From positions 1,469,501-1,533,500 of the forward strand of contig NZ_CP045875.1 in NCBI RefSeq assembly GCF_009649955.1: a stretch of DNA of 64,000 nucleotides, written 5' to 3'. This document shows positions 1-64,000 of the stretch, piece by piece. Source of the DNA: Heliorestis convoluta (GTDB taxonomy: Bacteria; Bacillota; Desulfitobacteriia; Heliobacteriales; Heliobacteriaceae). Position numbers and translations under genes: made by a program. Under the pieces are notes generated by a model. That model did no database searches, was not told the origin of the DNA, and saw nothing but the letters and a program-made list of their open reading frames with translations. Each line of letters begins with the position of its first letter. The stretch's first letter is position 1.

Positions 1-1278
1 ATTTCCAACTTGGGTGTACTGAGGTACTTCGAATTTTCTTCTTTGTCCACCAGTAGTTCTTTTGCCTAAAAAAACAAAACTGTCATCAAACGATTGTAAT
101 CGAGCCATTTCACGCACTGTAAGTATTCTGTCCTCAAATGGTGAGAGAAAATCATCGGGTAATGTTACCATTGTGGGAGCTAGGCTTGTACTAGATAATC
201 TAATACGACTATTTTTTTTTGTTAATAAAGCCTCTAAGAGTTCTTCGGATAAATTCTTGCCTCTAAACACGTCTATGATTTCTCTAACAGTGTAGTTCTT
301 ATGTAACCTTCTAGCACATTCTTGTAAAAGATAGGGATATCTTTCTAAATCAAGACCTTCTTCAAGGATTCTTTTTATTAGCATTGATGAACTTTCACCC
401 TGCCGATACAATGAGAACCTTTGAATAATTAGTGAGTTGTGCTTAGATATTTCATGATTATGAATATTATTAAAGTTTGAAATAGAGATACCATTAAAAT
501 TAGGTGTTCTACCTATTTTTGACTGTATTTGATAGCTAGTATCTTCTGGATTAAACTGAATGCGTAAGTCTGGATTTATGATGAGATCACCAAATGCATC
601 AAGTACGGAAATTTTTTGGCCTTCTTCGGCAGTTATTGCTCTAGGATACAGAGGAGTTACTTGATTATGTAAGTAAGCTATAAATATTACTCTTCTCCTT
701 CTTTGTGGAACCCCGTAATCCGAAGCATCAAGGACTTTAGGTTTTAATGTGTGATAACCAATTTCTTCAAACTCTTCTAATAGTATTTCAGGTAGAAGTA
801 CGTCGTCAGCGTATTTCTTCTTTTTTACGCCTTCAAAGCCATACAGTTTAGTATCTAAAAAACCTTCAACATTTTCCATAACGACATATTTAGGGCGTAT
901 TTCATCTACAATTCTTAAATACTCTCTAAAAAGAAAGTTTCTAGGATCGTCTTTTTTTCGTTGACCTGCTCTACTGAAACCTTGACACGGAGGTCCTCCA
1001 AAAATGGCGTCTATAGGAGGTATCTTTTTACTTCTAAATATCTCAAGATTTTCAATACTTCTCCTTATGCCCTCGCCAGTAAGCTCCTTTATATCTGCAA
1101 GTTCAAAATGAGTGTTCTTACCCTGAATATATCCAAGCTGTAGGTGTCGACTAGTATATGTTGCTTGGACAGATTCATTGATATCGCTTGAATATATAAT
1201 ATGAAATCCTGCTTGGAGTATACCTTCACTCATTCCTCCAGCACCACAGAATAAATCAATAGCTAATGGTTTATTCAT
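1..1278 (-). CDS. DNA (cytosine-5) methyltransferase, 3' end off window
   Basis: The reverse strand reads MNKPLAIDLFCGAGGMSEG, the SAM-binding motif I of C5 methylases. It is followed by the catalytic loop GGPPCQGFSRAG and a motif VMENVEGFL. The reading frame stays open to base 1, so the C-terminus lies outside the window. The ATG at 1278 has the ribosome site GAGGTGAT just upstream. The gene is divergent from a 313-aa protein (1465-2406), the usual layout of a type II restriction-modification pair. It would methylate the recognition site and protect the host or element from the partner nuclease. The family is certain; the specificity cannot be read. Confidence 0.93.
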   Translation of the reverse strand, partial: MNKPLAIDLFCGAGGMSEGILQAGFHIIYSSDINESVQATYTSRHLQLGYIQGKNTHFELADIKELTGEGIRRSIENLEIFRSKKIPPIDAIFGGPPCQGFSRAGQRKKDDPRNFLFREYLRIVDEIRPKYVVMENVEGFLDTKLYGFEGVKKKKYADDVLLPEILLEEFEEIGYHTLKPKVLDASDYGVPQRRRRVIFIAYLHNQVTPLYPRAITAEEGQKISVLDAFGDLIINPDLRIQFNPEDTSYQIQSKIGRTPNFNGISISNFNNIHNHEISKHNSLIIQRFSLYRQGESSSMLIKRILEEGLDLERYPYLLQECARRLHKNYTVREIIDVFRGKNLSEELLEALLTKKNSRIRLSSTSLAPTMVTLPDDFLSPFEDRILTVREMARLQSFDDSFVFLGKRTTGGQRRKFEVPQYTQVGN

Positions 1279-1464
1279 TTCTATCACCTCGTTCAAATAA
1301 AAACTTGTTATTCTTAATTACAACTTGTATAATTTAAAAAATGAATTTTTACATTTTATTATCCTATATTTTGATGAAAAAGTCCAGGGGTAAAATAGAA
1401 AATCGACATTCTTTTATCATAACAATTTTGTTGGAAGAAAAGCAAGTTTGAGGAGTGAATAAAA

Positions 1465-2406
1465 TTGTCGCAGACAATAATAGAACATCTCAGAAAAGAA
1501 GCAATAAATCATCTCTTTAGTCTTGATACAGTCCAAAATTGCTGGTCAATTTGGAAAGCCCAAATACAACAACAATTACCAGATCTAAATGCAATTAATG
1601 TACTGGACTTAGGGGATCATTTAAGTAATGTTTTTAGAAGTACAGGTGGAAATGGGCGAGGTCAAGGGGAAGTTTCAGGCGGAGGTACCGCATGGGAAGC
1701 GTTGATTTGTTGGTATATGAATCTTTGTTTATTAGAAAGTAGGACAGTGGTTGTAAAATTTAAAAAACGCTTAATACCAACCCCTATAAGGGAAGCACTG
1801 ATAGTCAGTTATGGAGCATCTCCGACATCGACTGAATCGGATTTAGTTGCTATTACATTTCCAGAAAAAGAAATTTACGCCGGAAATAAGTTAGATATAG
1901 TAGCTCGCGACCATGCCGGACAAATTATCCCAACAACTGTTGGAAGAAATAGGTTTAATTACGAAAAAATAATAGACTCTTTAGCTGACATAGATTTTAG
2001 TGATTATGAGGTTGGAGTAATACAGTGTAAAACAAACTGGAATGATAGTGCTCAAATACCAATGTTATGGGACATGGTCTATGCTTCTGAAGGTTTTTCA
2101 AGAAATCAAATATCTGTTGGGACATCTGCGTACAAAATAAGAAACCTTAGAAAATTTTCCTATTCCTTCGTTACGGTTCCTACTAATAAAGGGTCATTTA
2201 CACAAAACACTCTGGCAGTTAAAAGAGTTCAGAATATTTCAGGAGGTAACTACTGGGGGCAAGCATCTCAACCGGGTGTAGTGTATTCGGTGAAAGAAAT
2301 ATTCGGAAGAAACTTCAGTTCAAGTACTTCAATAGGTACAAGAGCAACTTTAAACGCGGCATTGCCTAAATTATCGCAAGAGTATTCGTATTTTGACTTA
2401 ATTTAA
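1465..2406 (+). CDS. candidate type II restriction endonuclease
   Basis: I do not recognise the family by name. The 313-aa protein lies divergent from a C5 methylase. It carries a PD-(D/E)XK-like pattern: ESDLVAI near residue 133, then GNKLDIVARD, then VIQCKTNWND near residue 203, where Q-x-K takes the place of the usual E-x-K. A glycine-rich stretch (GGNGRGQGEVSGGG) precedes it. Translation starts at TTG behind GAGGAG. The region is AT-richer than the phage genes to the right. Restriction activity is inferred from context and motif, not from a recognised homolog. Confidence 0.6.
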   Translation: MSQTIIEHLRKEAINHLFSLDTVQNCWSIWKAQIQQQLPDLNAINVLDLGDHLSNVFRSTGGNGRGQGEVSGGGTAWEALICWYMNLCLLESRTVVVKFKKRLIPTPIREALIVSYGASPTSTESDLVAITFPEKEIYAGNKLDIVARDHAGQIIPTTVGRNRFNYEKIIDSLADIDFSDYEVGVIQCKTNWNDSAQIPMLWDMVYASEGFSRNQISVGTSAYKIRNLRKFSYSFVTVPTNKGSFTQNTLAVKRVQNISGGNYWGQASQPGVVYSVKEIFGRNFSSSTSIGTRATLNAALPKLSQEYSYFDLI

Positions 2407-2500
2407 TTTGGATTTATATCTCAATTCTCTCAAATGTTTGCTATAGACAACGACATACTATAAGTTCAATATAAAAGGGAATAATCGAACATTCAGTTAT

Positions 2501-2530
2501 TTGACAACTATGAAATCTTTTAGACATAAT
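2501..2530 (+). promoter_or_regulatory. sigma-A-type promoter for the 2639 methylase
   Basis: TTGACA at 2501 is followed after 18 bases by CATAAT at 2525. A hairpin with a T-rich tail (2573-2612) lies between this promoter and the coding start, so early termination is possible. Confidence 0.5.
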
Positions 2531-2572
2531 ATTTTTACTTGTACCCCCACTCTACAGAGATGTTAACCAACG

Positions 2573-2615
2573 AAGAGCAGTTCCCCACACATCGTGGCTG
2601 GACTGCTCTTTTCTA
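2573..2615 (+). terminator. leader hairpin / intrinsic terminator
   Basis: AAGAGCAGT pairs with ACTGCTCTT across a 20-base loop and is followed by TTCTAATTTT. It lies inside the leader of the methylase gene, so it may attenuate that transcript or end transcription from the left. Confidence 0.5.
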
Positions 2616-2638
2616 ATTTTGTAGAGGACGGTGGCTTT

Positions 2639-3310
2639 ATGACGATCAACAGCAATCTCCAACTCGACACCATCCACAACATCGACATCCACGATGGCCT
2701 CCGATTACTCCCCGACAACAGCATCGACCTAATCATAGCTGACCCACCGTACGGTATCAGCTATCGCAGTAACAACCGTAAATCCAAGTTCAACGTAATC
2801 CAAAACGATCAGATCATTATGACCGACTGGCTATCCGATGCCTACCGTGTTCTCAAAGACGGTGGGGCCATGTACTGCTACACCCGTTGGGACGTGTACC
2901 CTCTTTGGTGGCATCATCTAGCCAATCAATTCAAGATAAAGAACACCATCATCTGGCATAAACGTGGTGGAGGAATGGGTGATCTTCGTGGGGCCTATTC
3001 GCCAACCCACGAGTTAATCATTTATGCCGTGAAAGGCCGACATATCTTAAACGGAAAAAGAACCAGCGACGTATGGGATGTTCCCAGAGACGCTGGTTCT
3101 TCGTATGTTCACCCAACTCAAAAACCTGTTAAGTTGGCAGAGATTATTATTGAGAAATCGTCACAGCCGGGGGATGTCGTGTTAGTACCGTTTTGTGGTA
3201 GTGGTGGGGACTGTATTGCTGCGAAGAAGCTGGGGAGACGGTTTATCGCCTTTGACATTGAACAGCAGTATATCGAAGCAGCGAATGAACGGTTGAGGGA
3301 GGTTGCGTAA
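2639..3310 (+). CDS. site-specific DNA methyltransferase (adenine-N6 or cytosine-N4)
   Basis: The protein has the amino-methylase catalytic motif DPPYGISY near residue 35, a TQKPVKLAE stretch, and a C-terminal SAM-binding motif PFCGSGGDCIAA. Motif IV before motif I is the beta-class order. The frame opens at GTG 2594, but ATG 2639 follows GAGGACGGTGG and begins the conserved part, so I use it. No restriction partner lies beside it, so it is probably an orphan phage methylase that masks phage DNA from host restriction. Confidence 0.85.
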   Translation: MTINSNLQLDTIHNIDIHDGLRLLPDNSIDLIIADPPYGISYRSNNRKSKFNVIQNDQIIMTDWLSDAYRVLKDGGAMYCYTRWDVYPLWWHHLANQFKIKNTIIWHKRGGGMGDLRGAYSPTHELIIYAVKGRHILNGKRTSDVWDVPRDAGSSYVHPTQKPVKLAEIIIEKSSQPGDVVLVPFCGSGGDCIAAKKLGRRFIAFDIEQQYIEAANERLREVA

Positions 3311-3452
3311 GGTTATCGTCAATTACAGGTTAAACACATCTTAAACAGCCTATCGTGTTCAACCTTTGTTCACCCCAACAGCCATCTTCCGTAGCCATCC
3401 GATCTATCGTTTTTCAACGACAAAACTGCCCTGACCAGCTAAGTGAAATGAC

Positions 3453-3590
3453 CTATGGGTAAAGTTTACTCATAGCCTATGGGTAAAGTTTACTCATAGA
3501 CTGTGGGCAATGCTTTACTCATAGGCTATGGGTAATTTCGGGCCGATTGAGTAGATTTACGTGTCTCACTATGGGTAAACAGTTACCCAC
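3453..3590. repeat. five palindromic iterons, core GGGTAAA..TTTACYC
   Basis: CTATGGGTAAAGTTTACTC begins two near-identical units at 3453 and 3477. Further units start at 3501, 3536 and 3569, the last reading GGGTAAACAGTTACCCAC. Each unit is an imperfect dyad. The same GGGTAAA core recurs four times inside the initiator gene (26708-26818). An ori-like or initiator-binding role is inferred. Confidence 0.75.
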
Positions 3591-3765
3591 TAACAAGAAG
3601 GATACAAGAAACAAGAAACAAGATACAGGAGAGAGAAACAAGAGACAAGAGACAAGAATCAAGAGACAGGAGAAAGAGACAAGAATCAAGAGAGAGTTAT
3701 ATTACTTGTTTAGTTATTTTGTAGTTGACGTAAACTACGTGTCCCCTTAACGTAACAACCACACC

Positions 3766-3808
3766 AACAGCTCTAGACATCGATAACGTCTAGGGCTGTT
3801 TATTTTTA
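3766..3808 (+). terminator. intrinsic terminator
   Basis: AACAGCTCTAGAC pairs with GTCTAGGGCTGTT (12 of 13) and is followed by TATTTTTAT. Confidence 0.7.
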
Positions 3809-3945
3809 TGCCGTTAAATAAAAATCAATGCCGTAATAAAAAACGGCAATAAATACCGTCCACAGTGACCTTGATTATTACCCCGTCAGCTATCGTAACA
3901 GACAGTGGTACTCACAATAGCCTACGGCAGAAGGGAGGTTTTGCT

Positions 3946-4362
3946 GTGAAGTCTAGAGAAGATGGCCGAGCTGTACTACATGCCTCACAACGGTTAGCAG
4001 CGGAGATGCTGGCTACGAACGATATTCACCAGAAAACGATGCAACAGATCGCCAACGAGGTCGGTATCGACATCCGAACGATTTACCGTTGGAAACAAGA
4101 CCCCGACTTTATCGAGTACCAGAACGATATTGCCGAAAAGGTAATGACCAGCTTCCTTGCCGAGACATACAACATCCTGCGAAATATCGTAAGGGGTAGC
4201 GATAGCGAACGTAACAAATTGCGAGCTATCGAGTTGGTCTTGAAGAACCAGGGCCGTATGACCGATGTTCAAAAAGTCGAGGCGAAAATCGAAGATGATC
4301 GGTCGAACGAGGCCATTGATGCCGAAATTGAACGGTTGAAAAAGCTACTAGGCCAAATATAG
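3946..4362 (+). CDS. phage HTH protein, phBC6A51-like / small-terminase-like
   Basis: The 138-aa protein has a clear helix-turn-helix, MQQIANEVGIDIRTIYRWKQDPDF (residues about 32-55). A helical segment and a charged C-terminus (EIERLKKLLGQI) follow. The GTG at 3946 follows AAGGGAGG with 7 bases of spacing and is preferred to the further-upstream codon at 3865. Proteins with this HTH family occur in Bacillus phages and some act as small terminase subunits. Here it lies 6 kb from the large terminase and next to the recombinase, so a regulatory role is equally possible. Confidence 0.65.
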   Translation: MKSREDGRAVLHASQRLAAEMLATNDIHQKTMQQIANEVGIDIRTIYRWKQDPDFIEYQNDIAEKVMTSFLAETYNILRNIVRGSDSERNKLRAIELVLKNQGRMTDVQKVEAKIEDDRSNEAIDAEIERLKKLLGQI

Positions 4363-4371
4363 CCGTAAAAA

Positions 4372-4412
4372 AGCAGTTATCCTTTTTCGAGGATAGCTGC
4401 TCTTTTTCTTGT
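4372..4412 (+). terminator. intrinsic terminator after the HTH gene
   Basis: AGCAGTTATCC pairs with GGATAGCTGCT with one mismatch and is followed by CTTTTTCTT. Confidence 0.8.
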
Positions 4413-4526
4413 TCAGCTTTGATTGCAATAGGTGCTGAGGTGAGGTAAGTTAGACCCCACGAAGCCCAGGCCTTCAAGGGTTTAACTCGCTTATCCCACT
4501 CATCTATGTAAAAGGAGCTGAACAGC

Positions 4527-5420
4527 ATGATTGATGATTTTATTAAGCAACTCGAACGGCAAGGCAAAGTTATCAAGACCCAAAAGGCGTATCGTAATAG
4601 CTGGACTCGCTTTACTGAATGGCTGGCGAAAGAGAACCCCCACCCCACCCCCCTTGGGGGCCTACCAGATCCCCAGATGGCCACACAACTGGACGTAGCA
4701 AATTTCAAAAGATACGCTGTAAGGCATTATAAGCCCAATACTGTAAACCTCACGATGACCCACCTGAACGTAATCTTCCGTTGGCTAATGCAAAAGGGCG
4801 TTATCCCCGACAACCCTGTAGAGCATATCGACAGAGTACCAACGCCTCAATCGTCCCCCAAGTGGCTAACAGGAGCTGAACAAAACAGCCTGGTTCGAAC
4901 GGTGAGGAAGTATGGCAATGTTCGAGAAATGGCGATGGTTATGCTGATGATGCAAGCAGGTCTGCGAGTACAGGAATTATGTGACCTACGGCTGAAAGAT
5001 ATCACAATCAGCGAACGAAAGGGCAAAGCTGTCGTTTACAACGGCAAACATGGCAAGTATCGTGAGGTGCCTTTGAACGTCGATATCAGGCGATGCCTTA
5101 CCAAGTATCTTGAAAGCCGTAGCAAAGAAAGCGAATATCTTTTTGATTCTCAGCGAAATGACAAAGTTTGTGTTCGAGCTGTCCAAAGCCAGATGGAGCG
5201 ATATAGAAAACTTACAGGCATTGACCACTTAACCTGCCATTCCCTACGGCATACATTCGGTCACGAACTAGCTTTACGGAAAACGCCTCTGGACGTAATT
5301 GCTAGGCTAATGGGACACATGAAAAACGATGGCACACCGAACTTGGCAATGACCGTCCGTTATACCTTGCCGAGTGAAGAAGATTTGGCAAGAGCTGTCG
5401 AGGAACTAAGCTGGACATAA
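4527..5420 (+). CDS. tyrosine recombinase / phage integrase
   Basis: The 297-aa protein has an N-terminal SAM-like core-binding half and a complete catalytic half: R147 (GLRVQEL), K177 (KHGKYRE), H238-x-x-R241 (HSLRHTF), H264 (LMGH) and Y279 (VRYT). It is compact like XerC/D and the TnpI resolvases of Tn3-family elements and lacks a long arm-binding domain. The ATG follows AAAGGAG with a 9-base gap. A 1-kb noncoding repeat array lies directly downstream, a good candidate for its recombination site. It could integrate the phage or resolve genome multimers. Confidence 0.9.
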   Translation: MIDDFIKQLERQGKVIKTQKAYRNSWTRFTEWLAKENPHPTPLGGLPDPQMATQLDVANFKRYAVRHYKPNTVNLTMTHLNVIFRWLMQKGVIPDNPVEHIDRVPTPQSSPKWLTGAEQNSLVRTVRKYGNVREMAMVMLMMQAGLRVQELCDLRLKDITISERKGKAVVYNGKHGKYREVPLNVDIRRCLTKYLESRSKESEYLFDSQRNDKVCVRAVQSQMERYRKLTGIDHLTCHSLRHTFGHELALRKTPLDVIARLMGHMKNDGTPNLAMTVRYTLPSEEDLARAVEELSWT

Positions 5421-5429
5421 CCACAGTTC

Positions 5430-5780
5430 GCCACAGAAGTATCTGTTTTGCCACACGTTAAGAGATAAGCCCATGGTTGGAGTATTCATGCCCTAAAGGA
5501 TTGTGAAAGGCACGTTGGGGTAATTATTCTGCAAACGGGATATATTGATTTATTTATCAAGGGCGAAGATGAAAATAGATTAAAAATTCAAGGTGAAATG
5601 ACGATGTTGCAAACTGCACTTGTAGCACATTGCTGTGAATCGCCACAGAGGTATCTACTTTGCCTCCTGTTACGAGATAACCCCCTAGTTGATATATTCA
5701 TACCCTCTGGCATATCCAAAGCCAACGTGGGGCAATTCTGAGGGAGACAGGATATATGGACTTATTTATCAATGCAATAA
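5430..5780. repeat. pair of ~145-bp imperfect direct repeats
   Basis: The copies at about 5430-5570 and 5643-5780 align over their length with a 213-base offset. Within the second copy, GGCATA and GCCAACGTGGGG (5709-5732) form a motif that recurs at 5905-5926 (degenerate) and just upstream of the large terminase (10129-10151). Confidence 0.6.
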
Positions 5781-6345
5781 TCAATGAAAAGATTAAAAAA
5801 ATAAGGTTATAAAGGCATAAAGTTAAATTACCAGAGCAACTAATCAACGAGATTACCCCTGTAAGGCTCATAATTGGGCTGTGTTCGGAGAACAGGTAAG
5901 GGAAGGCATATTCATGCCAAATGGGGTAACGAATCGAACATGGGCCAATCTACGAAGTAGCTGGATAAAGATGTAATAAGTATAGTCCACATGCCGTTAT
6001 ATTGTTTTGGATTTATCAACGGCTCAAAGCTTTTAGGCAGGCTGTTCTCTTAATCTATTCTTGTTCTTTTGGTTATTGTTAATCTGGTTCTTGTTACTGT
6101 AAAAGCCCTTTGACATGGTTACGTCGTAATCTTTTACTACCCTACGTCACGGATTTTGACTAGGTATTGGCTAAAAAGGCTAGAGGACGTCACGATTTTT
6201 TACTTGGATAGACCGGCTGTTTTGCAACAAATCACAGTCCTCTTCAAACCCTAAACAATGAACAAACATTGCACAACAAAAAGAGGTCTAGCCGTTACAA
6301 AAAATTGAAAGATCTTTCACCCAAACGAAGGAATTTGTAAGTGTA

Positions 6346-6352
6346 TGTCGAA
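6346..6352 (+). promoter_or_regulatory. Spo0A-box-like heptamer upstream of the Spo0E-like gene
   Basis: TGTCGAA is an exact match to the core of the Spo0A binding site. It lies 38 bases before the Spo0E-like start codon. A 7-base match can arise by chance, so this rests on its position and on the further matches at 31445 and 43151. Confidence 0.4.
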
Positions 6353-6389
6353 TTAAACAGATAGCACCATTTGAAAAGGGATGAGGTAT

Positions 6390-6569
6390 ATGAGGGAGAA
6401 ACTGGCTTTACTAAGGAAGATAGATAGAAAACGAAAAGCGATGTACCAAGCGATGGATAAAGGTCAAGATTACGAAATAGTCTACAAGCTATCCTGTGAA
6501 TTGGACGTATTGATCGTAGAATTTATCAAGAAATACCAGAAGAGAGATTTGATGCAATCAGCCTGTTAA
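6390..6569 (+). CDS. Spo0E-like aspartyl-phosphate phosphatase
   Basis: The 59-aa protein is two helices with the family signature SCELD (residues 35-39; SQELD in most members) inside YKLSCELDVLIVEF. The leading helix LLRKIDRKRKAMYQA precedes a KGQDYE turn. Spo0E-family proteins dephosphorylate Spo0A-P and so hold back sporulation; the signature Asp is present. ATG 6390 is 8 bases after AAGGGA and is preferred to ATG 6381. The gene stands alone, closed by a terminator. Carriage by a phage suggests it delays sporulation during infection. Length and signature fit the family well. Confidence 0.85.
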   Translation: MREKLALLRKIDRKRKAMYQAMDKGQDYEIVYKLSCELDVLIVEFIKKYQKRDLMQSAC

Positions 6570-6593
6570 TCTTGACTTACATAAAGAAAGATC

Positions 6594-6626
6594 GAGCATA
6601 GAACAAATAAGTCTATGCTCTTTTTC
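6594..6626 (+). terminator. intrinsic terminator after Spo0E-like gene
   Basis: GAGCATAGA pairs perfectly with TCTATGCTC, followed by TTTTTC. Confidence 0.85.
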
Positions 6627-6656
6627 ATGCCTACTTTTACGTAAAGGGGTGTAGAT

Positions 6657-8057
6657 ATGGCTTCTGTAAAATACGAAATATCCAAACGCTTCACCATGGA
6701 AAGCCCAATCACATCACGTACTCTCGCCATATCCGAAGCCTTCGGTATTTCCCTAGACGATGAGCAGACCTTTACCGTCTACGACAACGAAGAGATCACC
6801 ATAACCACTGGAGATATCGTTTACATTACAGGCGATTCAGGAAGTGGCAAATCCATACTGCTCCGTGAACTAAAACAGCGAATCCCCAACGGTATCAGCA
6901 ACAGCGAGCTTACCATCAACTCCGACCAGCCGATTATCGAAGCTGTCGGCAAAGACCTCGAAGAAGCCATGTATCTCTTATCGTTGGTGGGCTTAAACGA
7001 TGCTTTCATCTTCCTCCGTAAGTACAGCGAATTAAGCGATGGCCAGAAATATCGCTTTCAACTTGCTAAGTTACTAGAATCAAATGCCAACTGCTACTTC
7101 ATTGACGAATATTGTGCTTTGTTAGACCGAGAGACTGCAAAAGTAGTCTCTTTTAATATACAAAAAATCTGCCGTAAACTAGGCAAGACCTTGATTGTTG
7201 CCACAGCCCACACCGACCTTGCCGATGATTTACTACCTAACTTGCTAATCCGAAAAGGTTTAGAAAATGATGTTCAGGTGGAATATCGTAAAGTCCGAGA
7301 AAACCCACAATGCTCCCTCGTCGAAAAGCTAGAGCTGCTACCAGCTACCCTTGAAGATTACTACGTCCTATCCCGTTTTCATTATCGCCAAAGAAAAGTA
7401 CAAGCCGTTCAAGAAATCTACAAACTGGTCAACGGCAAGGAAATTGTAGGTGTTATCGTCTACGTCTACCCACCACTCGCTCTCGCAGGCCGTAACGTCG
7501 TAACCAGCCGGTATAAAGCAGCAACCAGCGAAGTAGCTCGTTTAATCAATCAAGAAGTTACAATGATTAGCCGGGTTGTTCTTCATCCGAAATATCGTGG
7601 CATTGGCCTTGGTACAAAGCTAATCAAAGATACTATGCCGTTAACAAGCAAGCGATATGTAGAAGCTCTGACGGTCATGGGCCGATATAACCCTTTTAAC
7701 GAAAAAGCTGGCCTTCGCAAAGTAGAGTACGAAACGAAAGATCGTTATAAAAAAGTAAGAAACCAACTCATTCTGCTTGGCTGGGATATGAAGATGGCTT
7801 CCACACGTCAATACAACCTCGATAAACTCAACGATCTCGACGAAGCTACCTACAAACTTCTGGCCGACCAAATCGTAACCAAAGTCCTGCAAGGTAGAAC
7901 TTACTGTGTCCGTGGTGGTGGGCGTAAAGGGAAAGTCAAAGATGGCAGCGATTTTATGAAAGAAGAAGTGGCCTCTATGATTAAAGAAATCGTACCGAAA
8001 GAAAAAGTATATTTAATCTGGGAAAACCCGGACTGGAATATGGAAGCTGTTGGCTAA
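6657..8057 (+). CDS. ABC-type ATPase fused to a GNAT acyltransferase
   Basis: The 466-aa soluble protein has a complete ABC ATPase: Walker A GDSGSGKS (59-66), signature LSDGQ (126-130), Walker B CYFIDEY (146-152) and H-loop TAHTD (about 183-187). A GNAT-like domain follows, with the acyl-CoA loop HPKYRGIGLGTKLI near 311-324. There are no membrane segments, so it is not a transporter. GNAT-fold proteins in phages include Mom, which modifies adenine in DNA, so a modification role is conceivable but unproven. The start has GGGGTG upstream. It opens a module with an amidoligase and a cyclotransferase that ends at the terminase. Confidence 0.8.
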   Translation: MASVKYEISKRFTMESPITSRTLAISEAFGISLDDEQTFTVYDNEEITITTGDIVYITGDSGSGKSILLRELKQRIPNGISNSELTINSDQPIIEAVGKDLEEAMYLLSLVGLNDAFIFLRKYSELSDGQKYRFQLAKLLESNANCYFIDEYCALLDRETAKVVSFNIQKICRKLGKTLIVATAHTDLADDLLPNLLIRKGLENDVQVEYRKVRENPQCSLVEKLELLPATLEDYYVLSRFHYRQRKVQAVQEIYKLVNGKEIVGVIVYVYPPLALAGRNVVTSRYKAATSEVARLINQEVTMISRVVLHPKYRGIGLGTKLIKDTMPLTSKRYVEALTVMGRYNPFNEKAGLRKVEYETKDRYKKVRNQLILLGWDMKMASTRQYNLDKLNDLDEATYKLLADQIVTKVLQGRTYCVRGGGRKGKVKDGSDFMKEEVASMIKEIVPKEKVYLIWENPDWNMEAVG

Positions 8058-8189
8058 AACTAAGCTGTAAGGAAATACCTCCCTCAAAATACGGTAAAAA
8101 AGGCAAAAACAAGTTTACCGTTTGGCGAAGTCGAGATATAGTTACCGTGCAAGCAAGACATCGCCAAAACAACGAGGGAGAGATGCAGC

Positions 8190-9032
8190 ATGAGTAACAG
8201 CACAAGCTTCAACAACGAGAGAACCTTCGGAGTAGAAATTGAATTTTTCGGAGTTCACTACAGCAAAGTTATCGAAGCCCTCACCAACAAAGGCATCAAC
8301 GTAAGACACGAATCATACAACCATGTAACAAGACGACACTGGAAACTGGTATATGATTCAAGCGTAACAAGAAGAGACACAGGCAATCATGGTGGAGGCC
8401 ACGAACTTGTATCACCCATCTTAAAAGGCCAAGAGGGATTGAAGGAACTGAGAATCGTAATGGAAGCCTTACAAGAAATCGGGGGGAAAGTAGACAAAAC
8501 TTGCGGAATCCATGTACACCACGATGCAGGCGATATGAAACTCGAAAACTTCAAGAACATCTACACCATGTATTACAAATTTGAGAAATGGATTGATACC
8601 CTCTTACCACCAAGCAGACGAGGAAACGGCAATACATACTGCAAATCCATCGAAAAATACAAAATGGAGGCCATAATCAATGCCAATAGCATGAACGACT
8701 TGCAGATGATACTTAACAGCCGATACCTAAAATTGAACATTCAATCCTACTGGACACATGGAACGCTAGAGTTCAGACAACATGGCGGATCGTTAGAACC
8801 TGAAAAAGTAACCAACTGGATCATCTTTAGCCAATCCATTGTAGAAAGATCAAAAGGCACCAAGGTTCGCCTTAGCCATGATAGAGATAGCGTAGACTTG
8901 GACAAGCAAGAAAGAAGATTTCGCAGAATGATCTTTGGCGACTACAAAGCCGGATGCCTCGACAATGAATACGGACAAGCCTTCCAGTACCAAGTAGAGC
9001 GGAGACAACACTTTTTAAGCCGGGTCGCATAA
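8190..9032 (+). CDS. amidoligase-family enzyme (Amidoligase_2, glutamine-synthetase-like fold)
   Basis: The 280-aa protein starts with the metal-binding strand FGVEIEF. It then shows GGGHELVSPIL (about 68-78), CGIHVHHDAG (about 103-112) and EFRQHGG (about 198-204), the motifs of the phage and plasmid amidoligase_2 family. These enzymes are predicted ATP-dependent carboxylate-amine ligases that add amino acids or peptides to an unknown target. The gene prefers AGA over CGN arginine codons, unlike its neighbours, which suggests separate acquisition. ATG 8190 follows GAGGGAGAG. A 5'-truncated, otherwise near-identical copy lies at 52552-52920. Confidence 0.85.
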   Translation: MSNSTSFNNERTFGVEIEFFGVHYSKVIEALTNKGINVRHESYNHVTRRHWKLVYDSSVTRRDTGNHGGGHELVSPILKGQEGLKELRIVMEALQEIGGKVDKTCGIHVHHDAGDMKLENFKNIYTMYYKFEKWIDTLLPPSRRGNGNTYCKSIEKYKMEAIINANSMNDLQMILNSRYLKLNIQSYWTHGTLEFRQHGGSLEPEKVTNWIIFSQSIVERSKGTKVRLSHDRDSVDLDKQERRFRRMIFGDYKAGCLDNEYGQAFQYQVERRQHFLSRVA

Positions 9033-9076
9033 AACCCGGCTTCTTCCCCCAATAAACAATCAAGGAGAAGGGTATA

Positions 9077-9355
9077 ATGGCTGTAACAATGATGGAGAGG
9101 TTGTATTCATTGCTAAGAGTCACCTTAAATGACGGAACGGTTCTGATCGGTTCAACCTATGAAGAGGTCGTGAAAAATCTCTGGCATGATTCTTGGGATG
9201 CAGCAACGACCGTAGAAGAATACATGGAAAAAGTGCAAAAGCGAGTAGTAATCCAAACTGGCGACTCTATCACTTTTCATGACCATGAATCTTTTATTAA
9301 AGAGCTTGCAAGAGTAAAACTGGTTACCACAATTGAAACCGATGTAGCACACTAG
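9077..9355 (+). CDS. conserved 92-aa protein of the amidoligase module
   Basis: I do not recognise the family. The protein is small, acidic and mixed alpha/beta, with a strand pair LLRVTLNDGTVLIGSTYEE at the N-terminus and a W-H-D-S-W-D segment near residue 34. It starts 44 bases after the amidoligase behind AAGGAGAAGG. A nearly identical intact copy at 52964-53242 follows the amidoligase remnant, so the two genes move together. It could be a substrate, adaptor or regulator of the amidoligase. Confidence 0.7.
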   Translation: MAVTMMERLYSLLRVTLNDGTVLIGSTYEEVVKNLWHDSWDAATTVEEYMEKVQKRVVIQTGDSITFHDHESFIKELARVKLVTTIETDVAH

Positions 9356-9385
9356 CAAATCCTTCTGGCGATAGATAAGCTTGCA

Positions 9386-9419
9386 GGGCATCGTGAATAA
9401 GCGATGCCTCTTTTTTTTA
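9386..9419 (+). terminator. intrinsic terminator
   Basis: GGCATCG pairs with CGATGCC and is followed by CTTTTTTTT. The same hairpin is kept in the decayed copy near 53273-53306. Confidence 0.85.
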
Positions 9420-9496
9420 TCTAAAACAGTTTACAAATAAAGTAAAAGGAGATATAACAGACCTAACCTAAGTACAAGCAGAAGGAGATGTTACAG

Positions 9497-9994
9497 TTGT
9501 TTTATAAAAAGATGAAAAAACGAACGACCCATTTACCACTTTTGTATTTTGCCTACGGCTCCAATCTGCACAAAGAACAGATGCAAATACGATGTCCTGA
9601 TAGCGTACCTCTTTGCAGAGCTACCGTTTATGACTACATCTTAACCTTTCGAGGCAATCGCAGAGGCGTTGGTGTAGCTGATATTATCCCAACGAACAAA
9701 AGCCAAGTGGAAGGGGCTTTATATCGGGTTTCCTTACGAGACTTACGAAACCTTGACCGATATGAAGGCTACCCTACTTTATATCGACGCTACCCCATTG
9801 AAGTGGAAACAGAAGATGGCATAAAAGAAGCCTTTGTCTATCGGATGAATGAAGAGTTTACTTTTGCTCCACCATATGAAAAATACTTTCATACCATAAG
9901 CGAAGGCTACGACCATTGGGGAATCAATGAAGAGGACTTATTAACAGCAAGACAAAAAGTAACCAACCTTATTCTTGGAAAAAAAGCAAACTAA
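9497..9994 (+). CDS. gamma-glutamylcyclotransferase / AIG2-like enzyme
   Basis: The protein has the signature LYFAYGSNLHKEQM near the N-terminus, a VEGALYRVS strand with the family glutamate, and LDRYEGYPTLYRR. Enzymes of this fold cyclise and release gamma-glutamyl groups from amines or peptides. I prefer TTG 9497, nine bases after AAGGAG, to ATG 9488, which has no room for a ribosome site. Beside an amidoligase it could remove or trim the gamma-glutamyl-type linkages that enzyme makes. Only its last codons survive in the copy near 53330. Confidence 0.85.
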   Translation: MFYKKMKKRTTHLPLLYFAYGSNLHKEQMQIRCPDSVPLCRATVYDYILTFRGNRRGVGVADIIPTNKSQVEGALYRVSLRDLRNLDRYEGYPTLYRRYPIEVETEDGIKEAFVYRMNEEFTFAPPYEKYFHTISEGYDHWGINEEDLLTARQKVTNLILGKKAN

Positions 9995-10015
9995 TCCACA
10001 AAGCGACAAAAAAGC

Positions 10016-10024
10016 TGTGGATAA
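10016..10024. promoter_or_regulatory. DnaA-box-like TGTGGATAA
   Basis: This is an exact reverse-strand match to TTATCCACA, upstream of the terminase. It is conserved in the decayed copy near 53419. A single box is weak evidence for function. Confidence 0.3.
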
Positions 10025-10047
10025 TGTGGACAATGTGAATAAATAAG

Positions 10048-10081
10048 AACGCTGCAGATTCAATTCTGTGGCGTTTTTTTA
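10048..10081 (+). terminator. intrinsic terminator before the packaging genes
   Basis: AACGC-(TG)-CAGA pairs with TCTG-(TG)-GCGTT, followed by seven Ts. A copy survives at about 53450-53482. Confidence 0.75.
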
Positions 10082-10182
10082 TGTTATCCCCATAAAGGGT
10101 TTGCTCTATAAAACGGTGGCCACAGCTGGGCATAGGAAGGCCAACGTGGGGAAGGTACGTCGTACAGATGGAGGTGTTTTGA

Positions 10183-11883
10183 ATCAATACAGAAGAAAGA
10201 AAAGAACGGATTCTCCGATTGGAAGAACGATGTCGACTGATTGGATCGGTTCAAGACCAATATGGCTTAGATAAAAAAATGCAAGACCAGTACATTGCTG
10301 ATATGAAGGAGCTTTTTCGCTTACGACGAATTGAACGAGCCGAATCAGATGTACTGTCTTTTATCTATGAATACTTTTCTGACGACTTAAACCCTGAAAA
10401 CGACCAAAACCTCATTCCTGCCGGAACATCTTATGAGCAAGCACCAAAATTTCACCAAGAACTTTGTAACCTTCTTCGTACCGTTTCTATTGATAACCCT
10501 ACAGCAAGAATTGCATGGGCAGCACCAAGGGGCCACGCCAAATCTGCCTATCTATCGAACTGTTTTCCTATACACCAGATTGTATTCAACAAACGAAAGT
10601 ACATCTTGATTATTTCAGAAACCGATTCCATGGCAAAGAAGTTCATCGAGTGGATATCGTTGCAACTTAAATTCAATCAAAAGCTACGAGCCGACTTTGG
10701 TGAGATTCTTTCGGAAAGAAAGTCGATGAACGAACGAGATAACCAAGAGGCTTTCCTAACGAGAAACGGTATTTTAGTTGAAGCAGCATCTATGGGCAAA
10801 CAGCTTCGTGGTAAAAGAAACGGCTCTTACCGGCCCGACCTCGTTATCCTTGACGATCTAGAATCAGCAAAAAACACGAACACGCCAGAGCTGCGAGATA
10901 AAAACCTTCACTGGTTTAACTCCGTCATTATGCCGATTGGCGATCCAGCCAAGACAGCTTTTATCTACATGGGGACGATTGTTCATCCTAGAGGCTTGTT
11001 GCCGACGGTTTTACAGAGAGCAGATTTTGAATCTCGTATCTATTCAGCCATTGTTTCTTATCCTGAGAAAGAAGATTTGTGGGAGCAATTTGAAACGATC
11101 TGTCGTAATCCAGAGAAAGAAAATCGTCTGGAAGAAGCGATGAATTTTTATAAAACCAATCAAAGTGAAATGGATCAAGGCGTCGAGGTCTTATGGCCCG
11201 GACGCTTTTCTTATGCCCGTTTGATGACAGAAAAGATCAATATCGGCTCAAGAGCCTTTGGTTCAGAGTTTCTCAACAATCCAGTAGACGAAGAAAGCCA
11301 GATCTTTAAGCCCAGTATGTTTACCTTTTTCGATTATGGCGATCTAAAAAATGACCAAGGTAGACCTTTACCTCTTGATTACTTCGGAGCTTGGGATATA
11401 GCGATGGGTAAGTCCAACCGAAGTGACTACAATGCCATCGTTACCATCGCTAGAGATCGTAAAACAGGCATCTTATATGTCGTTGATAGCTGGGCCAAAA
11501 AGTGTCCTGCCCATGAAGCCCTAAACGTCTTGGTTGATAAAGTAAAAAAGTATCATCATAGAGTCTTTGCCATAGAAACAGTACAAGCTCAATTTGATTT
11601 TTTCCGTCAAGCAAGAGAACGACTGGCCAGTGAAGGTGTCTATACGACCAAGCTCAAAGCCGTAACGAGCCGAACGAAAAAAGAAGAACGGATTGAGTCC
11701 CTAGAACCTGTTATCGAGCAAGGCATCTTACGTTTTATGAGACACCAACGACTGCTTTTAGAAATGCTAGAGCAATTCCCCAACCACGACCACGATGATT
11801 TGCCTGATGCTTTGCAGATGGCGGTTGAACTTTGTGGCAACGGTCGACGAAGAACCTTCCATAAAAAACCCCTTGGCTTGTAA
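10183..11883 (+). CDS. terL: phage terminase large subunit, probable ATC start
   Basis: The protein has an ATPase half with Walker-A-like PRGHAKSAYLSN and Walker B LVILDDLE. The RNase-H-like nuclease half begins GAWDIAMGKSNRSDYNA and ends with the acidic DLPDALQMAVEL. It cuts and pumps phage DNA into proheads. The frame is open from 10183 and reads I-N-T-E-E-R-K-E-R-I-L-R-L-E-E-R before the first canonical codon, TTG 10219, which has no ribosome site. GGAGG (10170-10174) lies 8 bases before ATC 10183, so ATC may be the start. A decayed second copy lies at 53538-53965. Confidence 0.93.
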   Translation: MNTEERKERILRLEERCRLIGSVQDQYGLDKKMQDQYIADMKELFRLRRIERAESDVLSFIYEYFSDDLNPENDQNLIPAGTSYEQAPKFHQELCNLLRTVSIDNPTARIAWAAPRGHAKSAYLSNCFPIHQIVFNKRKYILIISETDSMAKKFIEWISLQLKFNQKLRADFGEILSERKSMNERDNQEAFLTRNGILVEAASMGKQLRGKRNGSYRPDLVILDDLESAKNTNTPELRDKNLHWFNSVIMPIGDPAKTAFIYMGTIVHPRGLLPTVLQRADFESRIYSAIVSYPEKEDLWEQFETICRNPEKENRLEEAMNFYKTNQSEMDQGVEVLWPGRFSYARLMTEKINIGSRAFGSEFLNNPVDEESQIFKPSMFTFFDYGDLKNDQGRPLPLDYFGAWDIAMGKSNRSDYNAIVTIARDRKTGILYVVDSWAKKCPAHEALNVLVDKVKKYHHRVFAIETVQAQFDFFRQARERLASEGVYTTKLKAVTSRTKKEERIESLEPVIEQGILRFMRHQRLLLEMLEQFPNHDHDDLPDALQMAVELCGNGRRRTFHKKPLGL

Positions 11884-11943
11884 AAGAAAAGTGTAGTGAT
11901 TCTAGGTAATCGAAGTTGGCTTAGGGAAGGAAGTGAGTTTTCT

Positions 11944-13401
11944 TTGTTTACGATAGGCAGCCATTATCCAGATCGTGCCCATAGAGAACGGATTAAACGA
12001 TACAGGGAAAACAAAAAGCTCTTTTTAGGGCAGCATTATGAAATTTTTCAGCGAGTACAACATCGCTTATCGAGCCGACAAAGTGAGGTTCTTTATATCT
12101 CAACCAACTTGCCCGGTGTGATTTGCAAAAAATCAGCCGACTTTCTCTTTGGCGAAAGACCAACCTTTACAGCCGGAAAAAGCGATAACTCCAATGAACA
12201 AAAAGCCATAGAACGGTTCATCGACAATAACGATTTGCACATCACCAACTATGAAAGTGCCTTATCGAACGCGTACAGAGGCGATTCCTTCTACAAGATT
12301 CGTTACGGTCAAGAATACGAAGGAGCTGTAGATAAAACCTTAGATCCTTTTCGAGTAATTATTGAAAGCCAGAACCCAGAGTACGTTTTCCCAGAAACAG
12401 CACTAGGCGATACCAATAAGACGGTTGCTTATCATATTGCTTACCCTGTATTGGTCAAACACAGCGATAACGAAGAATGGATTCTAAACGTAGAAAGCCA
12501 CTACCCAGGTCGGATTCAATACAGGAAGTATCGTATGAATCCAATCGTCGTGACCGTAGACAATGAAATCAACGAATGGCAGATTTACGCTGAAATCCTA
12601 GCAGAAAGAAAAGAAGTAGCAACAAGTGTACCTTTTCCCTTGATCGTTCATGTACCCAACTACGCCACCGACGATAGCTGGGAAGGTATCGACGATGTAA
12701 GCGAACACAAACCTCTATTTGATGAAATCAATCATCGACTCTCTCAAATTGCTTCCATCTTGGACAAACATGCCGACCCAGCCATGGCTGTTCCAGCAGG
12801 CACGTTGGGTGAAGATGAACGAGGCAATCCCATCTTTCGAGTCGGTATTGATAAAGTCTTTGAAGTGATGGGTAAAGATGAAGTGATTCCTCAATACATC
12901 ACGTGGGATGGTCAACTGCAAGCTGCCTTTACAGAGCTAGAACATTTAATCAAGATGCTTTTAATCAATGCAGAAATACCGGAAATCGCTTTGGGTGTAG
13001 GTGATGCCGGAACCAGTGGTGCTTCTGGTTTGGCGATCAAATGGAGACTTAACTCAATCCTTGCAAAAATCAACAGGAAACGACAGTATTACGACAAAGC
13101 CTTAAAGCGAGTATTGTTGTTAGCTCAATTGCTAGAAAAAGCTCGCCAAGGAAAAGTAGACTACGAAGTTACCGTCCCAAAAGTGAAGTTCAAAGACGGT
13201 TTACCGGACGATGAACTAGAGCTTGCTAACATCATGTCGATTCGAACCAGTGGTAAGCCAACAATCTCTCAAAAAGCAGCTATGATGTGGTTAGATGATT
13301 TAACAGAAGAACAAGCCGAGGCTGAGTTGGCTCGTATGAAAACGGAAGAAGAATCAGCAGACCCTTCCATCTTTCAAGAAGCAGAAGAAGGTGAGGAATA
13401 A
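11944..13401 (+). CDS. phage portal protein, SPP1 gp6-like
   Basis: This protein of about 485 aa follows the terminase. It has the portal-family pattern: an N-terminal YRENKKLFLGQHYEIF, then LPGVICKKSADFLFGERPTF, and an acidic C-terminus. It forms the dodecameric vertex through which DNA enters and leaves. The frame is open from GTG 11896, but TTG 11944 lies behind AAGGAAGTGA, a near-perfect ribosome site, so I use it. Its stop overlaps the next ATG. A fragment of this gene is fused to terminase remnants at 53966-54219. Confidence 0.88.
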   Translation: MFTIGSHYPDRAHRERIKRYRENKKLFLGQHYEIFQRVQHRLSSRQSEVLYISTNLPGVICKKSADFLFGERPTFTAGKSDNSNEQKAIERFIDNNDLHITNYESALSNAYRGDSFYKIRYGQEYEGAVDKTLDPFRVIIESQNPEYVFPETALGDTNKTVAYHIAYPVLVKHSDNEEWILNVESHYPGRIQYRKYRMNPIVVTVDNEINEWQIYAEILAERKEVATSVPFPLIVHVPNYATDDSWEGIDDVSEHKPLFDEINHRLSQIASILDKHADPAMAVPAGTLGEDERGNPIFRVGIDKVFEVMGKDEVIPQYITWDGQLQAAFTELEHLIKMLLINAEIPEIALGVGDAGTSGASGLAIKWRLNSILAKINRKRQYYDKALKRVLLLAQLLEKARQGKVDYEVTVPKVKFKDGLPDDELELANIMSIRTSGKPTISQKAAMMWLDDLTEEQAEAELARMKTEEESADPSIFQEAEEGEE

Positions 13402-14306
13402 TGCCCCACCTTCCAAGCCCCAACTATGAAAGAGATGTAAACCGACTTATAAGTTACTACAAAAAAGCCTTTCTTGTAGTAAGCCAGCAACTGCGAGTGA
13501 TCCCTCAACTTCGTACCATCGAAAAAGCACAGGCCGAAGCTTTGTTAGGTCAAATTATGTTTACCCTTCGAGAACTCGATAACTCTACAAAGAATTGGTC
13601 AGATGACGTAATCAGAAAAACCTTCACAGAAGCCCAAGCAAGAACTGTACTTACACTTGGAGCTGCTTCCACCTTATCGGAGGCAGCTTCTTCTGTTTCT
13701 TTTTCGCTACTCGCCCGTGAACGAGTGGAAGCTCTTATCAACGATACTTACAGCGATCTTTTAATGGCTACGCAGAATACGGAAAGAAAAGTAAAAAGGC
13801 TTGTAAGGAACACCGTTGGCGAAGCAATGAGGATGAAAGCCATCGAGCAACTTGGTCGCAGAACCACGAAAAAAGCCATTGTTGCAGAGCTTACCCTGCA
13901 AGGTTTATCAAGGCAACTTCAAAGTGATGCTTGGGTAGGTATTGTAGACAAAGCAGGCCGACGATGGAAGTTGTCGACCTATGCAGAGATGGTGGTTCGA
14001 ACGAAGTTGACACAAGCACATATTGAAGGCGTTCGTGTTGAAACATTGGAACGTGGTGTAGACCTTGCTGTTATATCATCCCATGGAGCAAAAGATGCTT
14101 GTAGCTCTTATGAAGGCATGATTATTTCACTCCATGGATTAACAAAAGGCTATCTTACTTATGAGGAAGTAAGGGCCACAGGCAAGATTTTTCATCCCAA
14201 TTGCCAGCACCACGTAAGCCCTGTAAGAGATGTGAATTTACTGCCTTCTACTCTGCGAGACAAACATGAAGAGAAAAGAAAGCAGTTACAACAAAGGAGG
14301 AACTAA
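13401..14306 (+). CDS. phage minor capsid / head morphogenesis protein
   Basis: The 301-aa protein has a helical N-terminus and a C-terminal domain with TKLTQAHIEGVRVETLERG, SSHGAKDACSSYEG and FHPNCQHHVSPV. This is the HPNC-H signature of phage minor capsid protein 2, the SPP1 gp7/MuF-like group. Position between portal and scaffold fits. Its ATG overlaps the portal stop, so the two are translationally coupled. Confidence 0.85.
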   Translation: MPHLPSPNYERDVNRLISYYKKAFLVVSQQLRVIPQLRTIEKAQAEALLGQIMFTLRELDNSTKNWSDDVIRKTFTEAQARTVLTLGAASTLSEAASSVSFSLLARERVEALINDTYSDLLMATQNTERKVKRLVRNTVGEAMRMKAIEQLGRRTTKKAIVAELTLQGLSRQLQSDAWVGIVDKAGRRWKLSTYAEMVVRTKLTQAHIEGVRVETLERGVDLAVISSHGAKDACSSYEGMIISLHGLTKGYLTYEEVRATGKIFHPNCQHHVSPVRDVNLLPSTLRDKHEEKRKQLQQRRN

Positions 14307-14308
14307 CT

Positions 14309-14845
14309 TTGGCTGATACAGTACAAGAAACAAATCAAGAGCAGCAAACAAAACAAGAAACGCAAACGGTAACAAAAGACACTTTAATCCCCAAAGAACA
14401 GTTCGAAGAAATCCACAGCAAATATGAAGAAGCTCAAAAGCAACTGCAACAACTGCTTACAGAAAAAGAAAATGCCGATAAAAAAGCAAAAGAAGAACAA
14501 GGCAAATTCGAGGAGCTTTATAAAACGACGGCAACAGAATTAAACAAAGCCAAGGAAGGATATACAACTACGAACAATCGTGTACAACAGTTAGAGCAAG
14601 CAATCCAAGGCTTAATCGATACAAAGCTACAAGGCATTCCCGAAGATTACCATGACCTGATTCCAACCAACCTCACACCGGAAGCTCGCCTTAACTGGCT
14701 GACCAATGCCGAAAACAAAGGACTTTTCAAAACACAAAAAGATGAACCTCTGGGCCAACCGACGAACCCCGGCAAAACCGAAACAACAGACTTAAACTCG
14801 TTAAGCCCTATGCAACTCATACGAATGGGCTATGCACAAAAGTAG
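14309..14845 (+). CDS. capsid scaffolding protein
   Basis: The 178-aa protein is highly charged and rich in Q, E and K. It is almost entirely coiled coil (residues 25-110) and ends with LSPMQLIRMGYAQK, a typical capsid-binding helix of gp20/DUF4355 scaffolds. TTG 14309 follows AAAGGAGG. The major capsid gene follows after a terminator hairpin. Confidence 0.85.
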   Translation: MADTVQETNQEQQTKQETQTVTKDTLIPKEQFEEIHSKYEEAQKQLQQLLTEKENADKKAKEEQGKFEELYKTTATELNKAKEGYTTTNNRVQQLEQAIQGLIDTKLQGIPEDYHDLIPTNLTPEARLNWLTNAENKGLFKTQKDEPLGQPTNPGKTETTDLNSLSPMQLIRMGYAQK

Positions 14846-14876
14846 CGTGACCTTTCAATAAGGTGACGCTTTTTTA
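14845..14876 (+). terminator. hairpin between scaffold and capsid genes
   Basis: GCGTGACCTT pairs with AAGGTGACGC (one mismatch), followed by TTTTTTATTT. Partial readthrough is likely because the downstream genes belong to the same late unit. Confidence 0.7.
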
Positions 14877-14914
14877 TTTCCCTACAATAACAGCACGATT
14901 GAAGGAGGAACAAC

Positions 14915-15829
14915 ATGGCTTTAACTCTTACAGAAGCGTCAAAACTCTCGACAGACACATTGCAAAAAGGTGTCATTGAAACTTTCGCACGAAGTTCTGC
15001 TGTCTTAGAACTGCTCCCCTTTATGGAGATCGCAGGTAACTCCTATCGCTACAACCAAGAACATATCTTGCCTGGTATCGCTTTTCGGGGTGTCAACGAA
15101 GGGTATGTAGAATCTTGTGGTGTTGTCAATCAACTATCAGAAGGCTTGTATATCCTCGGTGGTGACGTAGATATTGATAAGTTTTTGATCCAGACTCGTG
15201 GCAACGTCAATGATATCCGAACTGTCCACACATCCATGAAAGCCAAAGCACTCGCCTTAGAATGGACACGTGCTTTCTTTAAGGGAGATATGGCTGCTGG
15301 ACAGCAATTCGATGGTTTGCAAAAACGACTTACAGGCAATCAGGTTATTGACGGACTTGTTGAACCTATTACCACAACCATGCTCGATGAATTGATTGAC
15401 ACTGTAGAAGGCGAACCAGACGTTTTACTGATGTCCAAAGCGATGCGACGACAAGTGAAAGCCGTCTTGAAAAAATCGAAGCACTATATTGAAAGTGGAG
15501 AAGATTCTTTCGGTCGACCTGTAAACCTCTACGCCGGTATTCCGATTCGAACGATTGAAACAGATGGTGCTGGTCAAGAGATTTTAGGATTTAACGAAAT
15601 TGGTAACACAGCTTCTATCTATGCTGTAAAGTTTGGATCAGAGCAGTACACATCGGGCTTACGAAATGGTGGGGTACAAGTTCGTGACCTTGGTGAGATT
15701 GACGAAAAACCAGTATTCCGAACTCGAATTGAGTTCTACTGTGGTATGGCTGTGTTCCATCCACGAGCAGCAGCTCGGCTATCAAATCTTCGTAGAATGA
15801 CACCTGACGAAATGAAAGAAGAAAAGTAA
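14915..15829 (+). CDS. major capsid protein
   Basis: The 304-aa protein begins MALTLTEASKLSTDTLQKGVIETF and has the HK97-fold pattern of phage capsid proteins in its class (LPFMEIAGNSYRYN, DVDIDKFLIQTRGN, QFDGLQKRL, AMVFHPRAA-like end). The ATG follows GGAGGAACAAC. It forms the icosahedral shell. Position after the scaffold supports the call. Confidence 0.88.
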   Translation: MALTLTEASKLSTDTLQKGVIETFARSSAVLELLPFMEIAGNSYRYNQEHILPGIAFRGVNEGYVESCGVVNQLSEGLYILGGDVDIDKFLIQTRGNVNDIRTVHTSMKAKALALEWTRAFFKGDMAAGQQFDGLQKRLTGNQVIDGLVEPITTTMLDELIDTVEGEPDVLLMSKAMRRQVKAVLKKSKHYIESGEDSFGRPVNLYAGIPIRTIETDGAGQEILGFNEIGNTASIYAVKFGSEQYTSGLRNGGVQVRDLGEIDEKPVFRTRIEFYCGMAVFHPRAAARLSNLRRMTPDEMKEEK

Positions 15830-15838
15830 AAATCAACA

Positions 15839-15880
15839 GTGGCAGGGAGAGCTTTCTCCTTGTCACTTTATTTTTTTAAT
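15839..15880 (+). terminator. hairpin after the major capsid gene
   Basis: GTGGCAGGGAGA pairs with TCTCCTTGTCAC and is followed by TTTATTTTTTT. Confidence 0.75.
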
Positions 15881-15896
15881 TAAAGGAGGAATCGCC

Positions 15897-16084
15897 ATGG
15901 CCTATCTGATTACTACCAAAAACAAACTTTATAACGGTGCAACCGAAGGTGTTCTCTTTAATCAAGCAAAGCCATCGTAGAAGATGAACGGATCAAAGAT
16001 ATTTTAGTTATCAACTACGGTTATGAAGCCACAGTGATTGTTGATAAAGGTGAAGAAAAGAAAACAAAAACACCTCAAAAGTGA
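15897..16084 (+). pseudogene. small head protein gene with a one-base frameshift
   Basis: ATG 15897, behind AAAGGAGG, reads MAYLITTKNKLYNGATEGVL then FNQ and soon hits TAG at 15978. Shifting back by one base near 15965 continues S-K-A-I-V-E-D-E-R-I-K-D-I-L and ends at TGA 16082, giving about 62 aa. The composite resembles the small proteins often found between capsid and connector genes. One lost base, a sequencing error or a real frameshift would all explain it. There is no classic slippery heptamer at the site. Confidence 0.65.
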
Positions 16085-16095
16085 GGTGAATCATT

Positions 16096-16443
16096 TTGAC
16101 CTATGATGTAGTAGAGGCAGACCGTTATTTTACTGAACAAGTTCTTCATAACGAAGAATGGTTTGCTGTTACTCTAGAAATTCGCCAAAGAGCCTTACAA
16201 AATGCAGCCAATCAGCTTTACCGATCTTTTCGTCGTTATCACCGAGAACAACGACCTCTCCCCATCGAGGCCATCTACGAACAAGCCCTCTGGCTTCTAC
16301 GAATGGACGAAACGATTCGCAAATCAGAACAAGGCGTAAAAACCGTCTCTGTTAGTGGCCTTAGCATTTCCATGGATAAAGCAAAAGCCATTTCTCCTGA
16401 TGTCTTCGCTATCATAGGGCGAAAAGTAGGGAGGTATATCTAA
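16096..16443 (+). CDS. head-tail connector protein
   Basis: The 115-aa helical protein reads MTYDVVEADRYFTEQVLHNEE, with repeated short helices and an R-x-L-Q-N-A-A-N-Q-L-Y-R core. This is the pattern of gp15/gp6-type adaptors that sit below the portal. TTG follows GAGGTGA. It begins a tight run of connector and tail genes that overlap by one base. Confidence 0.75.
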   Translation: MTYDVVEADRYFTEQVLHNEEWFAVTLEIRQRALQNAANQLYRSFRRYHREQRPLPIEAIYEQALWLLRMDETIRKSEQGVKTVSVSGLSISMDKAKAISPDVFAIIGRKVGRYI

Positions 16444-16754
16444 TGATTCCATTAAAACAAACGGTCAAAGTACGGCAAGCTGGACGATTGGATAGTTGGG
16501 GCATTGCAGAATTAGATCAAATTACATCATACTTCTGCCGAATTGACGAAGCCTTCAAAGTTGTAAAAGACAGTAACGGTAAAGAAGTGATTTCACAAGC
16601 TACCGTTTTAATCAAAGGTTTGGCTTCTATCAGTATGGACGATCAGATTGAATGGCGAGACGAACTTCACAGAAAGCACAGCAAAAGGCCCATTTCAATC
16701 TCAGTGATACGAGACTTTAGTGGCAAACCTCTCTTCACCAAGGTGTCTTTGTAA
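16443..16754 (+). CDS. head closure / head-tail joining protein
   Basis: The 103-aa beta-rich protein overlaps its neighbours by one base on each side. Strands such as ATVLIKGLASISMDDQIEW and PISISVIRDF fit the small beta-barrel head-completion stoppers of siphoviruses. The call is by position and fold pattern. Confidence 0.65.
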   Translation: MIPLKQTVKVRQAGRLDSWGIAELDQITSYFCRIDEAFKVVKDSNGKEVISQATVLIKGLASISMDDQIEWRDELHRKHSKRPISISVIRDFSGKPLFTKVSL

Positions 16755-17197
16755 TGGCTACTATGAACTTTAATGTAGAAATCAATAATCGGTTATTGAG
16801 AAGAATCACCAAAGAAACATTGCGAGCAGCCGAAGAAGCCGTCCATGATTGTGTCGACGATTTAATCCGAGTATCGTCAGAAACGGCTCCTCACGACAAA
16901 GGTATCTTAGAAAAGTCTCATGCCAAAGAAGTGAAAGTAAGACGTGGCCAAGTTGACGGTCGAGTTGATTACACCATCAAGGAAAGGTACTCACAAGGAA
17001 ACTTTAACTACGCTCTATTCATCCATGAAGGAACCTACAATCTCGGTAAAAGGTCACGCCAAAAGCCTGGTGGCATTGGTATGAGTGGCAAGCATTACAG
17101 CGTAGGCAATAAATTTTTAACTCGGCCCTTAGAAGGAGAATCGAATGAGTACAGTCGTCATATTGGCAAGCAAATAAAAAGAGAACTTGAACGATAG
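16754..17197 (+). CDS. HK97 gp10-like tail completion protein
   Basis: The 147-aa protein has an amphipathic first half ending in SSETAPHDKGILEKSH. A second half follows with YALFIHEGTYN and NKFLTRPLEG. This APxdtG-L and HEGT pattern is characteristic of the gp10/minor capsid family at the head-tail junction. Confidence 0.8.
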   Translation: MATMNFNVEINNRLLRRITKETLRAAEEAVHDCVDDLIRVSSETAPHDKGILEKSHAKEVKVRRGQVDGRVDYTIKERYSQGNFNYALFIHEGTYNLGKRSRQKPGGIGMSGKHYSVGNKFLTRPLEGESNEYSRHIGKQIKRELER

Positions 17198-17211
17198 AGA
17201 GGTGGCTCATT

Positions 17212-17577
17212 ATGAAAGTCATCGACTTACTTCGTCTCACCGAAGAAAACATAAATTACCCTTTTTACCCTAACGCCTTTCCCACAGAAGGGGAAAACAA
17301 CTGTGCTGTCCTTCGTTTAACAGGAGGTAGACAATATAAAAGCAAAGTACAACGGCCTGCCTTTCAGTTCATTATCCGAGCCGAACACCCAGCCTTAGCC
17401 GAAGAACGAGCATGGCAAATCTATAAAGTCTTTAATGAAAAGCGAAACTTCGACGTTGGTGAAAGCCACGTCATTTTTTGTGTAGCCCAAGAAGCTACGC
17501 CTTTATATATCGGAACGGACGAAAATGAACGATTTCTCTACAGCCTAAACTTTACGACTGTGACGGAGGTACGATAA
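17212..17577 (+). CDS. tail terminator / minor capsid protein
   Basis: The 121-aa protein starts after GAGGTGG. Its pattern, N-Y-P-F-Y-P-N-A-F-P with VQRPAFQFIIRAEHPALAEE and TEV at the end, matches the tail-terminator-like minor capsid group. It caps the tail tube. The stop overlaps the next ATG. Confidence 0.72.
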   Translation: MKVIDLLRLTEENINYPFYPNAFPTEGENNCAVLRLTGGRQYKSKVQRPAFQFIIRAEHPALAEERAWQIYKVFNEKRNFDVGESHVIFCVAQEATPLYIGTDENERFLYSLNFTTVTEVR

Positions 17578-17984
17578 TGGGCAAAATTGCTGGCGTAGAT
17601 GTCCTTTTGTATGTAGAGATTAACGAAGAAAAAATCGTATTGGGTGGTCAAAGTGGAGCTACCTTAAACCGAACAACCAACATCATTGATACCACGTCGA
17701 AGGACGCAGGAGGCTGGGTAGAAAACGTAGCTGGCGTAAACTCTTGGGGCTTAGATTGCGAAGGTTTTCTTGTAACCGATGACACAGCCTTGGGAGAAGT
17801 AGAGAGAGCTTGGACAGAACGAAAACCCTTAATCGTAGAAATTCGCTTGCCCGGTGGACGAATTTACGGTGGCAAATGCCTTATTTCTGATTTTCCAACG
17901 GAATTTCCACAGGACGATGCTGCTTCATATAGCCTCACCTTAACAGGAACAGGGCCGTTAGAGTCGAAAAAGGAGGTAGTCTAG
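17577..17984 (+). CDS. major tail tube protein
   Basis: The 135-aa beta-rich protein contains NTTSKDAGG-like IIDTTSKDAGGWVENVAG, SWGLDCEGF and SYSLTLTGTG. These are hallmarks of TP901-1-type tail tube proteins. It lies just before the frameshifted tail chaperone, as expected. Confidence 0.88.
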   Translation: MGKIAGVDVLLYVEINEEKIVLGGQSGATLNRTTNIIDTTSKDAGGWVENVAGVNSWGLDCEGFLVTDDTALGEVERAWTERKPLIVEIRLPGGRIYGGKCLISDFPTEFPQDDAASYSLTLTGTGPLESKKEVV

Positions 17985-17985
17985 G

Positions 17986-18611
17986 ATGACCAACAAGCGT
18001 CGTGGCTTCATCGATATTGAACTGGACAGACCTCGACAATTACGTTATACCCTCAATGCTTTTGCTGAAATTGAAGAACGGCTGGGTGTTCCTTTAGCAG
18101 AACTGGGCAATATCAAGCTAGGCATGAAAACAGTACGGACGATTCTTTGGGCCGGATTGCTTCACGAAGATATTAGTATTACAGAAGAAGAAGTTGGCGA
18201 TATGGTAGGCTTTGAAAAACTAGAATATGTACAGAGAAAAATTGCAGAAGCCTTTGAAGTAGCCACCGGAAAAAAGGAGTAGGGCGAGCCGATTGGGATG
18301 AATTAAAAAGAATCGCCTTCGGTTCGCTACGGTTAAATCCTCATACCTTCTGGAATCTTATCATGTCAGAATTGATGGAAATGTATCAGGCTTATGTAGA
18401 AGAAGAAAAACGGCAATGGGAAATGGAGTATGATCGCACAGCTTGGTTTGTCTCACACATAATGAACGCCTCTGGCAACTACAAAAGACCGATAACTCCC
18501 GATAAACTCTTAAATAAAGCAAAAGACTCAAATCCTAGAGTAACGATAGAGGAAAGACAAGCAACTCTCAAAGAATTACAAGCAAAGTTTCAAAAGACCG
18601 CTAACCAATAA
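17986..18611 (+). CDS. tail assembly chaperone, short and -1 frameshifted long forms
   Basis: The 98-aa short form runs 17986-18282. The slippery heptamer A-AAA-AAG lies at 18270-18276, six bases before its stop. A -1 shift there joins it to a frame that reads GVGRADWDELKRIAFGSL and ends at 18611. The product is equivalent to lambda gpG and gpGT, which guide assembly of tail tube around the tape measure. The downstream frame has an internal ATG at 18363 but no ribosome site there, which favours the frameshift. Confidence 0.85.
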
Positions 18612-18632
18612 ATGAGGTTGGCGGTCTTTTTT
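18594..18632 (+). terminator. hairpin at end of tail chaperone gene
   Basis: GACCGCTAACC pairs with GGTTGGCGGTC (one mismatch), followed by six Ts. Some transcription must read through to the tape measure gene. Confidence 0.75.
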
Positions 18633-18656
18633 ATTTGATCCAAAAGGGGTGGTTTT

Positions 18657-20714
18657 TTGTCCTCTACCTTAGCCAGCTTACTTGTAAGAATTGGCGTGGA
18701 TATGTCAGACTTTCAAAGTTCCATGGAGTCGATGGAAAAGAAATTGACCAAAGTAGGTAAGAAGTTAAATGATGTAGGCAAAGACCTTTCTATGAAAGTA
18801 ACAGCACCCATCGTAGCTTTCGGAACGGTAACACTAAAAGCAGCAGGCGATTTTGAATCATCCATGAATCGAGTGAAAGCCCTATCAGGAGCTACAGGCG
18901 ATGAATTTGCTTCTATGCGAGATTTAGCCAAAGAACTAGGTCGAACTACACAGTTTTCAGCTTCCCAAGCTGCCGATGCGATGGGCTTTTTAGCGATGGC
19001 AGGCTTTAAGGCCAACGAAATGATGGGGGCTTTGCCGGGGACGTTAAATCTTGCAGCAGCAGCCGGTATTGATTTGGCTACATCTGCTGATATCGCTTCC
19101 AACATTCTCACAGGGTACGGCAAAAGCGTAGAAGAACTGGCTCACGTCAACGATGTCTTGGTTAAAACAATGACTTCATCGAACGTAGATTTACGGATGC
19201 TTGGCGAATCAATGAAGTACGCAGCTCCTGTAGCAAGTGCCTTGGGTGTATCTTTTGAAGAAGCCTCTGCTGCAATCGGAATGATGGGCAACGCTGGTAT
19301 TCAAGGTTCACAAGCAGGTACAGCTTTACGTGGTGGACTGGCTCGACTGGCAAAACCAACAAGAGAAGTAACTCGTGCTTTAGATCGTTTGGGCGTTCAA
19401 ACTCACGACTCGACAGGCAAGATGAAACCTTTGGCTGAGATTATAGGCGATTTAGAAAACAAAGGAGCCACGGCTGCCGATATGCTGGCGATCTTCGGAC
19501 TAGAAGCTGGCCCAGCTATGCAAGCTCTTTTAGAACAAGGCTCTGATTCCTTAAAGTCCTTTACATACGAACTTGAAAATGCAGGTGGAACAGCCGAAAC
19601 GATAGCTGCTGCTCAAATGGAGGGCTTTAATGGATCATTAAAGGAATTGCAAAGTGCCTTAGAAGGCTTAATGCTGGCGATTGCTGATTCTGGTCTATTA
19701 GAGTGGTTTACGGAAATCACAAAAAAGGTAACAGCATGGCTTCAAAAGGTAAGTGAAACAAACCCAGAACTACTTCGCCTTGGAACCATCGTGGCCCTCG
19801 TTGCAGCAGCCATTGGCCCCTTATTAATCGTCTTTGGAAAAGTGATCGGTGCCGTAGGTGTTATCGCCGGAGCATTGCCTGTCATGGGTACAGCCTTGGC
19901 AGCCTTAACCGGGCCAATTGGAATCACCATTGCAGCCGTAACTGCTTTTATTGCCGTTGGATATAGCCTTTATAAAAACTGGGATGAAATCGTAGGCTTT
20001 TTAAGTCAACTCTACAACAATCTTAAAGACAAAGTTTCTGGTACGATGAACGAAATGGGTCAATCCATTTCCCAGCATTATCAAAAGGTAAAAACATCAA
20101 CAGTAGAAAGTTGGGGCTATGTAAAAGGTTATCTTGCTATAACACTATCTGAAATGAGCAAAAGTGTAGCCCTTCATGGTGGCTCTATCTATAACAGCAT
20201 GGCGAACAGCTTTCACAATGTTCACGCCGTAACAGCTTCTATCTGGCAGGGCGTAAAAAACACCATCTTTCGTCATATCGAAGAAGCCAAAGAGATTGTA
20301 AGAAGTGGTCTAAAAGCTATTCAAAGTTTCTTTAGCAACCTTACCTTAACCTTACCCCGACCGAAGCTACCTCGCTTTAGCCTATCAGGAAACTTTAGTC
20401 TTACACCTCCAAGTGTACCCAAAGTCGACGTGAGTTGGTACAAAAAAGGTGGACTCTTTAACGGCCCTAGTATCATCGGTGTCGGTGAAGCAGGGCCGGA
20501 AGCTGTTGTACCCTTGCAAGGTCATCGCATGAAACCTTTTGCAGCCGAGATTGCACAACAAATGGGCCACAGCCCTACAGGTGAAAAAGTAGATGCTGTA
20601 ACCATCCAAGTAGCTCAGTTGATTGTTCGAGAAGAAGCTGATATCGAAAAGATTGCTAACCAGCTTTACCGTTTGCAACAGCGAGGACAGCGAGCCAAAG
20701 GAGTGTTTGCTTAA
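18657..20714 (+). CDS. tail tape measure protein
   Basis: The 685-aa protein begins at TTG after GGGGTGG. It has a coiled N-terminus, then the TP901-type tape measure core (SGATGDEFASMRDLAKELGR, SASQAADAMGFLAMAGF). Hydrophobic stretches lie near 375-440. The C-terminus has GPSIIGVGEAGPEAVVPL, the typical end motif. It sets tail length and takes part in DNA ejection. Confidence 0.93.
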   Translation: MSSTLASLLVRIGVDMSDFQSSMESMEKKLTKVGKKLNDVGKDLSMKVTAPIVAFGTVTLKAAGDFESSMNRVKALSGATGDEFASMRDLAKELGRTTQFSASQAADAMGFLAMAGFKANEMMGALPGTLNLAAAAGIDLATSADIASNILTGYGKSVEELAHVNDVLVKTMTSSNVDLRMLGESMKYAAPVASALGVSFEEASAAIGMMGNAGIQGSQAGTALRGGLARLAKPTREVTRALDRLGVQTHDSTGKMKPLAEIIGDLENKGATAADMLAIFGLEAGPAMQALLEQGSDSLKSFTYELENAGGTAETIAAAQMEGFNGSLKELQSALEGLMLAIADSGLLEWFTEITKKVTAWLQKVSETNPELLRLGTIVALVAAAIGPLLIVFGKVIGAVGVIAGALPVMGTALAALTGPIGITIAAVTAFIAVGYSLYKNWDEIVGFLSQLYNNLKDKVSGTMNEMGQSISQHYQKVKTSTVESWGYVKGYLAITLSEMSKSVALHGGSIYNSMANSFHNVHAVTASIWQGVKNTIFRHIEEAKEIVRSGLKAIQSFFSNLTLTLPRPKLPRFSLSGNFSLTPPSVPKVDVSWYKKGGLFNGPSIIGVGEAGPEAVVPLQGHRMKPFAAEIAQQMGHSPTGEKVDAVTIQVAQLIVREEADIEKIANQLYRLQQRGQRAKGVFA

Positions 20715-20716
20715 AG

Positions 20717-21430
20717 ATGTTTTACTTTAACAATCAAGACAGCACCGACTTTTTAATTGAAAACAAAGTCCGACACAGCCTTTTGCCACAGCTAGAGAAA
20801 AGAACCTTAACTGTAGCAGGGCGACCGGGCTTTTATGACTTTGGATCTCGACTCGGAGGAAGAGAGATTCAAGTGGACGTAACGATAAAAGAAAGTTCAT
20901 CGCTGATGTTACGGCAAAAGGCAAGAGATATTGCTTCATGGCTTTATCATCAAGAAGTAAAACCGCTTCTTTTCAGCGATGAACCGGATAAACACTACTT
21001 TGCCAGAGTGGATGGTAAAACTGATATTGACGAAATCGTAGGATTAGGTCAAGGAACAATCACTTTCCTTTGTCCTGACCCTTTTGCTTATGGAGCTATT
21101 AAGACCGTTCCACTTCATGCAGGGCCAATCACGAATGAAGGTAGTTACGATACCTACCCCGTTATCACTTTGCAATTTCAACAAGCTACATCACAACTAA
21201 GAATACGTTCTGGCGATAAGCAAGTTTTACTGGTTCATCCATTTCAACAAGGTCAAGAGCTTGTAGTTGACCATAATAGAGCTGTAGTGAAGTTGAATGA
21301 TCTTAGAATTATGAACAGCTTATACCTTTCGAGCGAGTTCTTTCCTATATATAAGGGCGATAATTGGATCACTTTGGAGCCAGCGAATATTGCAACTGCA
21401 ACTGTTCAATTCAGAGAGAAGTGGTTATAA
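20717..21430 (+). CDS. distal tail protein (Dit-like)
   Basis: The 237-aa protein lies between tape measure and the large tail protein. GRPGFYDFGSRLGGREIQVDV and a later FLCPDPFAYG stretch are typical of the Dit/gp19.1 family, which forms the hub of the baseplate. Confidence 0.85.
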   Translation: MFYFNNQDSTDFLIENKVRHSLLPQLEKRTLTVAGRPGFYDFGSRLGGREIQVDVTIKESSSLMLRQKARDIASWLYHQEVKPLLFSDEPDKHYFARVDGKTDIDEIVGLGQGTITFLCPDPFAYGAIKTVPLHAGPITNEGSYDTYPVITLQFQQATSQLRIRSGDKQVLLVHPFQQGQELVVDHNRAVVKLNDLRIMNSLYLSSEFFPIYKGDNWITLEPANIATATVQFREKWL

Positions 21431-21441
21431 GGGGGCCAACA

Positions 21442-24400
21442 ATGAGCGAAAGCAGATTTGACGAAAGCCCTTTATTCGTGTTTGACCGAGAAGAAAAGTT
21501 TTGCTGCCTACTTTCCAACAGCAATCCCGAAGCTTGTCCTTATACGGAAGCTCTTTATATCGAGAAACTACAAGGTGAACAAACTTTTGAATTTATTGTC
21601 CCTGCCAACCACGAAGATGCTGCTTATCTGGTGGAAGAAAACATGGTGGCTTTTCAAGACCTAGAAAACAACTATCAGCTTTTTATCATTCGCCAAATCG
21701 AAGAAGCCCATGGCGAGATTATCGTAAAACGAGTGTACTGCGAACATGCCTCTTTAGAATTGTTAGATGAAATCGTAACAGAGCTTAGACCGAAAAACGT
21801 TTCAGCAGGCTTTGCTTTATTGCAAGTTTTAGATCAAACACGGTGGCTGTCTGGTACAGTAGCCAATCTTGGATTAGGGAGCTTAGACAGTTACTATGAC
21901 AATGCCTTATCTACAATCCATGAAATCGCAAACATCTGGGGTGGTGAGCTTCGCTTTCGAGTAACCATTTCCGGGAATACCATCACAGGTCGATATGTCG
22001 ATTTGATATCTTTACGAGGTACAGAAACAGGCAAACGATTTGAATATAACAAAGACATCATCAACATCTGCCGAAAAGTCGATTCTAGCAATGTCAAAAC
22101 AGCTCTGATTGGTAGAGGTAAAGGCGAAGAAACAGGTGATGGCTATGGTCGAAGAATCACTTTTGAAAAGGTAGAGTGGCAAAAAGCAAAAGGCCATCCT
22201 GTCGATAAGCCGAAAGGTCAAAACTTTATAGGTGATGCAGAAGCCTTAGTCATGTTTGGTCGAAGTAACAGCAACGGAACAAAGCGACATCGTATGGGCC
22301 TGTATGAAGATATAGAAGAAGATAATCCAGAGAGACTTTTAGAGAAAACATGGATGGATTTACAGAAACAAAAAATGCCTTTGGTTCAGTATGAACTAAC
22401 GGTCGTAGACTTAGAAACTTTGACGGGTTATGACCACGAAAAGGTTAGGCTAGGCGATCAAGTTATCGTTATTGACCGAGAACTACAGCCAGCCTTGACA
22501 GTAAAAGCTCGTATTATAGAGATTCGACGATATAAAAACGAACCAGAAAAAGCAGAAGTAAGGTTAGGCAACTTTTTACCCATCTTTACCGATCAAATGA
22601 CAGAGATGAATCGTTGGCGTTCTAAAGTAGCCAACAAAGAAGTATTCTGGGACAACAAGATGGATAAAGGGAATGTCAAAACAGATTGGTTAGAAGGTGT
22701 CATCAACGCCTTACAAAACGAAGTCCGAGCTGGAAGTGGAACAGTAAAGATAACAGAACAAGACGGCATCTTAATTACGGACAAAGAAGAAAATCCCACC
22801 AGAGCATTACGGCTTTTAGGTGGGATTCTTGCGATTGCTAACAGTAAAAACGATGCCACCGGAGAATGGAATTGGAGAACCTTCGGTTCAGGTGATGGCT
22901 TTACTGCCGACCTTATCAACACTGGTAAGATTCGTTCGAACCAGATAGAAGTCGGATTCGATACGACCTTTCAAAGTGGTTATGACCCTTCTCAAAAAGA
23001 AACACCAGAAGGCTCGCAGGCAAAGGCCAATTCAGCCGAAGAAGCAGCGAAATCCTATGCTCAACTGGTAGGTCAAAGAATCAATCCTTACTTCGAAAAA
23101 GAAAAAAGTTTCTGGTCAGCAGCCTACGAAGGAAAAACAGTGAATCAAACCAACGCTGGCACCATCGTTCATGGAACAGGTATCGCAGGTGGTGCCGTAT
23201 GGGAGATTCAAGGCCAGCAATGGGCTTATTATGTAGAACCTATTCCTGTCAACGTAAACCGGATTTATAAATTAAGATTGCGAGTAAGACAAACCATAAA
23301 CCCCACCAATGGTGGAGAAAAAAATAAAGTCTACGCCGGGGTCGTAACGTTAGACGGCAATTACAGACATATTGACGGTGGAGCTGGTTTTCATCGTTAC
23401 TGTGCCGTAGCCGGAACAGGTATTACAACCAGCCAAGGTTGGCATGTCTTCGAAGGCTTGATTACTGGCGTAGGCAATCAACATCATCAATTTCGCCAAG
23501 GGACGGTATATGTACGTCCCTTATTTTTAGTCAACTATGAAGGTGGCAACGGGACAGTTCAAGTCGATTCTTTAGAATTTATAGATGTAACAGAATCCAC
23601 AGAAGCCCAGCAAGTTGCCAATACTGTTAAAAGCACTGTTGATACGAACAAAGCCATCTGGGATCGAGCTGCAACGATTAATAGCGACGATACGATTACA
23701 GCCTCTAAGTTAAAAGGAGCTATCAATGTAGCCAGCAATATGATTCAACGAGATTCCAACTTCTACTGGGATCAATCGGGCTTTTATGCCAAAGACCCGA
23801 ACAATGTTCAACGAGTTGTTCGTATTACCAGTGGGGGTGTTGGAGTATCGACCAATGGAGGACAGAGCTTTAGAAATGCCATCACAGCCGACGGTGTAGT
23901 AGCAAGTACATTAACAGCCGGAACGATTCAAGGTGTAACCATCGAAGGTGGTACGATTCGATCCAATACGAGTATTGACGTAACAACCAATCTTCGAGTG
24001 GGTAAAGAAATTACTTTAGGTAGTATGTCTGATGGTACAGATAAGAAAATTCACTTTTCTACGTCGGCTCTTATCTCTACCTATCCTCATGCTGTCATGG
24101 GTGTCAATGCCCTTCGAATATCTTCACCCTATTTGACCATTGATTCGCCTATCAGTATCAATGGTACTTTAGAGTTATTGAATCAAAATGGTTCTTTTGC
24201 TTGGCAGACAAATAGCCAATATATCGGTGCCAATACGTGGACGAAACTAACGTATAATCACGTAGGGTATGATAGAAGAAGTGAGTACAACAACAGCCTT
24301 TCACGGTTTACAGCCAGTAGTAGTGGTAGATATCTAGTAACCGCTTCCATTCGCTATATATGGCATGCTCACAATACGACCAGTTCTATGATGTTATATC

Positions 24401-24591
24401 GAAATGGTGGGGCCTATCTCCGGTTTAATACGGCCTTTTCAGGAGCCATAGGTGCTACTACCATATCAGGAGCTGTTATTACAGAGTTAGCGACAGGTCA
24501 TTACATTGAGTTATATGGCTTTTTAACCAATCCAGCCAATACCGATGCTTCGCAAGAATCATCCTACTTCACGGTTTATAAAATCGCATGA
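21442..24591 (+). CDS. tail-associated protein (Tal / prophage endopeptidase tail)
   Basis: The 1049-aa protein has a structural hub domain at the N-terminus (residues about 1-390, phage minor structural/endopeptidase-tail type). A linker and beta-rich C-terminal domains (about 560-760 and 890-1049) follow, likely for host binding. ATG 21442 follows AAGGGGGCC; the frame is open further upstream but overlaps the Dit gene. Order tape measure, Dit, Tal is standard for siphoviruses. Confidence 0.85.
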   Translation: MSESRFDESPLFVFDREEKFCCLLSNSNPEACPYTEALYIEKLQGEQTFEFIVPANHEDAAYLVEENMVAFQDLENNYQLFIIRQIEEAHGEIIVKRVYCEHASLELLDEIVTELRPKNVSAGFALLQVLDQTRWLSGTVANLGLGSLDSYYDNALSTIHEIANIWGGELRFRVTISGNTITGRYVDLISLRGTETGKRFEYNKDIINICRKVDSSNVKTALIGRGKGEETGDGYGRRITFEKVEWQKAKGHPVDKPKGQNFIGDAEALVMFGRSNSNGTKRHRMGLYEDIEEDNPERLLEKTWMDLQKQKMPLVQYELTVVDLETLTGYDHEKVRLGDQVIVIDRELQPALTVKARIIEIRRYKNEPEKAEVRLGNFLPIFTDQMTEMNRWRSKVANKEVFWDNKMDKGNVKTDWLEGVINALQNEVRAGSGTVKITEQDGILITDKEENPTRALRLLGGILAIANSKNDATGEWNWRTFGSGDGFTADLINTGKIRSNQIEVGFDTTFQSGYDPSQKETPEGSQAKANSAEEAAKSYAQLVGQRINPYFEKEKSFWSAAYEGKTVNQTNAGTIVHGTGIAGGAVWEIQGQQWAYYVEPIPVNVNRIYKLRLRVRQTINPTNGGEKNKVYAGVVTLDGNYRHIDGGAGFHRYCAVAGTGITTSQGWHVFEGLITGVGNQHHQFRQGTVYVRPLFLVNYEGGNGTVQVDSLEFIDVTESTEAQQVANTVKSTVDTNKAIWDRAATINSDDTITASKLKGAINVASNMIQRDSNFYWDQSGFYAKDPNNVQRVVRITSGGVGVSTNGGQSFRNAITADGVVASTLTAGTIQGVTIEGGTIRSNTSIDVTTNLRVGKEITLGSMSDGTDKKIHFSTSALISTYPHAVMGVNALRISSPYLTIDSPISINGTLELLNQNGSFAWQTNSQYIGANTWTKLTYNHVGYDRRSEYNNSLSRFTASSSGRYLVTASIRYIWHAHNTTSSMMLYRNGGAYLRFNTAFSGAIGATTISGAVITELATGHYIELYGFLTNPANTDASQESSYFTVYKIA

Positions 24592-24603
24592 AAGGTTGAG
24601 GCC

Positions 24604-24954
24604 ATGAGAAAAAATATCGCTTTGGCTATCCTTATTCGATATCCAGACCTGAATCCCTTAGAGGATTTTACCGTAAGAGATGATGGGGAAGGACAGTATC
24701 TTGACCATTGGAACAACAGTTATTCCAAACCGAGTGAAGCCGAATTGGATGAATGGTGGAGCCACTATCTTTTTGCTTACCAGAACAACAGTTATCGAGA
24801 AAAAAGGTTTGCAGAGTATCCACCGATAGAAGAACAACTTGATGCAATCTGGAAGATACTTAATCTACCGAAAAATAGTGAAGCATGGTTTATGAAAGTA
24901 CGAATGAACGAAATTAAAGAAAAACATGAAAATCCACTACGAATGAAAAAGTAA
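24604..24954 (+). CDS. small tail protein, XkdW-like
   Basis: The 116-aa protein follows the tail hub gene. It contains EYPPIEEQLDAIWKIL, a motif seen in small proteins encoded beside receptor-binding genes in Bacillus-type phages. The two tryptophan-rich segments and charged C-terminus give no enzyme signature. The role is inferred from position. Confidence 0.6.
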   Translation: MRKNIALAILIRYPDLNPLEDFTVRDDGEGQYLDHWNNSYSKPSEAELDEWWSHYLFAYQNNSYREKRFAEYPPIEEQLDAIWKILNLPKNSEAWFMKVRMNEIKEKHENPLRMKK

Positions 24955-24980
24955 GCCTCCTTTTCGGGGGCTTTTTTATT
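24954..24980 (+). terminator. intrinsic terminator
   Basis: GCCTCC pairs with the GGGGGC arm, with loop TTTTC, followed by TTTTTT. Confidence 0.75.
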
Positions 24981-25004
24981 TTCCCAAAAGAAAGAGGTGA
25001 TGTG

Positions 25005-25250
25005 ATGGAACAAAGTCTCCTAAAAGCAGCCTTAGAACAAGGTTTGTGGGCTTTATTGTTTGTTTCCTTGTACCTGTATCAGCTAAACGAAAGCCGACGA
25101 TTGCAAGCCGATGCCAAAGAACGAGAAGTAAAGTTGACCAACTTCCTACAAGACATGACCCGGCAATTCGAGCTTCTTGCGATGCAGTATGAGCGACTCA
25201 GTGACAACGTTCAAGAAATCAAATCTGAAATACGTGAAAGGGGACGATGA
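25005..25250 (+). CDS. BhlA/UviB-like holin-associated protein
   Basis: The protein of about 81 aa has one N-terminal membrane helix (GLWALLFVSLYLYQL) followed by a long charged coiled coil. This is the layout of the BhlA/UviB family. ATG 25005 is preferred to ATG 25002 because GAGGTGATGTG gives better spacing and MEQ is the usual start. It heads the lysis cassette and may form or regulate the holin pore. Confidence 0.8.
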   Translation: MEQSLLKAALEQGLWALLFVSLYLYQLNESRRLQADAKEREVKLTNFLQDMTRQFELLAMQYERLSDNVQEIKSEIRERGR

Positions 25251-25253
25251 TTT

Positions 25254-25886
25254 ATGAACATCATTCAAGATTTTATTCCAAAAGGTAACCGTAACCGACC
25301 GGGTAACACCATGAATCCTCGTTATATTACTGTTCATAACACTGGCAACGTCAACAATGGTGCCAATGCGTTAGGCCATTCTAATTTTATCAAATCCTTA
25401 GCTGCCGGATCGACCAGTTGGCATTACACGGTAGATGATCAACGAATCGTTCAACATCTACCTACCAATGAAAACGGTTGGCATGCTGGTGATGGTGGTC
25501 ATGGCCCCGGTAATCGAACAAGCATTGGTATCGAAATCTGCGAAAATGCTGACGGCAATTATGCCAAAGCCGAAGAAAAAGCCGTTGAGCTAATCGTTCA
25601 TCTGATGGAAACACATAACATTCCTGTTGAAAATGTTGTATCTCACAAAAAATGGTCAAATAAACAGTGTCCTCATCGCATCCTACCTCGCTGGGGAGCT
25701 TTTATTGAAACTATCAAAGAAAAGGCCAGTGAAAAAACGGTTGCCAAACGATTTGACGAAGTACCTGATTGGGCAAGACCATCGGTAAAGAAACTGATGG
25801 ATCGAGGTATTATTGGTGATCCTGTCGGAGATGCCACGTTCTATCGCATTGCTGTTATTCTTGATCGTCTCAAAGTGATTGCATAA
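25254..25886 (+). CDS. endolysin, N-acetylmuramoyl-L-alanine amidase
   Basis: The 210-aa protein has an Amidase_2/PGRP zinc domain (residues about 20-150): ITVHNTGN, SWHYTVDD, GWHAGDGG, SIGIEICEN and QCPHRIL, with the zinc histidines and terminal cysteine-histidine. A short C-terminal module, VPDWARPSVKKLMDRGII, resembles the wall-binding repeat in Bacillus amidases. It cuts the bond between muramic acid and the stem peptide at the end of infection. It lies between the two holin-type genes. Confidence 0.93.
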   Translation: MNIIQDFIPKGNRNRPGNTMNPRYITVHNTGNVNNGANALGHSNFIKSLAAGSTSWHYTVDDQRIVQHLPTNENGWHAGDGGHGPGNRTSIGIEICENADGNYAKAEEKAVELIVHLMETHNIPVENVVSHKKWSNKQCPHRILPRWGAFIETIKEKASEKTVAKRFDEVPDWARPSVKKLMDRGIIGDPVGDATFYRIAVILDRLKVIA

Positions 25887-25915
25887 TAAAAATATAGTAA
25901 AAGGAGAAATGAACG

Positions 25916-26140
25916 ATGTTTGAAGCTGGAATGGTTGTAACGGTTATCATCGCTATTGGTCAATTCACCAAACTTTATGTCGACAGCAAGTACATTCCAA
26001 TCGTAACAATGATTCTAGGTATTATCGCTGGCCTTTTGTACTTACCTGCTGAAACGATTCAGGCAGGTATTTTTCATGGTGTTGTTGTAGGATTATCAGC
26101 CAATGGCCTCTTTGACGTAACCAAAACCTTACACAAGTAA
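25916..26140 (+). CDS. phage holin
   Basis: The 74-aa protein has three hydrophobic segments (MVVTVIIAIGQF, IVTMILGIIAGLLYL, IFHGVVVGLSANGLF). It follows the endolysin behind AAAGGAG. Size and pattern fit a class II/III holin that permeabilises the membrane for the amidase. A terminator closes the late unit just after it. Confidence 0.82.
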   Translation: MFEAGMVVTVIIAIGQFTKLYVDSKYIPIVTMILGIIAGLLYLPAETIQAGIFHGVVVGLSANGLFDVTKTLHK

Positions 26141-26157
26141 ATAGAACTTCCCTTTAG

Positions 26158-26195
26158 GCCCACTAGCTTACTATAGCTGGTGGGCTTTTTTTTCG
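26158..26195 (+). terminator. terminator closing the late operon
   Basis: GCCCACTAGC pairs with GCTGGTGGGC (one wobble), followed by eight Ts. Confidence 0.88.
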
Positions 26196-26210
26196 TTGAA
26201 GATGCAACAA

Positions 26211-26234
26211 TTCATACCCCTTTTTCGATATGAA
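26211..26234. promoter_or_regulatory. regulatory dyad upstream of the replication genes
   Basis: TTCATA and TATGAA flank CCCCTTTTTCGA, a perfect 6-base dyad. A 17-base identical stretch (TCATACCCCTTTTTCGA) recurs before the sigma-like gene at 31433, and the CTTTCGACATGAA part recurs at 43148. It probably binds a phage regulator. The embedded TTCGATA is one base off a Spo0A box. Confidence 0.6.
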
Positions 26235-26254
26235 CAAGCAAGGGGGTGTTCTCA

Positions 26255-27277
26255 ATGAAAGATCAAATGCTCGCCCTAGAGGTAAAGCAGTCTTTCAACG
26301 TTCTAAACAAAACATGGGACAATCAAATTTTTCTCAAACTCTACGTTAGCTTATTTACCAGTGGCCTTGTTTCGCAGCTTGGCTCAGACCGAACCATTAC
26401 CTTATTAGCTATTGCTTCTTTTATGAACGAAAAGGGTGAATGTTACCCCACACAAGAACAAATTGCAGAGCGAATTGGTGTGACTCGCAAAACAGCAGCT
26501 CGTTATATTGAGTCTCTACTGAATTTTCGTTGGAATGATCAACCCATCATTACAAGAATCAAAAAACGAAACTCTAGCAATGCCTTGATTGAGTTTTCTG
26601 TTTATACTGTGTTGCCTTTATCGCAAGTTGCCATTTTTCATAGTCAAATTGATGCCCCAGAGGGTATAGATGATACCCCTCCAATGAGTCAACCTTACTC
26701 ATTGGACGTGAGTAAAGTTTACCCACGGACGGTGGGTAAAATTGAACCGTCGGTGGGTAAAAAAGAGCCTCCGGTGGGTAAAACTGACCCTCCGCCGGTG
26801 GGTAACGCTTTACCCATAAACAAGAACCATATAAACAAGAACCACAATAACAAGAAAGATATAGAGTCAGGGCCAGATGCTGTTGAAGAAAAAAATAAAA
26901 TAACAGCTCCTTCTACGGCAAGAGAGTTTTATAACTATTTCTCTCAATCCTACCAGAGCCGTTATATCTCAAAATATCAGTCCAACTGGGAAAGAGATAT
27001 AGATTTACTCAAAGATAAGCTCCTGCCTCACTACAGCCCTGAACAGCTACAGGCCATCATAGATACCGTTTTTGAAGAGTACGAGTATCGTTGGAAAAGA
27101 AAGAACTACCTACGGCCTACCATTGGGCAGTTGGCAAGTTGGCTGGCTGAACAAGTTCATGCTGTTGTGGAAGATAAAAAAGAGCAAGAAAGGCAGTATG
27201 CAAAGATTCAGAAGCATGGAGGCATGGATGTTGACGAGATTCTAAAACGGATTAAAAAAGGGAGAGTAAAAGAATGA
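26255..27277 (+). CDS. phage replication initiator with embedded origin
   Basis: The 340-aa protein has an N-terminal winged helix (ECYPTQEQIAERIGVTRKTAARYIESLL, about 60-87). A low-complexity linker of VGK and NKNH repeats (about 150-205) follows. The C-terminal domain, EFYNYFSQSYQ to ASWLAEQVHA, probably binds the helicase loader. ATG 26255 has GGGGGTG upstream. The linker DNA consists of iterons, so the origin probably lies inside the gene, as in lambda O and many Bacillota phages. It overlaps the loader gene by four bases. Confidence 0.85.
   Translation: MKDQMLALEVKQSFNVLNKTWDNQIFLKLYVSLFTSGLVSQLGSDRTITLLAIASFMNEKGECYPTQEQIAERIGVTRKTAARYIESLLNFRWNDQPIITRIKKRNSSNALIEFSVYTVLPLSQVAIFHSQIDAPEGIDDTPPMSQPYSLDVSKVYPRTVGKIEPSVGKKEPPVGKTDPPPVGNALPINKNHINKNHNNKKDIESGPDAVEEKNKITAPSTAREFYNYFSQSYQSRYISKYQSNWERDIDLLKDKLLPHYSPEQLQAIIDTVFEEYEYRWKRKNYLRPTIGQLASWLAEQVHAVVEDKKEQERQYAKIQKHGGMDVDEILKRIKKGRVKE
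26708..26870. repeat. iteron cluster and AACAAGAA repeats: candidate origin
   Basis: GTGAGTAAAGTTTACCCAC (26709-26727) is a dyad. GGTGGGTAA then begins at 26731, 26752, 26773 and 26797, the last running into an inverted TTTACCC. AACAAGAACC, AACAAGAACC and AACAAGAAAG follow at 26820-26863. Spacing of about 21 bases puts the iterons on one face of the helix. This is the expected architecture of an initiator-bound origin with an unwinding region. Confidence 0.75.
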
Positions 27278-28050
27278 GTCTAGAAGCAACTTGTCTACTA
27301 GCCCTGAGATGCAAAAAAAGGGGCCATAGAGATCATTGCCATAGCCTCTGCTATCCTTACCTTAGATTGCATGGTGAAAAGGGCACAGGAGGCGTTAGAG
27401 GGCTTGCACAGATCCCTAAGTCTTACGAGCAAGTGATGGCTCACAATCTTCCTTACGAAAAAGACAATCCAGAAGCCCATGCTATTGTCACAGCTTATTG
27501 CCAAGAAGTATTAGAAAAAGTGGATGAAGGATTGGGGCTATACCTCTATTCCATACCCGGTAGAGGTAACGTAAAAGGAACTGGTACAGGCAAGACCACC
27601 ACAGCCATTGCTATCCTCCATGAGTATCTCGTAGCTCGGACGATTCAACACATTAAGAAAGAACGAGTTCTAGATGCTTTGCCAGCTTTATTTATCAATG
27701 CTTCGAGGTTTCAAAATCACTACAATGCTCAGTTTCGTGGCCCCAAGGAGTTACAAGATAAAGCAAGTTTACGTTACTACGAAAGCAAGGCTTTTATGCT
27801 ACAAACCAATCTGCTTGTCTTAGACGATATCGGGATTCGTGAAGCCACGGAAGCCTTCAAAAGCGAGTTCTACGAAGTCATCGATGAAAGAGCCGTAGAC
27901 CAGAAGGCGACAGTATTTACCTCTAACGAACCCTTAGAGAGACTGGAAACCTTACTTGACCCTCGGATTGTAAGTCGCATAGAAGGCTGTACGTTTTCTA
28001 TATCTTTTGAGGGTGAGGACAAGCGTAAGAAGGGAGCCTTGCTATGCTAG
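27274..28050 (+). CDS. helicase loader, DnaC/DnaI-like AAA+ ATPase
   Basis: The 258-aa protein has Walker A GTGTGKTTTA near residue 105, Walker B LLVLDDIG near 185 and a sensor VFTSNEPLERL. An arginine finger R-I-V-S-R-I-E-G follows. A cysteine-rich N-terminus (C-x20-C-Y-P-Y) may bind zinc, as in DnaI. It loads the helicase encoded next; the genes overlap by seven bases. Confidence 0.9.
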   Translation: MSLEATCLLALRCKKRGHRDHCHSLCYPYLRLHGEKGTGGVRGLAQIPKSYEQVMAHNLPYEKDNPEAHAIVTAYCQEVLEKVDEGLGLYLYSIPGRGNVKGTGTGKTTTAIAILHEYLVARTIQHIKKERVLDALPALFINASRFQNHYNAQFRGPKELQDKASLRYYESKAFMLQTNLLVLDDIGIREATEAFKSEFYEVIDERAVDQKATVFTSNEPLERLETLLDPRIVSRIEGCTFSISFEGEDKRKKGALLC

Positions 28051-29303
28051 AGACACAACTGCTATCGAAAGTGATTGACGAGAATAATTTTTTAATCCTA
28101 CAACGCTATAACATCGATGTATCCGATTTCCCTACACTTGGCGAGGTCTATCTTTTCTTACGTGATTATGTAAAAGAAAACCACCAAACTCCTGATTATC
28201 GAACGGTAGTGGCTCGCTTTGAAAGTTTTGACTATGTTCCAGAAGTACAAGATTCCTTCAAATATCTTTGTAGCCGACTAAAAGCTCAAACTGCCAAGAG
28301 ACAAGCCTTTGAATTGCTGCAACACCAAGCTGCCAAAAAGTTTAGCGAGCTATCAGGAGATCGTTTTATCCAATGGCTCAAAGACGAGACGTTACGGATT
28401 GAAACAACGACAAAAATCTTTACAGACCTTGGAACCAACTTTTCTGTTAATGGCGAAGAGAGGGCACAGTGGTATCAAGAAGCCAAAGAGAATCAGACGA
28501 GAAGTTACATACCCACGCCATACCCTTCTTTGACCGAGGCTCTTGGAGGTGGTTTTGAAGTAGGCGATTACATCTTGTTAATGGCCTTTACCAATCGGGG
28601 AAAGTCATGGCTAGCTTCTCACATCGGTGTCGCTGCTTGGGAAAATAACTTTGGTGTACTTCACTACTCACCAGAGCTATCAAAAAGACAGCAAGCTTTT
28701 CGATTAGATACTTTAATGGGCCACTTTGATAACGTAAAACTTCGTCGAGGCCAGCTAGAAAATGAATCACAATATTTAAGTTACCTAGAAGCTTTTAAGA
28801 CAGAGATGAACATGGCTCCCTACCTCATTAAGACGATGGAGAACTTACCTAACGGATTGTCCTTAGAAACGATTGAAGCGGATCTACAGATGAACCCCAA
28901 TGTAAAAATGGTCATTATCGATGGCTTTAACCTAATGAACCACGGAAGAGGCAAGATGCGAGATTCTATGTCTTATACGTCAAGAAAGCTCAGGCAGCTC
29001 TTTGGTCATTACGGTGTAGCTGGATTGGTCGTTCACCAAACACCGGGATCAGCCGAAAAAGAAAGCCGTAAAACAGACGATGAAGGAACACGCCTTGTGA
29101 ACCCACCGAAATTAACGGATTACTCCGAAACGGTGGCGGTTATTCAAGATGCTGCTACAGCATTGACCTTCGATGCTTCTGAAGGAATCGGAAAAATCAG
29201 CATTGAGAAAGCTCGTGAACCTAACGTAGGTACTGTTATCGAGTTGGTTTGCAACTTTAATATAGGGGTAATCAAAGAAACAGAGATTACAGATTTGTTC
29301 TAA
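28044..29303 (+). CDS. replicative DNA helicase, DnaB-like
   Basis: The 419-aa protein has an N-terminal helical domain and a RecA-type motor. Its Walker A variant is AFTNRGKSWLASH, Walker B VIIDGFNLM, then a DnaB H4-like VHQTPGSAEKESR. It unwinds phage DNA with the loader and primase beside it. Confidence 0.88.
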   Translation: MLETQLLSKVIDENNFLILQRYNIDVSDFPTLGEVYLFLRDYVKENHQTPDYRTVVARFESFDYVPEVQDSFKYLCSRLKAQTAKRQAFELLQHQAAKKFSELSGDRFIQWLKDETLRIETTTKIFTDLGTNFSVNGEERAQWYQEAKENQTRSYIPTPYPSLTEALGGGFEVGDYILLMAFTNRGKSWLASHIGVAAWENNFGVLHYSPELSKRQQAFRLDTLMGHFDNVKLRRGQLENESQYLSYLEAFKTEMNMAPYLIKTMENLPNGLSLETIEADLQMNPNVKMVIIDGFNLMNHGRGKMRDSMSYTSRKLRQLFGHYGVAGLVVHQTPGSAEKESRKTDDEGTRLVNPPKLTDYSETVAVIQDAATALTFDASEGIGKISIEKAREPNVGTVIELVCNFNIGVIKETEITDLF

Positions 29304-29443
29304 AACATTCCATACTAACAATCATTTACAGGTTGAAGGTATGTCTATCCTTTGTTAGACTTTGCTTGTACCGAAGTTCACAATACAGCGAATATCGTGA
29401 ATGTGGTGAACGTAAAATCCAAAAAAAGGAGATGAAATAATTC

Positions 29444-30406
29444 TTGTTGCTTCAAGGGCAGCATCTTGACATCGATATTGAAGCAGAGTTACAGCAATAT
29501 GATTGGAGAAAGCCAAGTTGGAAAAGTGGTAAGTTTCTCGCTTGCTCACCCTTTCGTCAAGAACGTACACCATCATTTGCAGTTCGCTTGGACAACGGCA
29601 TTTGGATTGACAGTGGAAGTAGCGATGAAGAGTGGCGAAAAGGGAACTTTGCAAAGCTCTTATCATGGCTTAGAAACGAAACATACGAAGAAACAGTAGA
29701 CTACCTGATTCAAAACTACGGTTATGGTAACTTTGAAGATATCGAGGCTCTACGTTTAACGATTGATCTTCCTCAAGAGGTAGCGAAAAAAGAAAAATAT
29801 CTAGCCTCTGAAATACTTAAAAGCTATCTTTATCGCCATCCCTATCTTGAAGAAGTCCGTGGTATTTCCGAAACGTGGCAGCGTAGATTCAAAATTGGGT
29901 ACGACAAAAAAACCAAGGCTATTACAATACCTTGGTTTGAGCGAGACGGTCAACTGGTGAATGTCAAGTATAGAAGTGTAAAAGACAAACGGTTCTGGTA
30001 CTTTCGAGGCGGTCAACCAGTGAAAGATCATCTCTATGGACTCCATTGTATCTACCAAGAAGAACAGAAAAGTGCCTTTATCGTAGAAAGCGAGATTGAC
30101 GTTCTCACACTTTGTCAAGCAGGTTTCGCTGCCATTGCTTTAGGGGGAGCCAATCTTAGTCGACGGCAAAAAGAACTGCTTATTCAATCTCCTGTAGAAG
30201 AGTTGATTCTCGCTACAGATAATGATAAAGCTGGAGAACGTATTGCTCAAACTATTGTAAATCAGCTAAACGGTTATAAGAAAATAAAAAAAATACGTCT
30301 TCCAGATGAAGTGAAAGACGTAAATGATTTAAGCCAAGATAGGTTGTTAAAAATCATTACAGAGTCAGTAGAAGTATCTTATTTCTTTACTCAATCACGT
30401 GAATAG
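29444..30406 (+). CDS. DNA primase, TOPRIM type
   Basis: The 320-aa protein begins at TTG behind AAGGAGATG. The N-terminal part has CSPFRQERTPSFAV, the second half of a DnaG-type zinc-binding domain. A TOPRIM core follows (AFIVESEIDVLTL, GGANLSRRQKELL, ATDNDKAGERIA). It makes primers for the polymerase at 32877. Its last 20 bases overlap the 3' end of the reverse-strand membrane gene. Confidence 0.88.
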   Translation: MLLQGQHLDIDIEAELQQYDWRKPSWKSGKFLACSPFRQERTPSFAVRLDNGIWIDSGSSDEEWRKGNFAKLLSWLRNETYEETVDYLIQNYGYGNFEDIEALRLTIDLPQEVAKKEKYLASEILKSYLYRHPYLEEVRGISETWQRRFKIGYDKKTKAITIPWFERDGQLVNVKYRSVKDKRFWYFRGGQPVKDHLYGLHCIYQEEQKSAFIVESEIDVLTLCQAGFAAIALGGANLSRRQKELLIQSPVEELILATDNDKAGERIAQTIVNQLNGYKKIKKIRLPDEVKDVNDLSQDRLLKIITESVEVSYFFTQSRE

Positions 30407-30842
30407 CCAACAATAACCCAATAAAAGCAAGGATAGAAGCGATACCAACGGTAATGACAAACATCCACCAGACCCTTTTAGGATCTTTCATAAAAAAAGT
30501 TTTCTCAGGATACAAAATGTGAAGATGCCAAGCAAGAAAGAGATCGAGAACTTCTTCCTTTGTTTTGGGATCTACCAAAGCTTCCACTTTACCGTTTCTT
30601 TTATAGGCCAAGAAAGAGAGACTTTCATTGAGTCTGAATTGTCGATCTTTCACTTCCAAGATACGTCTGATTCGAGGAACGATGGTGGAAAAGTACAAGA
30701 TACCTAACAAAAAACCAACAGCAGTATTAGAAAAAATGCTATATAAGTTTTTAATTTGTACTGCTGGACGATAACCAAAAGTTTCAACCAAATAGTTTGT
30801 TATTAGGTCTATCAAAACAAAGCCACTCCGATGGGTACTCAT
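30387..30842 (-). CDS. two-helix membrane protein of the lysogeny block
   Basis: I do not recognise the family. The 151-aa protein has membrane segments near 47-57 (TAVGFLLGILYF) and 127-148 (FVITVGIASILAFIGLLLAI), with a soluble basic domain between them. It lies directly downstream of the repressor on the same strand, nine bases apart. It is therefore probably expressed in the lysogen, and superinfection exclusion is a reasonable guess. Confidence 0.7.
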   Translation of the reverse strand: MSTHRSGFVLIDLITNYLVETFGYRPAVQIKNLYSIFSNTAVGFLLGILYFSTIVPRIRRILEVKDRQFRLNESLSFLAYKRNGKVEALVDPKTKEEVLDLFLAWHLHILYPEKTFFMKDPKRVWWMFVITVGIASILAFIGLLLAIHVIE

Positions 30843-30850
30843 TTAACTAA

Positions 30851-31255
30851 CTAAGAGTTTTTCTCATCGTCAAGGAGTTTATACAAATCATGTAAATAAT
30901 CGTATAGCTCCTGTTTTTTATCTTCCGGAATTTTTTTATGCTTGCCAATACCCACAAGTGTTTTTAAGAGCATTGGCTCATTTCCTAACACAACTCTTGC
31001 TGCAATAGGGATTTTACCAAACTTGGCAAAGAGAACGTCTTCTTCGAGGTCGTAAAAATCCGCCAACTGATGAATGAGATGATCGCTGGGAGATTTTAAT
31101 CCTCTTTCAAGCTCTGATAAATAAGGGGCACCAACACCAACCTCTTTGCTTAATTGAGCCAGAGAAAGCTCTTTTTTCAACCGTAATTCTTTGAGGTATT
31201 GACCAGCACTAGCAAGAAGCAGTAACTCTTTGGAGCGATCTTCTAGGTTGGTCAA
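30851..31255 (-). CDS. XRE-family phage repressor
   Basis: The 134-aa protein has a clean HTH_3 domain: GQYLKELRLKKELSLAQLSKE, then VGAPYLSELERGLKSPS (about 18-58). A helical C-terminal domain likely drives oligomerisation. The start is TTG 31255 with AAAGGA ten bases upstream. It is transcribed away from the sigma-like gene, with two palindromic operators between them, the usual switch layout. There is no peptidase domain, so induction would not be by self-cleavage. Confidence 0.88.
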   Translation of the reverse strand: MTNLEDRSKELLLLASAGQYLKELRLKKELSLAQLSKEVGVGAPYLSELERGLKSPSDHLIHQLADFYDLEEDVLFAKFGKIPIAARVVLGNEPMLLKTLVGIGKHKKIPEDKKQELYDYLHDLYKLLDDEKNS

Positions 31256-31294
31256 GGGGAGTCAATCCTTTGCTGTACGAATTTAGTGAATTTG

Positions 31295-31328
31295 TAACGT
31301 TATTTGTAGCTTGCACGCAATAACGTTA
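31295..31328. promoter_or_regulatory. twin palindromic operators TAACGTTA
   Basis: TAACGTTA occurs at 31295-31302 and 31321-31328, 26 bases apart. Both lie inside a larger inverted repeat AACGTTATT/AATAACGTT. They sit just upstream of the repressor start and are the likely binding sites of the 30851 repressor. Confidence 0.7.
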
Positions 31329-31432
31329 TTTTGTCCCTTTTTGTTCCTTACTTGTCCTTATTTTTCGAACTTCACGTCAATCAAGACATGGAAGAAAAAA
31401 AGAATAAATATTTTTTGAAATAACGAGACAAA

Positions 31433-31455
31433 TCATACCCCTTTTTCGACATGAA
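31433..31455. promoter_or_regulatory. shared regulatory motif with an exact Spo0A box
   Basis: TCATACCCCTTTTTCGA is identical to 26212-26228 and continues CATGAA. TTCGACA (31445-31451) is the exact reverse of TGTCGAA. The site lies 39 bases before the sigma-like gene. Confidence 0.55.
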
Positions 31456-31493
31456 TTAATGAGGGCGAAATAAGGGGGAAGGGGGAAAAGAAA

Positions 31494-32087
31494 ATGGATT
31501 TGGATAAAGAGTTAGACCAACTGGCTTTACAGTTTAACAAAACAGGTGATGAAAATGCCTTCAATCAACTCTTTGAGAAAATGAAGCCCATTGTCAGAAA
31601 GCAAGCCCTAAAGTACCACTACTCTACAGGAATTGCTGTGGAGGAATACGAGAGCATTTTTGCAGAGGAAGTATGGAAAGCAGCTATCTTTTATGACGGG
31701 ACTTCTCGATTTCTTCAACGGTTTTATTTTCACATCAAATCAGCTCAGACCGACCTCTATCGCTACCATAAAAGCCAAAAACGAAGCCTTTATAAAGAAG
31801 AATCCATTGATGTAGAAAACGGTGACATAGTTCTCGATCAAGTAGCTATACAACAAACTTCTACGGAGCAAGAGTATTTAGACTGTCAAGAGGTAGAAAA
31901 GAAGATCCATGATTTCGAGCGAACCAATGAACGGCATGGAAAAGTAATTAAACTTCTTAATTTCGGTTGTTCCAACCAAGACATTGCAGGTGTCTTTGGT
32001 CGGAATAAGTATGATTCTACAGTTCGGAATATTGTTAATAGGGCAAAAGAAAAATTCAAAAAGTATCTAATTGAGACTGTTTCTTAA
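31494..32087 (+). CDS. sigma-70-like phage transcription factor
   Basis: The 197-aa protein has a region-2-like N-terminus (ENAFNQLFEKMKPIVRKQALKYH; EEYESIFAEEVWKAA). A C-terminal HTH (KVIKLLNFGCSNQDIAGVFGRNKYDSTVRNIVNRAKEKFKK) resembles sigma region 4. It is the first rightward gene opposite the repressor. It could redirect host RNA polymerase to phage promoters. Confidence 0.7.
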   Translation: MDLDKELDQLALQFNKTGDENAFNQLFEKMKPIVRKQALKYHYSTGIAVEEYESIFAEEVWKAAIFYDGTSRFLQRFYFHIKSAQTDLYRYHKSQKRSLYKEESIDVENGDIVLDQVAIQQTSTEQEYLDCQEVEKKIHDFERTNERHGKVIKLLNFGCSNQDIAGVFGRNKYDSTVRNIVNRAKEKFKKYLIETVS

Positions 32088-32129
32088 ATTATTATAACTT
32101 ATAAAAACAAATTTAGGGGGATGTAATGA

Positions 32130-32813
32130 ATGGGAGTAATCACAGCCAAAGGAAAAGCAGCCAAGGAATCTGCGAATAAGAAAAATAATCAAATCGATTT
32201 CAAAAAGGTCTACTTCCGATTAAAAGATGGCGATTCTGTACGTGTCCGGCTGTTATCACCAGAAGATTACGTGGAATATCGTGCCCACAGTTCTTTTCAT
32301 CACGAAATATACACCCAGCCTTGTATCGTTCCTTCTGGTCAAAAATGTGCCATTTGTGAAGCTGCCGATTCTAAGATCGAAGAGTTTCAAGTTTTACGAG
32401 CGAAAAAGCGTTACCTCTTTGCTTTTGCCGATATTGATGAAGGCATTGTTCGTGTCTTTGATGCTAGCCGAGGACAGGCCCAAGGATTAATCAATACGAT
32501 TGAACAGTATGTTGAAGATATTGAGGATGTAGCCTTTATCTTTAAGCGTACCGGAACGAAAACAGATACGACCTACACATTAAATCCTATTCTAAAACTC
32601 AAAAAAGACGATCAAGAGAAGTTCAATCGTTTTGAAAATGAAAAGGTAGAGATTGAGTTCTATGAAACAGTTTTACAGGCAAGAACAAGACAGCAACAGA
32701 TTGAAGATTTACAAAAAGCAGGCTTTCCAGTAAGCGATTACTTTGATGATGAAGTATTAGAAGATGGTGTGACAGCTATTAACGAAGATAACAGCCCAGA
32801 CAATATCTTTTAG
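32130..32813 (+). CDS. single-stranded-DNA-binding protein, gp32-like
   Basis: The 227-aa protein has a basic N-terminus, an OB-like strand set (VYFRLKDGDSVRVRLLSPEDYVEY) and an inserted cysteine pair (CIVPSGQKCAICEAAD) that may bind zinc. The C-terminus is strongly acidic (YFDDEVLEDG to NSPDNIF), as in SSB and gp32 proteins. It lies directly before the DNA polymerase. The family is assigned by pattern and position. Confidence 0.65.
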   Translation: MGVITAKGKAAKESANKKNNQIDFKKVYFRLKDGDSVRVRLLSPEDYVEYRAHSSFHHEIYTQPCIVPSGQKCAICEAADSKIEEFQVLRAKKRYLFAFADIDEGIVRVFDASRGQAQGLINTIEQYVEDIEDVAFIFKRTGTKTDTTYTLNPILKLKKDDQEKFNRFENEKVEIEFYETVLQARTRQQQIEDLQKAGFPVSDYFDDEVLEDGVTAINEDNSPDNIF

Positions 32814-32876
32814 AGGGGGCTTTACTCCCTCTCTTCCCTTTCCCTTATATCGTGAAGAAAGGAGGCATTTCTCATC

Positions 32877-35153
32877 ATGGAAGAAGTTCTAACACCTAAC
32901 TTAACAATGCAAGAAGAAGATTCAACAGCTTGGGGACGAGCTTTAGAAGCTCAAGAAAATAAAGAGCTTTCAAAGAAAGAGCCAACGTGGGAAGAGATGT
33001 GGGAAATCGGATGGACTAATCATAAGGGAACCTTTAAGAAAGCAATCTTTCAGTCGAAAATGTCGGCTACAGATAAAGAACGGCTTCTTATCGTAAAAAA
33101 AGCGATTGAAGATGGCGAAATAGGTACTGGCGTAGAAAGCATGAAAAAGTTTAGCAAAGCCCATGCTTTACGGCTCTGGCGTGATTTACAGGAAAAAAGG
33201 AAAGATAAAATTCTCAAAGAGATGGTCGAGAGTACGCCGAAGAATTATCTTTTAGTCCAGACGGAAAAAGCATTAAATCAATTGATTAACGACCTGACGA
33301 AAGAACCGATCATTGCTTTAGATACCGAAACAACGGGTCTAGACGTTTATAAGGATGTTATCGTCGGTTTATCAATTACTTTACCTATAGCCGATTACCA
33401 CGTTTATATCCCCGTGGCCCATAAAAAGGGAACACAGCTTGAACGAAAAACCGTATTATTAGCCTTAAAACCTGTGCTTACCAATCCCGATATAGGCAAA
33501 GTTCTTCATAATGCGAAATACGATATGCACATGCTGCTTCGACATGGGATCAAAATGGAAGGATTGTATCACGACACTCGTGTAGCCATGGCCATCTTAA
33601 ACGAAAATGAACATTCTTATGCTCTTAAAAACTTGGCCACCAAGTATGGGAGGCTATTCGGTTTTCAAGAGGACAGTCATACGTATGATGACTTGTTTGG
33701 CAAGACCTCTTTTGACGAAATTGATCTTGATGTGGCTTTGGTCTATGCAGCGAAAGATACCCATTTGACCTGGAAGCTCTACCAGTGGCAAAAGACGTTC
33801 TTTGATGATAGGGAGAAACTACGTCGGCTTTATCAAGAGCTAGAAAATCCTTTGATTGAACTCTGTGTTGATATGGAGCAATTCGGTTTTTTAATTGATC
33901 AGGACTATGCCAAAGAGTATGGCAAAGAGTTAAAAAGAGAAATCGAAGAGGAAGCAAAGGCTCTCCGTCACCACTTTGGCGATATCAACTTTAACTCACC
34001 GTTGCAGCTTGCCAAACTCTTTTATGATGAATTGAAACTACCTGAAGTAAAAGCTCGTTCTACCGATGTAAAAACCTTAAAAGCTCTACAAGAACATCAC
34101 GATGGCATTAAGCATTTGTTGAAATATCGTGAGTCCACGAAGTTACTCGGAACGTACGTCGAGTCCTTGCCAGAGAGAATTAAAAAAGACGGTAAGATTC
34201 ACGGCTCTTTTAATCAAGTATCTACCGTCACGGGTCGATTTTCTAGCAACGAACCAAACCTTCAAAACTTGCCACAAAACGCTCGAAAGCTCTTTGTTGC
34301 ACCGAACGGTAAAGTGATGCTAGGAAGTGATTTTTCTCAAATTGAACCTCGTGTGTTGGCTCATATCAGTGGAGATAAAGAACTACAAGAACCGTACCTA
34401 CAAGGGCAAGACTTGTATTCTACTCTAGCCAGCCGAGTGTTTAACGTTCCTTTACAAGATTGTGGCGATGGCTCGAAATATCGAAAGATGATGAAGGTTG
34501 GCTTACTTGCTGTGATGTATGGAACGAGCATGTTTACTTTATCGAGCCAGCTAGGGATTACGGTTGAAGAAGCTCAGAAGTTTATTCAAGACTTCTTTAA
34601 GACCTATCCTGATGTTGATGCTTTTATTAAGGGAACCCATCGTAAGGTCAAAGAAAAAGAGTATGTAGAAACACTCTTTGGTAGGAAACGACGTTTCCCA
34701 GGTCACAAAGAAAAGGCAATTGTTTACGATAAACTAGCCAAACAAATCTGCGATCATTTAGGCGTAGAAGAAGTACCTATCAATCTTTGGGAGCATAAAA
34801 AACTACCTTACGACCTAAAACGTAAGTTTCAAGATATCAAAGGAGACGTTGAGTCTGTTCGCAGGCAAAGTGTAAACGCCATTATTCAAGGGACGGCTGC
34901 CGACATAATGAAGCAAGCTCTCTTAAATTTGCACAGCCATTGCCGGCAAAAAGGCTGGTCACTTTGTGGAACCGTACACGATGAAGCCTTGATGGTCGTT
35001 GATGAAACCATCACGATAGATGAAGTATTAGAACTTGAAAGAGCGATGACTTCTACCGTTTCCTTGGAAGTACCTCTGAAAGTAGATACCGAGGTTATGG
35101 TTCGTTGGGGTGAAGGAAAGCCAAAGAAGGAGTGGTTTCAATCAGTAGCTTAA
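32877..35153 (+). CDS. polA: DNA polymerase I (family A) with 3'-5' exonuclease
   Basis: The 758-aa protein has an N-terminal extension of about 130 aa. A DnaQ-type exonuclease follows (DTETTGLDV; NAKYDMHML; YAAKDTHLT), then a family A polymerase with TGRFSSNEPNLQNLP, motif A DFSQIEPRVLAH, motif B region KVGLLAVMYGT and motif C VHDEALM. The 5' nuclease domain is absent. It is the phage replicative polymerase. Confidence 0.95.
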   Translation: MEEVLTPNLTMQEEDSTAWGRALEAQENKELSKKEPTWEEMWEIGWTNHKGTFKKAIFQSKMSATDKERLLIVKKAIEDGEIGTGVESMKKFSKAHALRLWRDLQEKRKDKILKEMVESTPKNYLLVQTEKALNQLINDLTKEPIIALDTETTGLDVYKDVIVGLSITLPIADYHVYIPVAHKKGTQLERKTVLLALKPVLTNPDIGKVLHNAKYDMHMLLRHGIKMEGLYHDTRVAMAILNENEHSYALKNLATKYGRLFGFQEDSHTYDDLFGKTSFDEIDLDVALVYAAKDTHLTWKLYQWQKTFFDDREKLRRLYQELENPLIELCVDMEQFGFLIDQDYAKEYGKELKREIEEEAKALRHHFGDINFNSPLQLAKLFYDELKLPEVKARSTDVKTLKALQEHHDGIKHLLKYRESTKLLGTYVESLPERIKKDGKIHGSFNQVSTVTGRFSSNEPNLQNLPQNARKLFVAPNGKVMLGSDFSQIEPRVLAHISGDKELQEPYLQGQDLYSTLASRVFNVPLQDCGDGSKYRKMMKVGLLAVMYGTSMFTLSSQLGITVEEAQKFIQDFFKTYPDVDAFIKGTHRKVKEKEYVETLFGRKRRFPGHKEKAIVYDKLAKQICDHLGVEEVPINLWEHKKLPYDLKRKFQDIKGDVESVRRQSVNAIIQGTAADIMKQALLNLHSHCRQKGWSLCGTVHDEALMVVDETITIDEVLELERAMTSTVSLEVPLKVDTEVMVRWGEGKPKKEWFQSVA

Positions 35154-36064
35154 TCAATCGAAAGGGAGCCAAAGAACTGCGAGATGAGGTATTATCCCAT
35201 CGAGAAGATAGAGGAACGGAATTAACGACAGCCATCTTAGAGCACTTCGATAATATCAACAGCTTTGATGTTGTCACAGATCGTGTAATAGAAGAAATCA
35301 TTTTACAAGATGAACTATCGGGCCTACAAAAAGATAGTGAACGTATCTTTCCTAAAGGCATTACTTCTTTCTCACCGTCGTCAGCTTATAAATGCGAACG
35401 AGAACTGTACTTCAAGGCAAAAAGGTACGCCAAGATTCAAGAAGATCGTTTTCCTTATCAACGTAGGTGGGCCAGAAACGGAACAGCCGTTCACGGTGCT
35501 ACTCAAAAGGATCTATTGTATGCCGAGAAATACTTGGACAAGCCTTTGTTCAAAGTAGCTCGTACCAAAAAAGAAAACCGTCCTGCTTGGGAAAAGAATA
35601 TCAGAACGGGAAAACAGTTTACTCACCAAGACCAGTCGTTTCAACTTTACGGCATGATGGACGGTGTTCTGATATACCAGAAAGACAACAGCAAGATTGG
35701 TTTTGAGTTTAAGACCAAGTCGACTACTTTAGGAGCCATCGGTAATTATCGCATGAAAGAGTTACAGCCTGATCACAAAGAACAGTGTGTGGCCTATTCG
35801 CTTCTCTTTGGCGTTACAGAGTTTCTCGTTGTTTATGAATCTTTAGCCAAAGACGGTTGGACAAAAGGAATCGATGCAAAACCCGATATGAGGGCTTTTT
35901 ATCTGGCTGTTACAAAAGAAGAACAGCAACGCTTGTTAGATAAGTTTGCTACTGTTGCTGCAATGATTGACAACGACGAAATACCACCAGCCGATGAAAG
36001 CAAATGTTTTTTCTGTCCTTACAAGCCTTACTGCCAAGCTCTAGAAGGTGAGGTGGCAGCATAA
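35141..36064 (+). CDS. Cas4/RecB-like PD-(D/E)XK nuclease with Fe-S cysteines
   Basis: The protein of about 308 aa has the RecB-nuclease pattern: YKCERELYFKAKRYAK, GTAVHGATQKDL, a GFEFKTKS motif with E-x-K, and HKEQCVAYSLL. It ends with CFFCPYKPYC, which with the early cysteine would hold an iron-sulfur cluster. It probably processes DNA ends in recombination or replication. GTG 35132 has no spacing from its AAGGAG. ATC 35141 is 8 bases past it and may be the true start. Confidence 0.83.
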   Translation: MSSLINRKGAKELRDEVLSHREDRGTELTTAILEHFDNINSFDVVTDRVIEEIILQDELSGLQKDSERIFPKGITSFSPSSAYKCERELYFKAKRYAKIQEDRFPYQRRWARNGTAVHGATQKDLLYAEKYLDKPLFKVARTKKENRPAWEKNIRTGKQFTHQDQSFQLYGMMDGVLIYQKDNSKIGFEFKTKSTTLGAIGNYRMKELQPDHKEQCVAYSLLFGVTEFLVVYESLAKDGWTKGIDAKPDMRAFYLAVTKEEQQRLLDKFATVAAMIDNDEIPPADESKCFFCPYKPYCQALEGEVAA

Positions 36065-36397
36065 GTGGCCAGAACGAATTATCAGCGAGGTTATGAAATC
36101 GAACGAAAGATTGTTCATCAACTAACAGACCAAGGCTATCTCGTTTTACGTTCTGCCGGATCACATTCGAAGATTGATGTCTTGGGAATCAGCAAACAAC
36201 GTATCGTAGCTGTTCAATCGAAAAGAACGAAGAAGTTTACGCCTTCTGTCTATAAAAAAGAGATTCAGCAGATTCAAGAAATTCTTCAAGAGTATGAGTT
36301 GGGGGAAAAGATAGACTTTGAGTTCTGGGTGTGGGTGGATAGAGAGGGCTTTCGGAAATGGAAGGTCACAGATGAAGTCGTAAAGGAGGTTGCCTAA
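36065..36397 (+). CDS. Holliday-junction-resolvase-like nuclease (Hjc type)
   Basis: The 110-aa protein reads RGYEIERKIVHQLTDQGYLV, then LRSAGSHSKIDVLGIS and RIVAVQSKRTKK. This matches the compact Hjc/VRR-type fold with catalytic E, D and Q-x-K. GTG start follows GAGGTGGC. It lies between the Cas4-like nuclease and NrdG, fitting branch removal before packaging. Confidence 0.78.
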   Translation: MARTNYQRGYEIERKIVHQLTDQGYLVLRSAGSHSKIDVLGISKQRIVAVQSKRTKKFTPSVYKKEIQQIQEILQEYELGEKIDFEFWVWVDREGFRKWKVTDEVVKEVA

Positions 36398-36862
36398 ATC
36401 GTTGCTGAGACTAGAACCGTTCAAGTAGCAGGTTTTAACGATTTGAATACGACCGATGCCGTGGGAATCGCTTTTACTGTTTTCTTTCAAGGTTGCTCTA
36501 TTCGGTGCCTTGGATGCCATAACCCGGAGTTACAATCTTTTGACGGAGGCCAAGCTGTCGCCATTTCAGATATTGTTGCAAGAATAAAGAAACATAGAAA
36601 GTTTTACGATGCCCTTGTCTTTGTTGGTGGTGAGCCATTGGATCAAAAGAGTGCATTACAGCAGTTATTAAATGAAGGGAAAAATCTTGGCCTTGCTACT
36701 TGGCTTTATACAGGCTATGAAATAGACGAAGTACCGAGCGAGTTTCTTGCCTTATGTGATGTTATCGTTGCTGGCCCTTATAAGGAAGAATTAAAGACCA
36801 ACTCGTTTCCTGCTAGTTCCAATCAAGTTGTTATGGACAGACGGAAGGGAGAAGCAGCGTGA
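36398..36862 (+). CDS. nrdG: anaerobic ribonucleotide reductase activase NrdG, probable ATC start
   Basis: The radical-SAM motif is QGCSIRCLGCHN (C-x3-C-x2-C). The family opening V-A-G-F-N-D-L-N-T-T-D-A-V-G-I lies upstream of the only canonical start, TTG 36443, so translation must begin earlier. The only candidate is ATC 36398, abutting the previous stop and 8 bases after GGAGG. NrdG uses SAM to make the glycyl radical on NrdD. It overlaps nrdD by four bases. Confidence 0.88.
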   Translation: MVAETRTVQVAGFNDLNTTDAVGIAFTVFFQGCSIRCLGCHNPELQSFDGGQAVAISDIVARIKKHRKFYDALVFVGGEPLDQKSALQQLLNEGKNLGLATWLYTGYEIDEVPSEFLALCDVIVAGPYKEELKTNSFPASSNQVVMDRRKGEAA

Positions 36863-38781
36863 AACTTACACTTACGTTTGAACCAGGCTTTGACCGACTT
36901 TACAACAAGTTTGCCAAAGACGAAAGGGGGCTTCGTTTTCTTGAACTGGAAGGTATCAGCCCGAAAAAGGTAGACGTAGGGCAGATGTCTCACGATTACT
37001 TTACCAAACGACTAGCCGATGCCACGGTTGATCAAAACGCCAACTCCAATGAAGAACTGTCGGCCAACAACTATCAGGCCGAAGTAACAAAAGGAATTTT
37101 GAAGTTAGAGGGTTATTACCTTCTATGGCGATATGCAAAAAAGAGATTTGGCCTTCGTAGAGCCAATGAATTGATTACTTCTATCTGGCGTGGAGAACTG
37201 TACTTTCACGATAGTTCAGGGCAGGGGATTCAAATTCCTTACTGCTTCGCTTTTTCCACAGCCAACTTAATGACAGAAGGACGGCCTTACGGTCAACTAA
37301 GTTCTGTTGTACCGAAACGATCAGATAGCTTCGCAGCACAGGTAACAGAAGTGGTTATGGATTTAAGTCAAGAGTTTGCCGGGGCTGTTGCACCGAGTGA
37401 TTTTATTGTGAACCTTTGCTGGTATCTACAGCGAGAAGGTAGAGATTTGCGAAATAACGATGATAAAGATTACATCATCAATATCTGGCAGAAGTTTATT
37501 CATGTTGCTAACAACAAGTTTCGTGTATCAGGCCAAAGCCCTTTTACCAACGTATCTATCTTTGATCGAGTGAATCTACAAAAAATATTTAACGACTATC
37601 GTTACCCCGATGGCTCTAGCGTTGACGTTGAATACGTGATGGCAGTACAAAAGCTGATTGCCTTATTCTTTGCCAAAGGCGATCCGACTACCGGCTTGCC
37701 TTATCGTTTCCCTGTAATGACAGCCAACCTTTCTGTGAACGAACAGCGAGAGCCATTGGATGAAGATTTTTTGGATTTTATCAGCCGGATTAACCGTAAG
37801 TTAGGATTTCTGAACATCTACGCCAACGAAGGTTCTAAGATTGCAATGTGCTGCCGTTTTGTAAACGATAGAGAACGGATGAACTACAGAGCCGACAGCT
37901 TTGGTAATGGAGGATTAAACATTGGCTCCCATCGAGTAGTAACGATTAACTTTCCTCGATTGGCGTTAGAAGCTCATAGTAAAAAACACTTTTTTGAAAT
38001 CCTAGACAAACGAGCAAAGATGGCTCGTGACCTCCTTGTTGTTCATCGAGAAGAGATTCTACGACGACGAGTTGAAAAAGGTTTTTTGAAATTCTTTAAG
38101 CCCTTGCAGTGGTTTTCATTGGACATGCTCTTTTCCACCATAGGTATTCACGGTCATTATGAGATGTGCCATTTTCTAGGGATGCCGATGGAATCAGAAG
38201 AAGGGCAGGACTTTACGGAAGAAGTTTTGAAGAAAACAGAACAATATGCTCTTGCCTTTAGCGAAGAAACTGGTCACTCCTTTAACACCGAAGAAATCCC
38301 TGCTGAGAGTACGGCTATTACATTGGCGAAGAAAGATAAGCTGCTCTATGGCGAAGAACAACCTTTTGAATTGTACTCCAATCAGTACATTCCGCTCATT
38401 GCCGATGTGGGGACGATAGATCGAATAAAGCTTACAGGTCGTTTTATGAAACACGTTAGTGGGGGAGGTATCCTTCACCTAAACATTCAAGATCGCATTG
38501 AAGATCCAGATGTTATGAAAAAGCTTATTCGCCTTACTCTTTCAGAAGGGGTAGAGCATTTTGCTATCAACTACGGATTCGGTGTTTGCACAGATGGACA
38601 TACCACTGTTGTTGGTACAGGTAAGACGTGCCTACTCTGTGGGCAGCCCGTTCAAGATTATTTGACCAGAGTGATTGGCTACTTTACCAAAGTTTCATCA
38701 TGGGGAGAATTTCGTAAAAACTACGAATATCCTCAACGAAAGTTTCGTGAAGTAGAAAAAGCTGATCGGGAGGTAGCCTAA
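36859..38781 (+). CDS. nrdD: anaerobic ribonucleoside-triphosphate reductase NrdD
   Basis: The 640-aa protein has NrdD patterns throughout: FHDSSGQGIQIPYCFAFS, QSPFTNVSIFDR, an ESTAITLAKKDK stretch and a C-terminal CLLCGQPVQDYLTRVIGY with the radical glycine in R-V-I-G-Y. It makes deoxynucleotides from NTPs without oxygen, which points to an anaerobic host. GTG follows AAGGGAGAAG. It is coupled to nrdG. Confidence 0.93.
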   Translation: MKLTLTFEPGFDRLYNKFAKDERGLRFLELEGISPKKVDVGQMSHDYFTKRLADATVDQNANSNEELSANNYQAEVTKGILKLEGYYLLWRYAKKRFGLRRANELITSIWRGELYFHDSSGQGIQIPYCFAFSTANLMTEGRPYGQLSSVVPKRSDSFAAQVTEVVMDLSQEFAGAVAPSDFIVNLCWYLQREGRDLRNNDDKDYIINIWQKFIHVANNKFRVSGQSPFTNVSIFDRVNLQKIFNDYRYPDGSSVDVEYVMAVQKLIALFFAKGDPTTGLPYRFPVMTANLSVNEQREPLDEDFLDFISRINRKLGFLNIYANEGSKIAMCCRFVNDRERMNYRADSFGNGGLNIGSHRVVTINFPRLALEAHSKKHFFEILDKRAKMARDLLVVHREEILRRRVEKGFLKFFKPLQWFSLDMLFSTIGIHGHYEMCHFLGMPMESEEGQDFTEEVLKKTEQYALAFSEETGHSFNTEEIPAESTAITLAKKDKLLYGEEQPFELYSNQYIPLIADVGTIDRIKLTGRFMKHVSGGGILHLNIQDRIEDPDVMKKLIRLTLSEGVEHFAINYGFGVCTDGHTTVVGTGKTCLLCGQPVQDYLTRVIGYFTKVSSWGEFRKNYEYPQRKFREVEKADREVA

Positions 38782-40029
38782 ATGAAGATGGGAAGTCTTT
38801 TTGACGGTATAGGAGGCTTTCCCTTAGCAGGACAAAAAGTAGGGATCGCCTGCTTATGGGCAAGTGAAATAGAACCATTTCCTATAAAAGTTACTCAAAA
38901 GCACTTTCCTAGAATGATTCATTTAGGAGATATCGTAAATATTGACGGTGCAAAAATCGAGCCTGTTGACTTGATAACATTCGGAAGTCCCTGCCAAGAT
39001 TTAAGTGTAGCAGGGAAGCGAGAAGGGCTTAAAGGGGAACGATCCAGTCTATTTCTTGAAGCGATACGAATTATAAAAGAAATGAGAAAAGCGACGAAGG
39101 GAGAGTTTCCGCGATATGTACTTTGGGAAAACGTCCCCGGAGCCTATAGTTCTAATAAAGGAGAAGATTTCAGGAGAGTTATCGAGGAAATCAGCCAGAG
39201 CAAAATTCCACTGCCTGCTAGTGGAAAATGGGCAAGAGCTGGAATGGTCAGAGTGGGAGAGTGTGAAATCGCTTGGAGAACTCTCGATGCCCAATATTGG
39301 GGTGTCCCCCAACGTAGAAAAAGAATCTTTCTTATCGCAGATTTTAGAGGCACAAGTGCCACAAAAATACTTTTTGAGTCAGAAGGCATGTCAAGGGATT
39401 CTTTGCAGATCAGAGAAAAGAGGGAAGCAGTTACCACATCTGTTGGAAAAAGCTCTAAAAAGACAAATATCATTCTTTTTGAACCAAGAAGCCAAGACAG
39501 AATTCCAAGAATCCACGAAAAAGAAATCTGCCCGACGTTAAACAAATCGCAGGGGGAACAGCGACAAACCCGTGTAGTACAGGTTATCCCTATCAACGAT
39601 AAAGCTACTAGATATAAAGGTGGAGGCTATACTCGTAATAGTGATGGCAGTGGCAATGGATTAGGCATAGGGAAAGAAGGTGACCCATTTCCTACATTAA
39701 CGGCAGGGGATCGACATGCAGTAGCACAGTTTATAAATTATATTAGAATACAAAGATCAGACAGTTACGAAGAATCTACTATTGCAAGTACGATAGCCAG
39801 TAGGGACTATAAAAGCCCAACGGATTTGATATCTTTAAATTTAGCTGTACGTCGATTAACACCTTTGGAATGTGAAAGATTACAAGGTTTCCCGGATGGT
39901 TGGACAGATTGTGGTTCTGATACAGCTCGTTATAAAGCATTGGGTAACAGTATTGCAATTCCTTGTGTAGAGTGGATTTTAGAAAAAATGGTTAAGACTG
40001 CAAGATTGCCTCGCGAGAAATGTGCATAG
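38782..40029 (+). CDS. phage DNA (cytosine-5) methyltransferase
   Basis: The 415-aa protein starts MKMGSLFDGIGGFPLAG (motif I). It has GSPCQDLSVAGKREGL (catalytic cysteine), LWENVPG, QRRKRIFLIADF and a C-terminal ECERLQGFPDGWTD. No nuclease partner lies beside it, so it is probably an orphan modifying phage DNA against host restriction. It begins right at the nrdD stop. Confidence 0.93.
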   Translation: MKMGSLFDGIGGFPLAGQKVGIACLWASEIEPFPIKVTQKHFPRMIHLGDIVNIDGAKIEPVDLITFGSPCQDLSVAGKREGLKGERSSLFLEAIRIIKEMRKATKGEFPRYVLWENVPGAYSSNKGEDFRRVIEEISQSKIPLPASGKWARAGMVRVGECEIAWRTLDAQYWGVPQRRKRIFLIADFRGTSATKILFESEGMSRDSLQIREKREAVTTSVGKSSKKTNIILFEPRSQDRIPRIHEKEICPTLNKSQGEQRQTRVVQVIPINDKATRYKGGGYTRNSDGSGNGLGIGKEGDPFPTLTAGDRHAVAQFINYIRIQRSDSYEESTIASTIASRDYKSPTDLISLNLAVRRLTPLECERLQGFPDGWTDCGSDTARYKALGNSIAIPCVEWILEKMVKTARLPREKCA

Positions 40030-40059
40030 AGAAGGTATCAGTTGAAAAGGTGGTTAAAA

Positions 40060-40560
40060 ATGAGTAATAAAGTTGGTTTTAAGAAGCTCCATGAAGAAGC
40101 GATGGTTCCCAAACGACAGACCCAGTTATCCAGTGGTTTTGACCTTTATTGCTTTGATGCAGTTACAACTGCTCAACTCAAAAATACGTACAACGAGGAC
40201 TTTAAGTTGATCGAACTTCAACCAGGGGAGCGAGTGCTGGTCAGAACGGCCATAGCCTTACAAATGACCGATGGTATGGAAGCCCAAGTTCGACCTCGTA
40301 GTGGACTTGCCTTGAAGCAAGGAATTACCGTTTTAAACACACCAGGTACGATTGATGCCGACTACACAGGTGATGTTGGCGTAATCTTGATTAATCTTGG
40401 TCAAGAACCTACCATCATTCAAAAAGGAGATAGAGTGGCTCAACTGGTTTTCCAAGCTGTAAGGCATGATATTGAGTTAGTGGAGTTAACGGAATTAACT
40501 ACAACTGAACGTGGTGCAGGAGGCTTTGGTCATACAGGGGTGAAAGGGGATAATTCTTGA
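40060..40560 (+). CDS. dut: dUTP diphosphatase
   Basis: All five trimeric dUTPase motifs are present: SSGFDLY, RPRSGLALK, GTIDADYTGDVGV, GDRVAQLVF and ERGAGGFGHTG. It removes dUTP and supplies dUMP. ATG 40060 follows AAGGTGG, better than the upstream ATG 40042. The last four bases overlap the ThyX-like gene, so the two are coupled. Confidence 0.95.
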   Translation: MSNKVGFKKLHEEAMVPKRQTQLSSGFDLYCFDAVTTAQLKNTYNEDFKLIELQPGERVLVRTAIALQMTDGMEAQVRPRSGLALKQGITVLNTPGTIDADYTGDVGVILINLGQEPTIIQKGDRVAQLVFQAVRHDIELVELTELTTTERGAGGFGHTGVKGDNS

Positions 40561-41486
40561 ACAAATTTATGATTGACATCGAGGCGTTGACGAAGAATTC
40601 CAATGTTCACCTGAACCAAGAGAGAATTGATGATATAAAAAACATTGAAAAGTTTATCAATGAAAACTATGTAGCAGAAGGATATAGACCTGTTCAGTCT
40701 GGTCGAGTAATCGTTTTACGAAACACCGATAAAGGTCGTAAGTCCAGTGCCTTTGCTTCTGCCTTATATCTCGGTAAATATGATGATATGAACAACACAG
40801 ATCGCTTTCTTAAAGGCATGGTTAGAGCAGGTCATTCCTATGAACCTATCCGTGGCGAGACGATTTCTTTCCTTTATATATGTGTAGGAAAACCAACCTA
40901 CGATCACTTGATTACTTATACCATTCGGAACCGTCGAGTAGCTGGTGGATTACGAGCCAATAAGCCGTGGGGCTTCGTGATTCCAGAAGAGGCGAAAGAC
41001 AAACAAGTTTATCGCAGATTGATGGAAAGCCAGTTGGCTTGCTGTGAAGCTCTCGTTCAAGGTGCTGAGAGGGAAAAGGATGAAGGAAAGCGAGCTGAAC
41101 AACTACAGGCTGTTCGCTCCCTTTATCCAACAGGTGTAATCGTACCACCTTTCATGTTGGACTTTTCCGAAGAAGCTCTCGCTAAACACATCTTCAAGCA
41201 ACGTATCTGGGAAAAGGGGGCACAAGGAGAAACGGTAGAAATCGTGCAGGATATGTACGATGCTCTCTATCAACTTGACCCAGAAAAGTGGAGTTGTATC
41301 AAGGAATATCATGGCCCTCACATAGTTAGCCATAACAGAGCGATGCAAAAGCTACGAGAACAGCGACCGAAGCTAGGGCAGTTATTGAAGCAAATAAAAA
41401 ACGACCAGACCGATGTTTACGATCTGGACGTTTATGAGTTATTGATGACTACAGTGGGAAGATTGCCAAAAACGATGTGGGAATAG
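40557..41486 (+). CDS. divergent ThyX-like protein (FAD-dependent thymidylate synthase-like)
   Basis: The 309-aa protein resembles ThyX in its second half: an ACCEALVQGAEREKDEGKRAEQ helix, then FSEEALAKHIFKQRIW and QGETVEIVQDM, the helix usually read as R-x-D-x-x-A-Q-x-E-I. It is coupled to dUTPase, which makes its expected substrate dUMP. However the ThyX signature RHR-x7-S is not seen; the equivalent position reads RNRRVAGGLRANKP. It may use another chemistry or make a modified pyrimidine. The assignment is moderate. Confidence 0.5.
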   Translation: MNKFMIDIEALTKNSNVHLNQERIDDIKNIEKFINENYVAEGYRPVQSGRVIVLRNTDKGRKSSAFASALYLGKYDDMNNTDRFLKGMVRAGHSYEPIRGETISFLYICVGKPTYDHLITYTIRNRRVAGGLRANKPWGFVIPEEAKDKQVYRRLMESQLACCEALVQGAEREKDEGKRAEQLQAVRSLYPTGVIVPPFMLDFSEEALAKHIFKQRIWEKGAQGETVEIVQDMYDALYQLDPEKWSCIKEYHGPHIVSHNRAMQKLREQRPKLGQLLKQIKNDQTDVYDLDVYELLMTTVGRLPKTMWE

Positions 41487-41827
41487 GATTTTTAATAAAA
41501 TATTAGGCTCTATCATTATATATTATATTCCATTTACCCGCTTTTTTAAGATTAACGATAGTCGACCTTAAAAAAGCGAGAATGGAGCTAAAGTATTAAC
41601 AATCTATTTTAAATGAAATGTTTAACTTAATCAGGAGAATAAACGGTTACCCAATAATAAAAAAAGTAAAAAACATACGAAACGTCCAATTTCTAATCTT
41701 ATGTAATAACCATTAGGATTGACAAGAATAAGTTTCAAAGCTACGGATCACCTCCGGTAGCTCCTTCTCGCGTTGAATATTATAACGGTATATCTTTATT
41801 ATTTCAACAAATTATAGGAGGATTATT
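41487..41827. other. 340-base structured intergenic region
   Basis: There is no gene. A long hairpin at 41530-41585 pairs CGCTTTTTTAAG with CTTAAAAAAGCG and CCATT with AATGG. TTGACA lies at 41719-41724. A second hairpin (41739-41762) has the loop GGATCACCTCC, identical to the 3' tail of 16S rRNA. The region is the leader of the methylase at 41828. Confidence 0.6.
41719..41762 (+). promoter_or_regulatory. TTGACA element and anti-Shine-Dalgarno hairpin
   Basis: AGCTAC pairs with GTAGCT, and GGA with TCC. The exposed TCACCTCC is complementary to AGGAGG at 41816-41821, the ribosome site of the next gene, so it could mask that site. If TTGACA with TACGGA 17 bases on is a promoter, the dyad would instead be an operator over the -10 element. 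Confidence 0.4.
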
Positions 41828-43092
41828 TTGAAAGAAGAATTAAACAAAAATAAAATTCTTACAGGTGACTGTTTAGAAAAGCTGAAAGAACTACCTGATA
41901 ACTCTATTGATTCCTGCGTAACCGATCCTCCTTACGGTCTTTCCAAAGAACCGGATATCCAAGAAGTATTAACGAAATGGATGGCTGGTGAAGATTACGA
42001 ACATCGTGATAAAGGGTTTATGGGCAAGAGCTGGGACTCTTTCGTTCCGGGACCAGCGATCTGGCGTGAAGTATATCGTGTCTTAAAGCCCGGTGGCCAC
42101 ATCCTCTGTTTTGCCGGAACGAGAACTCAAGACTTAATGACCATCTCACTTCGCTTAGGTGGCTTTGAAATTCGTGATGTAATCGAATGGCTCTACACCA
42201 GTGGTTTTCCTAAAAGTATGGATATCAGTAAAGGCTTCGATAAAAGAGCTGGTGTAGAAAGGCATATTATTGGACAAAGAGGAGTACCAGATAAACGTAA
42301 CGGCCACGGCAGGGCTTACGGTTCATCGCTGTTTGCAGGCGAAAAGACAGGTACGGTCATTCATTATATTGGCGAACCTACGACAGAATTGGCGAAGCAA
42401 TGGGATGGTTGGGGAACCTCCCTAAAGCCTGCACACGAGCCAATTATTCTGGCGAGAAAGCATTAGAGGGCAATACTTGTGACACCGTTGAAAAGTATAA
42501 TACAGGTGCAATCAACATCAAGGACTGTCGTATTGCTTTTGAAGATGAAGGGGAAAGAAGAAGGCTACGACATAAGCCAGTAGAAAACAACAGTGAAAGC
42601 TGGAAAAACACCAGTAAAGTGATGGGCTATATGAACGAAGAAGGTTTGCCACCAGAGGAAGGCCGTTTTCCAGCTAACTGTGTAACCATTGAAGAAAACG
42701 AGTGGTACAGCAAGTTCTTTAATATTTCACCGAAAGAATTGTCTAAGAAGGCAACGAAAAAAGATCGCAACAGCGATTGGCAGGGCAATATCATTAACCT
42801 TGACGAAAGGCGTACCTATCCCGGAACGGGCCGTGGCGTAATCAACAGTAAGTACACCATGGACGGCAAAGAGCGAAAGCCTGTGGTAAGCCGTAACCAT
42901 CACCCAACCGTAAAACCTGTGGCATTGATGGCGTGGTTGATTACTTTGGTTACGCCACCTGACGGTATCGTTTTAGATCCCTTTGGGGGAAGTGGTAGTA
43001 CGGCAGTAGCTGCCAAACAGAAAGGTTACGATTTCATCCTCATAGAGCGAGAAGAAGAATATGCAGAGGTTGCAATGGCGAGGGCGTGTTAA
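41828..43092 (+). pseudogene. DNA methyltransferase (N6/N4) split by a one-base frameshift
   Basis: The first frame has DPPYGLSKEPD and runs to TAG at 42464. The second frame carries HHPTVKPVALMAWLI and DPFGGSGSTAVAA and ends at 43092. Together they form one beta-class methylase of about 420 aa. Restoring one C in AAAGCATTAG near 42458 would read A-R-K-P-L-E-G-N-T, the family's normal sequence. It is either a mutated gene or a sequencing error. Its 3' end with terminator is duplicated at 55079-55125. Confidence 0.8.
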
Positions 43093-43115
43093 ACGCTTCT
43101 CGCCTTCTTTTTTAT
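43077..43115 (+). terminator. terminator at end of methylase
   Basis: GGCGAG and CGT pair with ACG and CTCGCC in the gene's last codons and beyond, followed by a T-rich tract. Confidence 0.75.
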
Positions 43116-43147
43116 TTTTTCACCAAACTTGGGACAAACGGTGGTTC

Positions 43148-43161
43148 TCTTTCGACATGAA
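43148..43161. promoter_or_regulatory. shared motif with exact Spo0A-box core
   Basis: TTCGACATGAA (TTCGACA at 43151-43157) matches the motif before 31494 and, with one change, before 26255. It lies 37 bases upstream of the next start codon. Confidence 0.5.
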
Positions 43162-43193
43162 TAGTTGAGAGCCAATTGAGGGAGGTGAAAAAA

Positions 43194-43718
43194 ATGAGTT
43201 CAGCTAATGCCTATGACCGTTATCGAATGGACGGCAGAACCTTAGAACAGTTCGCCAAAGATATCGAAAAGGCTGCAAGGGTAGAGCGAGATATCATTGA
43301 ACTGTACGTTGCCTACTACGAGAGGACATACAACAAACGACCTGTTATCGAGGACAATGGATGTGACAACAGTGGTCAACTTCTTTCTCGTAAAAAAGTA
43401 TCTACCAAGGCTGATTTCAAAGTGAATGGAAAACTCGTTGAGGTAAAGTACAACAACGAATGGTTGAAGAAGTTTCGCTTCAAAGCTGATCAACTCAATA
43501 GTTACTTGAAACAAGATGCTTCTGTTTTATGGGTGAACGGCTATACAACGAAAACTCCGAAGTTTACTGTACTTAAAACTAAGGATATGGAAACGATCAA
43601 AGCTACCAAAACGCCAATCCCTTTTATCCCATGGGGAGGCAAGAAGTGTTATGAGTTACAAAGCGATGATTACGTGTGGACAGAGCTAGGAGGTCGTAAT
43701 GAACGGAAATGTGCTTGA
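43194..43718 (+). CDS. phage protein with possible PD-(D/E)XK nuclease core
   Basis: The 174-aa protein has a helical N-terminus and a core reading TKADFKVNGKLVEVKYN, which resembles the D-x(n)-E-x-K nuclease signature. ATG 43194 follows GGGAGGTG. It starts a unit with a 76-aa protein, a dNMP kinase and a sigma-like factor. The function is not recognised; a small endonuclease is a reasonable guess. Confidence 0.55.
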   Translation: MSSANAYDRYRMDGRTLEQFAKDIEKAARVERDIIELYVAYYERTYNKRPVIEDNGCDNSGQLLSRKKVSTKADFKVNGKLVEVKYNNEWLKKFRFKADQLNSYLKQDASVLWVNGYTTKTPKFTVLKTKDMETIKATKTPIPFIPWGGKKCYELQSDDYVWTELGGRNERKCA

Positions 43719-43929
43719 TTATCGAAAGGTCTTGTCAAAGGTAGAAGGAGAAGCTCGTTTATTCGTAACCTTTATGAACTCACTGGCAAAAGATATGAAG
43801 CCCGGTGAAGAACGAAAGATCAATGTAACTCCGTCTGAACTGGCTTACTATGAAAGATTGCAGAAAAAGTATGAGTTGTTGCAGCGATGGTCTAAAAATG
43901 ATCCACGATATAGAAAGGTGGCCAGCTAA
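43699..43929 (+). CDS. hypothetical 76-aa phage protein
   Basis: The ATG follows TAGGAGG and overlaps the previous gene by 20 bases. The protein is helical and charged (ELAYYERLQKKYELLQRW). I do not recognise it. Confidence 0.65.
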   Translation: MNGNVLDYRKVLSKVEGEARLFVTFMNSLAKDMKPGEERKINVTPSELAYYERLQKKYELLQRWSKNDPRYRKVAS

Positions 43930-44460
43930 TTGAAAGGTGTAAAAATCGCTTTAACAGGCAAGATGCGAAGTGGCAAAGATACAGCCGGTGAATACTTGGT
44001 TAACAAGTACGGCTTCAAACGGTTTGCTTTTGGCGATGCTGTACGAGAAATCTGCCAACAACTCTACCCAGAACAGATTGAGGAGGGTAAACCTCGCTTT
44101 CTCTATCAGCAAGTGGGACAAGCACTACGGAAACAAGATAGGAATGTATGGGTAAAGACTTTGCTTCGTCAAATTGAAAATGAAACCACGCTAGATGACA
44201 ATATCGTAATTACAGACCTTCGCCAATTCAACGAATATCAGCACGTGCTTACGACAGGCTTTACCATCGGTCGTATATGGGCCAACGAAAAGACTCGACG
44301 TGAAAGGATGAAAACATTAGGAGATAACTTTGATTACAACGACCTCTACCATGAAACAGAACAAGGTATTGATGCTCTTGTCGTAGACTATGAAATCGTC
44401 AATGTAGGGGAACTGCAAGAGCTTCATCGACAAGTTGATGCTTGGTTACACCGTATATAA
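43930..44460 (+). CDS. deoxynucleoside monophosphate kinase-like protein
   Basis: The 176-aa protein has a P-loop ALTGKMRSGKDTAGEYL, FAFGDAVREI, VGQALRKQDRNVWVK and ITDLRQFNEY. This is the pattern of phage dNMP kinases (T4 gp1-like). It would raise dNMPs, including modified ones, to diphosphates. TTG start follows AAAGGTGG. Confidence 0.8.
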   Translation: MKGVKIALTGKMRSGKDTAGEYLVNKYGFKRFAFGDAVREICQQLYPEQIEEGKPRFLYQQVGQALRKQDRNVWVKTLLRQIENETTLDDNIVITDLRQFNEYQHVLTTGFTIGRIWANEKTRRERMKTLGDNFDYNDLYHETEQGIDALVVDYEIVNVGELQELHRQVDAWLHRI

Positions 44461-44484
44461 AAAGCAGAAGGACGGTGAAGTAAG

Positions 44485-44841
44485 ATAGCTGGTAGTAAAG
44501 CCGACTTAATCAGCAAGCAGAAGCGATTCGAAGAAGCCTATCCCTTGGACAGAGACTACGGTATTTACGCCTTATTACTAAACTTCTACCATCTTCGAGA
44601 AGCTCGATATATTCGAGGGGAGTACGATGCCAGCGTTTTGTTGCTGGACTTTTATAACTCCTTGCATGAAGCAAAGCTAACGAAAAGACAAAAAGAAATC
44701 CTCTACCACGTTTTTATCAAGGACATGATGCAACAGGAAGTAGCCGGAAAGTTGAACATTACCCAGCAAGCTGTAAGTGACCACGTTAATGCAGCCATTC
44801 GTAAGATAGCAACACTCAATCGACGAAAGGAGGTGGCCTAG
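44485..44841 (+). CDS. sigma-70 region-4-like regulator, non-ATG start uncertain
   Basis: The C-terminal HTH is TKRQKEILYHVFIKDMMQQEVAGKLNITQQAVSDHV, as in sigma region 4 and ArpU/RinA-type late activators. The first canonical start is TTG 44545, with no ribosome site. The frame is open from 44479 and reads I-A-G-S-K-A-D-L-I-S-K-Q-K-R-F-E-E-A-Y. ATA 44485 lies seven bases past GGTG, so the true start may be ATA. A role in late transcription is inferred. Confidence 0.65.
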   Translation: MAGSKADLISKQKRFEEAYPLDRDYGIYALLLNFYHLREARYIRGEYDASVLLLDFYNSLHEAKLTKRQKEILYHVFIKDMMQQEVAGKLNITQQAVSDHVNAAIRKIATLNRRKEVA

Positions 44842-44842
44842 T

Positions 44843-45232
44843 TTGTACGAAGATAAGTTTTATCCTGATGGTGAGTACAAACAAGAGTTTGAGGAAGAAG
44901 TGGACGTTCTCATAAAAAAAGAACAGCCTCTACCTTGGAGGATAGAAGCTGTGAAAATCTTAACGGACATATATGTTCAACGAATCGGTGAGATGCCTGA
45001 AAGCAAACAACTTGAACGACTGGCCAATTACATTCTGTCAGACGAATTAAAGGACAGACATCCTGATAAAGTGGCCAATACAGAATATCCAATTTTTAGC
45101 GATGTGCAGTTAAAGGTTCGTCAACGTAGGGAAGTAGCTTTTGAAAAGCTAGAACAAATGGCTACCAATGCAAGAGATCGAAAGCCGAAGAAACAGAAAA
45201 AGTCCTATAAGCATCTTTCCCAGACAGCTTAA
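44843..45232 (+). CDS. hypothetical 129-aa phage protein
   Basis: TTG 44843 follows AAAGGAGGTGG. The protein has an acidic N-terminus, a helical middle and a very basic end (RDRKPKKQKKSYKH). I do not recognise it. It lies between the sigma-like regulator and the LysM-CAP gene. Confidence 0.65.
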   Translation: MYEDKFYPDGEYKQEFEEEVDVLIKKEQPLPWRIEAVKILTDIYVQRIGEMPESKQLERLANYILSDELKDRHPDKVANTEYPIFSDVQLKVRQRREVAFEKLEQMATNARDRKPKKQKKSYKHLSQTA

Positions 45233-45256
45233 AATAAACAAAAGGTGGTTGATTGG

Positions 45257-46066
45257 GTGAGGGAGTACGTAACGAAGATAATGTTTGGAATCATAATAAT
45301 CGCCTTCTTAGCTTTCATTGTAGCTGGAACAGCAAATGCAAACTCGTTGTATAACGTAAAAGCAGGCGATTCGCTGTGGAGGATTGCCACGAATCATGGA
45401 ACGACGGTTCAACAGATTCGAGAGTTGAACGGCTTAACTGGCGATATGATTCTTGTAGGGCAGAGCTTAAAGTTACCTCAACCAGCTTATAGAGTACAGT
45501 CGGGGGATACATTGTTTAGAATTGCACAGCACCAAGGCGTAACCTTGGTTGAGTTGATAAGGGCCAATAATCTTACGAATCCGAACATGCTTTACGTAGG
45601 GCAGTTAATCAACGTACCTAATCAGCCTACGGCAACACCAACACAACCAACTCCTACACCACAGCCAGTACCGACTCCAACATCACAACCTGACTTTGCA
45701 GAACAGGTGGCCAACTTGGTTAACGTAGAAAGAGCCAAAGCAGGGTTACGACCTTTACGATACGATGCCGAGTTAAGCAAAGTAGCGTTGATTAAGGCAC
45801 AGGATATGATACAGAATAATTACTTCTCCCATACGTCACCTACTCATGGATCACCGTTCGATATGATGAAAAGCTATGGGATTCGATATACAACGGCAGG
45901 CGAGAATATTGCAAGGGGACAGCGAACGCCACAGGAAGTTATGACGGCATGGATGAATAGTTCAGGACATAGGGCGAATATTTTGAATGCGAACTTTGAT
46001 ACCATCGGTGTAGGGTACTATCAAGGAGCATGGGTACAGATGTTTACGAGAAGCGTGGGGCACTAA
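45257..46066 (+). CDS. secreted LysM-LysM-CAP protein
   Basis: The 269-aa protein has a signal peptide (FGIIIIAFLAFIVAGTANA). Two LysM domains follow (YNVKAGDSLWRIA near 33; YRVQSGDTLFRIA near 78), then a P/T/Q-rich linker and a CAP/SCP-like domain with FSHTSPTHGSPFDMM, TAGENIARG, WMNSSGHRANIL and IGVGYY. It would bind peptidoglycan outside the cell. GTG 45257 is 8 bases after AAAGGTGG. Close relatives exist among spore-coat and YkwD-like proteins. It is unusual in a phage. Confidence 0.85.
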   Translation: MREYVTKIMFGIIIIAFLAFIVAGTANANSLYNVKAGDSLWRIATNHGTTVQQIRELNGLTGDMILVGQSLKLPQPAYRVQSGDTLFRIAQHQGVTLVELIRANNLTNPNMLYVGQLINVPNQPTATPTQPTPTPQPVPTPTSQPDFAEQVANLVNVERAKAGLRPLRYDAELSKVALIKAQDMIQNNYFSHTSPTHGSPFDMMKSYGIRYTTAGENIARGQRTPQEVMTAWMNSSGHRANILNANFDTIGVGYYQGAWVQMFTRSVGH

Positions 46067-46086
46067 GCCTCACGCTTCTTTTTTAT
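46049..46086 (+). terminator. terminator after LysM-CAP gene
   Basis: AGAAGCGTGGGGC pairs with GCCTCACGCTTCT, followed by six Ts. A second copy of the hairpin, with the preceding TTTACG, lies at 46308-46340. Confidence 0.8.
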
Positions 46087-46275
46087 CTGGAAGGATACTT
46101 CTGGGAGTTCAGAAAAAGGAAAAGCTATGATAAAGAGAGAGACTATGAGTTCAATGCATCGATTCATTACCCTTTCAAGGAGGACTTTGCTGAGGTAATT
46201 TATAAAATTGATACTTGGACTGAGGCTCATGACGAGTATTTGAATGTTTTAGATAAGCAGAAGAAGGAAGGTTAG
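46087..46275 (+). pseudogene. short C-terminal gene fragment between duplicated terminators
   Basis: The frame reads YLEGYFWEFRKRK then SYDKERDYEFNASIHY and ends KKEG. There is no start with a ribosome site. It looks like the tail of a lost gene caught between two copies of the same hairpin. Low certainty. Confidence 0.3.
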
Positions 46276-46430
46276 TCTTTGATTCATACGCGTTGTATGT
46301 ATAGGGTTTACGAGAAGCGTGGGGCATTAAGCCTCACGTTTATTTCTTGTTAAGTAAAGCACCACAGCTTGTCCTTACGTTAAAGAGTTGGTAGAATTTA
46401 CACAGTAGATTATTGTAGAGGACTGAGTAT

Positions 46431-47099
46431 ATGAATAAAAAAATAGTTATTTTTATAGGCATTATACTAGGTATTGTTTTTATAGGCGTACCTATCACTA
46501 TAAATATAATCATGTCAAGCTCGTGGTCACTTACATACATTGGTGATAGTCCTTGGTTACTATTTCATGCAGGTTACTATGGGGCTATAATTGGCGGAAT
46601 ATTAAGTGGTGGATTTACATTTTTGGGTGTGTGGTGGACAATACAAAAACAAAAAATTGAAAAATTTATTGACATTTATCCTAAGAAAATAAAAAGTGTA
46701 AATAATCTTACTGATGGTTTATCAGAAGTAATTAATAAAGGTTATAACGATGTGTTTAGTGTTCCTTACAATATGGAGAATTTTATCAGAGAAGAAAAGT
46801 CTAATCTTCGAAAGCTACGAGATGAAGCTTGTGAGCTGGAAGTAAATATTTATAAAGCATTAGAGAAATTAGGTGAAAAATTACAAAAGTGGCATGATGA
46901 TTACAATACAAAAATAAATTATGTTGAAGAAAATGAGTACGGAAATATGGTTTTAACAGAAGAGTCTAAAACTGTCCGTAAACAATTTATTGAAGAATAT
47001 AAAAATGACGTTGAAAGAATCCTATATGAAGTACATAGTTTTAAGAGGAAACTGCAATTTATATACTTAAAATACTCAAAAGATAATACTGGAATTTAA
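46431..47099 (+). CDS. two-helix membrane protein with coiled-coil domain
   Basis: The 222-aa protein has membrane helices at about 4-28 and 48-70 and a long charged coiled coil at 75-215. The gene is AT-rich (many AAA/AAT/ATA codons), unlike the phage genes before it. I do not recognise the family. The layout resembles several membrane-anchored abortive-infection or exclusion proteins, but that is only a resemblance. Confidence 0.65.
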   Translation: MNKKIVIFIGIILGIVFIGVPITINIIMSSSWSLTYIGDSPWLLFHAGYYGAIIGGILSGGFTFLGVWWTIQKQKIEKFIDIYPKKIKSVNNLTDGLSEVINKGYNDVFSVPYNMENFIREEKSNLRKLRDEACELEVNIYKALEKLGEKLQKWHDDYNTKINYVEENEYGNMVLTEESKTVRKQFIEEYKNDVERILYEVHSFKRKLQFIYLKYSKDNTGI

Positions 47100-47158
47100 T
47101 TTTTGAAAACTTTTGCCAACGGTGTTAATGACCCTTGTTTTCTTTTGTCGTAGGGGGT

Positions 47159-47324
47159 CAACGGTGCTTGAAACCGTTGCCCTATAACTACACCCTTCAC
47201 ACCACACCCCCATAAAACGAAAAAAAGACTGCCACCACAGCCCCCGCAACCCTTTATTTAGGAAGAAAATGCCGTTGCTAGTGCTAAAACAACTAGATAT
47301 AGTGGTCAGCACACCTACGATTCA
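47159..47324. repeat. 166-bp direct repeat, copy 1
   Basis: This is about 90 percent identical to 55147-55312 across its length. It begins with a short dyad (CAACGGT/ACCGTTG) and ends GATTCA. Just after the second copy lies an integrase 3' fragment; after this copy lies the tRNA fragment. Confidence 0.8.
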
Positions 47325-47422
47325 AAAAAACGTACGAGTTGAGATCGTAGCGTAATCTGGCCACGGATAAGGGAAAAACTCAATAACGTCGCAGTTTTAG
47401 CCAACGGTTTTACATATTTGAC

Positions 47423-47467
47423 CTCCAAAACCGTAGGTTGCGGGTTCAAGTCCTGTCTCCCCTGCCA
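47423..47467 (+). tRNA. 3' fragment of tRNA-Trp (anticodon CCA), candidate att site
   Basis: CTCCAAA with CCA at 47425-47427 is a tRNA-Trp anticodon loop. A T-arm with GGGTTCAAGTCC and an acceptor strand CTCCCCT with GCCA follow. The 5' half is absent: bases upstream do not pair with ACCGT. Such 3' tRNA pieces are typical of att sites left by tyrosine integrases. Confidence 0.7.
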
Positions 47468-47563
47468 AAACCTTTGAAACCATTGATGGTTCGAGCTTTG
47501 TGGGCTTTTCGTAAGCCTCAAGTAAAGCACCGAAAAATCGTTAAAACTGTGATAAAATTGAGT

Positions 47564-47605
47564 AAACCGTTGGCCTATTTACAAAGTAGGTCAGCGGTTT
47601 TTTCG
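47564..47605 (+). terminator. intrinsic terminator
   Basis: AAACCGTTGGCCTA pairs with TAGGTCAGCGGTTT (two mismatches), followed by TTTTCG. Confidence 0.75.
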
Positions 47606-47640
47606 TTATTTCTGGCCAGAAAACTTGTCAGAAAGGCGAT

Positions 47641-48131
47641 GAAAAGACGATGAGAAAAATGACTACAATTTCCGATCACGTGAGTTAATCATTCGGGAGG
47701 AACATGCTAAGACCCATGAACAGCGAACACTTCCGTTGCTTCCACAGGTGGCCAATGCGATCAATGAGTTTCTACGTTACAGGCCTGATGAATGGGGCAG
47801 CGATGTACCGATTTTCTGTACGGAGGATGGCAGAAAGTTAGCTGTCGAAAGTTGGGGGAAGAAGGTTAAAGCGTATGGTAAGAATATTGATGTTCACGTA
47901 ACGCCATATATGTTCAGACACGCCTCAGCCTTGCATCATTTGCGAAATGGAGCAGATGTGTTTACGGTTCAACGTATACTTGGTCATGCTGATCTGAATA
48001 TGACGAAAAGGTACTTGGCTTTGACTCAAAGTGATGTGAGGGAGGTACACAGTTTGACCTCGCCACTGAATGATATTTTAGATACAGGTAGGAAGAGGGT
48101 TCGGTCGTTGGCGAAGCAGGGGAATAGGTAG
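47641..48131 (+). pseudogene. tyrosine integrase (family A), C-terminal half only
   Basis: The open frame starts inside the catalytic domain (NFRSRELIIREEHAKTHE) and runs through [34 protein letters not shown] and the end [17 protein letters not shown]. The N-terminus and first catalytic arginine are missing. Three shorter scars of the same 3' end lie at 49204, 55305 and 59147. Confidence 0.85.
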
Positions 48132-48217
48132 GTGGTGTTGTAGTTTGCTGTAGTTGCTTGAATGACTGTTGTAGTTAATCGTTGAGTTAAGGCGTAGTTA
48201 TTGCTATAGAAAGAGAG

Positions 48218-48248
48218 ACCCGTCAGAAATGATTTCTGGCGGGTTTTG
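48218..48248. terminator. repeat hairpin CCCGTCAGAAAT..ATTTCTGGCGGG, copy 1
   Basis: This strong stem followed by TTTT works in both directions. Six copies occur: 48218, 48919, 49943, 56268, 57376 and 61514. Confidence 0.8.
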
Positions 48249-48291
48249 CCGTATATGTATGTGGGTGTTTACTAATGGTCATTGCTAGCGA

Positions 48292-48801
48292 TTATTGAAA
48301 AGAATGGTGAAACACTTCTCTTCCATCGTCGTAAATCACACTAAATTGTTCAGGATTAAAACTAAGATTTTCTCCCTCCAGTGGTATGTACCAATAGTAA
48401 GAATGTACTTTATATCTTATATCAAAGTCATTGTTTTGAAACCGAATCATATTAACGCTCTTAGGGGCATACCCATACAGAATCCCTCTATCAGAAGCTG
48501 TTATTGAACTAATAAAATCAATGCGAAAATCTTCTTCGCTCAATCTTGGCCTACTAACAGGCGAAGAAACACCATCTACACGCCACCCAAAAACCCCTTT
48601 TTTATATGAACTAGCTTCAATAAATTCACTGGAATCAATAATAACAACTTTTTCGCTATGATTAACAGGAATAATTTCCAGGATATTTCCTTTAACGACT
48701 TTTTCAATTGTGGAACTTTGATAATAAGTGATTCCCAAATACAAAAGAAAGACATTGATAATACCAATAATTGAAAAAAGCAATTTCCGTTCTATTTTCA
48801 T
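48292..48801 (-). CDS. membrane-anchored extracytoplasmic protein, unknown
   Basis: The 169-aa protein has one N-terminal membrane helix (LLFSIIGIINVFLLYLGITYY) and a soluble domain of about 140 aa. The ATG follows AAGGGGGC. It is AT-rich and transcribed against the integrase fragment. I do not recognise it. Confidence 0.65.
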   Translation of the reverse strand: MKIERKLLFSIIGIINVFLLYLGITYYQSSTIEKVVKGNILEIIPVNHSEKVVIIDSSEFIEASSYKKGVFGWRVDGVSSPVSRPRLSEEDFRIDFISSITASDRGILYGYAPKSVNMIRFQNNDFDIRYKVHSYYWYIPLEGENLSFNPEQFSVIYDDGREVFHHSFQ

Positions 48802-48918
48802 AGATATGCCCCCTTAAAGCGAAAATAGGGAAGAGGAAGGGCGATGGAGTAGACTCTACTTGGCTGAATGACTGTTGTAGTCAATCGTTGAGTTAAGGCT
48901 GTAGTTAATGAAAGAGAG

Positions 48919-48950
48919 GCCCGTCAGAAATGATTTCTGGCGGTTTTTTT
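48919..48950. terminator. repeat hairpin, copy 2
   Basis: GCCCGTCAGAAATGATTTCTGG followed by seven Ts. The preceding 60 bases (TGAATGACTGTTGTAGT..) also match those before copy 1. Confidence 0.75.
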
Positions 48951-49006
48951 CTGTGTATCACTAGGGTTCGACTTAATTCAATTGTTGAAAGGAGACCCCC
49001 TAATTT

Positions 49007-49150
49007 TTAGTAAGGTTTATATATACCTTTTAATTTGTTTTTATATCGTTCGAGTTTTGAAATTTTTCTAAAAGTAATGAAAGAACAAACTGTAGCAATT
49101 ATAAGCATCCACTCATGTTCTTCGCCTCTGTTATCAATAATCTTCTTCAA
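49007..49150 (-). CDS. small single-helix membrane protein
   Basis: TTG 49150 is eight bases past AAAGGAG and gives 47 aa. A short membrane helix (MLIIATVCSFITF) is followed by a basic helix (RKISKLERYKNKLK). The layout recalls the 40-aa protein at 59187. Function unknown. Confidence 0.5.
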   Translation of the reverse strand: MKKIIDNRGEEHEWMLIIATVCSFITFRKISKLERYKNKLKGIYKPY

Positions 49151-49203
49151 GACAAACTCTCCTTTATTATTCTCTAGCTTAATTAATCTCATTGCACAGT
49201 TTA

Positions 49204-49260
49204 ACTTCGCCAGTGAACGATATTTTGGAACAGGGAGGAAGAGGGTTAGGTCGTTAGCCG
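49204..49260 (+). pseudogene. integrase family A 3'-end scar
   Basis: CGATATTTTGGAACAGGGAG and GAAGAGGGTTAGGTCGTTAG match the end of the 47641 integrase ([13 protein letters not shown]). The stop of the next reverse-strand gene lies inside it. Confidence 0.75.
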
Positions 49261-49778
49261 TTTAACATACTATCAATCTGTGATAATTTTACTAATATTT
49301 CTTCTGATTTTATTGAAATTGTTGTACGACCATTACTACTATATTCAACGCTAGTTTCGTTAAGTAGGTTAATTAAAAATTCGAATTCTTTAATGAGAGC
49401 TTCTATTTCTTTGGTTTCCATATTTATCATTTTTAGATGTAAAACATCAAACACTTCAATCCATTTAGAATTGAATCGATTCATATCCTTCGCCTCTGGA
49501 ACTGAATTAACATTGTAGGTAATGCTTCTTGGTCTTAAGGCTAAGAATAATTCTTCTTCTCTTTCATTAAATTGAAATTCACCAAAATCATTGATTGATT
49601 TTTCCACAAAAAATTTTATGTTATTCAAATTGGCACCTTTAGCTCTAATATCTTCATGCATTATAGGATATATGCTTCTTTTTAATACCTTCTGGTTATG
49701 ATCATGGTAAAAATAAAAGACACTTGAGAATAGCAACAAAAGAGAACTAATAAGAATGATACTATTCTTTCGATCCAT
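49254..49778 (-). CDS. membrane-anchored protein, unknown
   Basis: ATG 49778 follows AAGGAGTGG and gives 174 aa. There is one membrane helix (IILISSLLLLFSSVFYFYH) and a helical domain. The longer frame upstream reads through repeat DNA and is not used. The last codons lie in an integrase scar, so the natural C-terminus may have been replaced. Confidence 0.65.
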   Translation of the reverse strand: MDRKNSIILISSLLLLFSSVFYFYHDHNQKVLKRSIYPIMHEDIRAKGANLNNIKFFVEKSINDFGEFQFNEREEELFLALRPRSITYNVNSVPEAKDMNRFNSKWIEVFDVLHLKMINMETKEIEALIKEFEFLINLLNETSVEYSSNGRTTISIKSEEILVKLSQIDSMLNG

Positions 49779-49942
49779 ACTAACAAACCACTCCTTTTCC
49801 AATTCACTAGATCTATTGTAACATATTGGGCTTAGTATAAAGTAGCGATAGTGTATTTTTAGTTGGGCGAAAAAGGAAGGGGGGTCAGGTTCTGTTACGT
49901 TTGACAAACTGGCTGTAGTTAATCTGTATGAAAGAAAGAAAA

Positions 49943-49971
49943 GCCCGTCAGAAAAATTCTGGCGGGTTTTT
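49943..49971. terminator. repeat hairpin, copy 3
   Basis: GCCCGTCAGAAAAATTCTGGCG followed by GGTTTTT. It lies between the 174-aa gene and the full-length integrase B. Confidence 0.75.
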
Positions 49972-50099
49972 GGCGTATGGTGATCAGCCATTCTCACTGA
50001 TCCAGTTGCTCGCATTTTCGTTTTGGCTACCTGTGGCTATCGTAATGCTCGCTATGCTATCGGAATAAATCGTTGAGTTATCTGTAGTTATCCATTAAC

Positions 50100-51326
50100 T
50101 CAACTTCCCCATGCCGTAACTCTGCTGTTTTCCCTCATCGCCACCCCAATCTTCTCAACAGCATTGACCTTCAACCTCTGCGAAACACAGCCGTACTTCT
50201 CCATGAAATAATCCAAGCTGTCAATTCCCATCAACTCCTGTATAACCTCTGGTCGGACCTCCATCTCTAGCAGGTGAACAGCGAATGTTTTCCGTAAAGA
50301 AAATAGGCTATATAAAGGAAGGTTTGATTTAGCCAGCAGTTGATGAAATTTCCTCGTAAGGTTCCGTTGTAGAACTGCCGTCCCTTTCGACGTTGTAATC
50401 ACAAAGCCTGTATCTACATATTGCTCGCCAGCAAGTTGCCTATCGTAATCCTGATAGACCTTCCATCGTTGCAATGCTTTGATAAGATGGCTGTTTAACG
50501 GTATCTGCCGTTGATGATCTTTTCTGTTCGCTTCTTGCAGAATAACTTTGTAGTTATTGCCGTTAACTACAGTATCATCATCGTTTCTAACCCTTACGGC
50601 AGATAAGCGAAGGTCGATGAATTTTTTATCGAGATCCACATCATCCCACCGTAAGGCCAGCAGTTCGCCAACTCGTAACCCCGTTCCCAGCAACAGTTGA
50701 AAAGCGATACACAGCCTGTCCTCTTTGGCGATGGCAAGGAAAGTGGCCATTTCCGTTGGACTCATATAGGCCATATCGGTATTAGCGTTATCCTCTTCTT
50801 TACGTGGTTTATGTACGGTGTCGGCAATGTTGACCATTACATGACCTTCTTCAACAGCTTTCCGTAATGCCGACCTAGCCGTAATCAAAATCAATTCGAC
50901 CATTCGATTGGATAAGCCTGATTGTAGTTTGTCGTTAAGCAAAGTTTGTAGTTGTGATGTTTCTAAAGCTGTAAGGGAACAGTGGCCCAACGTAGGCTTT
51001 AAGTGGTTGTTTACGATATAGCTGTGGTTCTCCCATGTTCGTGGCCGGACGTTGGGCTTTACATGGTCTTTTAACCAAAGGTCTAGCCAATCGGAAAAGG
51101 ACAGTTCTTTCGGTAGGTCTGGTACAGTGATGATATTCGGTTGTAGCTGTTGGTCGGCAAGAACAGTTGCTTTCCAAGCTACAGCATCGTCGTAATCCTT
51201 GAAGGATTTACGTTTGTAGTCGTGTTTGCCGTTGGCTTTCTTTCCTACGTAGATTTGAGCTATCCAGTAGCCGTCCTTACGTTGATAGATGCTGCCTTCG
51301 CCCTTATGGTTACGTTCCCTAGACAT
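50100..51326 (-). CDS. tyrosine integrase (family B), full length, altered active site
   Basis: The 408-aa protein has an AP2-like N-terminus (GEGSIYQRKDGYWIAQIYVG), a SAM-like domain and a catalytic domain with GTGLRVGELLALRW. The box that normally reads H-x-L-R-H-T is FSLRKTF, and the L-G-H box is LMGID; the nucleophile region is MEKYGCVS. Two catalytic histidines are thus missing. It is either a divergent or a dying enzyme. Two broken relatives lie at 59354 and 61555. ATG follows AAAGGAG. Confidence 0.85.
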   Translation of the reverse strand: MSRERNHKGEGSIYQRKDGYWIAQIYVGKKANGKHDYKRKSFKDYDDAVAWKATVLADQQLQPNIITVPDLPKELSFSDWLDLWLKDHVKPNVRPRTWENHSYIVNNHLKPTLGHCSLTALETSQLQTLLNDKLQSGLSNRMVELILITARSALRKAVEEGHVMVNIADTVHKPRKEEDNANTDMAYMSPTEMATFLAIAKEDRLCIAFQLLLGTGLRVGELLALRWDDVDLDKKFIDLRLSAVRVRNDDDTVVNGNNYKVILQEANRKDHQRQIPLNSHLIKALQRWKVYQDYDRQLAGEQYVDTGFVITTSKGTAVLQRNLTRKFHQLLAKSNLPLYSLFSLRKTFAVHLLEMEVRPEVIQELMGIDSLDYFMEKYGCVSQRLKVNAVEKIGVAMRENSRVTAWGS

Positions 51327-51410
51327 ACGGCTGCTCCTTTCACAGTTGTAGTTGGTGGTTAACTGTTGTTGGGCAGTTGTAGTTTATCTAGGGTGGGGGG
51401 AGAAGTGAAG
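51327..51410. repeat. integrase B leader repeat, copy 1
   Basis: This 84-base segment (containing GTTGTAGTTGGTGGTTAACT and GTTTATCTAGGGTG) is repeated at 60290-60374 and 62014-62099, each time just before an integrase B start. It is likely the integrase promoter or recombination site. Confidence 0.75.
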
Positions 51411-51532
51411 GGGATTCTGGTTGTAATAGATGAAGAAGTAAAAGGCTACATTATAAGGCGATTAAATGGTGAATTGCAAATTTAATCATGGTAAAATAAA
51501 CACAAATCAACAATAAGATGGGTGATATCCTG

Positions 51533-51943
51533 ATGTACTTTCGTTCAAAACGTGACTTCTGGTTAATATGTTTGTGGTTAACATTTTCAAGCATCCTAAT
51601 CCTAGGAATAATCAATCTAAATCCAATTGCTATATCATTTGGTTTAATTGTTGTTGCAGTTGGGTGTTGGTTTCAATTTACAACCGGATATACTCTGGGA
51701 GAAAAGGCATTGTCAATACAATGTGGCCCCTTAAATAAGACAATATCTTACCATGAGATTCAAAGGGTACGAAAAATCCGAACTTTTCAGTCTGGGCCTG
51801 CACTTTCTATCGAACGCTTAGAAATAATTCATGGTGAACCTGCTAACAGCATTTTCATATCGCCGGAATACCGGGAAGATTTTGTTTCGAAGTTAAAGCA
51901 GCGATGTCCACAGATGAAAATTGAAGGCAGTATACGGAGCTAA
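51533..51943 (+). CDS. YyaB-like PH-domain membrane protein
   Basis: The 136-aa protein has two membrane helices near the N-terminus and a small beta domain (ALSIQCGPLNKTISYHEIQRVRK; ISPEYREDFVSKLKQRCP). This matches the YyaB/bacterial PH group. ATG 51533 is preferred to 51518. Role unknown. Confidence 0.65.
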   Translation: MYFRSKRDFWLICLWLTFSSILILGIINLNPIAISFGLIVVAVGCWFQFTTGYTLGEKALSIQCGPLNKTISYHEIQRVRKIRTFQSGPALSIERLEIIHGEPANSIFISPEYREDFVSKLKQRCPQMKIEGSIRS

Positions 51944-51979
51944 TTCAAGATGTTCGTTCTGTTTATGGGAGTAGGGGGG

Positions 51980-52495
51980 ATGTCTATTTTGAGTTCATTA
52001 TTAAAACGACAGATTGCAATGGTGATTGCTGTTTTTGTCACCATAACTCTGTTTTTTACAGCTTTTCTGTTCATACAAAGAGATGAAATTAAAAGTGTAT
52101 GGACAGGAAATAGTGGTACTTCCTTCTATAAGATAGAACAAGTTAAGGTAGAAACGGTAGAATACAATTGGACAGTTGGTCTGTCAGAAGAAGAAGTCAA
52201 GGTAGGAATAAGAGAGAACGGAAACAACCACAACCAGCTTCATCAGTTTAAAGAAGCAGTAGATGAAATTATTCAGCAAAGAGTCAGCCTGTTATTTTTA
52301 GGAATCTATATTGTTCTTTTGATTGTTGTTTTGACTCTTTTATGGCGAAGTAAAGAAAGAAGTAGAGAGATTACTAAATTAAAAGCTTTTTTGATTATGG
52401 CGATCTGTTTTTTGTCTGTATTTATCGCATTGAAATATATCAAGTTGAGTGAATTTATTGAACGTGCAAACTATTACTACTATTACTTGCTATAG
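51980..52495 (+). CDS. membrane protein, unknown
   Basis: ATG 51980 follows GTAGGGGGG and gives 171 aa with three or four membrane helices and an outer loop of about 90 aa. It ends in a poly-tyrosine stretch. It may be co-expressed with the PH-domain gene 36 bases upstream. Confidence 0.55.
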   Translation: MSILSSLLKRQIAMVIAVFVTITLFFTAFLFIQRDEIKSVWTGNSGTSFYKIEQVKVETVEYNWTVGLSEEEVKVGIRENGNNHNQLHQFKEAVDEIIQQRVSLLFLGIYIVLLIVVLTLLWRSKERSREITKLKAFLIMAICFLSVFIALKYIKLSEFIERANYYYYYLL

Positions 52496-52551
52496 AGTTT
52501 AGCGGGCAGCAGTCACATTCTAACTATAAGGCACGATATTAAGCAAACAAA

Positions 52552-52920
52552 AAGGAGGCCATAATCAATGCCAATAGCATAAACGACTTGCAGATGATAC
52601 TGAACAGCCGATACCTAAAATTGAACATTCAATCTTACTGGACACATGGAACGCTAGAGTTCAGACAGCATGGAGGATCGCTAGATGGCGAAAAAGTAAC
52701 CAACTGGATCATCTTTAGCCAATCCATTGTAGAAAGATCAAAAGGCACCAAGGTTCGCCTTAGCCATGATAGAGATAGCGTAGACTTAGACAAGCAAGAA
52801 AGAAGATTTCGCAGAATGATCTTTGGTAACTACAAAGCCGGATGCCTCGACAATGAATACGGACAAGCCTTCCAATACCAAGTAGAGCGGAGACAACACT
52901 TTTTAAGCCGGGTCGCATAA
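52552..52920 (+). pseudogene. amidoligase remnant (3' half)
   Basis: From AGGAGGCCATAATCAATGCC onward the DNA is over 95 percent identical to 8667-9032, including the stop codon. The 5' half with FGVEIEF is gone. It begins the decayed copy of the phage amidoligase-to-portal region. Confidence 0.9.
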
Positions 52921-52963
52921 AACCCGGCTTCCTCCCCAATAAACAAGTTAGGAGAAGGGTATA

Positions 52964-53242
52964 ATGGCTGTAGTAACAACAGAGAGGTTGTATTCATTGC
53001 TTAGAGTCACCTTAAATGACGGAACGGTTCTGAACGGCTCAACCTATGAAGAGGTCGTAAAAAATCTTTGGCATGATTCTTGGGATGCAGCAACGACCGT
53101 AGAAGAATACATGGAAAAAGTGCAAAAGCGAGTGATTATCCAAACTGGCGATTCCATCGATTTTCACGACCATGAATCTTTTATTAAAGAGCTTGCAAGA
53201 GTAAAACTGGTTACCACAATTGAAACCGATATAGCACACTAG
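52964..53242 (+). CDS. second copy of the 92-aa amidoligase-module protein
   Basis: The protein is nearly identical to 9077-9355 (few changes such as MMERL to TTERL and ITFHD to IDFHD). It is intact with its ribosome site, although its neighbours are truncated. Confidence 0.75.
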   Translation: MAVVTTERLYSLLRVTLNDGTVLNGSTYEEVVKNLWHDSWDAATTVEEYMEKVQKRVIIQTGDSIDFHDHESFIKELARVKLVTTIETDIAH

Positions 53243-53329
53243 CAAATCCTTCTGGCGATAGATAAGCTTGCAGGGCATCGTTGAATAAGCGATGCCTCTT
53301 TTTTTATCTAAAACAGTTTACAAATAATC

Positions 53330-53394
53330 AACAAGGACTTATTAACAGCTAAACAAAAAGAAACCAACCTTATTCTTGGGAAAAGAACAATTTA
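53330..53394 (+). pseudogene. cyclotransferase remnant, last codons
   Basis: Bases match 9936-9994 (DLLTARQKVTNLILGKK region). All of the gene before this has been deleted, joining the terminator after the 92-aa gene to its tail. Confidence 0.75.
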
Positions 53395-53537
53395 ATCCAC
53401 ATAAAACGACAAACAGCCTGTGGATAATGTGGACAATGTGAATAAATAAGAACGCTACAGATTCAATTCTGTGGCGATTTTTATTTTATCCCCATAAAGG
53501 GATTTGCTCTATAAAACGGTGGTCACAGTTGGGCATA

Positions 53538-53965
53538 CCCTACAGCTAGAATTGCCTGGGCAGCACCGAGGGGCCACGCCAAATCTGCCTATCTATCGAA
53601 CTGTTTTCCCATACACCAGATTGTGTTCAACAAACGAAAGTACATCTTGATTATTTCAGAAACCGAATCCATGGCGAAGAAGTTCATCGAATGGATATCG
53701 CTGCAGCTCAAATTCAATCAAAAGTTACGGGCTGATTTTGAAGTTCGTATCTATTCAGCCATTGTTTCTTATCCAGAGAAAGAAGATTTGTGGGAGCAAT
53801 TTGAAACGATCTGTCGTAATCCAGAGAAAGAAAATCGTCTGGAAGAAGCGATGAATTTTTATAAATCCCATCAAAGTGAAATGGATCAAGGCGTCGAGGT
53901 CTTATGGCCCGGACGCTTTTCTTATGCCCGTTTGATGATAGAAAAGGTCAACATCGGCTCAAGAG
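53538..53965 (+). pseudogene. terminase large subunit remnant with internal deletion
   Basis: The DNA matches 10497-10697 and then 11026-11252, skipping about 330 bases. The N-terminal codons and the nuclease half are lost. The join at GATTTTGA falls in a short match between the two ends. Confidence 0.9.
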
Positions 53966-54219
53966 TGTTCCGGCAGGCACGTTGGGTGAAGATGAACGAG
54001 GCAATCCCATCTTTCGAGTAGGTATTGATAAAGTCTTTGAAATGATGGGTAAAGATGAAGTGATTCCTCAATACATCACGTGGGATGGTCAACTGCAAGC
54101 TGCCTTTACAGAGCTAGAACATTTAATCAAGATGCTTTTAATCAATGCAGAAATACCGGAAATCGTTTTGGGTGTAGGTGATGCCGGAACCAGTGGTGCT
54201 TCTGGTCTAGCGATCAAAT
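53966..54219 (+). pseudogene. portal protein remnant
   Basis: The DNA matches 12788-13041 and is fused straight after the terminase remnant. It ends at GCGATCAAAT, after which unrelated sequence begins. Confidence 0.9.
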
Positions 54220-54337
54220 CGTTGCTGCTTTATACCATTTTGTTACGATGTTACGGCCTGCCAAAGCCAGTGTCATCTTCTTGAGTTTTCCTCTTTAACG
54301 TCCCACCGTCCGATGCTAAAATAAGGATAGAGAAGCA

Positions 54338-54955
54338 ATGAAGAAGGCGGTGGTCTTCATTACACAGTCAAAAGCTAGGTCTGAAAGAACTGGGAACCAG
54401 TACGATACGACATTAAAAGAAATATTTGAAGATAGTTCGGAAGCTTTTATTCAGTTTTTCACAGGGCAAAACTATAAGCTAGAAGAAACAATGACCATAG
54501 AGTTTCCCAAGACAGAAAATCGTCGTGCTGATGGAGTTTTTCTAATAAGCAGTACAGAAGGCGAGATGGTCTGTCACATCGAATTTCAAAGCTCTAATGA
54601 TTCGACAATACCGTATCGCATGTTACGATATGCTTTGGAAATACACCAACGTAAAGAATTACCTGTATGTCTAGCTGGCATAGTTCACGAAGATTCGTTG
54701 GTTAAAAAAGTCTTTGCGGAGGTGGATAAAATGATCAATCTTCAAGAGTCATCTACCTATCGGCGTATTATAAAAGAAGGAAAAAAAGAAGCCTTAACAG
54801 AGATATTACTACATCAACTTAATGTTAAATTCGGTAAGTTACCAGAATCATACGTTGAGCAAATAGAGAAGCAGGATTATGATGTTTTAGAGGTTATTGC
54901 TGGTAGAATATTTGAACTTGACAAACCCGAAGACTTAGACAAATACCTGAATTAA
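54338..54955 (+). CDS. Rpn/PD-(D/E)XK nuclease family transposase-like protein
   Basis: The 205-aa protein has YDTTLKEIFEDSSEAFIQFFTG, a D-G-V-F strand (RRADGVFLI) and VCHIEFQSSND with E-x-Q in the nuclease position. A C-terminal LTEILLHQLNVKFGKLPESY resembles DUF4351. Family members are mobile recombination-promoting nucleases. Full proteins are near 300 aa, so about 90 aa may have been lost in the middle. Confidence 0.75.
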   Translation: MKKAVVFITQSKARSERTGNQYDTTLKEIFEDSSEAFIQFFTGQNYKLEETMTIEFPKTENRRADGVFLISSTEGEMVCHIEFQSSNDSTIPYRMLRYALEIHQRKELPVCLAGIVHEDSLVKKVFAEVDKMINLQESSTYRRIIKEGKKEALTEILLHQLNVKFGKLPESYVEQIEKQDYDVLEVIAGRIFELDKPEDLDKYLN

Positions 54956-55065
54956 AAAAACACAGACATAGCTTAAATACGTCCTGTGCCTCTCTCTAGC
55001 TCGACGAGTTCTTTCCTTATTATATCTACGTGTATTAACGTACAGAAAAGATGCAAAAATTGAAT

Positions 55066-55125
55066 ATGCAGAAGTAGCAATGGCGAGGGCGTGTTAAACG
55101 CTTCTCGCCTTTTTTTTTCACCAAT
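55066..55125 (+). pseudogene. methylase 3'-end remnant with terminator
   Basis: TATGCAGAAGTAGCAATGGC through the hairpin matches 43061-43115, the end of the phage methylase. Only the last dozen codons and the terminator remain. Confidence 0.8.
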
Positions 55126-55146
55126 TAGAGCAAACACTTCCAAAGG

Positions 55147-55312
55147 CAACGATGCTTGAAACCGTCGGCCTATAACTACACCCCTCACACCACATCTCCA
55201 CAAAACGAAAAAAAGACTGCCACCACAGTCCTCGCAACCCTTTATTTAGGCAGAAAATGCCTTTGCTAGTGCTAAAACAACTAGATATAGTGGTCGGCAC
55301 ACCTGCGATTCA
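55147..55312. repeat. 166-bp direct repeat, copy 2
   Basis: Copy of 47159-47324. It lies between the methylase remnant and an integrase scar. Confidence 0.8.
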
Positions 55313-56172
55313 GCGTATTCTTGGTCATGCTGATTTGAATATGACGAAACGATACCTAGCGTTAACTCAAAGTGATGTGAGGGAAGTACATAGTTTGACC
55401 TCGCCCGTGAACGATATTTTGGATACAGGGAGGAAGAGGGTTCGGTCGTTGGCGAACTAGGAAAAGCCCCTATTGATTCGAATACAGCCCATGTTAAGGC
55501 AGAAACTTCAAGTTTTGAAAAGTTTTCGGGACATTCTTGTGTTGTTGCTACTCCTATATACTGATCAAGCATTCCTTTTTCTTTCATGCGTCCTTCAGAA
55601 AAGTTTGTAGATGCTTGAATCATCCCACTCGGTTCAACATTAGAGATTTTTTTTAATTGGTCTATTTTTTCCATAGTCAAAGATTGCCACATAGCTGTTA
55701 TTTCAGGATTTTCCCCTTCAAAAATAATGGGAACTCTTTTCATAATACCAACTATATAAAATGCCTCTTTTTGTTCGATACGGTAGTTCATTTCATTTCC
55801 TCCTCTTATTGTTAATTGGAAGGTCATCAGTGGATAGGCTTTTAATTGCTGACCATTGTTTCTTGCTTCTGATGGTGTTACACCATGTAAGTTTTGAAAA
55901 GCTTTAGTAAAAGAGTCTGGAGAGTTGTATCTATATTTAATAGCAATATCAATTATTTTTATATTACTATTTGTAAGCTCAAATGCTGCCAAGCTAAGTC
56001 GTCTTCGGCGGATGTATTCTGATAATGTAATACCTGCAAGAAAAGAAAACATCCTCTTAAAATGATATTCGGAACAATGAGCGATCCTTGCCACCACTTT
56101 GTAGTCTATTTCGTTAGTGAGGTTATCCTCGATGTAATTCATTGCATCATTCATTTTCTTAAGCGAATCCAT
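55246..56172 (-). pseudogene. AraC-family regulator with GyrI-like domain, 3' end replaced
   Basis: The N-terminus has two AraC helix-turn-helix motifs ([39 protein letters not shown]). A GyrI-like effector domain follows. At about 55462 the frame runs from [13 protein letters not shown] into the integrase scar on the opposite strand, so the last 60 or so residues of the effector domain are replaced by nonsense. ATG 56172 follows GGAGGTC. Confidence 0.85.
55305..55460 (+). pseudogene. integrase family A 3'-end scar, longest
   Basis: The frame reads [40 protein letters not shown] and [10 protein letters not shown], the last 50 codons of the 47641 integrase. Confidence 0.85.
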
Positions 56173-56267
56173 TAGATGACCTCCCTCATTTATCAATAGA
56201 ATAACTGTAGTTGAATATATCTGTCCGACATTTTGTGCACCATTTTGTCGGTTGTAGAGAGAGAGAG

Positions 56268-56298
56268 ACCCGTCAGAAATGTTTCAGGCGAGTTTTTT
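56268..56298. terminator. repeat hairpin, copy 4 (degenerate)
   Basis: ACCCGTCAGAAATGTTTCAG with GCGAGTTTTTT. The stem is weaker than the other copies. Confidence 0.6.
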
Positions 56299-56371
56299 GC
56301 CGTAAGTTATAAGCTACTTACGATTAAGTGCCCATAGTATTTCATTTTATCTTATGGTCATTACAGTCATG

Positions 56372-56415
56372 CTGCGAAACACAACCGTACTTCTCCATGA
56401 AATAATTCAAACTGC
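56372..56415 (-). pseudogene. integrase family B 3' scar
   Basis: CTGCGAAACACAACCGTACT and the following 24 bases match 50178-50222 of the full-length integrase B with few changes. The lipoprotein stop follows within two bases. Confidence 0.75.
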
Positions 56416-56416
56416 C

Positions 56417-56917
56417 TTACTTCATGATAAAATCATCCATTTTCGTTTCTTCCCATTCGATTCCTTTGGGAGAAATATTAGAATATAAGGTTATTGCATC
56501 ATTTTCATCAATAACAACCTTTAAATGAAAATTCATTTCTCTTGGTTGCAAATATTCATCATACATTTGTTGGTAATTATTATTTTCACGGTCCTTCGCC
56601 TCTTTAATATATCCAACTGTATCTGGATTTTTATCGTAATTTTTATGTATCAGCTTATATGAAAAAGTCGCTTCGACCCTTCCGTTTACAACTTCTTCCT
56701 GATAATCTGATGTTTGAAAATCTAACAACTCATAGTATGGAGAAAAAGCTTCTCTACATTCTACTTCCATATATGCACGTACTCTATCATAGTTTGCCTT
56801 ATCCGTTGTTTTTTCGGTATCAACGTAAGTCCCATTATCACTTTGTACATCATTACACGCAGAGACTCCGAATGCTACAAGAATTGTCAATAAAATCATC
56901 ATTATAAACTTTTTCAA
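56417..56917 (-). CDS. lipoprotein, unknown
   Basis: The 166-aa protein has a lipoprotein signal peptide (FIMMILLTILVAFGVSAC) with lipobox V-S-A-C. The mature domain is acidic and has no motif I recognise. The gene end abuts an integrase scar. Confidence 0.7.
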   Translation of the reverse strand: MKKFIMMILLTILVAFGVSACNDVQSDNGTYVDTEKTTDKANYDRVRAYMEVECREAFSPYYELLDFQTSDYQEEVVNGRVEATFSYKLIHKNYDKNPDTVGYIKEAKDRENNNYQQMYDEYLQPREMNFHLKVVIDENDAITLYSNISPKGIEWEETKMDDFIMK

Positions 56918-56989
56918 CTTATATTCCTTCTTTCACTTCAGGTATGTTGATATTGTAAAGCTTCGCCTCTACCTTATCATGTGTGTTTT

Positions 56990-57048
56990 TTGGAAGACGC
57001 CCCTGGGTACTACTTGTCGGTAGTTCCCAAAAAGGTGGCGTTTTTCCT
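56990..57048. terminator. long imperfect hairpin
   Basis: ACGCC and GGGTACTAC pair with GTAGTTCCC and GGCGT, followed by TTTTTCC. It lies between two reverse-strand genes and probably terminates transcription from the left. Confidence 0.5.
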
Positions 57049-57112
57049 TTTTTTCCATATTGCTATAGTCATTATATACAGCAATTCTTAGACAGGCAAT
57101 CCCGTCAGTTTT

Positions 57113-57277
57113 TTACCTTTTTTGGTTCTTAATCACAAATACAGCTTGGATAACAAAGCAAATTGCACCTAAGAGATAAAAGGCAAGAGTTAACCATTTC
57201 ATATTTTCATTTAGTCCAAAGAAGTAACCTGTGATTGCAAGGACAAGTCCAACAAAAAGAAATGTATGCTTTCTCAT
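57113..57277 (-). CDS. small two-helix membrane protein
   Basis: ATG 57277 follows GAGGTG and gives 54 aa with two membrane helices (FLFVGLVLAITGYFFG; LAFYLLGAICFVIQAVFVI). Unknown function. Confidence 0.6.
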   Translation of the reverse strand: MRKHTFLFVGLVLAITGYFFGLNENMKWLTLAFYLLGAICFVIQAVFVIKNQKR

Positions 57278-57375
57278 TTTTTCACCTCTTAACATCTAAT
57301 TAAATTTTTTTAGATATATTTAAACTATGAGCTAATTATTAAAATGTTTTAGTCGTTTTTGGCTTAGAAAGAGAG

Positions 57376-57403
57376 ACCCGTCAGAAAAATCTGGCGGGTT
57401 TTT
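57376..57403. terminator. repeat hairpin, copy 5
   Basis: ACCCGTCAGAAAAATCTGGC followed by GGGTTTTT. Confidence 0.75.
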
Positions 57404-57440
57404 ACGTATATTGCTGTTGAACTATCGCTTCCTTGTTTTC

Positions 57441-57962
57441 TCAAGAGTTTAATTTCATCAACTTCACCAAAGCTCTTATAATCGGCAAACCTGTTCCCAA
57501 AAAGACAAGTGGTATAAGAACGAACCCGATACCTTCTCCCCATCCCAAGGCTATTATCATGCTATTAATCATCACAAGTGCAAACAAGAGCAGGATAATG
57601 TTCTTTATATATACGGTCAACGAACGTGAAATACGGTACGCTTCTTCTGCATTTGATTCAGTAATCTCGATTGGATAGTTATGCAAATGCGGATATTTCT
57701 CAAGCACATGCATCAGCAGATAAAGACCTGCTCCGACAATCAGTAAGATCACCAACTCCCATTTGGAGCCATGTCGAGTTATCTCACCAGTGATGCCAAA
57801 ATGGGCAGGAACCTGAACTGGCAATTTACTCCACATCACAATAAGAAAAACTACACTCCCGATGAATAATAAGATACTTATTATGGATAGAAATCGTTCG
57901 AACACTGATTTCTTTATTTTTTTAAGTGTAATTTTAGGGCGATCTGAATTGAAAGTTCTCAC
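57441..57962 (-). CDS. DUF1648-domain membrane protein
   Basis: GTG 57962 follows GGAGG. The first membrane helix is followed by KLPVQVPAHFGITGEITRHGSK, the DUF1648 signature; three more helices complete the protein (173 aa). Relatives occur with small regulator genes in Bacillota. The ribosome site itself lies in an integrase B scar (57971-57992). Confidence 0.75.
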   Translation of the reverse strand: MRTFNSDRPKITLKKIKKSVFERFLSIISILLFIGSVVFLIVMWSKLPVQVPAHFGITGEITRHGSKWELVILLIVGAGLYLLMHVLEKYPHLHNYPIEITESNAEEAYRISRSLTVYIKNIILLLFALVMINSMIIALGWGEGIGFVLIPLVFLGTGLPIIRALVKLMKLNS

Positions 57963-57970
57963 TTGGAACG

Positions 57971-57992
57971 CCTCCAATCTTCTCAACAGCAT
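57971..57992 (-). pseudogene. integrase family B scar, 22 bases
   Basis: CCAATCTTCTCAACAGCAT matches the codons for N-A-V-E-K-I-G near 50145-50163. It overlaps the leader of the DUF1648 gene. Confidence 0.5.
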
Positions 57993-58087
57993 AAAAATAG
58001 AATAACACAAACAATTAAAATGGCAATTTGGAATTTTAGAAAAAAGAAAAAGTGCCAAAACAAATGGCATCAATCTTTAGAGTTGAT

Positions 58088-58115
58088 TGATGCCAGTAAA
58101 GTTGGCTGAGATTAT
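58088..58115 (+). pseudogene. possible methylase scrap
   Basis: GTAAAGTTGGCTGAGATTAT resembles the codons for P-V-K-L-A-E-I-I-I at 3126-3152 of the phage methylase. It is short and could be chance. Confidence 0.3.
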
Positions 58116-58120
58116 TATTC

Positions 58121-58369
58121 CTAAATCTTTAATATCGGTAGACTTTTATCATAGTCTTTTGTCCAAAGCTCAAGAATAATTACTTTTTCATCACTATCCC
58201 TCAGAATTATATCATTTAAATAATTCACAAATTCTTCTGTACCCCAACATGTTGGGTGTCCATACTTGTCAAACTCTAGTAAATATTCTTTAAGCCTCTT
58301 AATAGTTTCTTCAGGGCCATCGATTATGGAAGCATACCATTCATGTTCATCTGTTATCACAGCTTTCAT
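58121..58369 (-). CDS. hypothetical 82-aa protein
   Basis: The ATG follows AGAGGTAG. The protein is small, acidic and soluble (HEWYASIIDGPEETIKRLKEY). Size and composition resemble immunity proteins, but I do not recognise it. Confidence 0.6.
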   Translation of the reverse strand: MKAVITDEHEWYASIIDGPEETIKRLKEYLLEFDKYGHPTCWGTEEFVNYLNDIILRDSDEKVIILELWTKDYDKSLPILKI

Positions 58370-58393
58370 TAATCGCTACCTCTTTTCAAAAAT

Positions 58394-58860
58394 CTAATTA
58401 TTCATTCCGCCTAAAATTTCTATACCAAAATATGACGCGACTGTAAAAACAATAGTCCACAAAACAAGACTAATTGTTATCCAGAAAATCGTTGTTTGTT
58501 TTTTTGCTCCTAAAGCCAATCCAACAATTACTGCTATATGAGAGCCAATTAAAAGTGGCCCTAACAGTGAAAGACCTGGCAATCCATATTTGTTCCACAC
58601 TTTTGTAGCTCGTTCTTGTCTCTTTGAAGGTTTTTTTCATCCTTCTTTTTTCTACTACTATGCCACTGCTGATATTTTTCAATAAAAATGATCAAGAGAT
58701 AAACAGTTGTTAAATTACCGAAAAAAGCCACAAGTCCGACTAATAAAGGATTTAGCCCATTAAGTATGCTTAGGGGAATGATTACACCAATTTCAATCCA
58801 TGGAACTGCGGCTAACAGAAAAACAAGGATATATTCCCAAACATCCAGTAAGAAACTCAT
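58394..58860 (-). pseudogene. small multidrug-export-family membrane protein, frameshifted
   Basis: The upstream frame (MSFLLDVWEYILVFLLAAVP) has the first helices. The downstream frame (VWNKYGLPGLSLLGPLLIGS) has the rest. They join if the run of seven As (reverse strand of 58631-58637) had eight. The composite fits the Sm_multidrug_ex family. It may be a broken gene, a homopolymer sequencing error or a slippage site. Confidence 0.7.
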
Positions 58861-58917
58861 CAGTATTCTCTCTCTTCTATGATCGCTCCCCGATAGTTCA
58901 AGAAGTGGCTAATTATA

Positions 58918-59097
58918 CTAGTATTTGGTTCTTCTAAAATATTTATACAAGCTTACTAATCCCACGACAAATAAAACTGTCATAGAGAAGCCATAAAAAA
59001 TCGACTTAAAAGTATAACTAAGTGAATCTATACTACTTACCATTGCAGAACCCAAAACAAAGAATAATACTACTACCACCAACAATCTGTTTTTCAT
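58918..59097 (-). CDS. small two-helix membrane protein
   Basis: ATG 59097 follows GAGGAG and gives 59 aa with two membrane helices (LLVVVVLFFVLGSAMV; MTVLFVVGLVSLYKYF). Unknown function. Confidence 0.55.
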   Translation of the reverse strand: MKNRLLVVVVLFFVLGSAMVSSIDSLSYTFKSIFYGFSMTVLFVVGLVSLYKYFRRTKY

Positions 59098-59146
59098 ATA
59101 TTTTTTCTCCTCTAAAAAATGAGAAATATCTTGCTTCAACAAATCC

Positions 59147-59203
59147 TGCCAGTGAATGATATTTTGAATACTGGGAGGAAGAGGGTTCAGTCGTTGGTGA
59201 ATT
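59147..59203 (+). pseudogene. integrase family A 3'-end scar
   Basis: GAATGATATTTTGAATACTG and GAGGAAGAGGGTTCAGTCG match the end of the 47641 integrase. The stop of the next reverse-strand gene lies within it. Confidence 0.75.
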
Positions 59204-59309
59204 TACTTTCTAATTCTTCAATTCTTTTTTCTAATTTTTTTATTTTAGAGTGATTATCAAAATAGAAATACACAACTAATACGAGTAATGCTGAAGCGAT
59301 TATTTCCAT
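59187..59309 (-). CDS. 40-aa membrane-plus-coiled-coil peptide
   Basis: The frame reads MEIIASALLVLVVYFYF then a charged heptad helix (IKKLEKRIEELESKF) and uses a TGA inside the integrase scar. It is too short for ordinary gene finders. The clear membrane helix plus coil supports a real peptide, but the ribosome site (GGTG) is modest. Confidence 0.45.
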   Translation of the reverse strand: MEIIASALLVLVVYFYFDNHSKIKKLEKRIEELESKFTND

Positions 59310-59353
59310 CTTGTTTTCACCATCATCCCTTTCCATAAGGTTTCATCGATTTG

Positions 59354-60289
59354 TCACGTCGTAACCACAAAGCCTGAATCTACATACTGCTCACCAGCAA
59401 GTTGCCTATCGTAATCCTGATAGACTTTCCACCGTTGTAATGCTTTGATAAGATGGCTGTTTAACGGTATCTGCCGTTGATGATCTTTTCTGTTCGCTTC
59501 TTGCAGAATAACTTTGTAGTTATTGCCGTTCACTACAGTTTCATCATCGTTTCTGACCCTTACAGCAGATAAGCGAAGGTCAATGATCTTTTTATCGAGA
59601 TCCACGTCATCCCACCGAAGGGCCAGCAGTTCGCCAACTCGTAAGCCCGTTCCCAGCAACAGTTGAAAGGCAATACACAGCCTGTCCTCTTTGGCGATGG
59701 CAAGGAAAGTGGCCATTTCCGTTGGACTAATATAGGCCATATCGGTGTTGGTGCTATCCCCTTCTTTTCGTGGCTTATGTACGGTATCAGCAATGTTGAC
59801 CGTTACATGACCTTCTTCAACAGCTTTTCGTAATGCCGACCTAGCTGTAATCAAAATCAATTCGACCATTCGATTGGATAAGCCTGATTGTAGTTTGTCG
59901 TTAAGCAAAGTTTGTAGTTGTGATGTTTCTAATGCTGTAAGGGAACAGTGGCCCAACGTAGGCTTTAAGTGGTTGTTTACGATATAGCTGTGGTTCTCCC
60001 ATGTTCGTGGCCGGACGTTGGGCTTTACGTGATCTCTTAGCCAAAGGGCTAGCCAATCGGAAAAGGACAGTTCTTTCGGTGGTTCAGGTATGGTGATGTT
60101 CGGTTGTAGCTGTTGGTCGGCAAGGACAGTGGCTTTCCAAGCTACGGCATCATCGTAATCCTTGAAGGATTTACGTTTGTAGTCGTGTTTGCCGTTGGCT
60201 TTCTTGCCAATGTAGATTTGAACTATCCAGTAGCCGTCCTTACGTTGATAAATGCTACCTTCGCCTTTACGGTTACGTTCCCTAGACAT
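59354..60289 (-). pseudogene. tyrosine integrase (family B), C-terminally truncated
   Basis: It is about 95 percent identical to the 50100 integrase from M-S-R-E-R-N through V-D-S-G-F-V-V-T-T, then ends. The last 100 residues with the remaining catalytic boxes are lost. ATG 60289 follows AAAGGAG. Confidence 0.88.
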
Positions 60290-60374
60290 AACGGCTGCTC
60301 CTTTCACAGTTGTAGTTGGTGGTTAACTGTTGTTGGGGCAGTTGTAGTTTATCTAGGGTGGGGGAAAAGTGAAG
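60290..60374. repeat. integrase B leader repeat, copy 2
   Basis: Matches 51327-51410 and 62014-62099. Copies 2 and 3 stay alike further, through a promoter with BlaI-type operators. Confidence 0.75.
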
Positions 60375-60410
60375 GGGGGAAAACAGTATCCAAAAAAATG
60401 AAATTAACCA

Positions 60411-60461
60411 TTGACTTTCCAACCTACGCACTGTAGACTAAAAAAGACTACAAAGCGTAGG
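60411..60461 (+). promoter_or_regulatory. promoter with BlaI-type operators
   Basis: TTGACT (60411) and TAGACT (60434) are 17 bases apart. CTACGCACTGTAG overlaps the -10 box and CTACAAAGCGTAG follows 24 bases on; each is a dyad of the TACA/TGTA type bound by BlaI/MecI repressors. It drives the secreted protein gene at 60493. Confidence 0.65.
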
Positions 60462-60492
60462 TATCGAATTAAAATGTTTGGGAGGGTTAATT

Positions 60493-61170
60493 ATGAGAAC
60501 ATACATTAAATTGCTTAGCTTAGTAGTATCACTCTGTTTATTACTATCATTTGTAGGACCAAGTTTCGCAGCTAGCGTAGAAACTCATTATATCGATGGA
60601 AAAGTAATTAAAACCGAGGTTTTGGTTGACAATGAGTCAGTAAGAAAAGTCAAAGTAACTGAAAATAATGAAAAAACTGTTATAACTACATACGACAAAA
60701 CTTCTGGTAACTTAGAAATATTGGAAACAGATAATCAAACTGCAGAAATCAAAATAACTAATCTTAACGTTCAGAGTGGCGAATCGACTAGTATCGGAGT
60801 ACAATCGTCTTTCTTGCATAAAGAGGGATTATTTTTTGATGGAAGCTATATTATTAGTGGCTCATATTGGCAAATTTATAACAGCAATGATCAAAGAAAG
60901 TTTCTGACATTAACCACGAGTAATAGTACTAATTTGAATAACTTTAAAACAGCAATAGATAATATGGTTGAAAGAGAAAGATCAGCGATTGCTGCGGGTG
61001 GTACTACAATAGTGTCAACTGTGGTAGCTTTATTTACAACACCGCCGGGACTTTCTGTACTCCTTTCTACAGTAACAGCCCTAGGAGGAACGGTCACTAC
61101 AGGAATTATCCTTTGGAATGCCTATGACTATCAAAAAGAGGCTGACTACTATTGGGGACAGGCTAGGTAG
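60493..61170 (+). CDS. secreted bacteriocin-like protein
   Basis: The 225-aa protein has a signal peptide (LLSLVVSLCLLLSFVGPSFA). A beta-rich, T/N-rich middle and a C-terminal glycine-rich hydrophobic segment follow (AIAAGGTTIVSTVVALFTTP to GGTVTTGIILW), able to insert into membranes. This resembles large secreted antimicrobial proteins of the geobacillin-26 type; the match is by pattern only. A small membrane protein follows directly. ATG 60493 follows GGGAGGG. Confidence 0.6.
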   Translation: MRTYIKLLSLVVSLCLLLSFVGPSFAASVETHYIDGKVIKTEVLVDNESVRKVKVTENNEKTVITTYDKTSGNLEILETDNQTAEIKITNLNVQSGESTSIGVQSSFLHKEGLFFDGSYIISGSYWQIYNSNDQRKFLTLTTSNSTNLNNFKTAIDNMVERERSAIAAGGTTIVSTVVALFTTPPGLSVLLSTVTALGGTVTTGIILWNAYDYQKEADYYWGQAR

Positions 61171-61176
61171 GATTTT

Positions 61177-61368
61177 ATGAAGACACTCAATAAAATCCTT
61201 ATGTTAATAGCACCAATTATTGTAGCTGCGTTAGCAATCTTTAATATTTATCGATGGTATCTACAGAATTTAGATCAAAAAAGCACAGCCTTGTTTTTAG
61301 TTCTTATAGTGACAGCAGGTTCCCTTTTTTGGTTTGTTGTTGCCCTATTTGTTTTTTTTATAAATTAA
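61177..61368 (+). CDS. small membrane protein, possible immunity partner
   Basis: The 63-aa protein has two membrane helices (ILMLIAPIIVAALAIFNIY; ALFLVLIVTAGSLFWFVVAL). It starts six bases after the secreted protein gene, so the two are co-expressed. Immunity is inferred from context. Confidence 0.55.
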   Translation: MKTLNKILMLIAPIIVAALAIFNIYRWYLQNLDQKSTALFLVLIVTAGSLFWFVVALFVFFIN

Positions 61369-61513
61369 AATACGGTATATACTCATGTCTTAATTACAAT
61401 CTTTTTTTCCAATGAAGACGTAGGCATTTGTCAATCACCTCTTACAGCAATTGTAAGAGAGAATTCAGTATAAATATAGTTCAGTCGTAAAAGCCCACGT
61501 TACGAAAAAAGAA

Positions 61514-61538
61514 GCCCGTCAGAAATGACGGGTTTTGT
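61514..61538. terminator. repeat hairpin, copy 6 (shortened)
   Basis: CCCGTCA pairs with TGACGGG across GAAA, followed by TTTTG. Confidence 0.7.
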
Positions 61539-61554
61539 CGTATCCAATTAGCAA

Positions 61555-62013
61555 TCATCGCTGATCCAGTTGTCCATAGGATTTTGTTTTAGCTTCTGGC
61601 CATCGTTGCTTATGTACGGTGTCGGCAATATTGACCGTTACATGACCTTCTTCAACAGCTTTTCGTAAAGCCGACCTAGCTGTAATTAAAAACAATTCGA
61701 CCATTCGATTGGATAAGCCTGATTGTAGTTGGTCGTTAAGCAAAGTTTGTAGTTGTGACGTTTCTAAAGCTGTTAGGGAACAGTGGCCCAACGTAGGCTT
61801 TAGTTGGTTGTTGACGATGTAGCTGTGGTTCAGCTGTTGGTCGGCAAGGACAGTGGCTTTCCAAGCTACGGCATCGTCGTAATCCTTGAAGGATTTACGT
61901 TTGTAGTCGTGTTTGCCGTTAGCTTTCTTTCCGATGTAGATTTGAGCTACCCAGTAGCCGTCCTTACGTTGATAAATGCTGCCCTCGCCTTTACGGTTAC
62001 GTTCCCTAGACAT
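61555..62013 (-). pseudogene. tyrosine integrase (family B), deleted
   Basis: It matches the 50100 integrase but jumps from VLADQQL to NHSYIVNN (about 40 codons lost) and breaks off after VNIADTVHK. No catalytic domain remains. Confidence 0.88.
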
Positions 62014-62135
62014 AACGGCTGCTCCTTTCACAGTTGTAGTTGGTGGTTAACTGTTGTTGGGGCAGTTGTAGTTTATCTAGGGTGAGGGGAGAAGTGAAGG
62101 GGGAAAATAGTGTCCAAAAAAATTGAAATTAACCA

Positions 62136-62186
62136 TTGACTTTCCAACCTACACACTGTAGAATAAAAAACACTACACAATGTAGG
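62136..62186 (+). promoter_or_regulatory. promoter with BlaI-type operators, second copy
   Basis: TTGACT (62136) and TAGAAT (62159) are 17 bases apart. CTACACACTGTAG and CTACACAATGTAG (both TACA-N3-TGTA) flank the -10 box and start region. It is the better match to BlaI-type operators and is the likely ancestral bla-type promoter. Confidence 0.7.
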
Positions 62187-62198
62187 TTAAAAAACAGG

Positions 62199-62415
62199 GA
62201 TATTTAGAAGCACGAATTAGATCATTGGAAACGTAAGGGCTGAAGAATCTAATGCTTTTCACAAACGCATTCACGCTGGTTTAACCTTATTGTGTATCTG
62301 TTTTGACGTGATATGGCTCGCTTTTGTGAAGTATTTTGAATTAAAGCGTTATTCGAGCCATGAATTCTCAAGAAAGGAGATGATACTGCGAGCTTTTTCT
62401 CAATGTACTCTGGTA
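62199..62415 (+). pseudogene. blaR1 remnant
   Basis: The stretch matches 63782-63995 of the intact blaR1-like gene with many changes and several small deletions, including CACGAATTAGATCATTGG at the zinc site. The frame is broken. Confidence 0.85.
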
Positions 62416-62500
62416 ACCGACAAAAATGTCAAAGTGATAAATACCTTTAGTGATGAAAAATAGCGAAGAAATCAAATAAAACTAAATGAGAGGTCTGAGC

Positions 62501-62743
62501 ATGAAGATCAATCAGATTATTTCACTCATTTGTTTTTTTATTGGTATAACACTATGGATACCTAATATTGTATTTCAGATAGCATCACCTCTTTGGTTAT
62601 TAACTTTTATTATTGCACCAATTGGGATCGTTTTTTCTATACGTGGAAAATCTAATATACTTTTAACCTTAAACTTATTGGTGTTGCTCAGTTTCTTTAT
62701 CTTAATGTTTCTTGGATATTTAGCTTTAGTATTTACAAATTAA
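62501..62743 (+). CDS. membrane protein, unknown
   Basis: ATG 62501 follows GAGAGG and gives 80 aa with three membrane helices. It lies between the blaR1 remnant and blaI. Unknown function. Confidence 0.6.
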   Translation: MKINQIISLICFFIGITLWIPNIVFQIASPLWLLTFIIAPIGIVFSIRGKSNILLTLNLLVLLSFFILMFLGYLALVFTN

Positions 62744-62815
62744 AATGAAGCTGTTTTACTTTGTATGCCAATTTACATTCCCCTTAAGTCCCTTAAATAA
62801 AGGAGCAGTATTTAC

Positions 62816-63184
62816 ATGAAAAAGATACAGAGAATGTCAGATGCAGAAAAACAAATTATGGAGTTTATATGGTCCGTCAAAGGCCCCGTAACGACGAAAG
62901 ATATCATAGGTAATTTACCAGAAGGAAAGACATGGAAGAAGAACACAGTCATAACCTTTCTATCTCGCTTGACAGATAAAGGAATCCTTACAGCAACGAA
63001 AATAGGCAAAGCCCACCATTATGAACCTTGCCTAACAGAAGAAGAATATAAATTATTCGAAACAAAGCAATTTATTCAAGATGTTCATAAAGGATCACTC
63101 GTTGGCTTTTTAAGTACGCTTTGTGGTAGTGGTGATTTAACCAAGGAAGACATTGAAGAACTGAGAAAGAAACTGAAAGAGTGA
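62816..63184 (+). CDS. blaI: BlaI/MecI-family repressor
   Basis: The 122-aa protein has a winged helix typical of BlaI/MecI (SDAEKQIMEFIWSVKGPVTT; KNTVITFLSRLTDKGILTA) and a dimerisation tail. Such repressors bind TACA/TGTA dyads and are cleaved or released on signal from BlaR1. The neighbouring blaR1 and two operator-bearing promoters fit. ATG follows AAAGGAG. Confidence 0.9.
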   Translation: MKKIQRMSDAEKQIMEFIWSVKGPVTTKDIIGNLPEGKTWKKNTVITFLSRLTDKGILTATKIGKAHHYEPCLTEEEYKLFETKQFIQDVHKGSLVGFLSTLCGSGDLTKEDIEELRKKLKE

Positions 63185-63190
63185 GTTTTT

Positions 63191-64000
63191 ATGCTAAGTA
63201 GTATCTACAGTCAATTACTCACCCTGTCTATTGTAGCTAGCGGGCTATACCTTCTTTTCAAGCTAGTAAGCCCTACTACTTTGAAGCATTTCAGTCCCAG
63301 ATGGCACTATCTAACTTATCTGCTAGCTTACACTTTTTTTCTGATTCCTTATCACATGTTTCTACCCTGGCTGGATCTAACCTATCTTTACAGAGCGAGT
63401 CAAAATTCAGGGCTCTCTTACATAACTGAAGCAATCGATAAACAGAACTTGGTGATCCCACAGGAACAAGTGTATGTTACTTTTTCCTCTTACTATGACT
63501 TCTTACCTCATCTAATGATAGCTGGTACACTCATCTTTCTGACTGTTTTTTTGATTCAAAACTATCAATTGCATCGCCGTATTTTTCGCACCTGTCGACT
63601 ATCAGATAACAGACAGGCATTGAACGTTCTTGCTACATGTAAAAAAGAAATGAACATAACCAAAGAGATAGTCCTTTATCAGTCATCTTACGCATCAACG
63701 CCTTTTTTGTACGGTCTTTTTAAGCCTTGCATTGTATTACCGGATATCGAGTTTGCAGAAGAAGAGTTAAAGTATGTATTACAGCACGAATTGACCCATT
63801 GGAAACATAAGGACAACTGGTTGAAGGTTCTATTACTTTTCATAAACGCCCTTCATTGGTTTAACCCTATCGCTTACATGGCTCGACGTGACATGGATCG
63901 CTTTTGCGAACTAAATTGTGACCGAAGTGTTATAAGATCCATGAATTTCCAAGAAAAGAGACGATATTGCGAGCTTATTCTCAATGTACTTTGGAATGTA
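63191..64000 (+). CDS. blaR1: BlaR1/MecR1-like M56 sensor peptidase, 3' end off window
   Basis: The frame starts MLSSIYSQLLTLSIVASGLY and has membrane helices, then STPFLYGLFKPCIVLP and the zinc site HELTHWKHKDN, the M56 signature. A later NALHWFNPIAYMARRDMDRF motif is also typical. It runs past base 64000, so any sensor domain is unseen. It senses a cell-wall signal and inactivates the repressor encoded seven bases upstream. Confidence 0.9.
   Translation, partial: MLSSIYSQLLTLSIVASGLYLLFKLVSPTTLKHFSPRWHYLTYLLAYTFFLIPYHMFLPWLDLTYLYRASQNSGLSYITEAIDKQNLVIPQEQVYVTFSSYYDFLPHLMIAGTLIFLTVFLIQNYQLHRRIFRTCRLSDNRQALNVLATCKKEMNITKEIVLYQSSYASTPFLYGLFKPCIVLPDIEFAEEELKYVLQHELTHWKHKDNWLKVLLLFINALHWFNPIAYMARRDMDRFCELNCDRSVIRSMNFQEKRRYCELILNVLWNV

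Follow-up and report, generated by a model that had tools for sequence, protein, structure and literature searches.

In Bacillus subtilis, Spo0E dephosphorylates Spo0A~P, and its gene is part of a loop that also includes spo0A and abrB (PMC3269414). Spo0A activation is also limited by Spo0E in C. difficile (PMC12772354). The described family members (B. subtilis Spo0E, YisI, and YnzD; PDB 2bzb and 2c0s) have the same length, two-helix fold, and SxELDxLI signature as the Heliorestis convoluta protein analyzed here; unlike theirs, the Heliorestis gene is carried by a prophage behind a predicted sigma-H promoter. Another phage-borne case is Brevibacillus phage SecTim467, whose gp70 is likewise a PF09388 protein (40.1 bits) and was reported to be 96% similar to Spo0E of the host, B. 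laterosporus (PMC4909266). However, SecTim467 is a 130-kb Jenstvirus with the gene at a different genome place, and no sigma-H element was recognized when the stretch upstream of its spo0E was read by eye.

Other sporulation regulators carried by phages, namely, sigF/sigG homologues and truncated spo0A, are aimed at the host sporulation decision (PMC10294663, whose text does not contain the term Spo0E). These act on transcription, whereas a Spo0E would act on Spo0A phosphorylation. Phage phi29 likewise uses the sporulation-entry state of the host as a signal, through Spo0A sites in its promoters (PMC9437464); in Heliorestis, by comparison, the phage is temperate, and one of its cargo genes alone is predicted to receive the signal, via sigma-H, and to oppose sporulation. 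Phage effects on host dormancy have been studied mainly via sigma-factor and Spo0A homologues. Phage spo0E is already known from SecTim467, and sporulation regulators on phages are a well-established topic (PMC10294663); what is new in Heliorestis is that the gene brings a predicted sigma-H promoter with it, has the moron layout, and resides in a heliobacterial host. Heliobacteria make endospores, and H. convoluta HH is an endospore-forming phototroph (PMC7143216).

Prophage and its Spo0E-family gene

The window, i.e., the whole 64,000-nucleotide stretch analyzed, covers bases 1469501-1533500 of the 3,218,981-base single-contig genome. The spo0E-like gene lies in a 55.4-kb prophage (genome 1465493-1520911) that has a tRNA cluster to its left and contains head, tail, lysis, replication, and DNA-metabolism genes. 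The features discussed below are as follows (window coordinates).

3865-4362, plus strand: terminase small subunit, terS (PHROG terminase small subunit, E 4.7e-22), left border of the packaging module
4527-5420, plus strand: tyrosine recombinase between terS and terL (Pfam Phage_integrase, 3.3e-33)
6327-6355, plus strand: predicted sigma-H promoter, -35 GAAGGAATT at 6327-6335, 11-base spacer, -10 GTCGAATTA at 6347-6355
6346-6352, plus strand: TGTCGAA, a 0A-box-like core overlapping the sigma-H -10
6390-6569, plus strand: spo0E-like gene, 59 aa (PF09388, 43.9 bits)
6594-6625, plus strand: intrinsic terminator, 9-bp stem GAGCATAGA/TCTATGCTC followed by T5
6657-8057, plus strand: ABC-ATPase/GNAT fusion, the next cargo gene after the spo0E-like gene (profile matches; homologue in L128 56% identical)
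10219-11883, plus strand: terminase large subunit, terL (PHROG 38, E 2.4e-99), right border of the cargo slot
26223-26234, 31444-31455, and 43150-43161, plus strand: TTTCGAYATGAA element (alignment of the three sites)
50100-51326, minus strand: integrase at the right prophage end (Pfam profile match), attR core just beyond
Ending at 51411: attR core GGGGAGAAGTGAAG, just past the 50100-51326 integrase (shared repeat end)

Three copies of a related integrase were found, all ending in GGGGAGAAGTGAAG or a near-identical sequence. At all three places (genome 1465492, window 51411, and about window 60375), the last base of the repeat is the same. We read the stretch between the first two repeats as one prophage; the product of 50100-51326 is the probable attachment-site integrase. 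The initial annotation had located the small gene close to the integrase in a complete phage genome. The prophage is real, but its left 4 kb falls outside the window, and the recombinase at 4527 belongs to the conserved phage genes, with its place between terS and terL. This second tyrosine recombinase keeps its terS-terL position in heliobacterial phages (loci L113-L118, L120-L122, L124, and L126), with 47-67% identity to the same-place homologues in related Heliobacterium and Heliophilum prophages. The product of 45245-46066, labeled "sporulation protein" in PHROGs, contains LysM and CAP domains and was set aside.

The 59-aa protein is, by sequence, a genuine Spo0E-family member. Its match to PF09388 exceeds the cut-off of 23 bits and covers profile positions 1-42 of 42, and the family signature claimed for this reading frame was borne out. 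The signature YKLSCELDVLIVEF is present, and the S-x-E-L-D motif is intact as SCELD, its S, E, and D being invariant across eight heliobacterial copies. An alternative in-frame ATG at 6381 would give 62 aa; the ribosome-binding stretch AAGGGATGAGG suits ATG 6390 better. Counted from these two starts, the Asp of the motif is D39 (59 aa) or D42 (62 aa). A family profile built for this analysis matched PDB 2bzb, a solved Spo0E-family structure (E 1.1e-6, 31 bits), and the predicted model of the protein is a confident two-helix hairpin (helices 2-26 and 31-60, pLDDT 89), so both the model and the profile match agree with the antiparallel two-helix fold of 2bzb. A fold search with the model returned generic helical hairpins only, the hairpin being too simple to discriminate. 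The protein likely acts as a Spo0A~P phosphatase.

Predicted promoter of the gene and the 0A-box-like sites

Sigma-H promoters have a spacing of 11-12 bases between their two elements. The stretch 6327-6355 matches RNAGGAWWW-N11-RNNGAATWW exactly, and this was the one perfect match in the window, where 0.03 were expected by chance; the hexamer consensus (RNAGGAWWW/RNNGAATWW) was used as printed in PMC8510167. Upstream of each of the 16 heliobacterial spo0E genes examined (nine genomes) is a sigma-H-like element whose spacer is 11 bases long and which agrees with 16-18 of the 18 consensus positions. Among these 16 promoters, the first T of TGTCGAA is variable, while GAA and the AGG of the -35 are invariant. 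With a relaxed consensus, the whole genome gave 39 matches, compared with 15 for the reversed control. The 39 matches precede two spo0E copies and, among others, two genes that we took by eye to be spoVS and minC and used as positive controls. The host encodes both Spo0A (428 bits) and sigma-H (382 bits). The phage gene is predicted to be switched on from a sigma-H promoter of the kind that the host uses early in sporulation, not from the Spo0A site of the initial annotation. Such a promoter appears common to heliobacterial spo0E genes, a rule unstated in the papers found. Downstream, the terminator at 6594-6625 folds with -15.7 kcal/mol (z -3.5); a terminator pattern scan with a loop limit of 8 bases missed it, as its loop has 9.

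It had been proposed that Spo0A~P controls four phage sites (6346, 26224, 31445, and 43151) and that the phage in turn dephosphorylates Spo0A. The sites themselves are all present: TGTCGAA at 6346 (start codon 28-37 bases further on), exact cores at 31445 and 43151 (minus strand), and a one-off match at 26224. However, the window contained 6 TGTCGAA, when 8.7 were expected, and 84 of 100 shuffles had as many. Thus, for the window as a whole, the outcome that would refute the proposal, 0A cores no commoner than chance, was obtained. Of the five copies within the prophage, three fall between genes (binomial P 0.013; intergenic shuffles P 0.03), but two of these three belong to a longer shared phage motif and one to the sigma-H promoter.

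The longer motif is the TTTCGAYATGAA element, of which 26224, 31445, and 43151 are parts. Its copies at 26223, 31444, and 43150 have similar flanks, with ACAA..TCATACCCCTTTTTCGAYATGAA in two of them, and sit shortly before the gene starts of three phage operons or transcription units. Outside these three, the 3.2-Mb chromosome has one further copy of the 13-base form, which includes the following Y. The element is likely a phage promoter or operator, perhaps the target of the 30851-31255 repressor or of the 31494 sigma-like protein. The intergenic bias of the exact cores (P 0.01-0.03) and the precedent of Spo0A-regulated phi29 promoters (PMC9437464) speak for a four-site Spo0A regulon. Nevertheless, with no enrichment in the window, three sites forming pieces of a phage element with conserved flanks, and the fourth forming the sigma-H -10, each promoter site is explained by another element, so that such a regulon was rejected and the proposed model is very improbable. 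What survives is that the phage may read sporulation entry through sigma-H, possibly with Spo0A binding over the -10, and not through four Spo0A sites.

Cargo slot and other spo0E copies

The related phages were sampled with TerL, giving 14 loci in named genomes and 9 viral contigs. Heliobacterial phages of this kind share one gene arrangement: methyltransferase, terS, recombinase (4527 homologue), terL, portal, and capsid, with variable content between recombinase and terL. The spo0E cassette occupies this variable cargo slot. No spo0E was found by HMM scan in any of the 23 loci, in which positive controls were detected, nor near 14 full-length terL matches in four other heliobacterial genomes, as those four genomes hold only ancestral-type copies or a copy by mutL/miaA (L049). 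Since the gene is absent from these 23 loci and 14 terL neighborhoods, it looks like Heliorestis-specific cargo; its absence from the 23 loci also indicates that it is not a general requirement of the phage family. With a predicted promoter and terminator of its own, a slot between conserved phage genes, and absence from 23 relatives, the gene is a predicted autonomous "moron" cassette of promoter, gene, and terminator. The closest cultured phages are Halcyonevirus and relatives (Paenibacillus larvae phages Halcyone and Tripp), which resemble this prophage in the major capsid protein (67-68%) and in size (about 55 kb). Halcyone differs: across 50 kb of its genome, no gene is annotated as spo0E, and terS and terL have no recombinase between them.

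The rest of the slot holds the ABC-ATPase/GNAT gene (6657-8057), an amidoligase (8190-9032), and a gamma-glutamyl cyclotransferase (9488-9994). The latter two are common to L128 and L124, and the ABC gene also occurs in L128, an IMG/VR contig. Searches of viral contigs with the Spo0E protein and alignment found no relative, and those with the ABC protein found no match. When phages were searched by tblastn, neither the protein nor a consensus Spo0E gave a credible match even at E 10, although this search is insensitive to so short a protein, missing the SecTim467 Spo0E in the same collection. A plasmid tblastn gave no credible match either, which is weak evidence for a short query.

Three further spo0E copies lie on the host chromosome. 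One (L002) adjoins tgt/secDF and is the ancestral-type copy found in other heliobacterial genomes, another (L001) adjoins lemA/htpX, and the third (L004) lies in the scrambled remains of a relative of this phage. In a FastTree of 15 sequences, which was poorly resolved, the phage gene fell among the Heliorestis accessory copies. L004 is collinear with the phage cassette over 951 bp at 85% nucleotide identity, a stretch that runs from the promoter through gene and terminator into the ABC gene. The reading frame is kept, and the terminator stem is identical while its loop differs. For this pair, dN was about 0.1, dS 0.7-1.6, and dN/dS about 0.06-0.16, rough values from 53 codons that point to purifying selection. 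Family membership, intact motif, selection, and prophage context thus back the claim that the phage encodes a Spo0E-like protein. As the pair includes a copy outside an intact phage, the selection could have acted for the host.

Many highly identical short pieces of this phage's genes, in shuffled order, were also observed beside the prophage (52548-54220 and 59357-62103) and at one other chromosomal place (loci L011 and L045). These are probably the traces of related phages that repeatedly integrated and then decayed.

Possible role in sporulation entry

We consider it probable that the cassette is a lysogenic-conversion moron, in which sigma-H-driven Spo0E delays host sporulation. With its own promoter and terminator, spo0E could be transcribed from an otherwise silent prophage, so that expression is predicted without prophage induction. 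A starving lysogen would raise sigma-H, and sigma-H RNA polymerase would then read the cassette. The phage Spo0E would dephosphorylate host Spo0A~P and slow its rise, by which sporulation entry would be delayed or reduced, and the cell would stay available for phage production. A prophage Spo0E behind a sporulation-entry promoter would give a lysogen a small, direct means of postponing sporulation and would extend phage dormancy control to phototrophic heliobacteria. Counting against such a brake, the host has three further spo0E genes, and one extra copy may change little; in B. subtilis, deletion of yisI or ynzD had no discernible effect on sporulation deferral (PMC3269414).

The same three host copies, together with the lack of spo0E in all related phages found, would suit a mere passenger, i.e., a host cassette caught by the phage with no effect on phage fitness. 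This is doubtful, as promoter, gene, and terminator have stayed intact in two related elements at a dS of about 0.7-1.6 with a dN/dS of 0.06-0.16. Since the protein is a divergent family member (31 bits to 2bzb) and the host has dozens of receiver domains, the target might also be a response regulator other than Spo0A, or regulation might occur without phosphatase activity; the intact signature motif and a sigma-H promoter that places the gene in the sporulation-entry circuit make this improbable.

A further possibility, which is unlikely, is that Spo0A~P binds GTCGAA over the sigma-H -10 and turns the gene off when Spo0A~P is high, so that the brake would be active only between the rise of sigma-H and commitment. 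Of the 16 heliobacterial spo0E promoters, 14 keep GTCGAA even though T and C are not required by the sigma-H consensus, and TC occupies that -10 position in only 3 of the 37 other consensus matches of the genome. Exact TGTCGAA also occurred 11 times near spo0E genes, against an expectation of 0.8 for the 16 together. Three exact cores lie in the 330 bases that precede the host copy L001 (L009 8080-8324; P 5e-5 in shuffles). However, this excess is mostly the shared -10 itself, and with the -10 masked no core remains before the phage gene. Moreover, the first T of the 0A box is missing from the -10 of all ancestral-type copies, and the spo0E loci are related, so that the counts are not independent. 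The 14 promoters and the three cores at L001 are the reasons for still considering Spo0A involvement. In its fullest form, which is equally unlikely, the cassette would be a self-limiting sporulation timer of the phage: sigma-H would fire it at the onset of sporulation entry, Spo0A would be dephosphorylated, and Spo0A~P, once it prevails, would shut it via GTCGAA. If true, the phage would own a feedback loop by which sporulation is put off but not prevented.

Among further relatives from the same class (L014, L017, L024, and L026-L031), TTCGACA, the reverse of the 0A box, recurs about 105-186 bases upstream of spo0E, where it sometimes overlaps a possible sigma-A -35.
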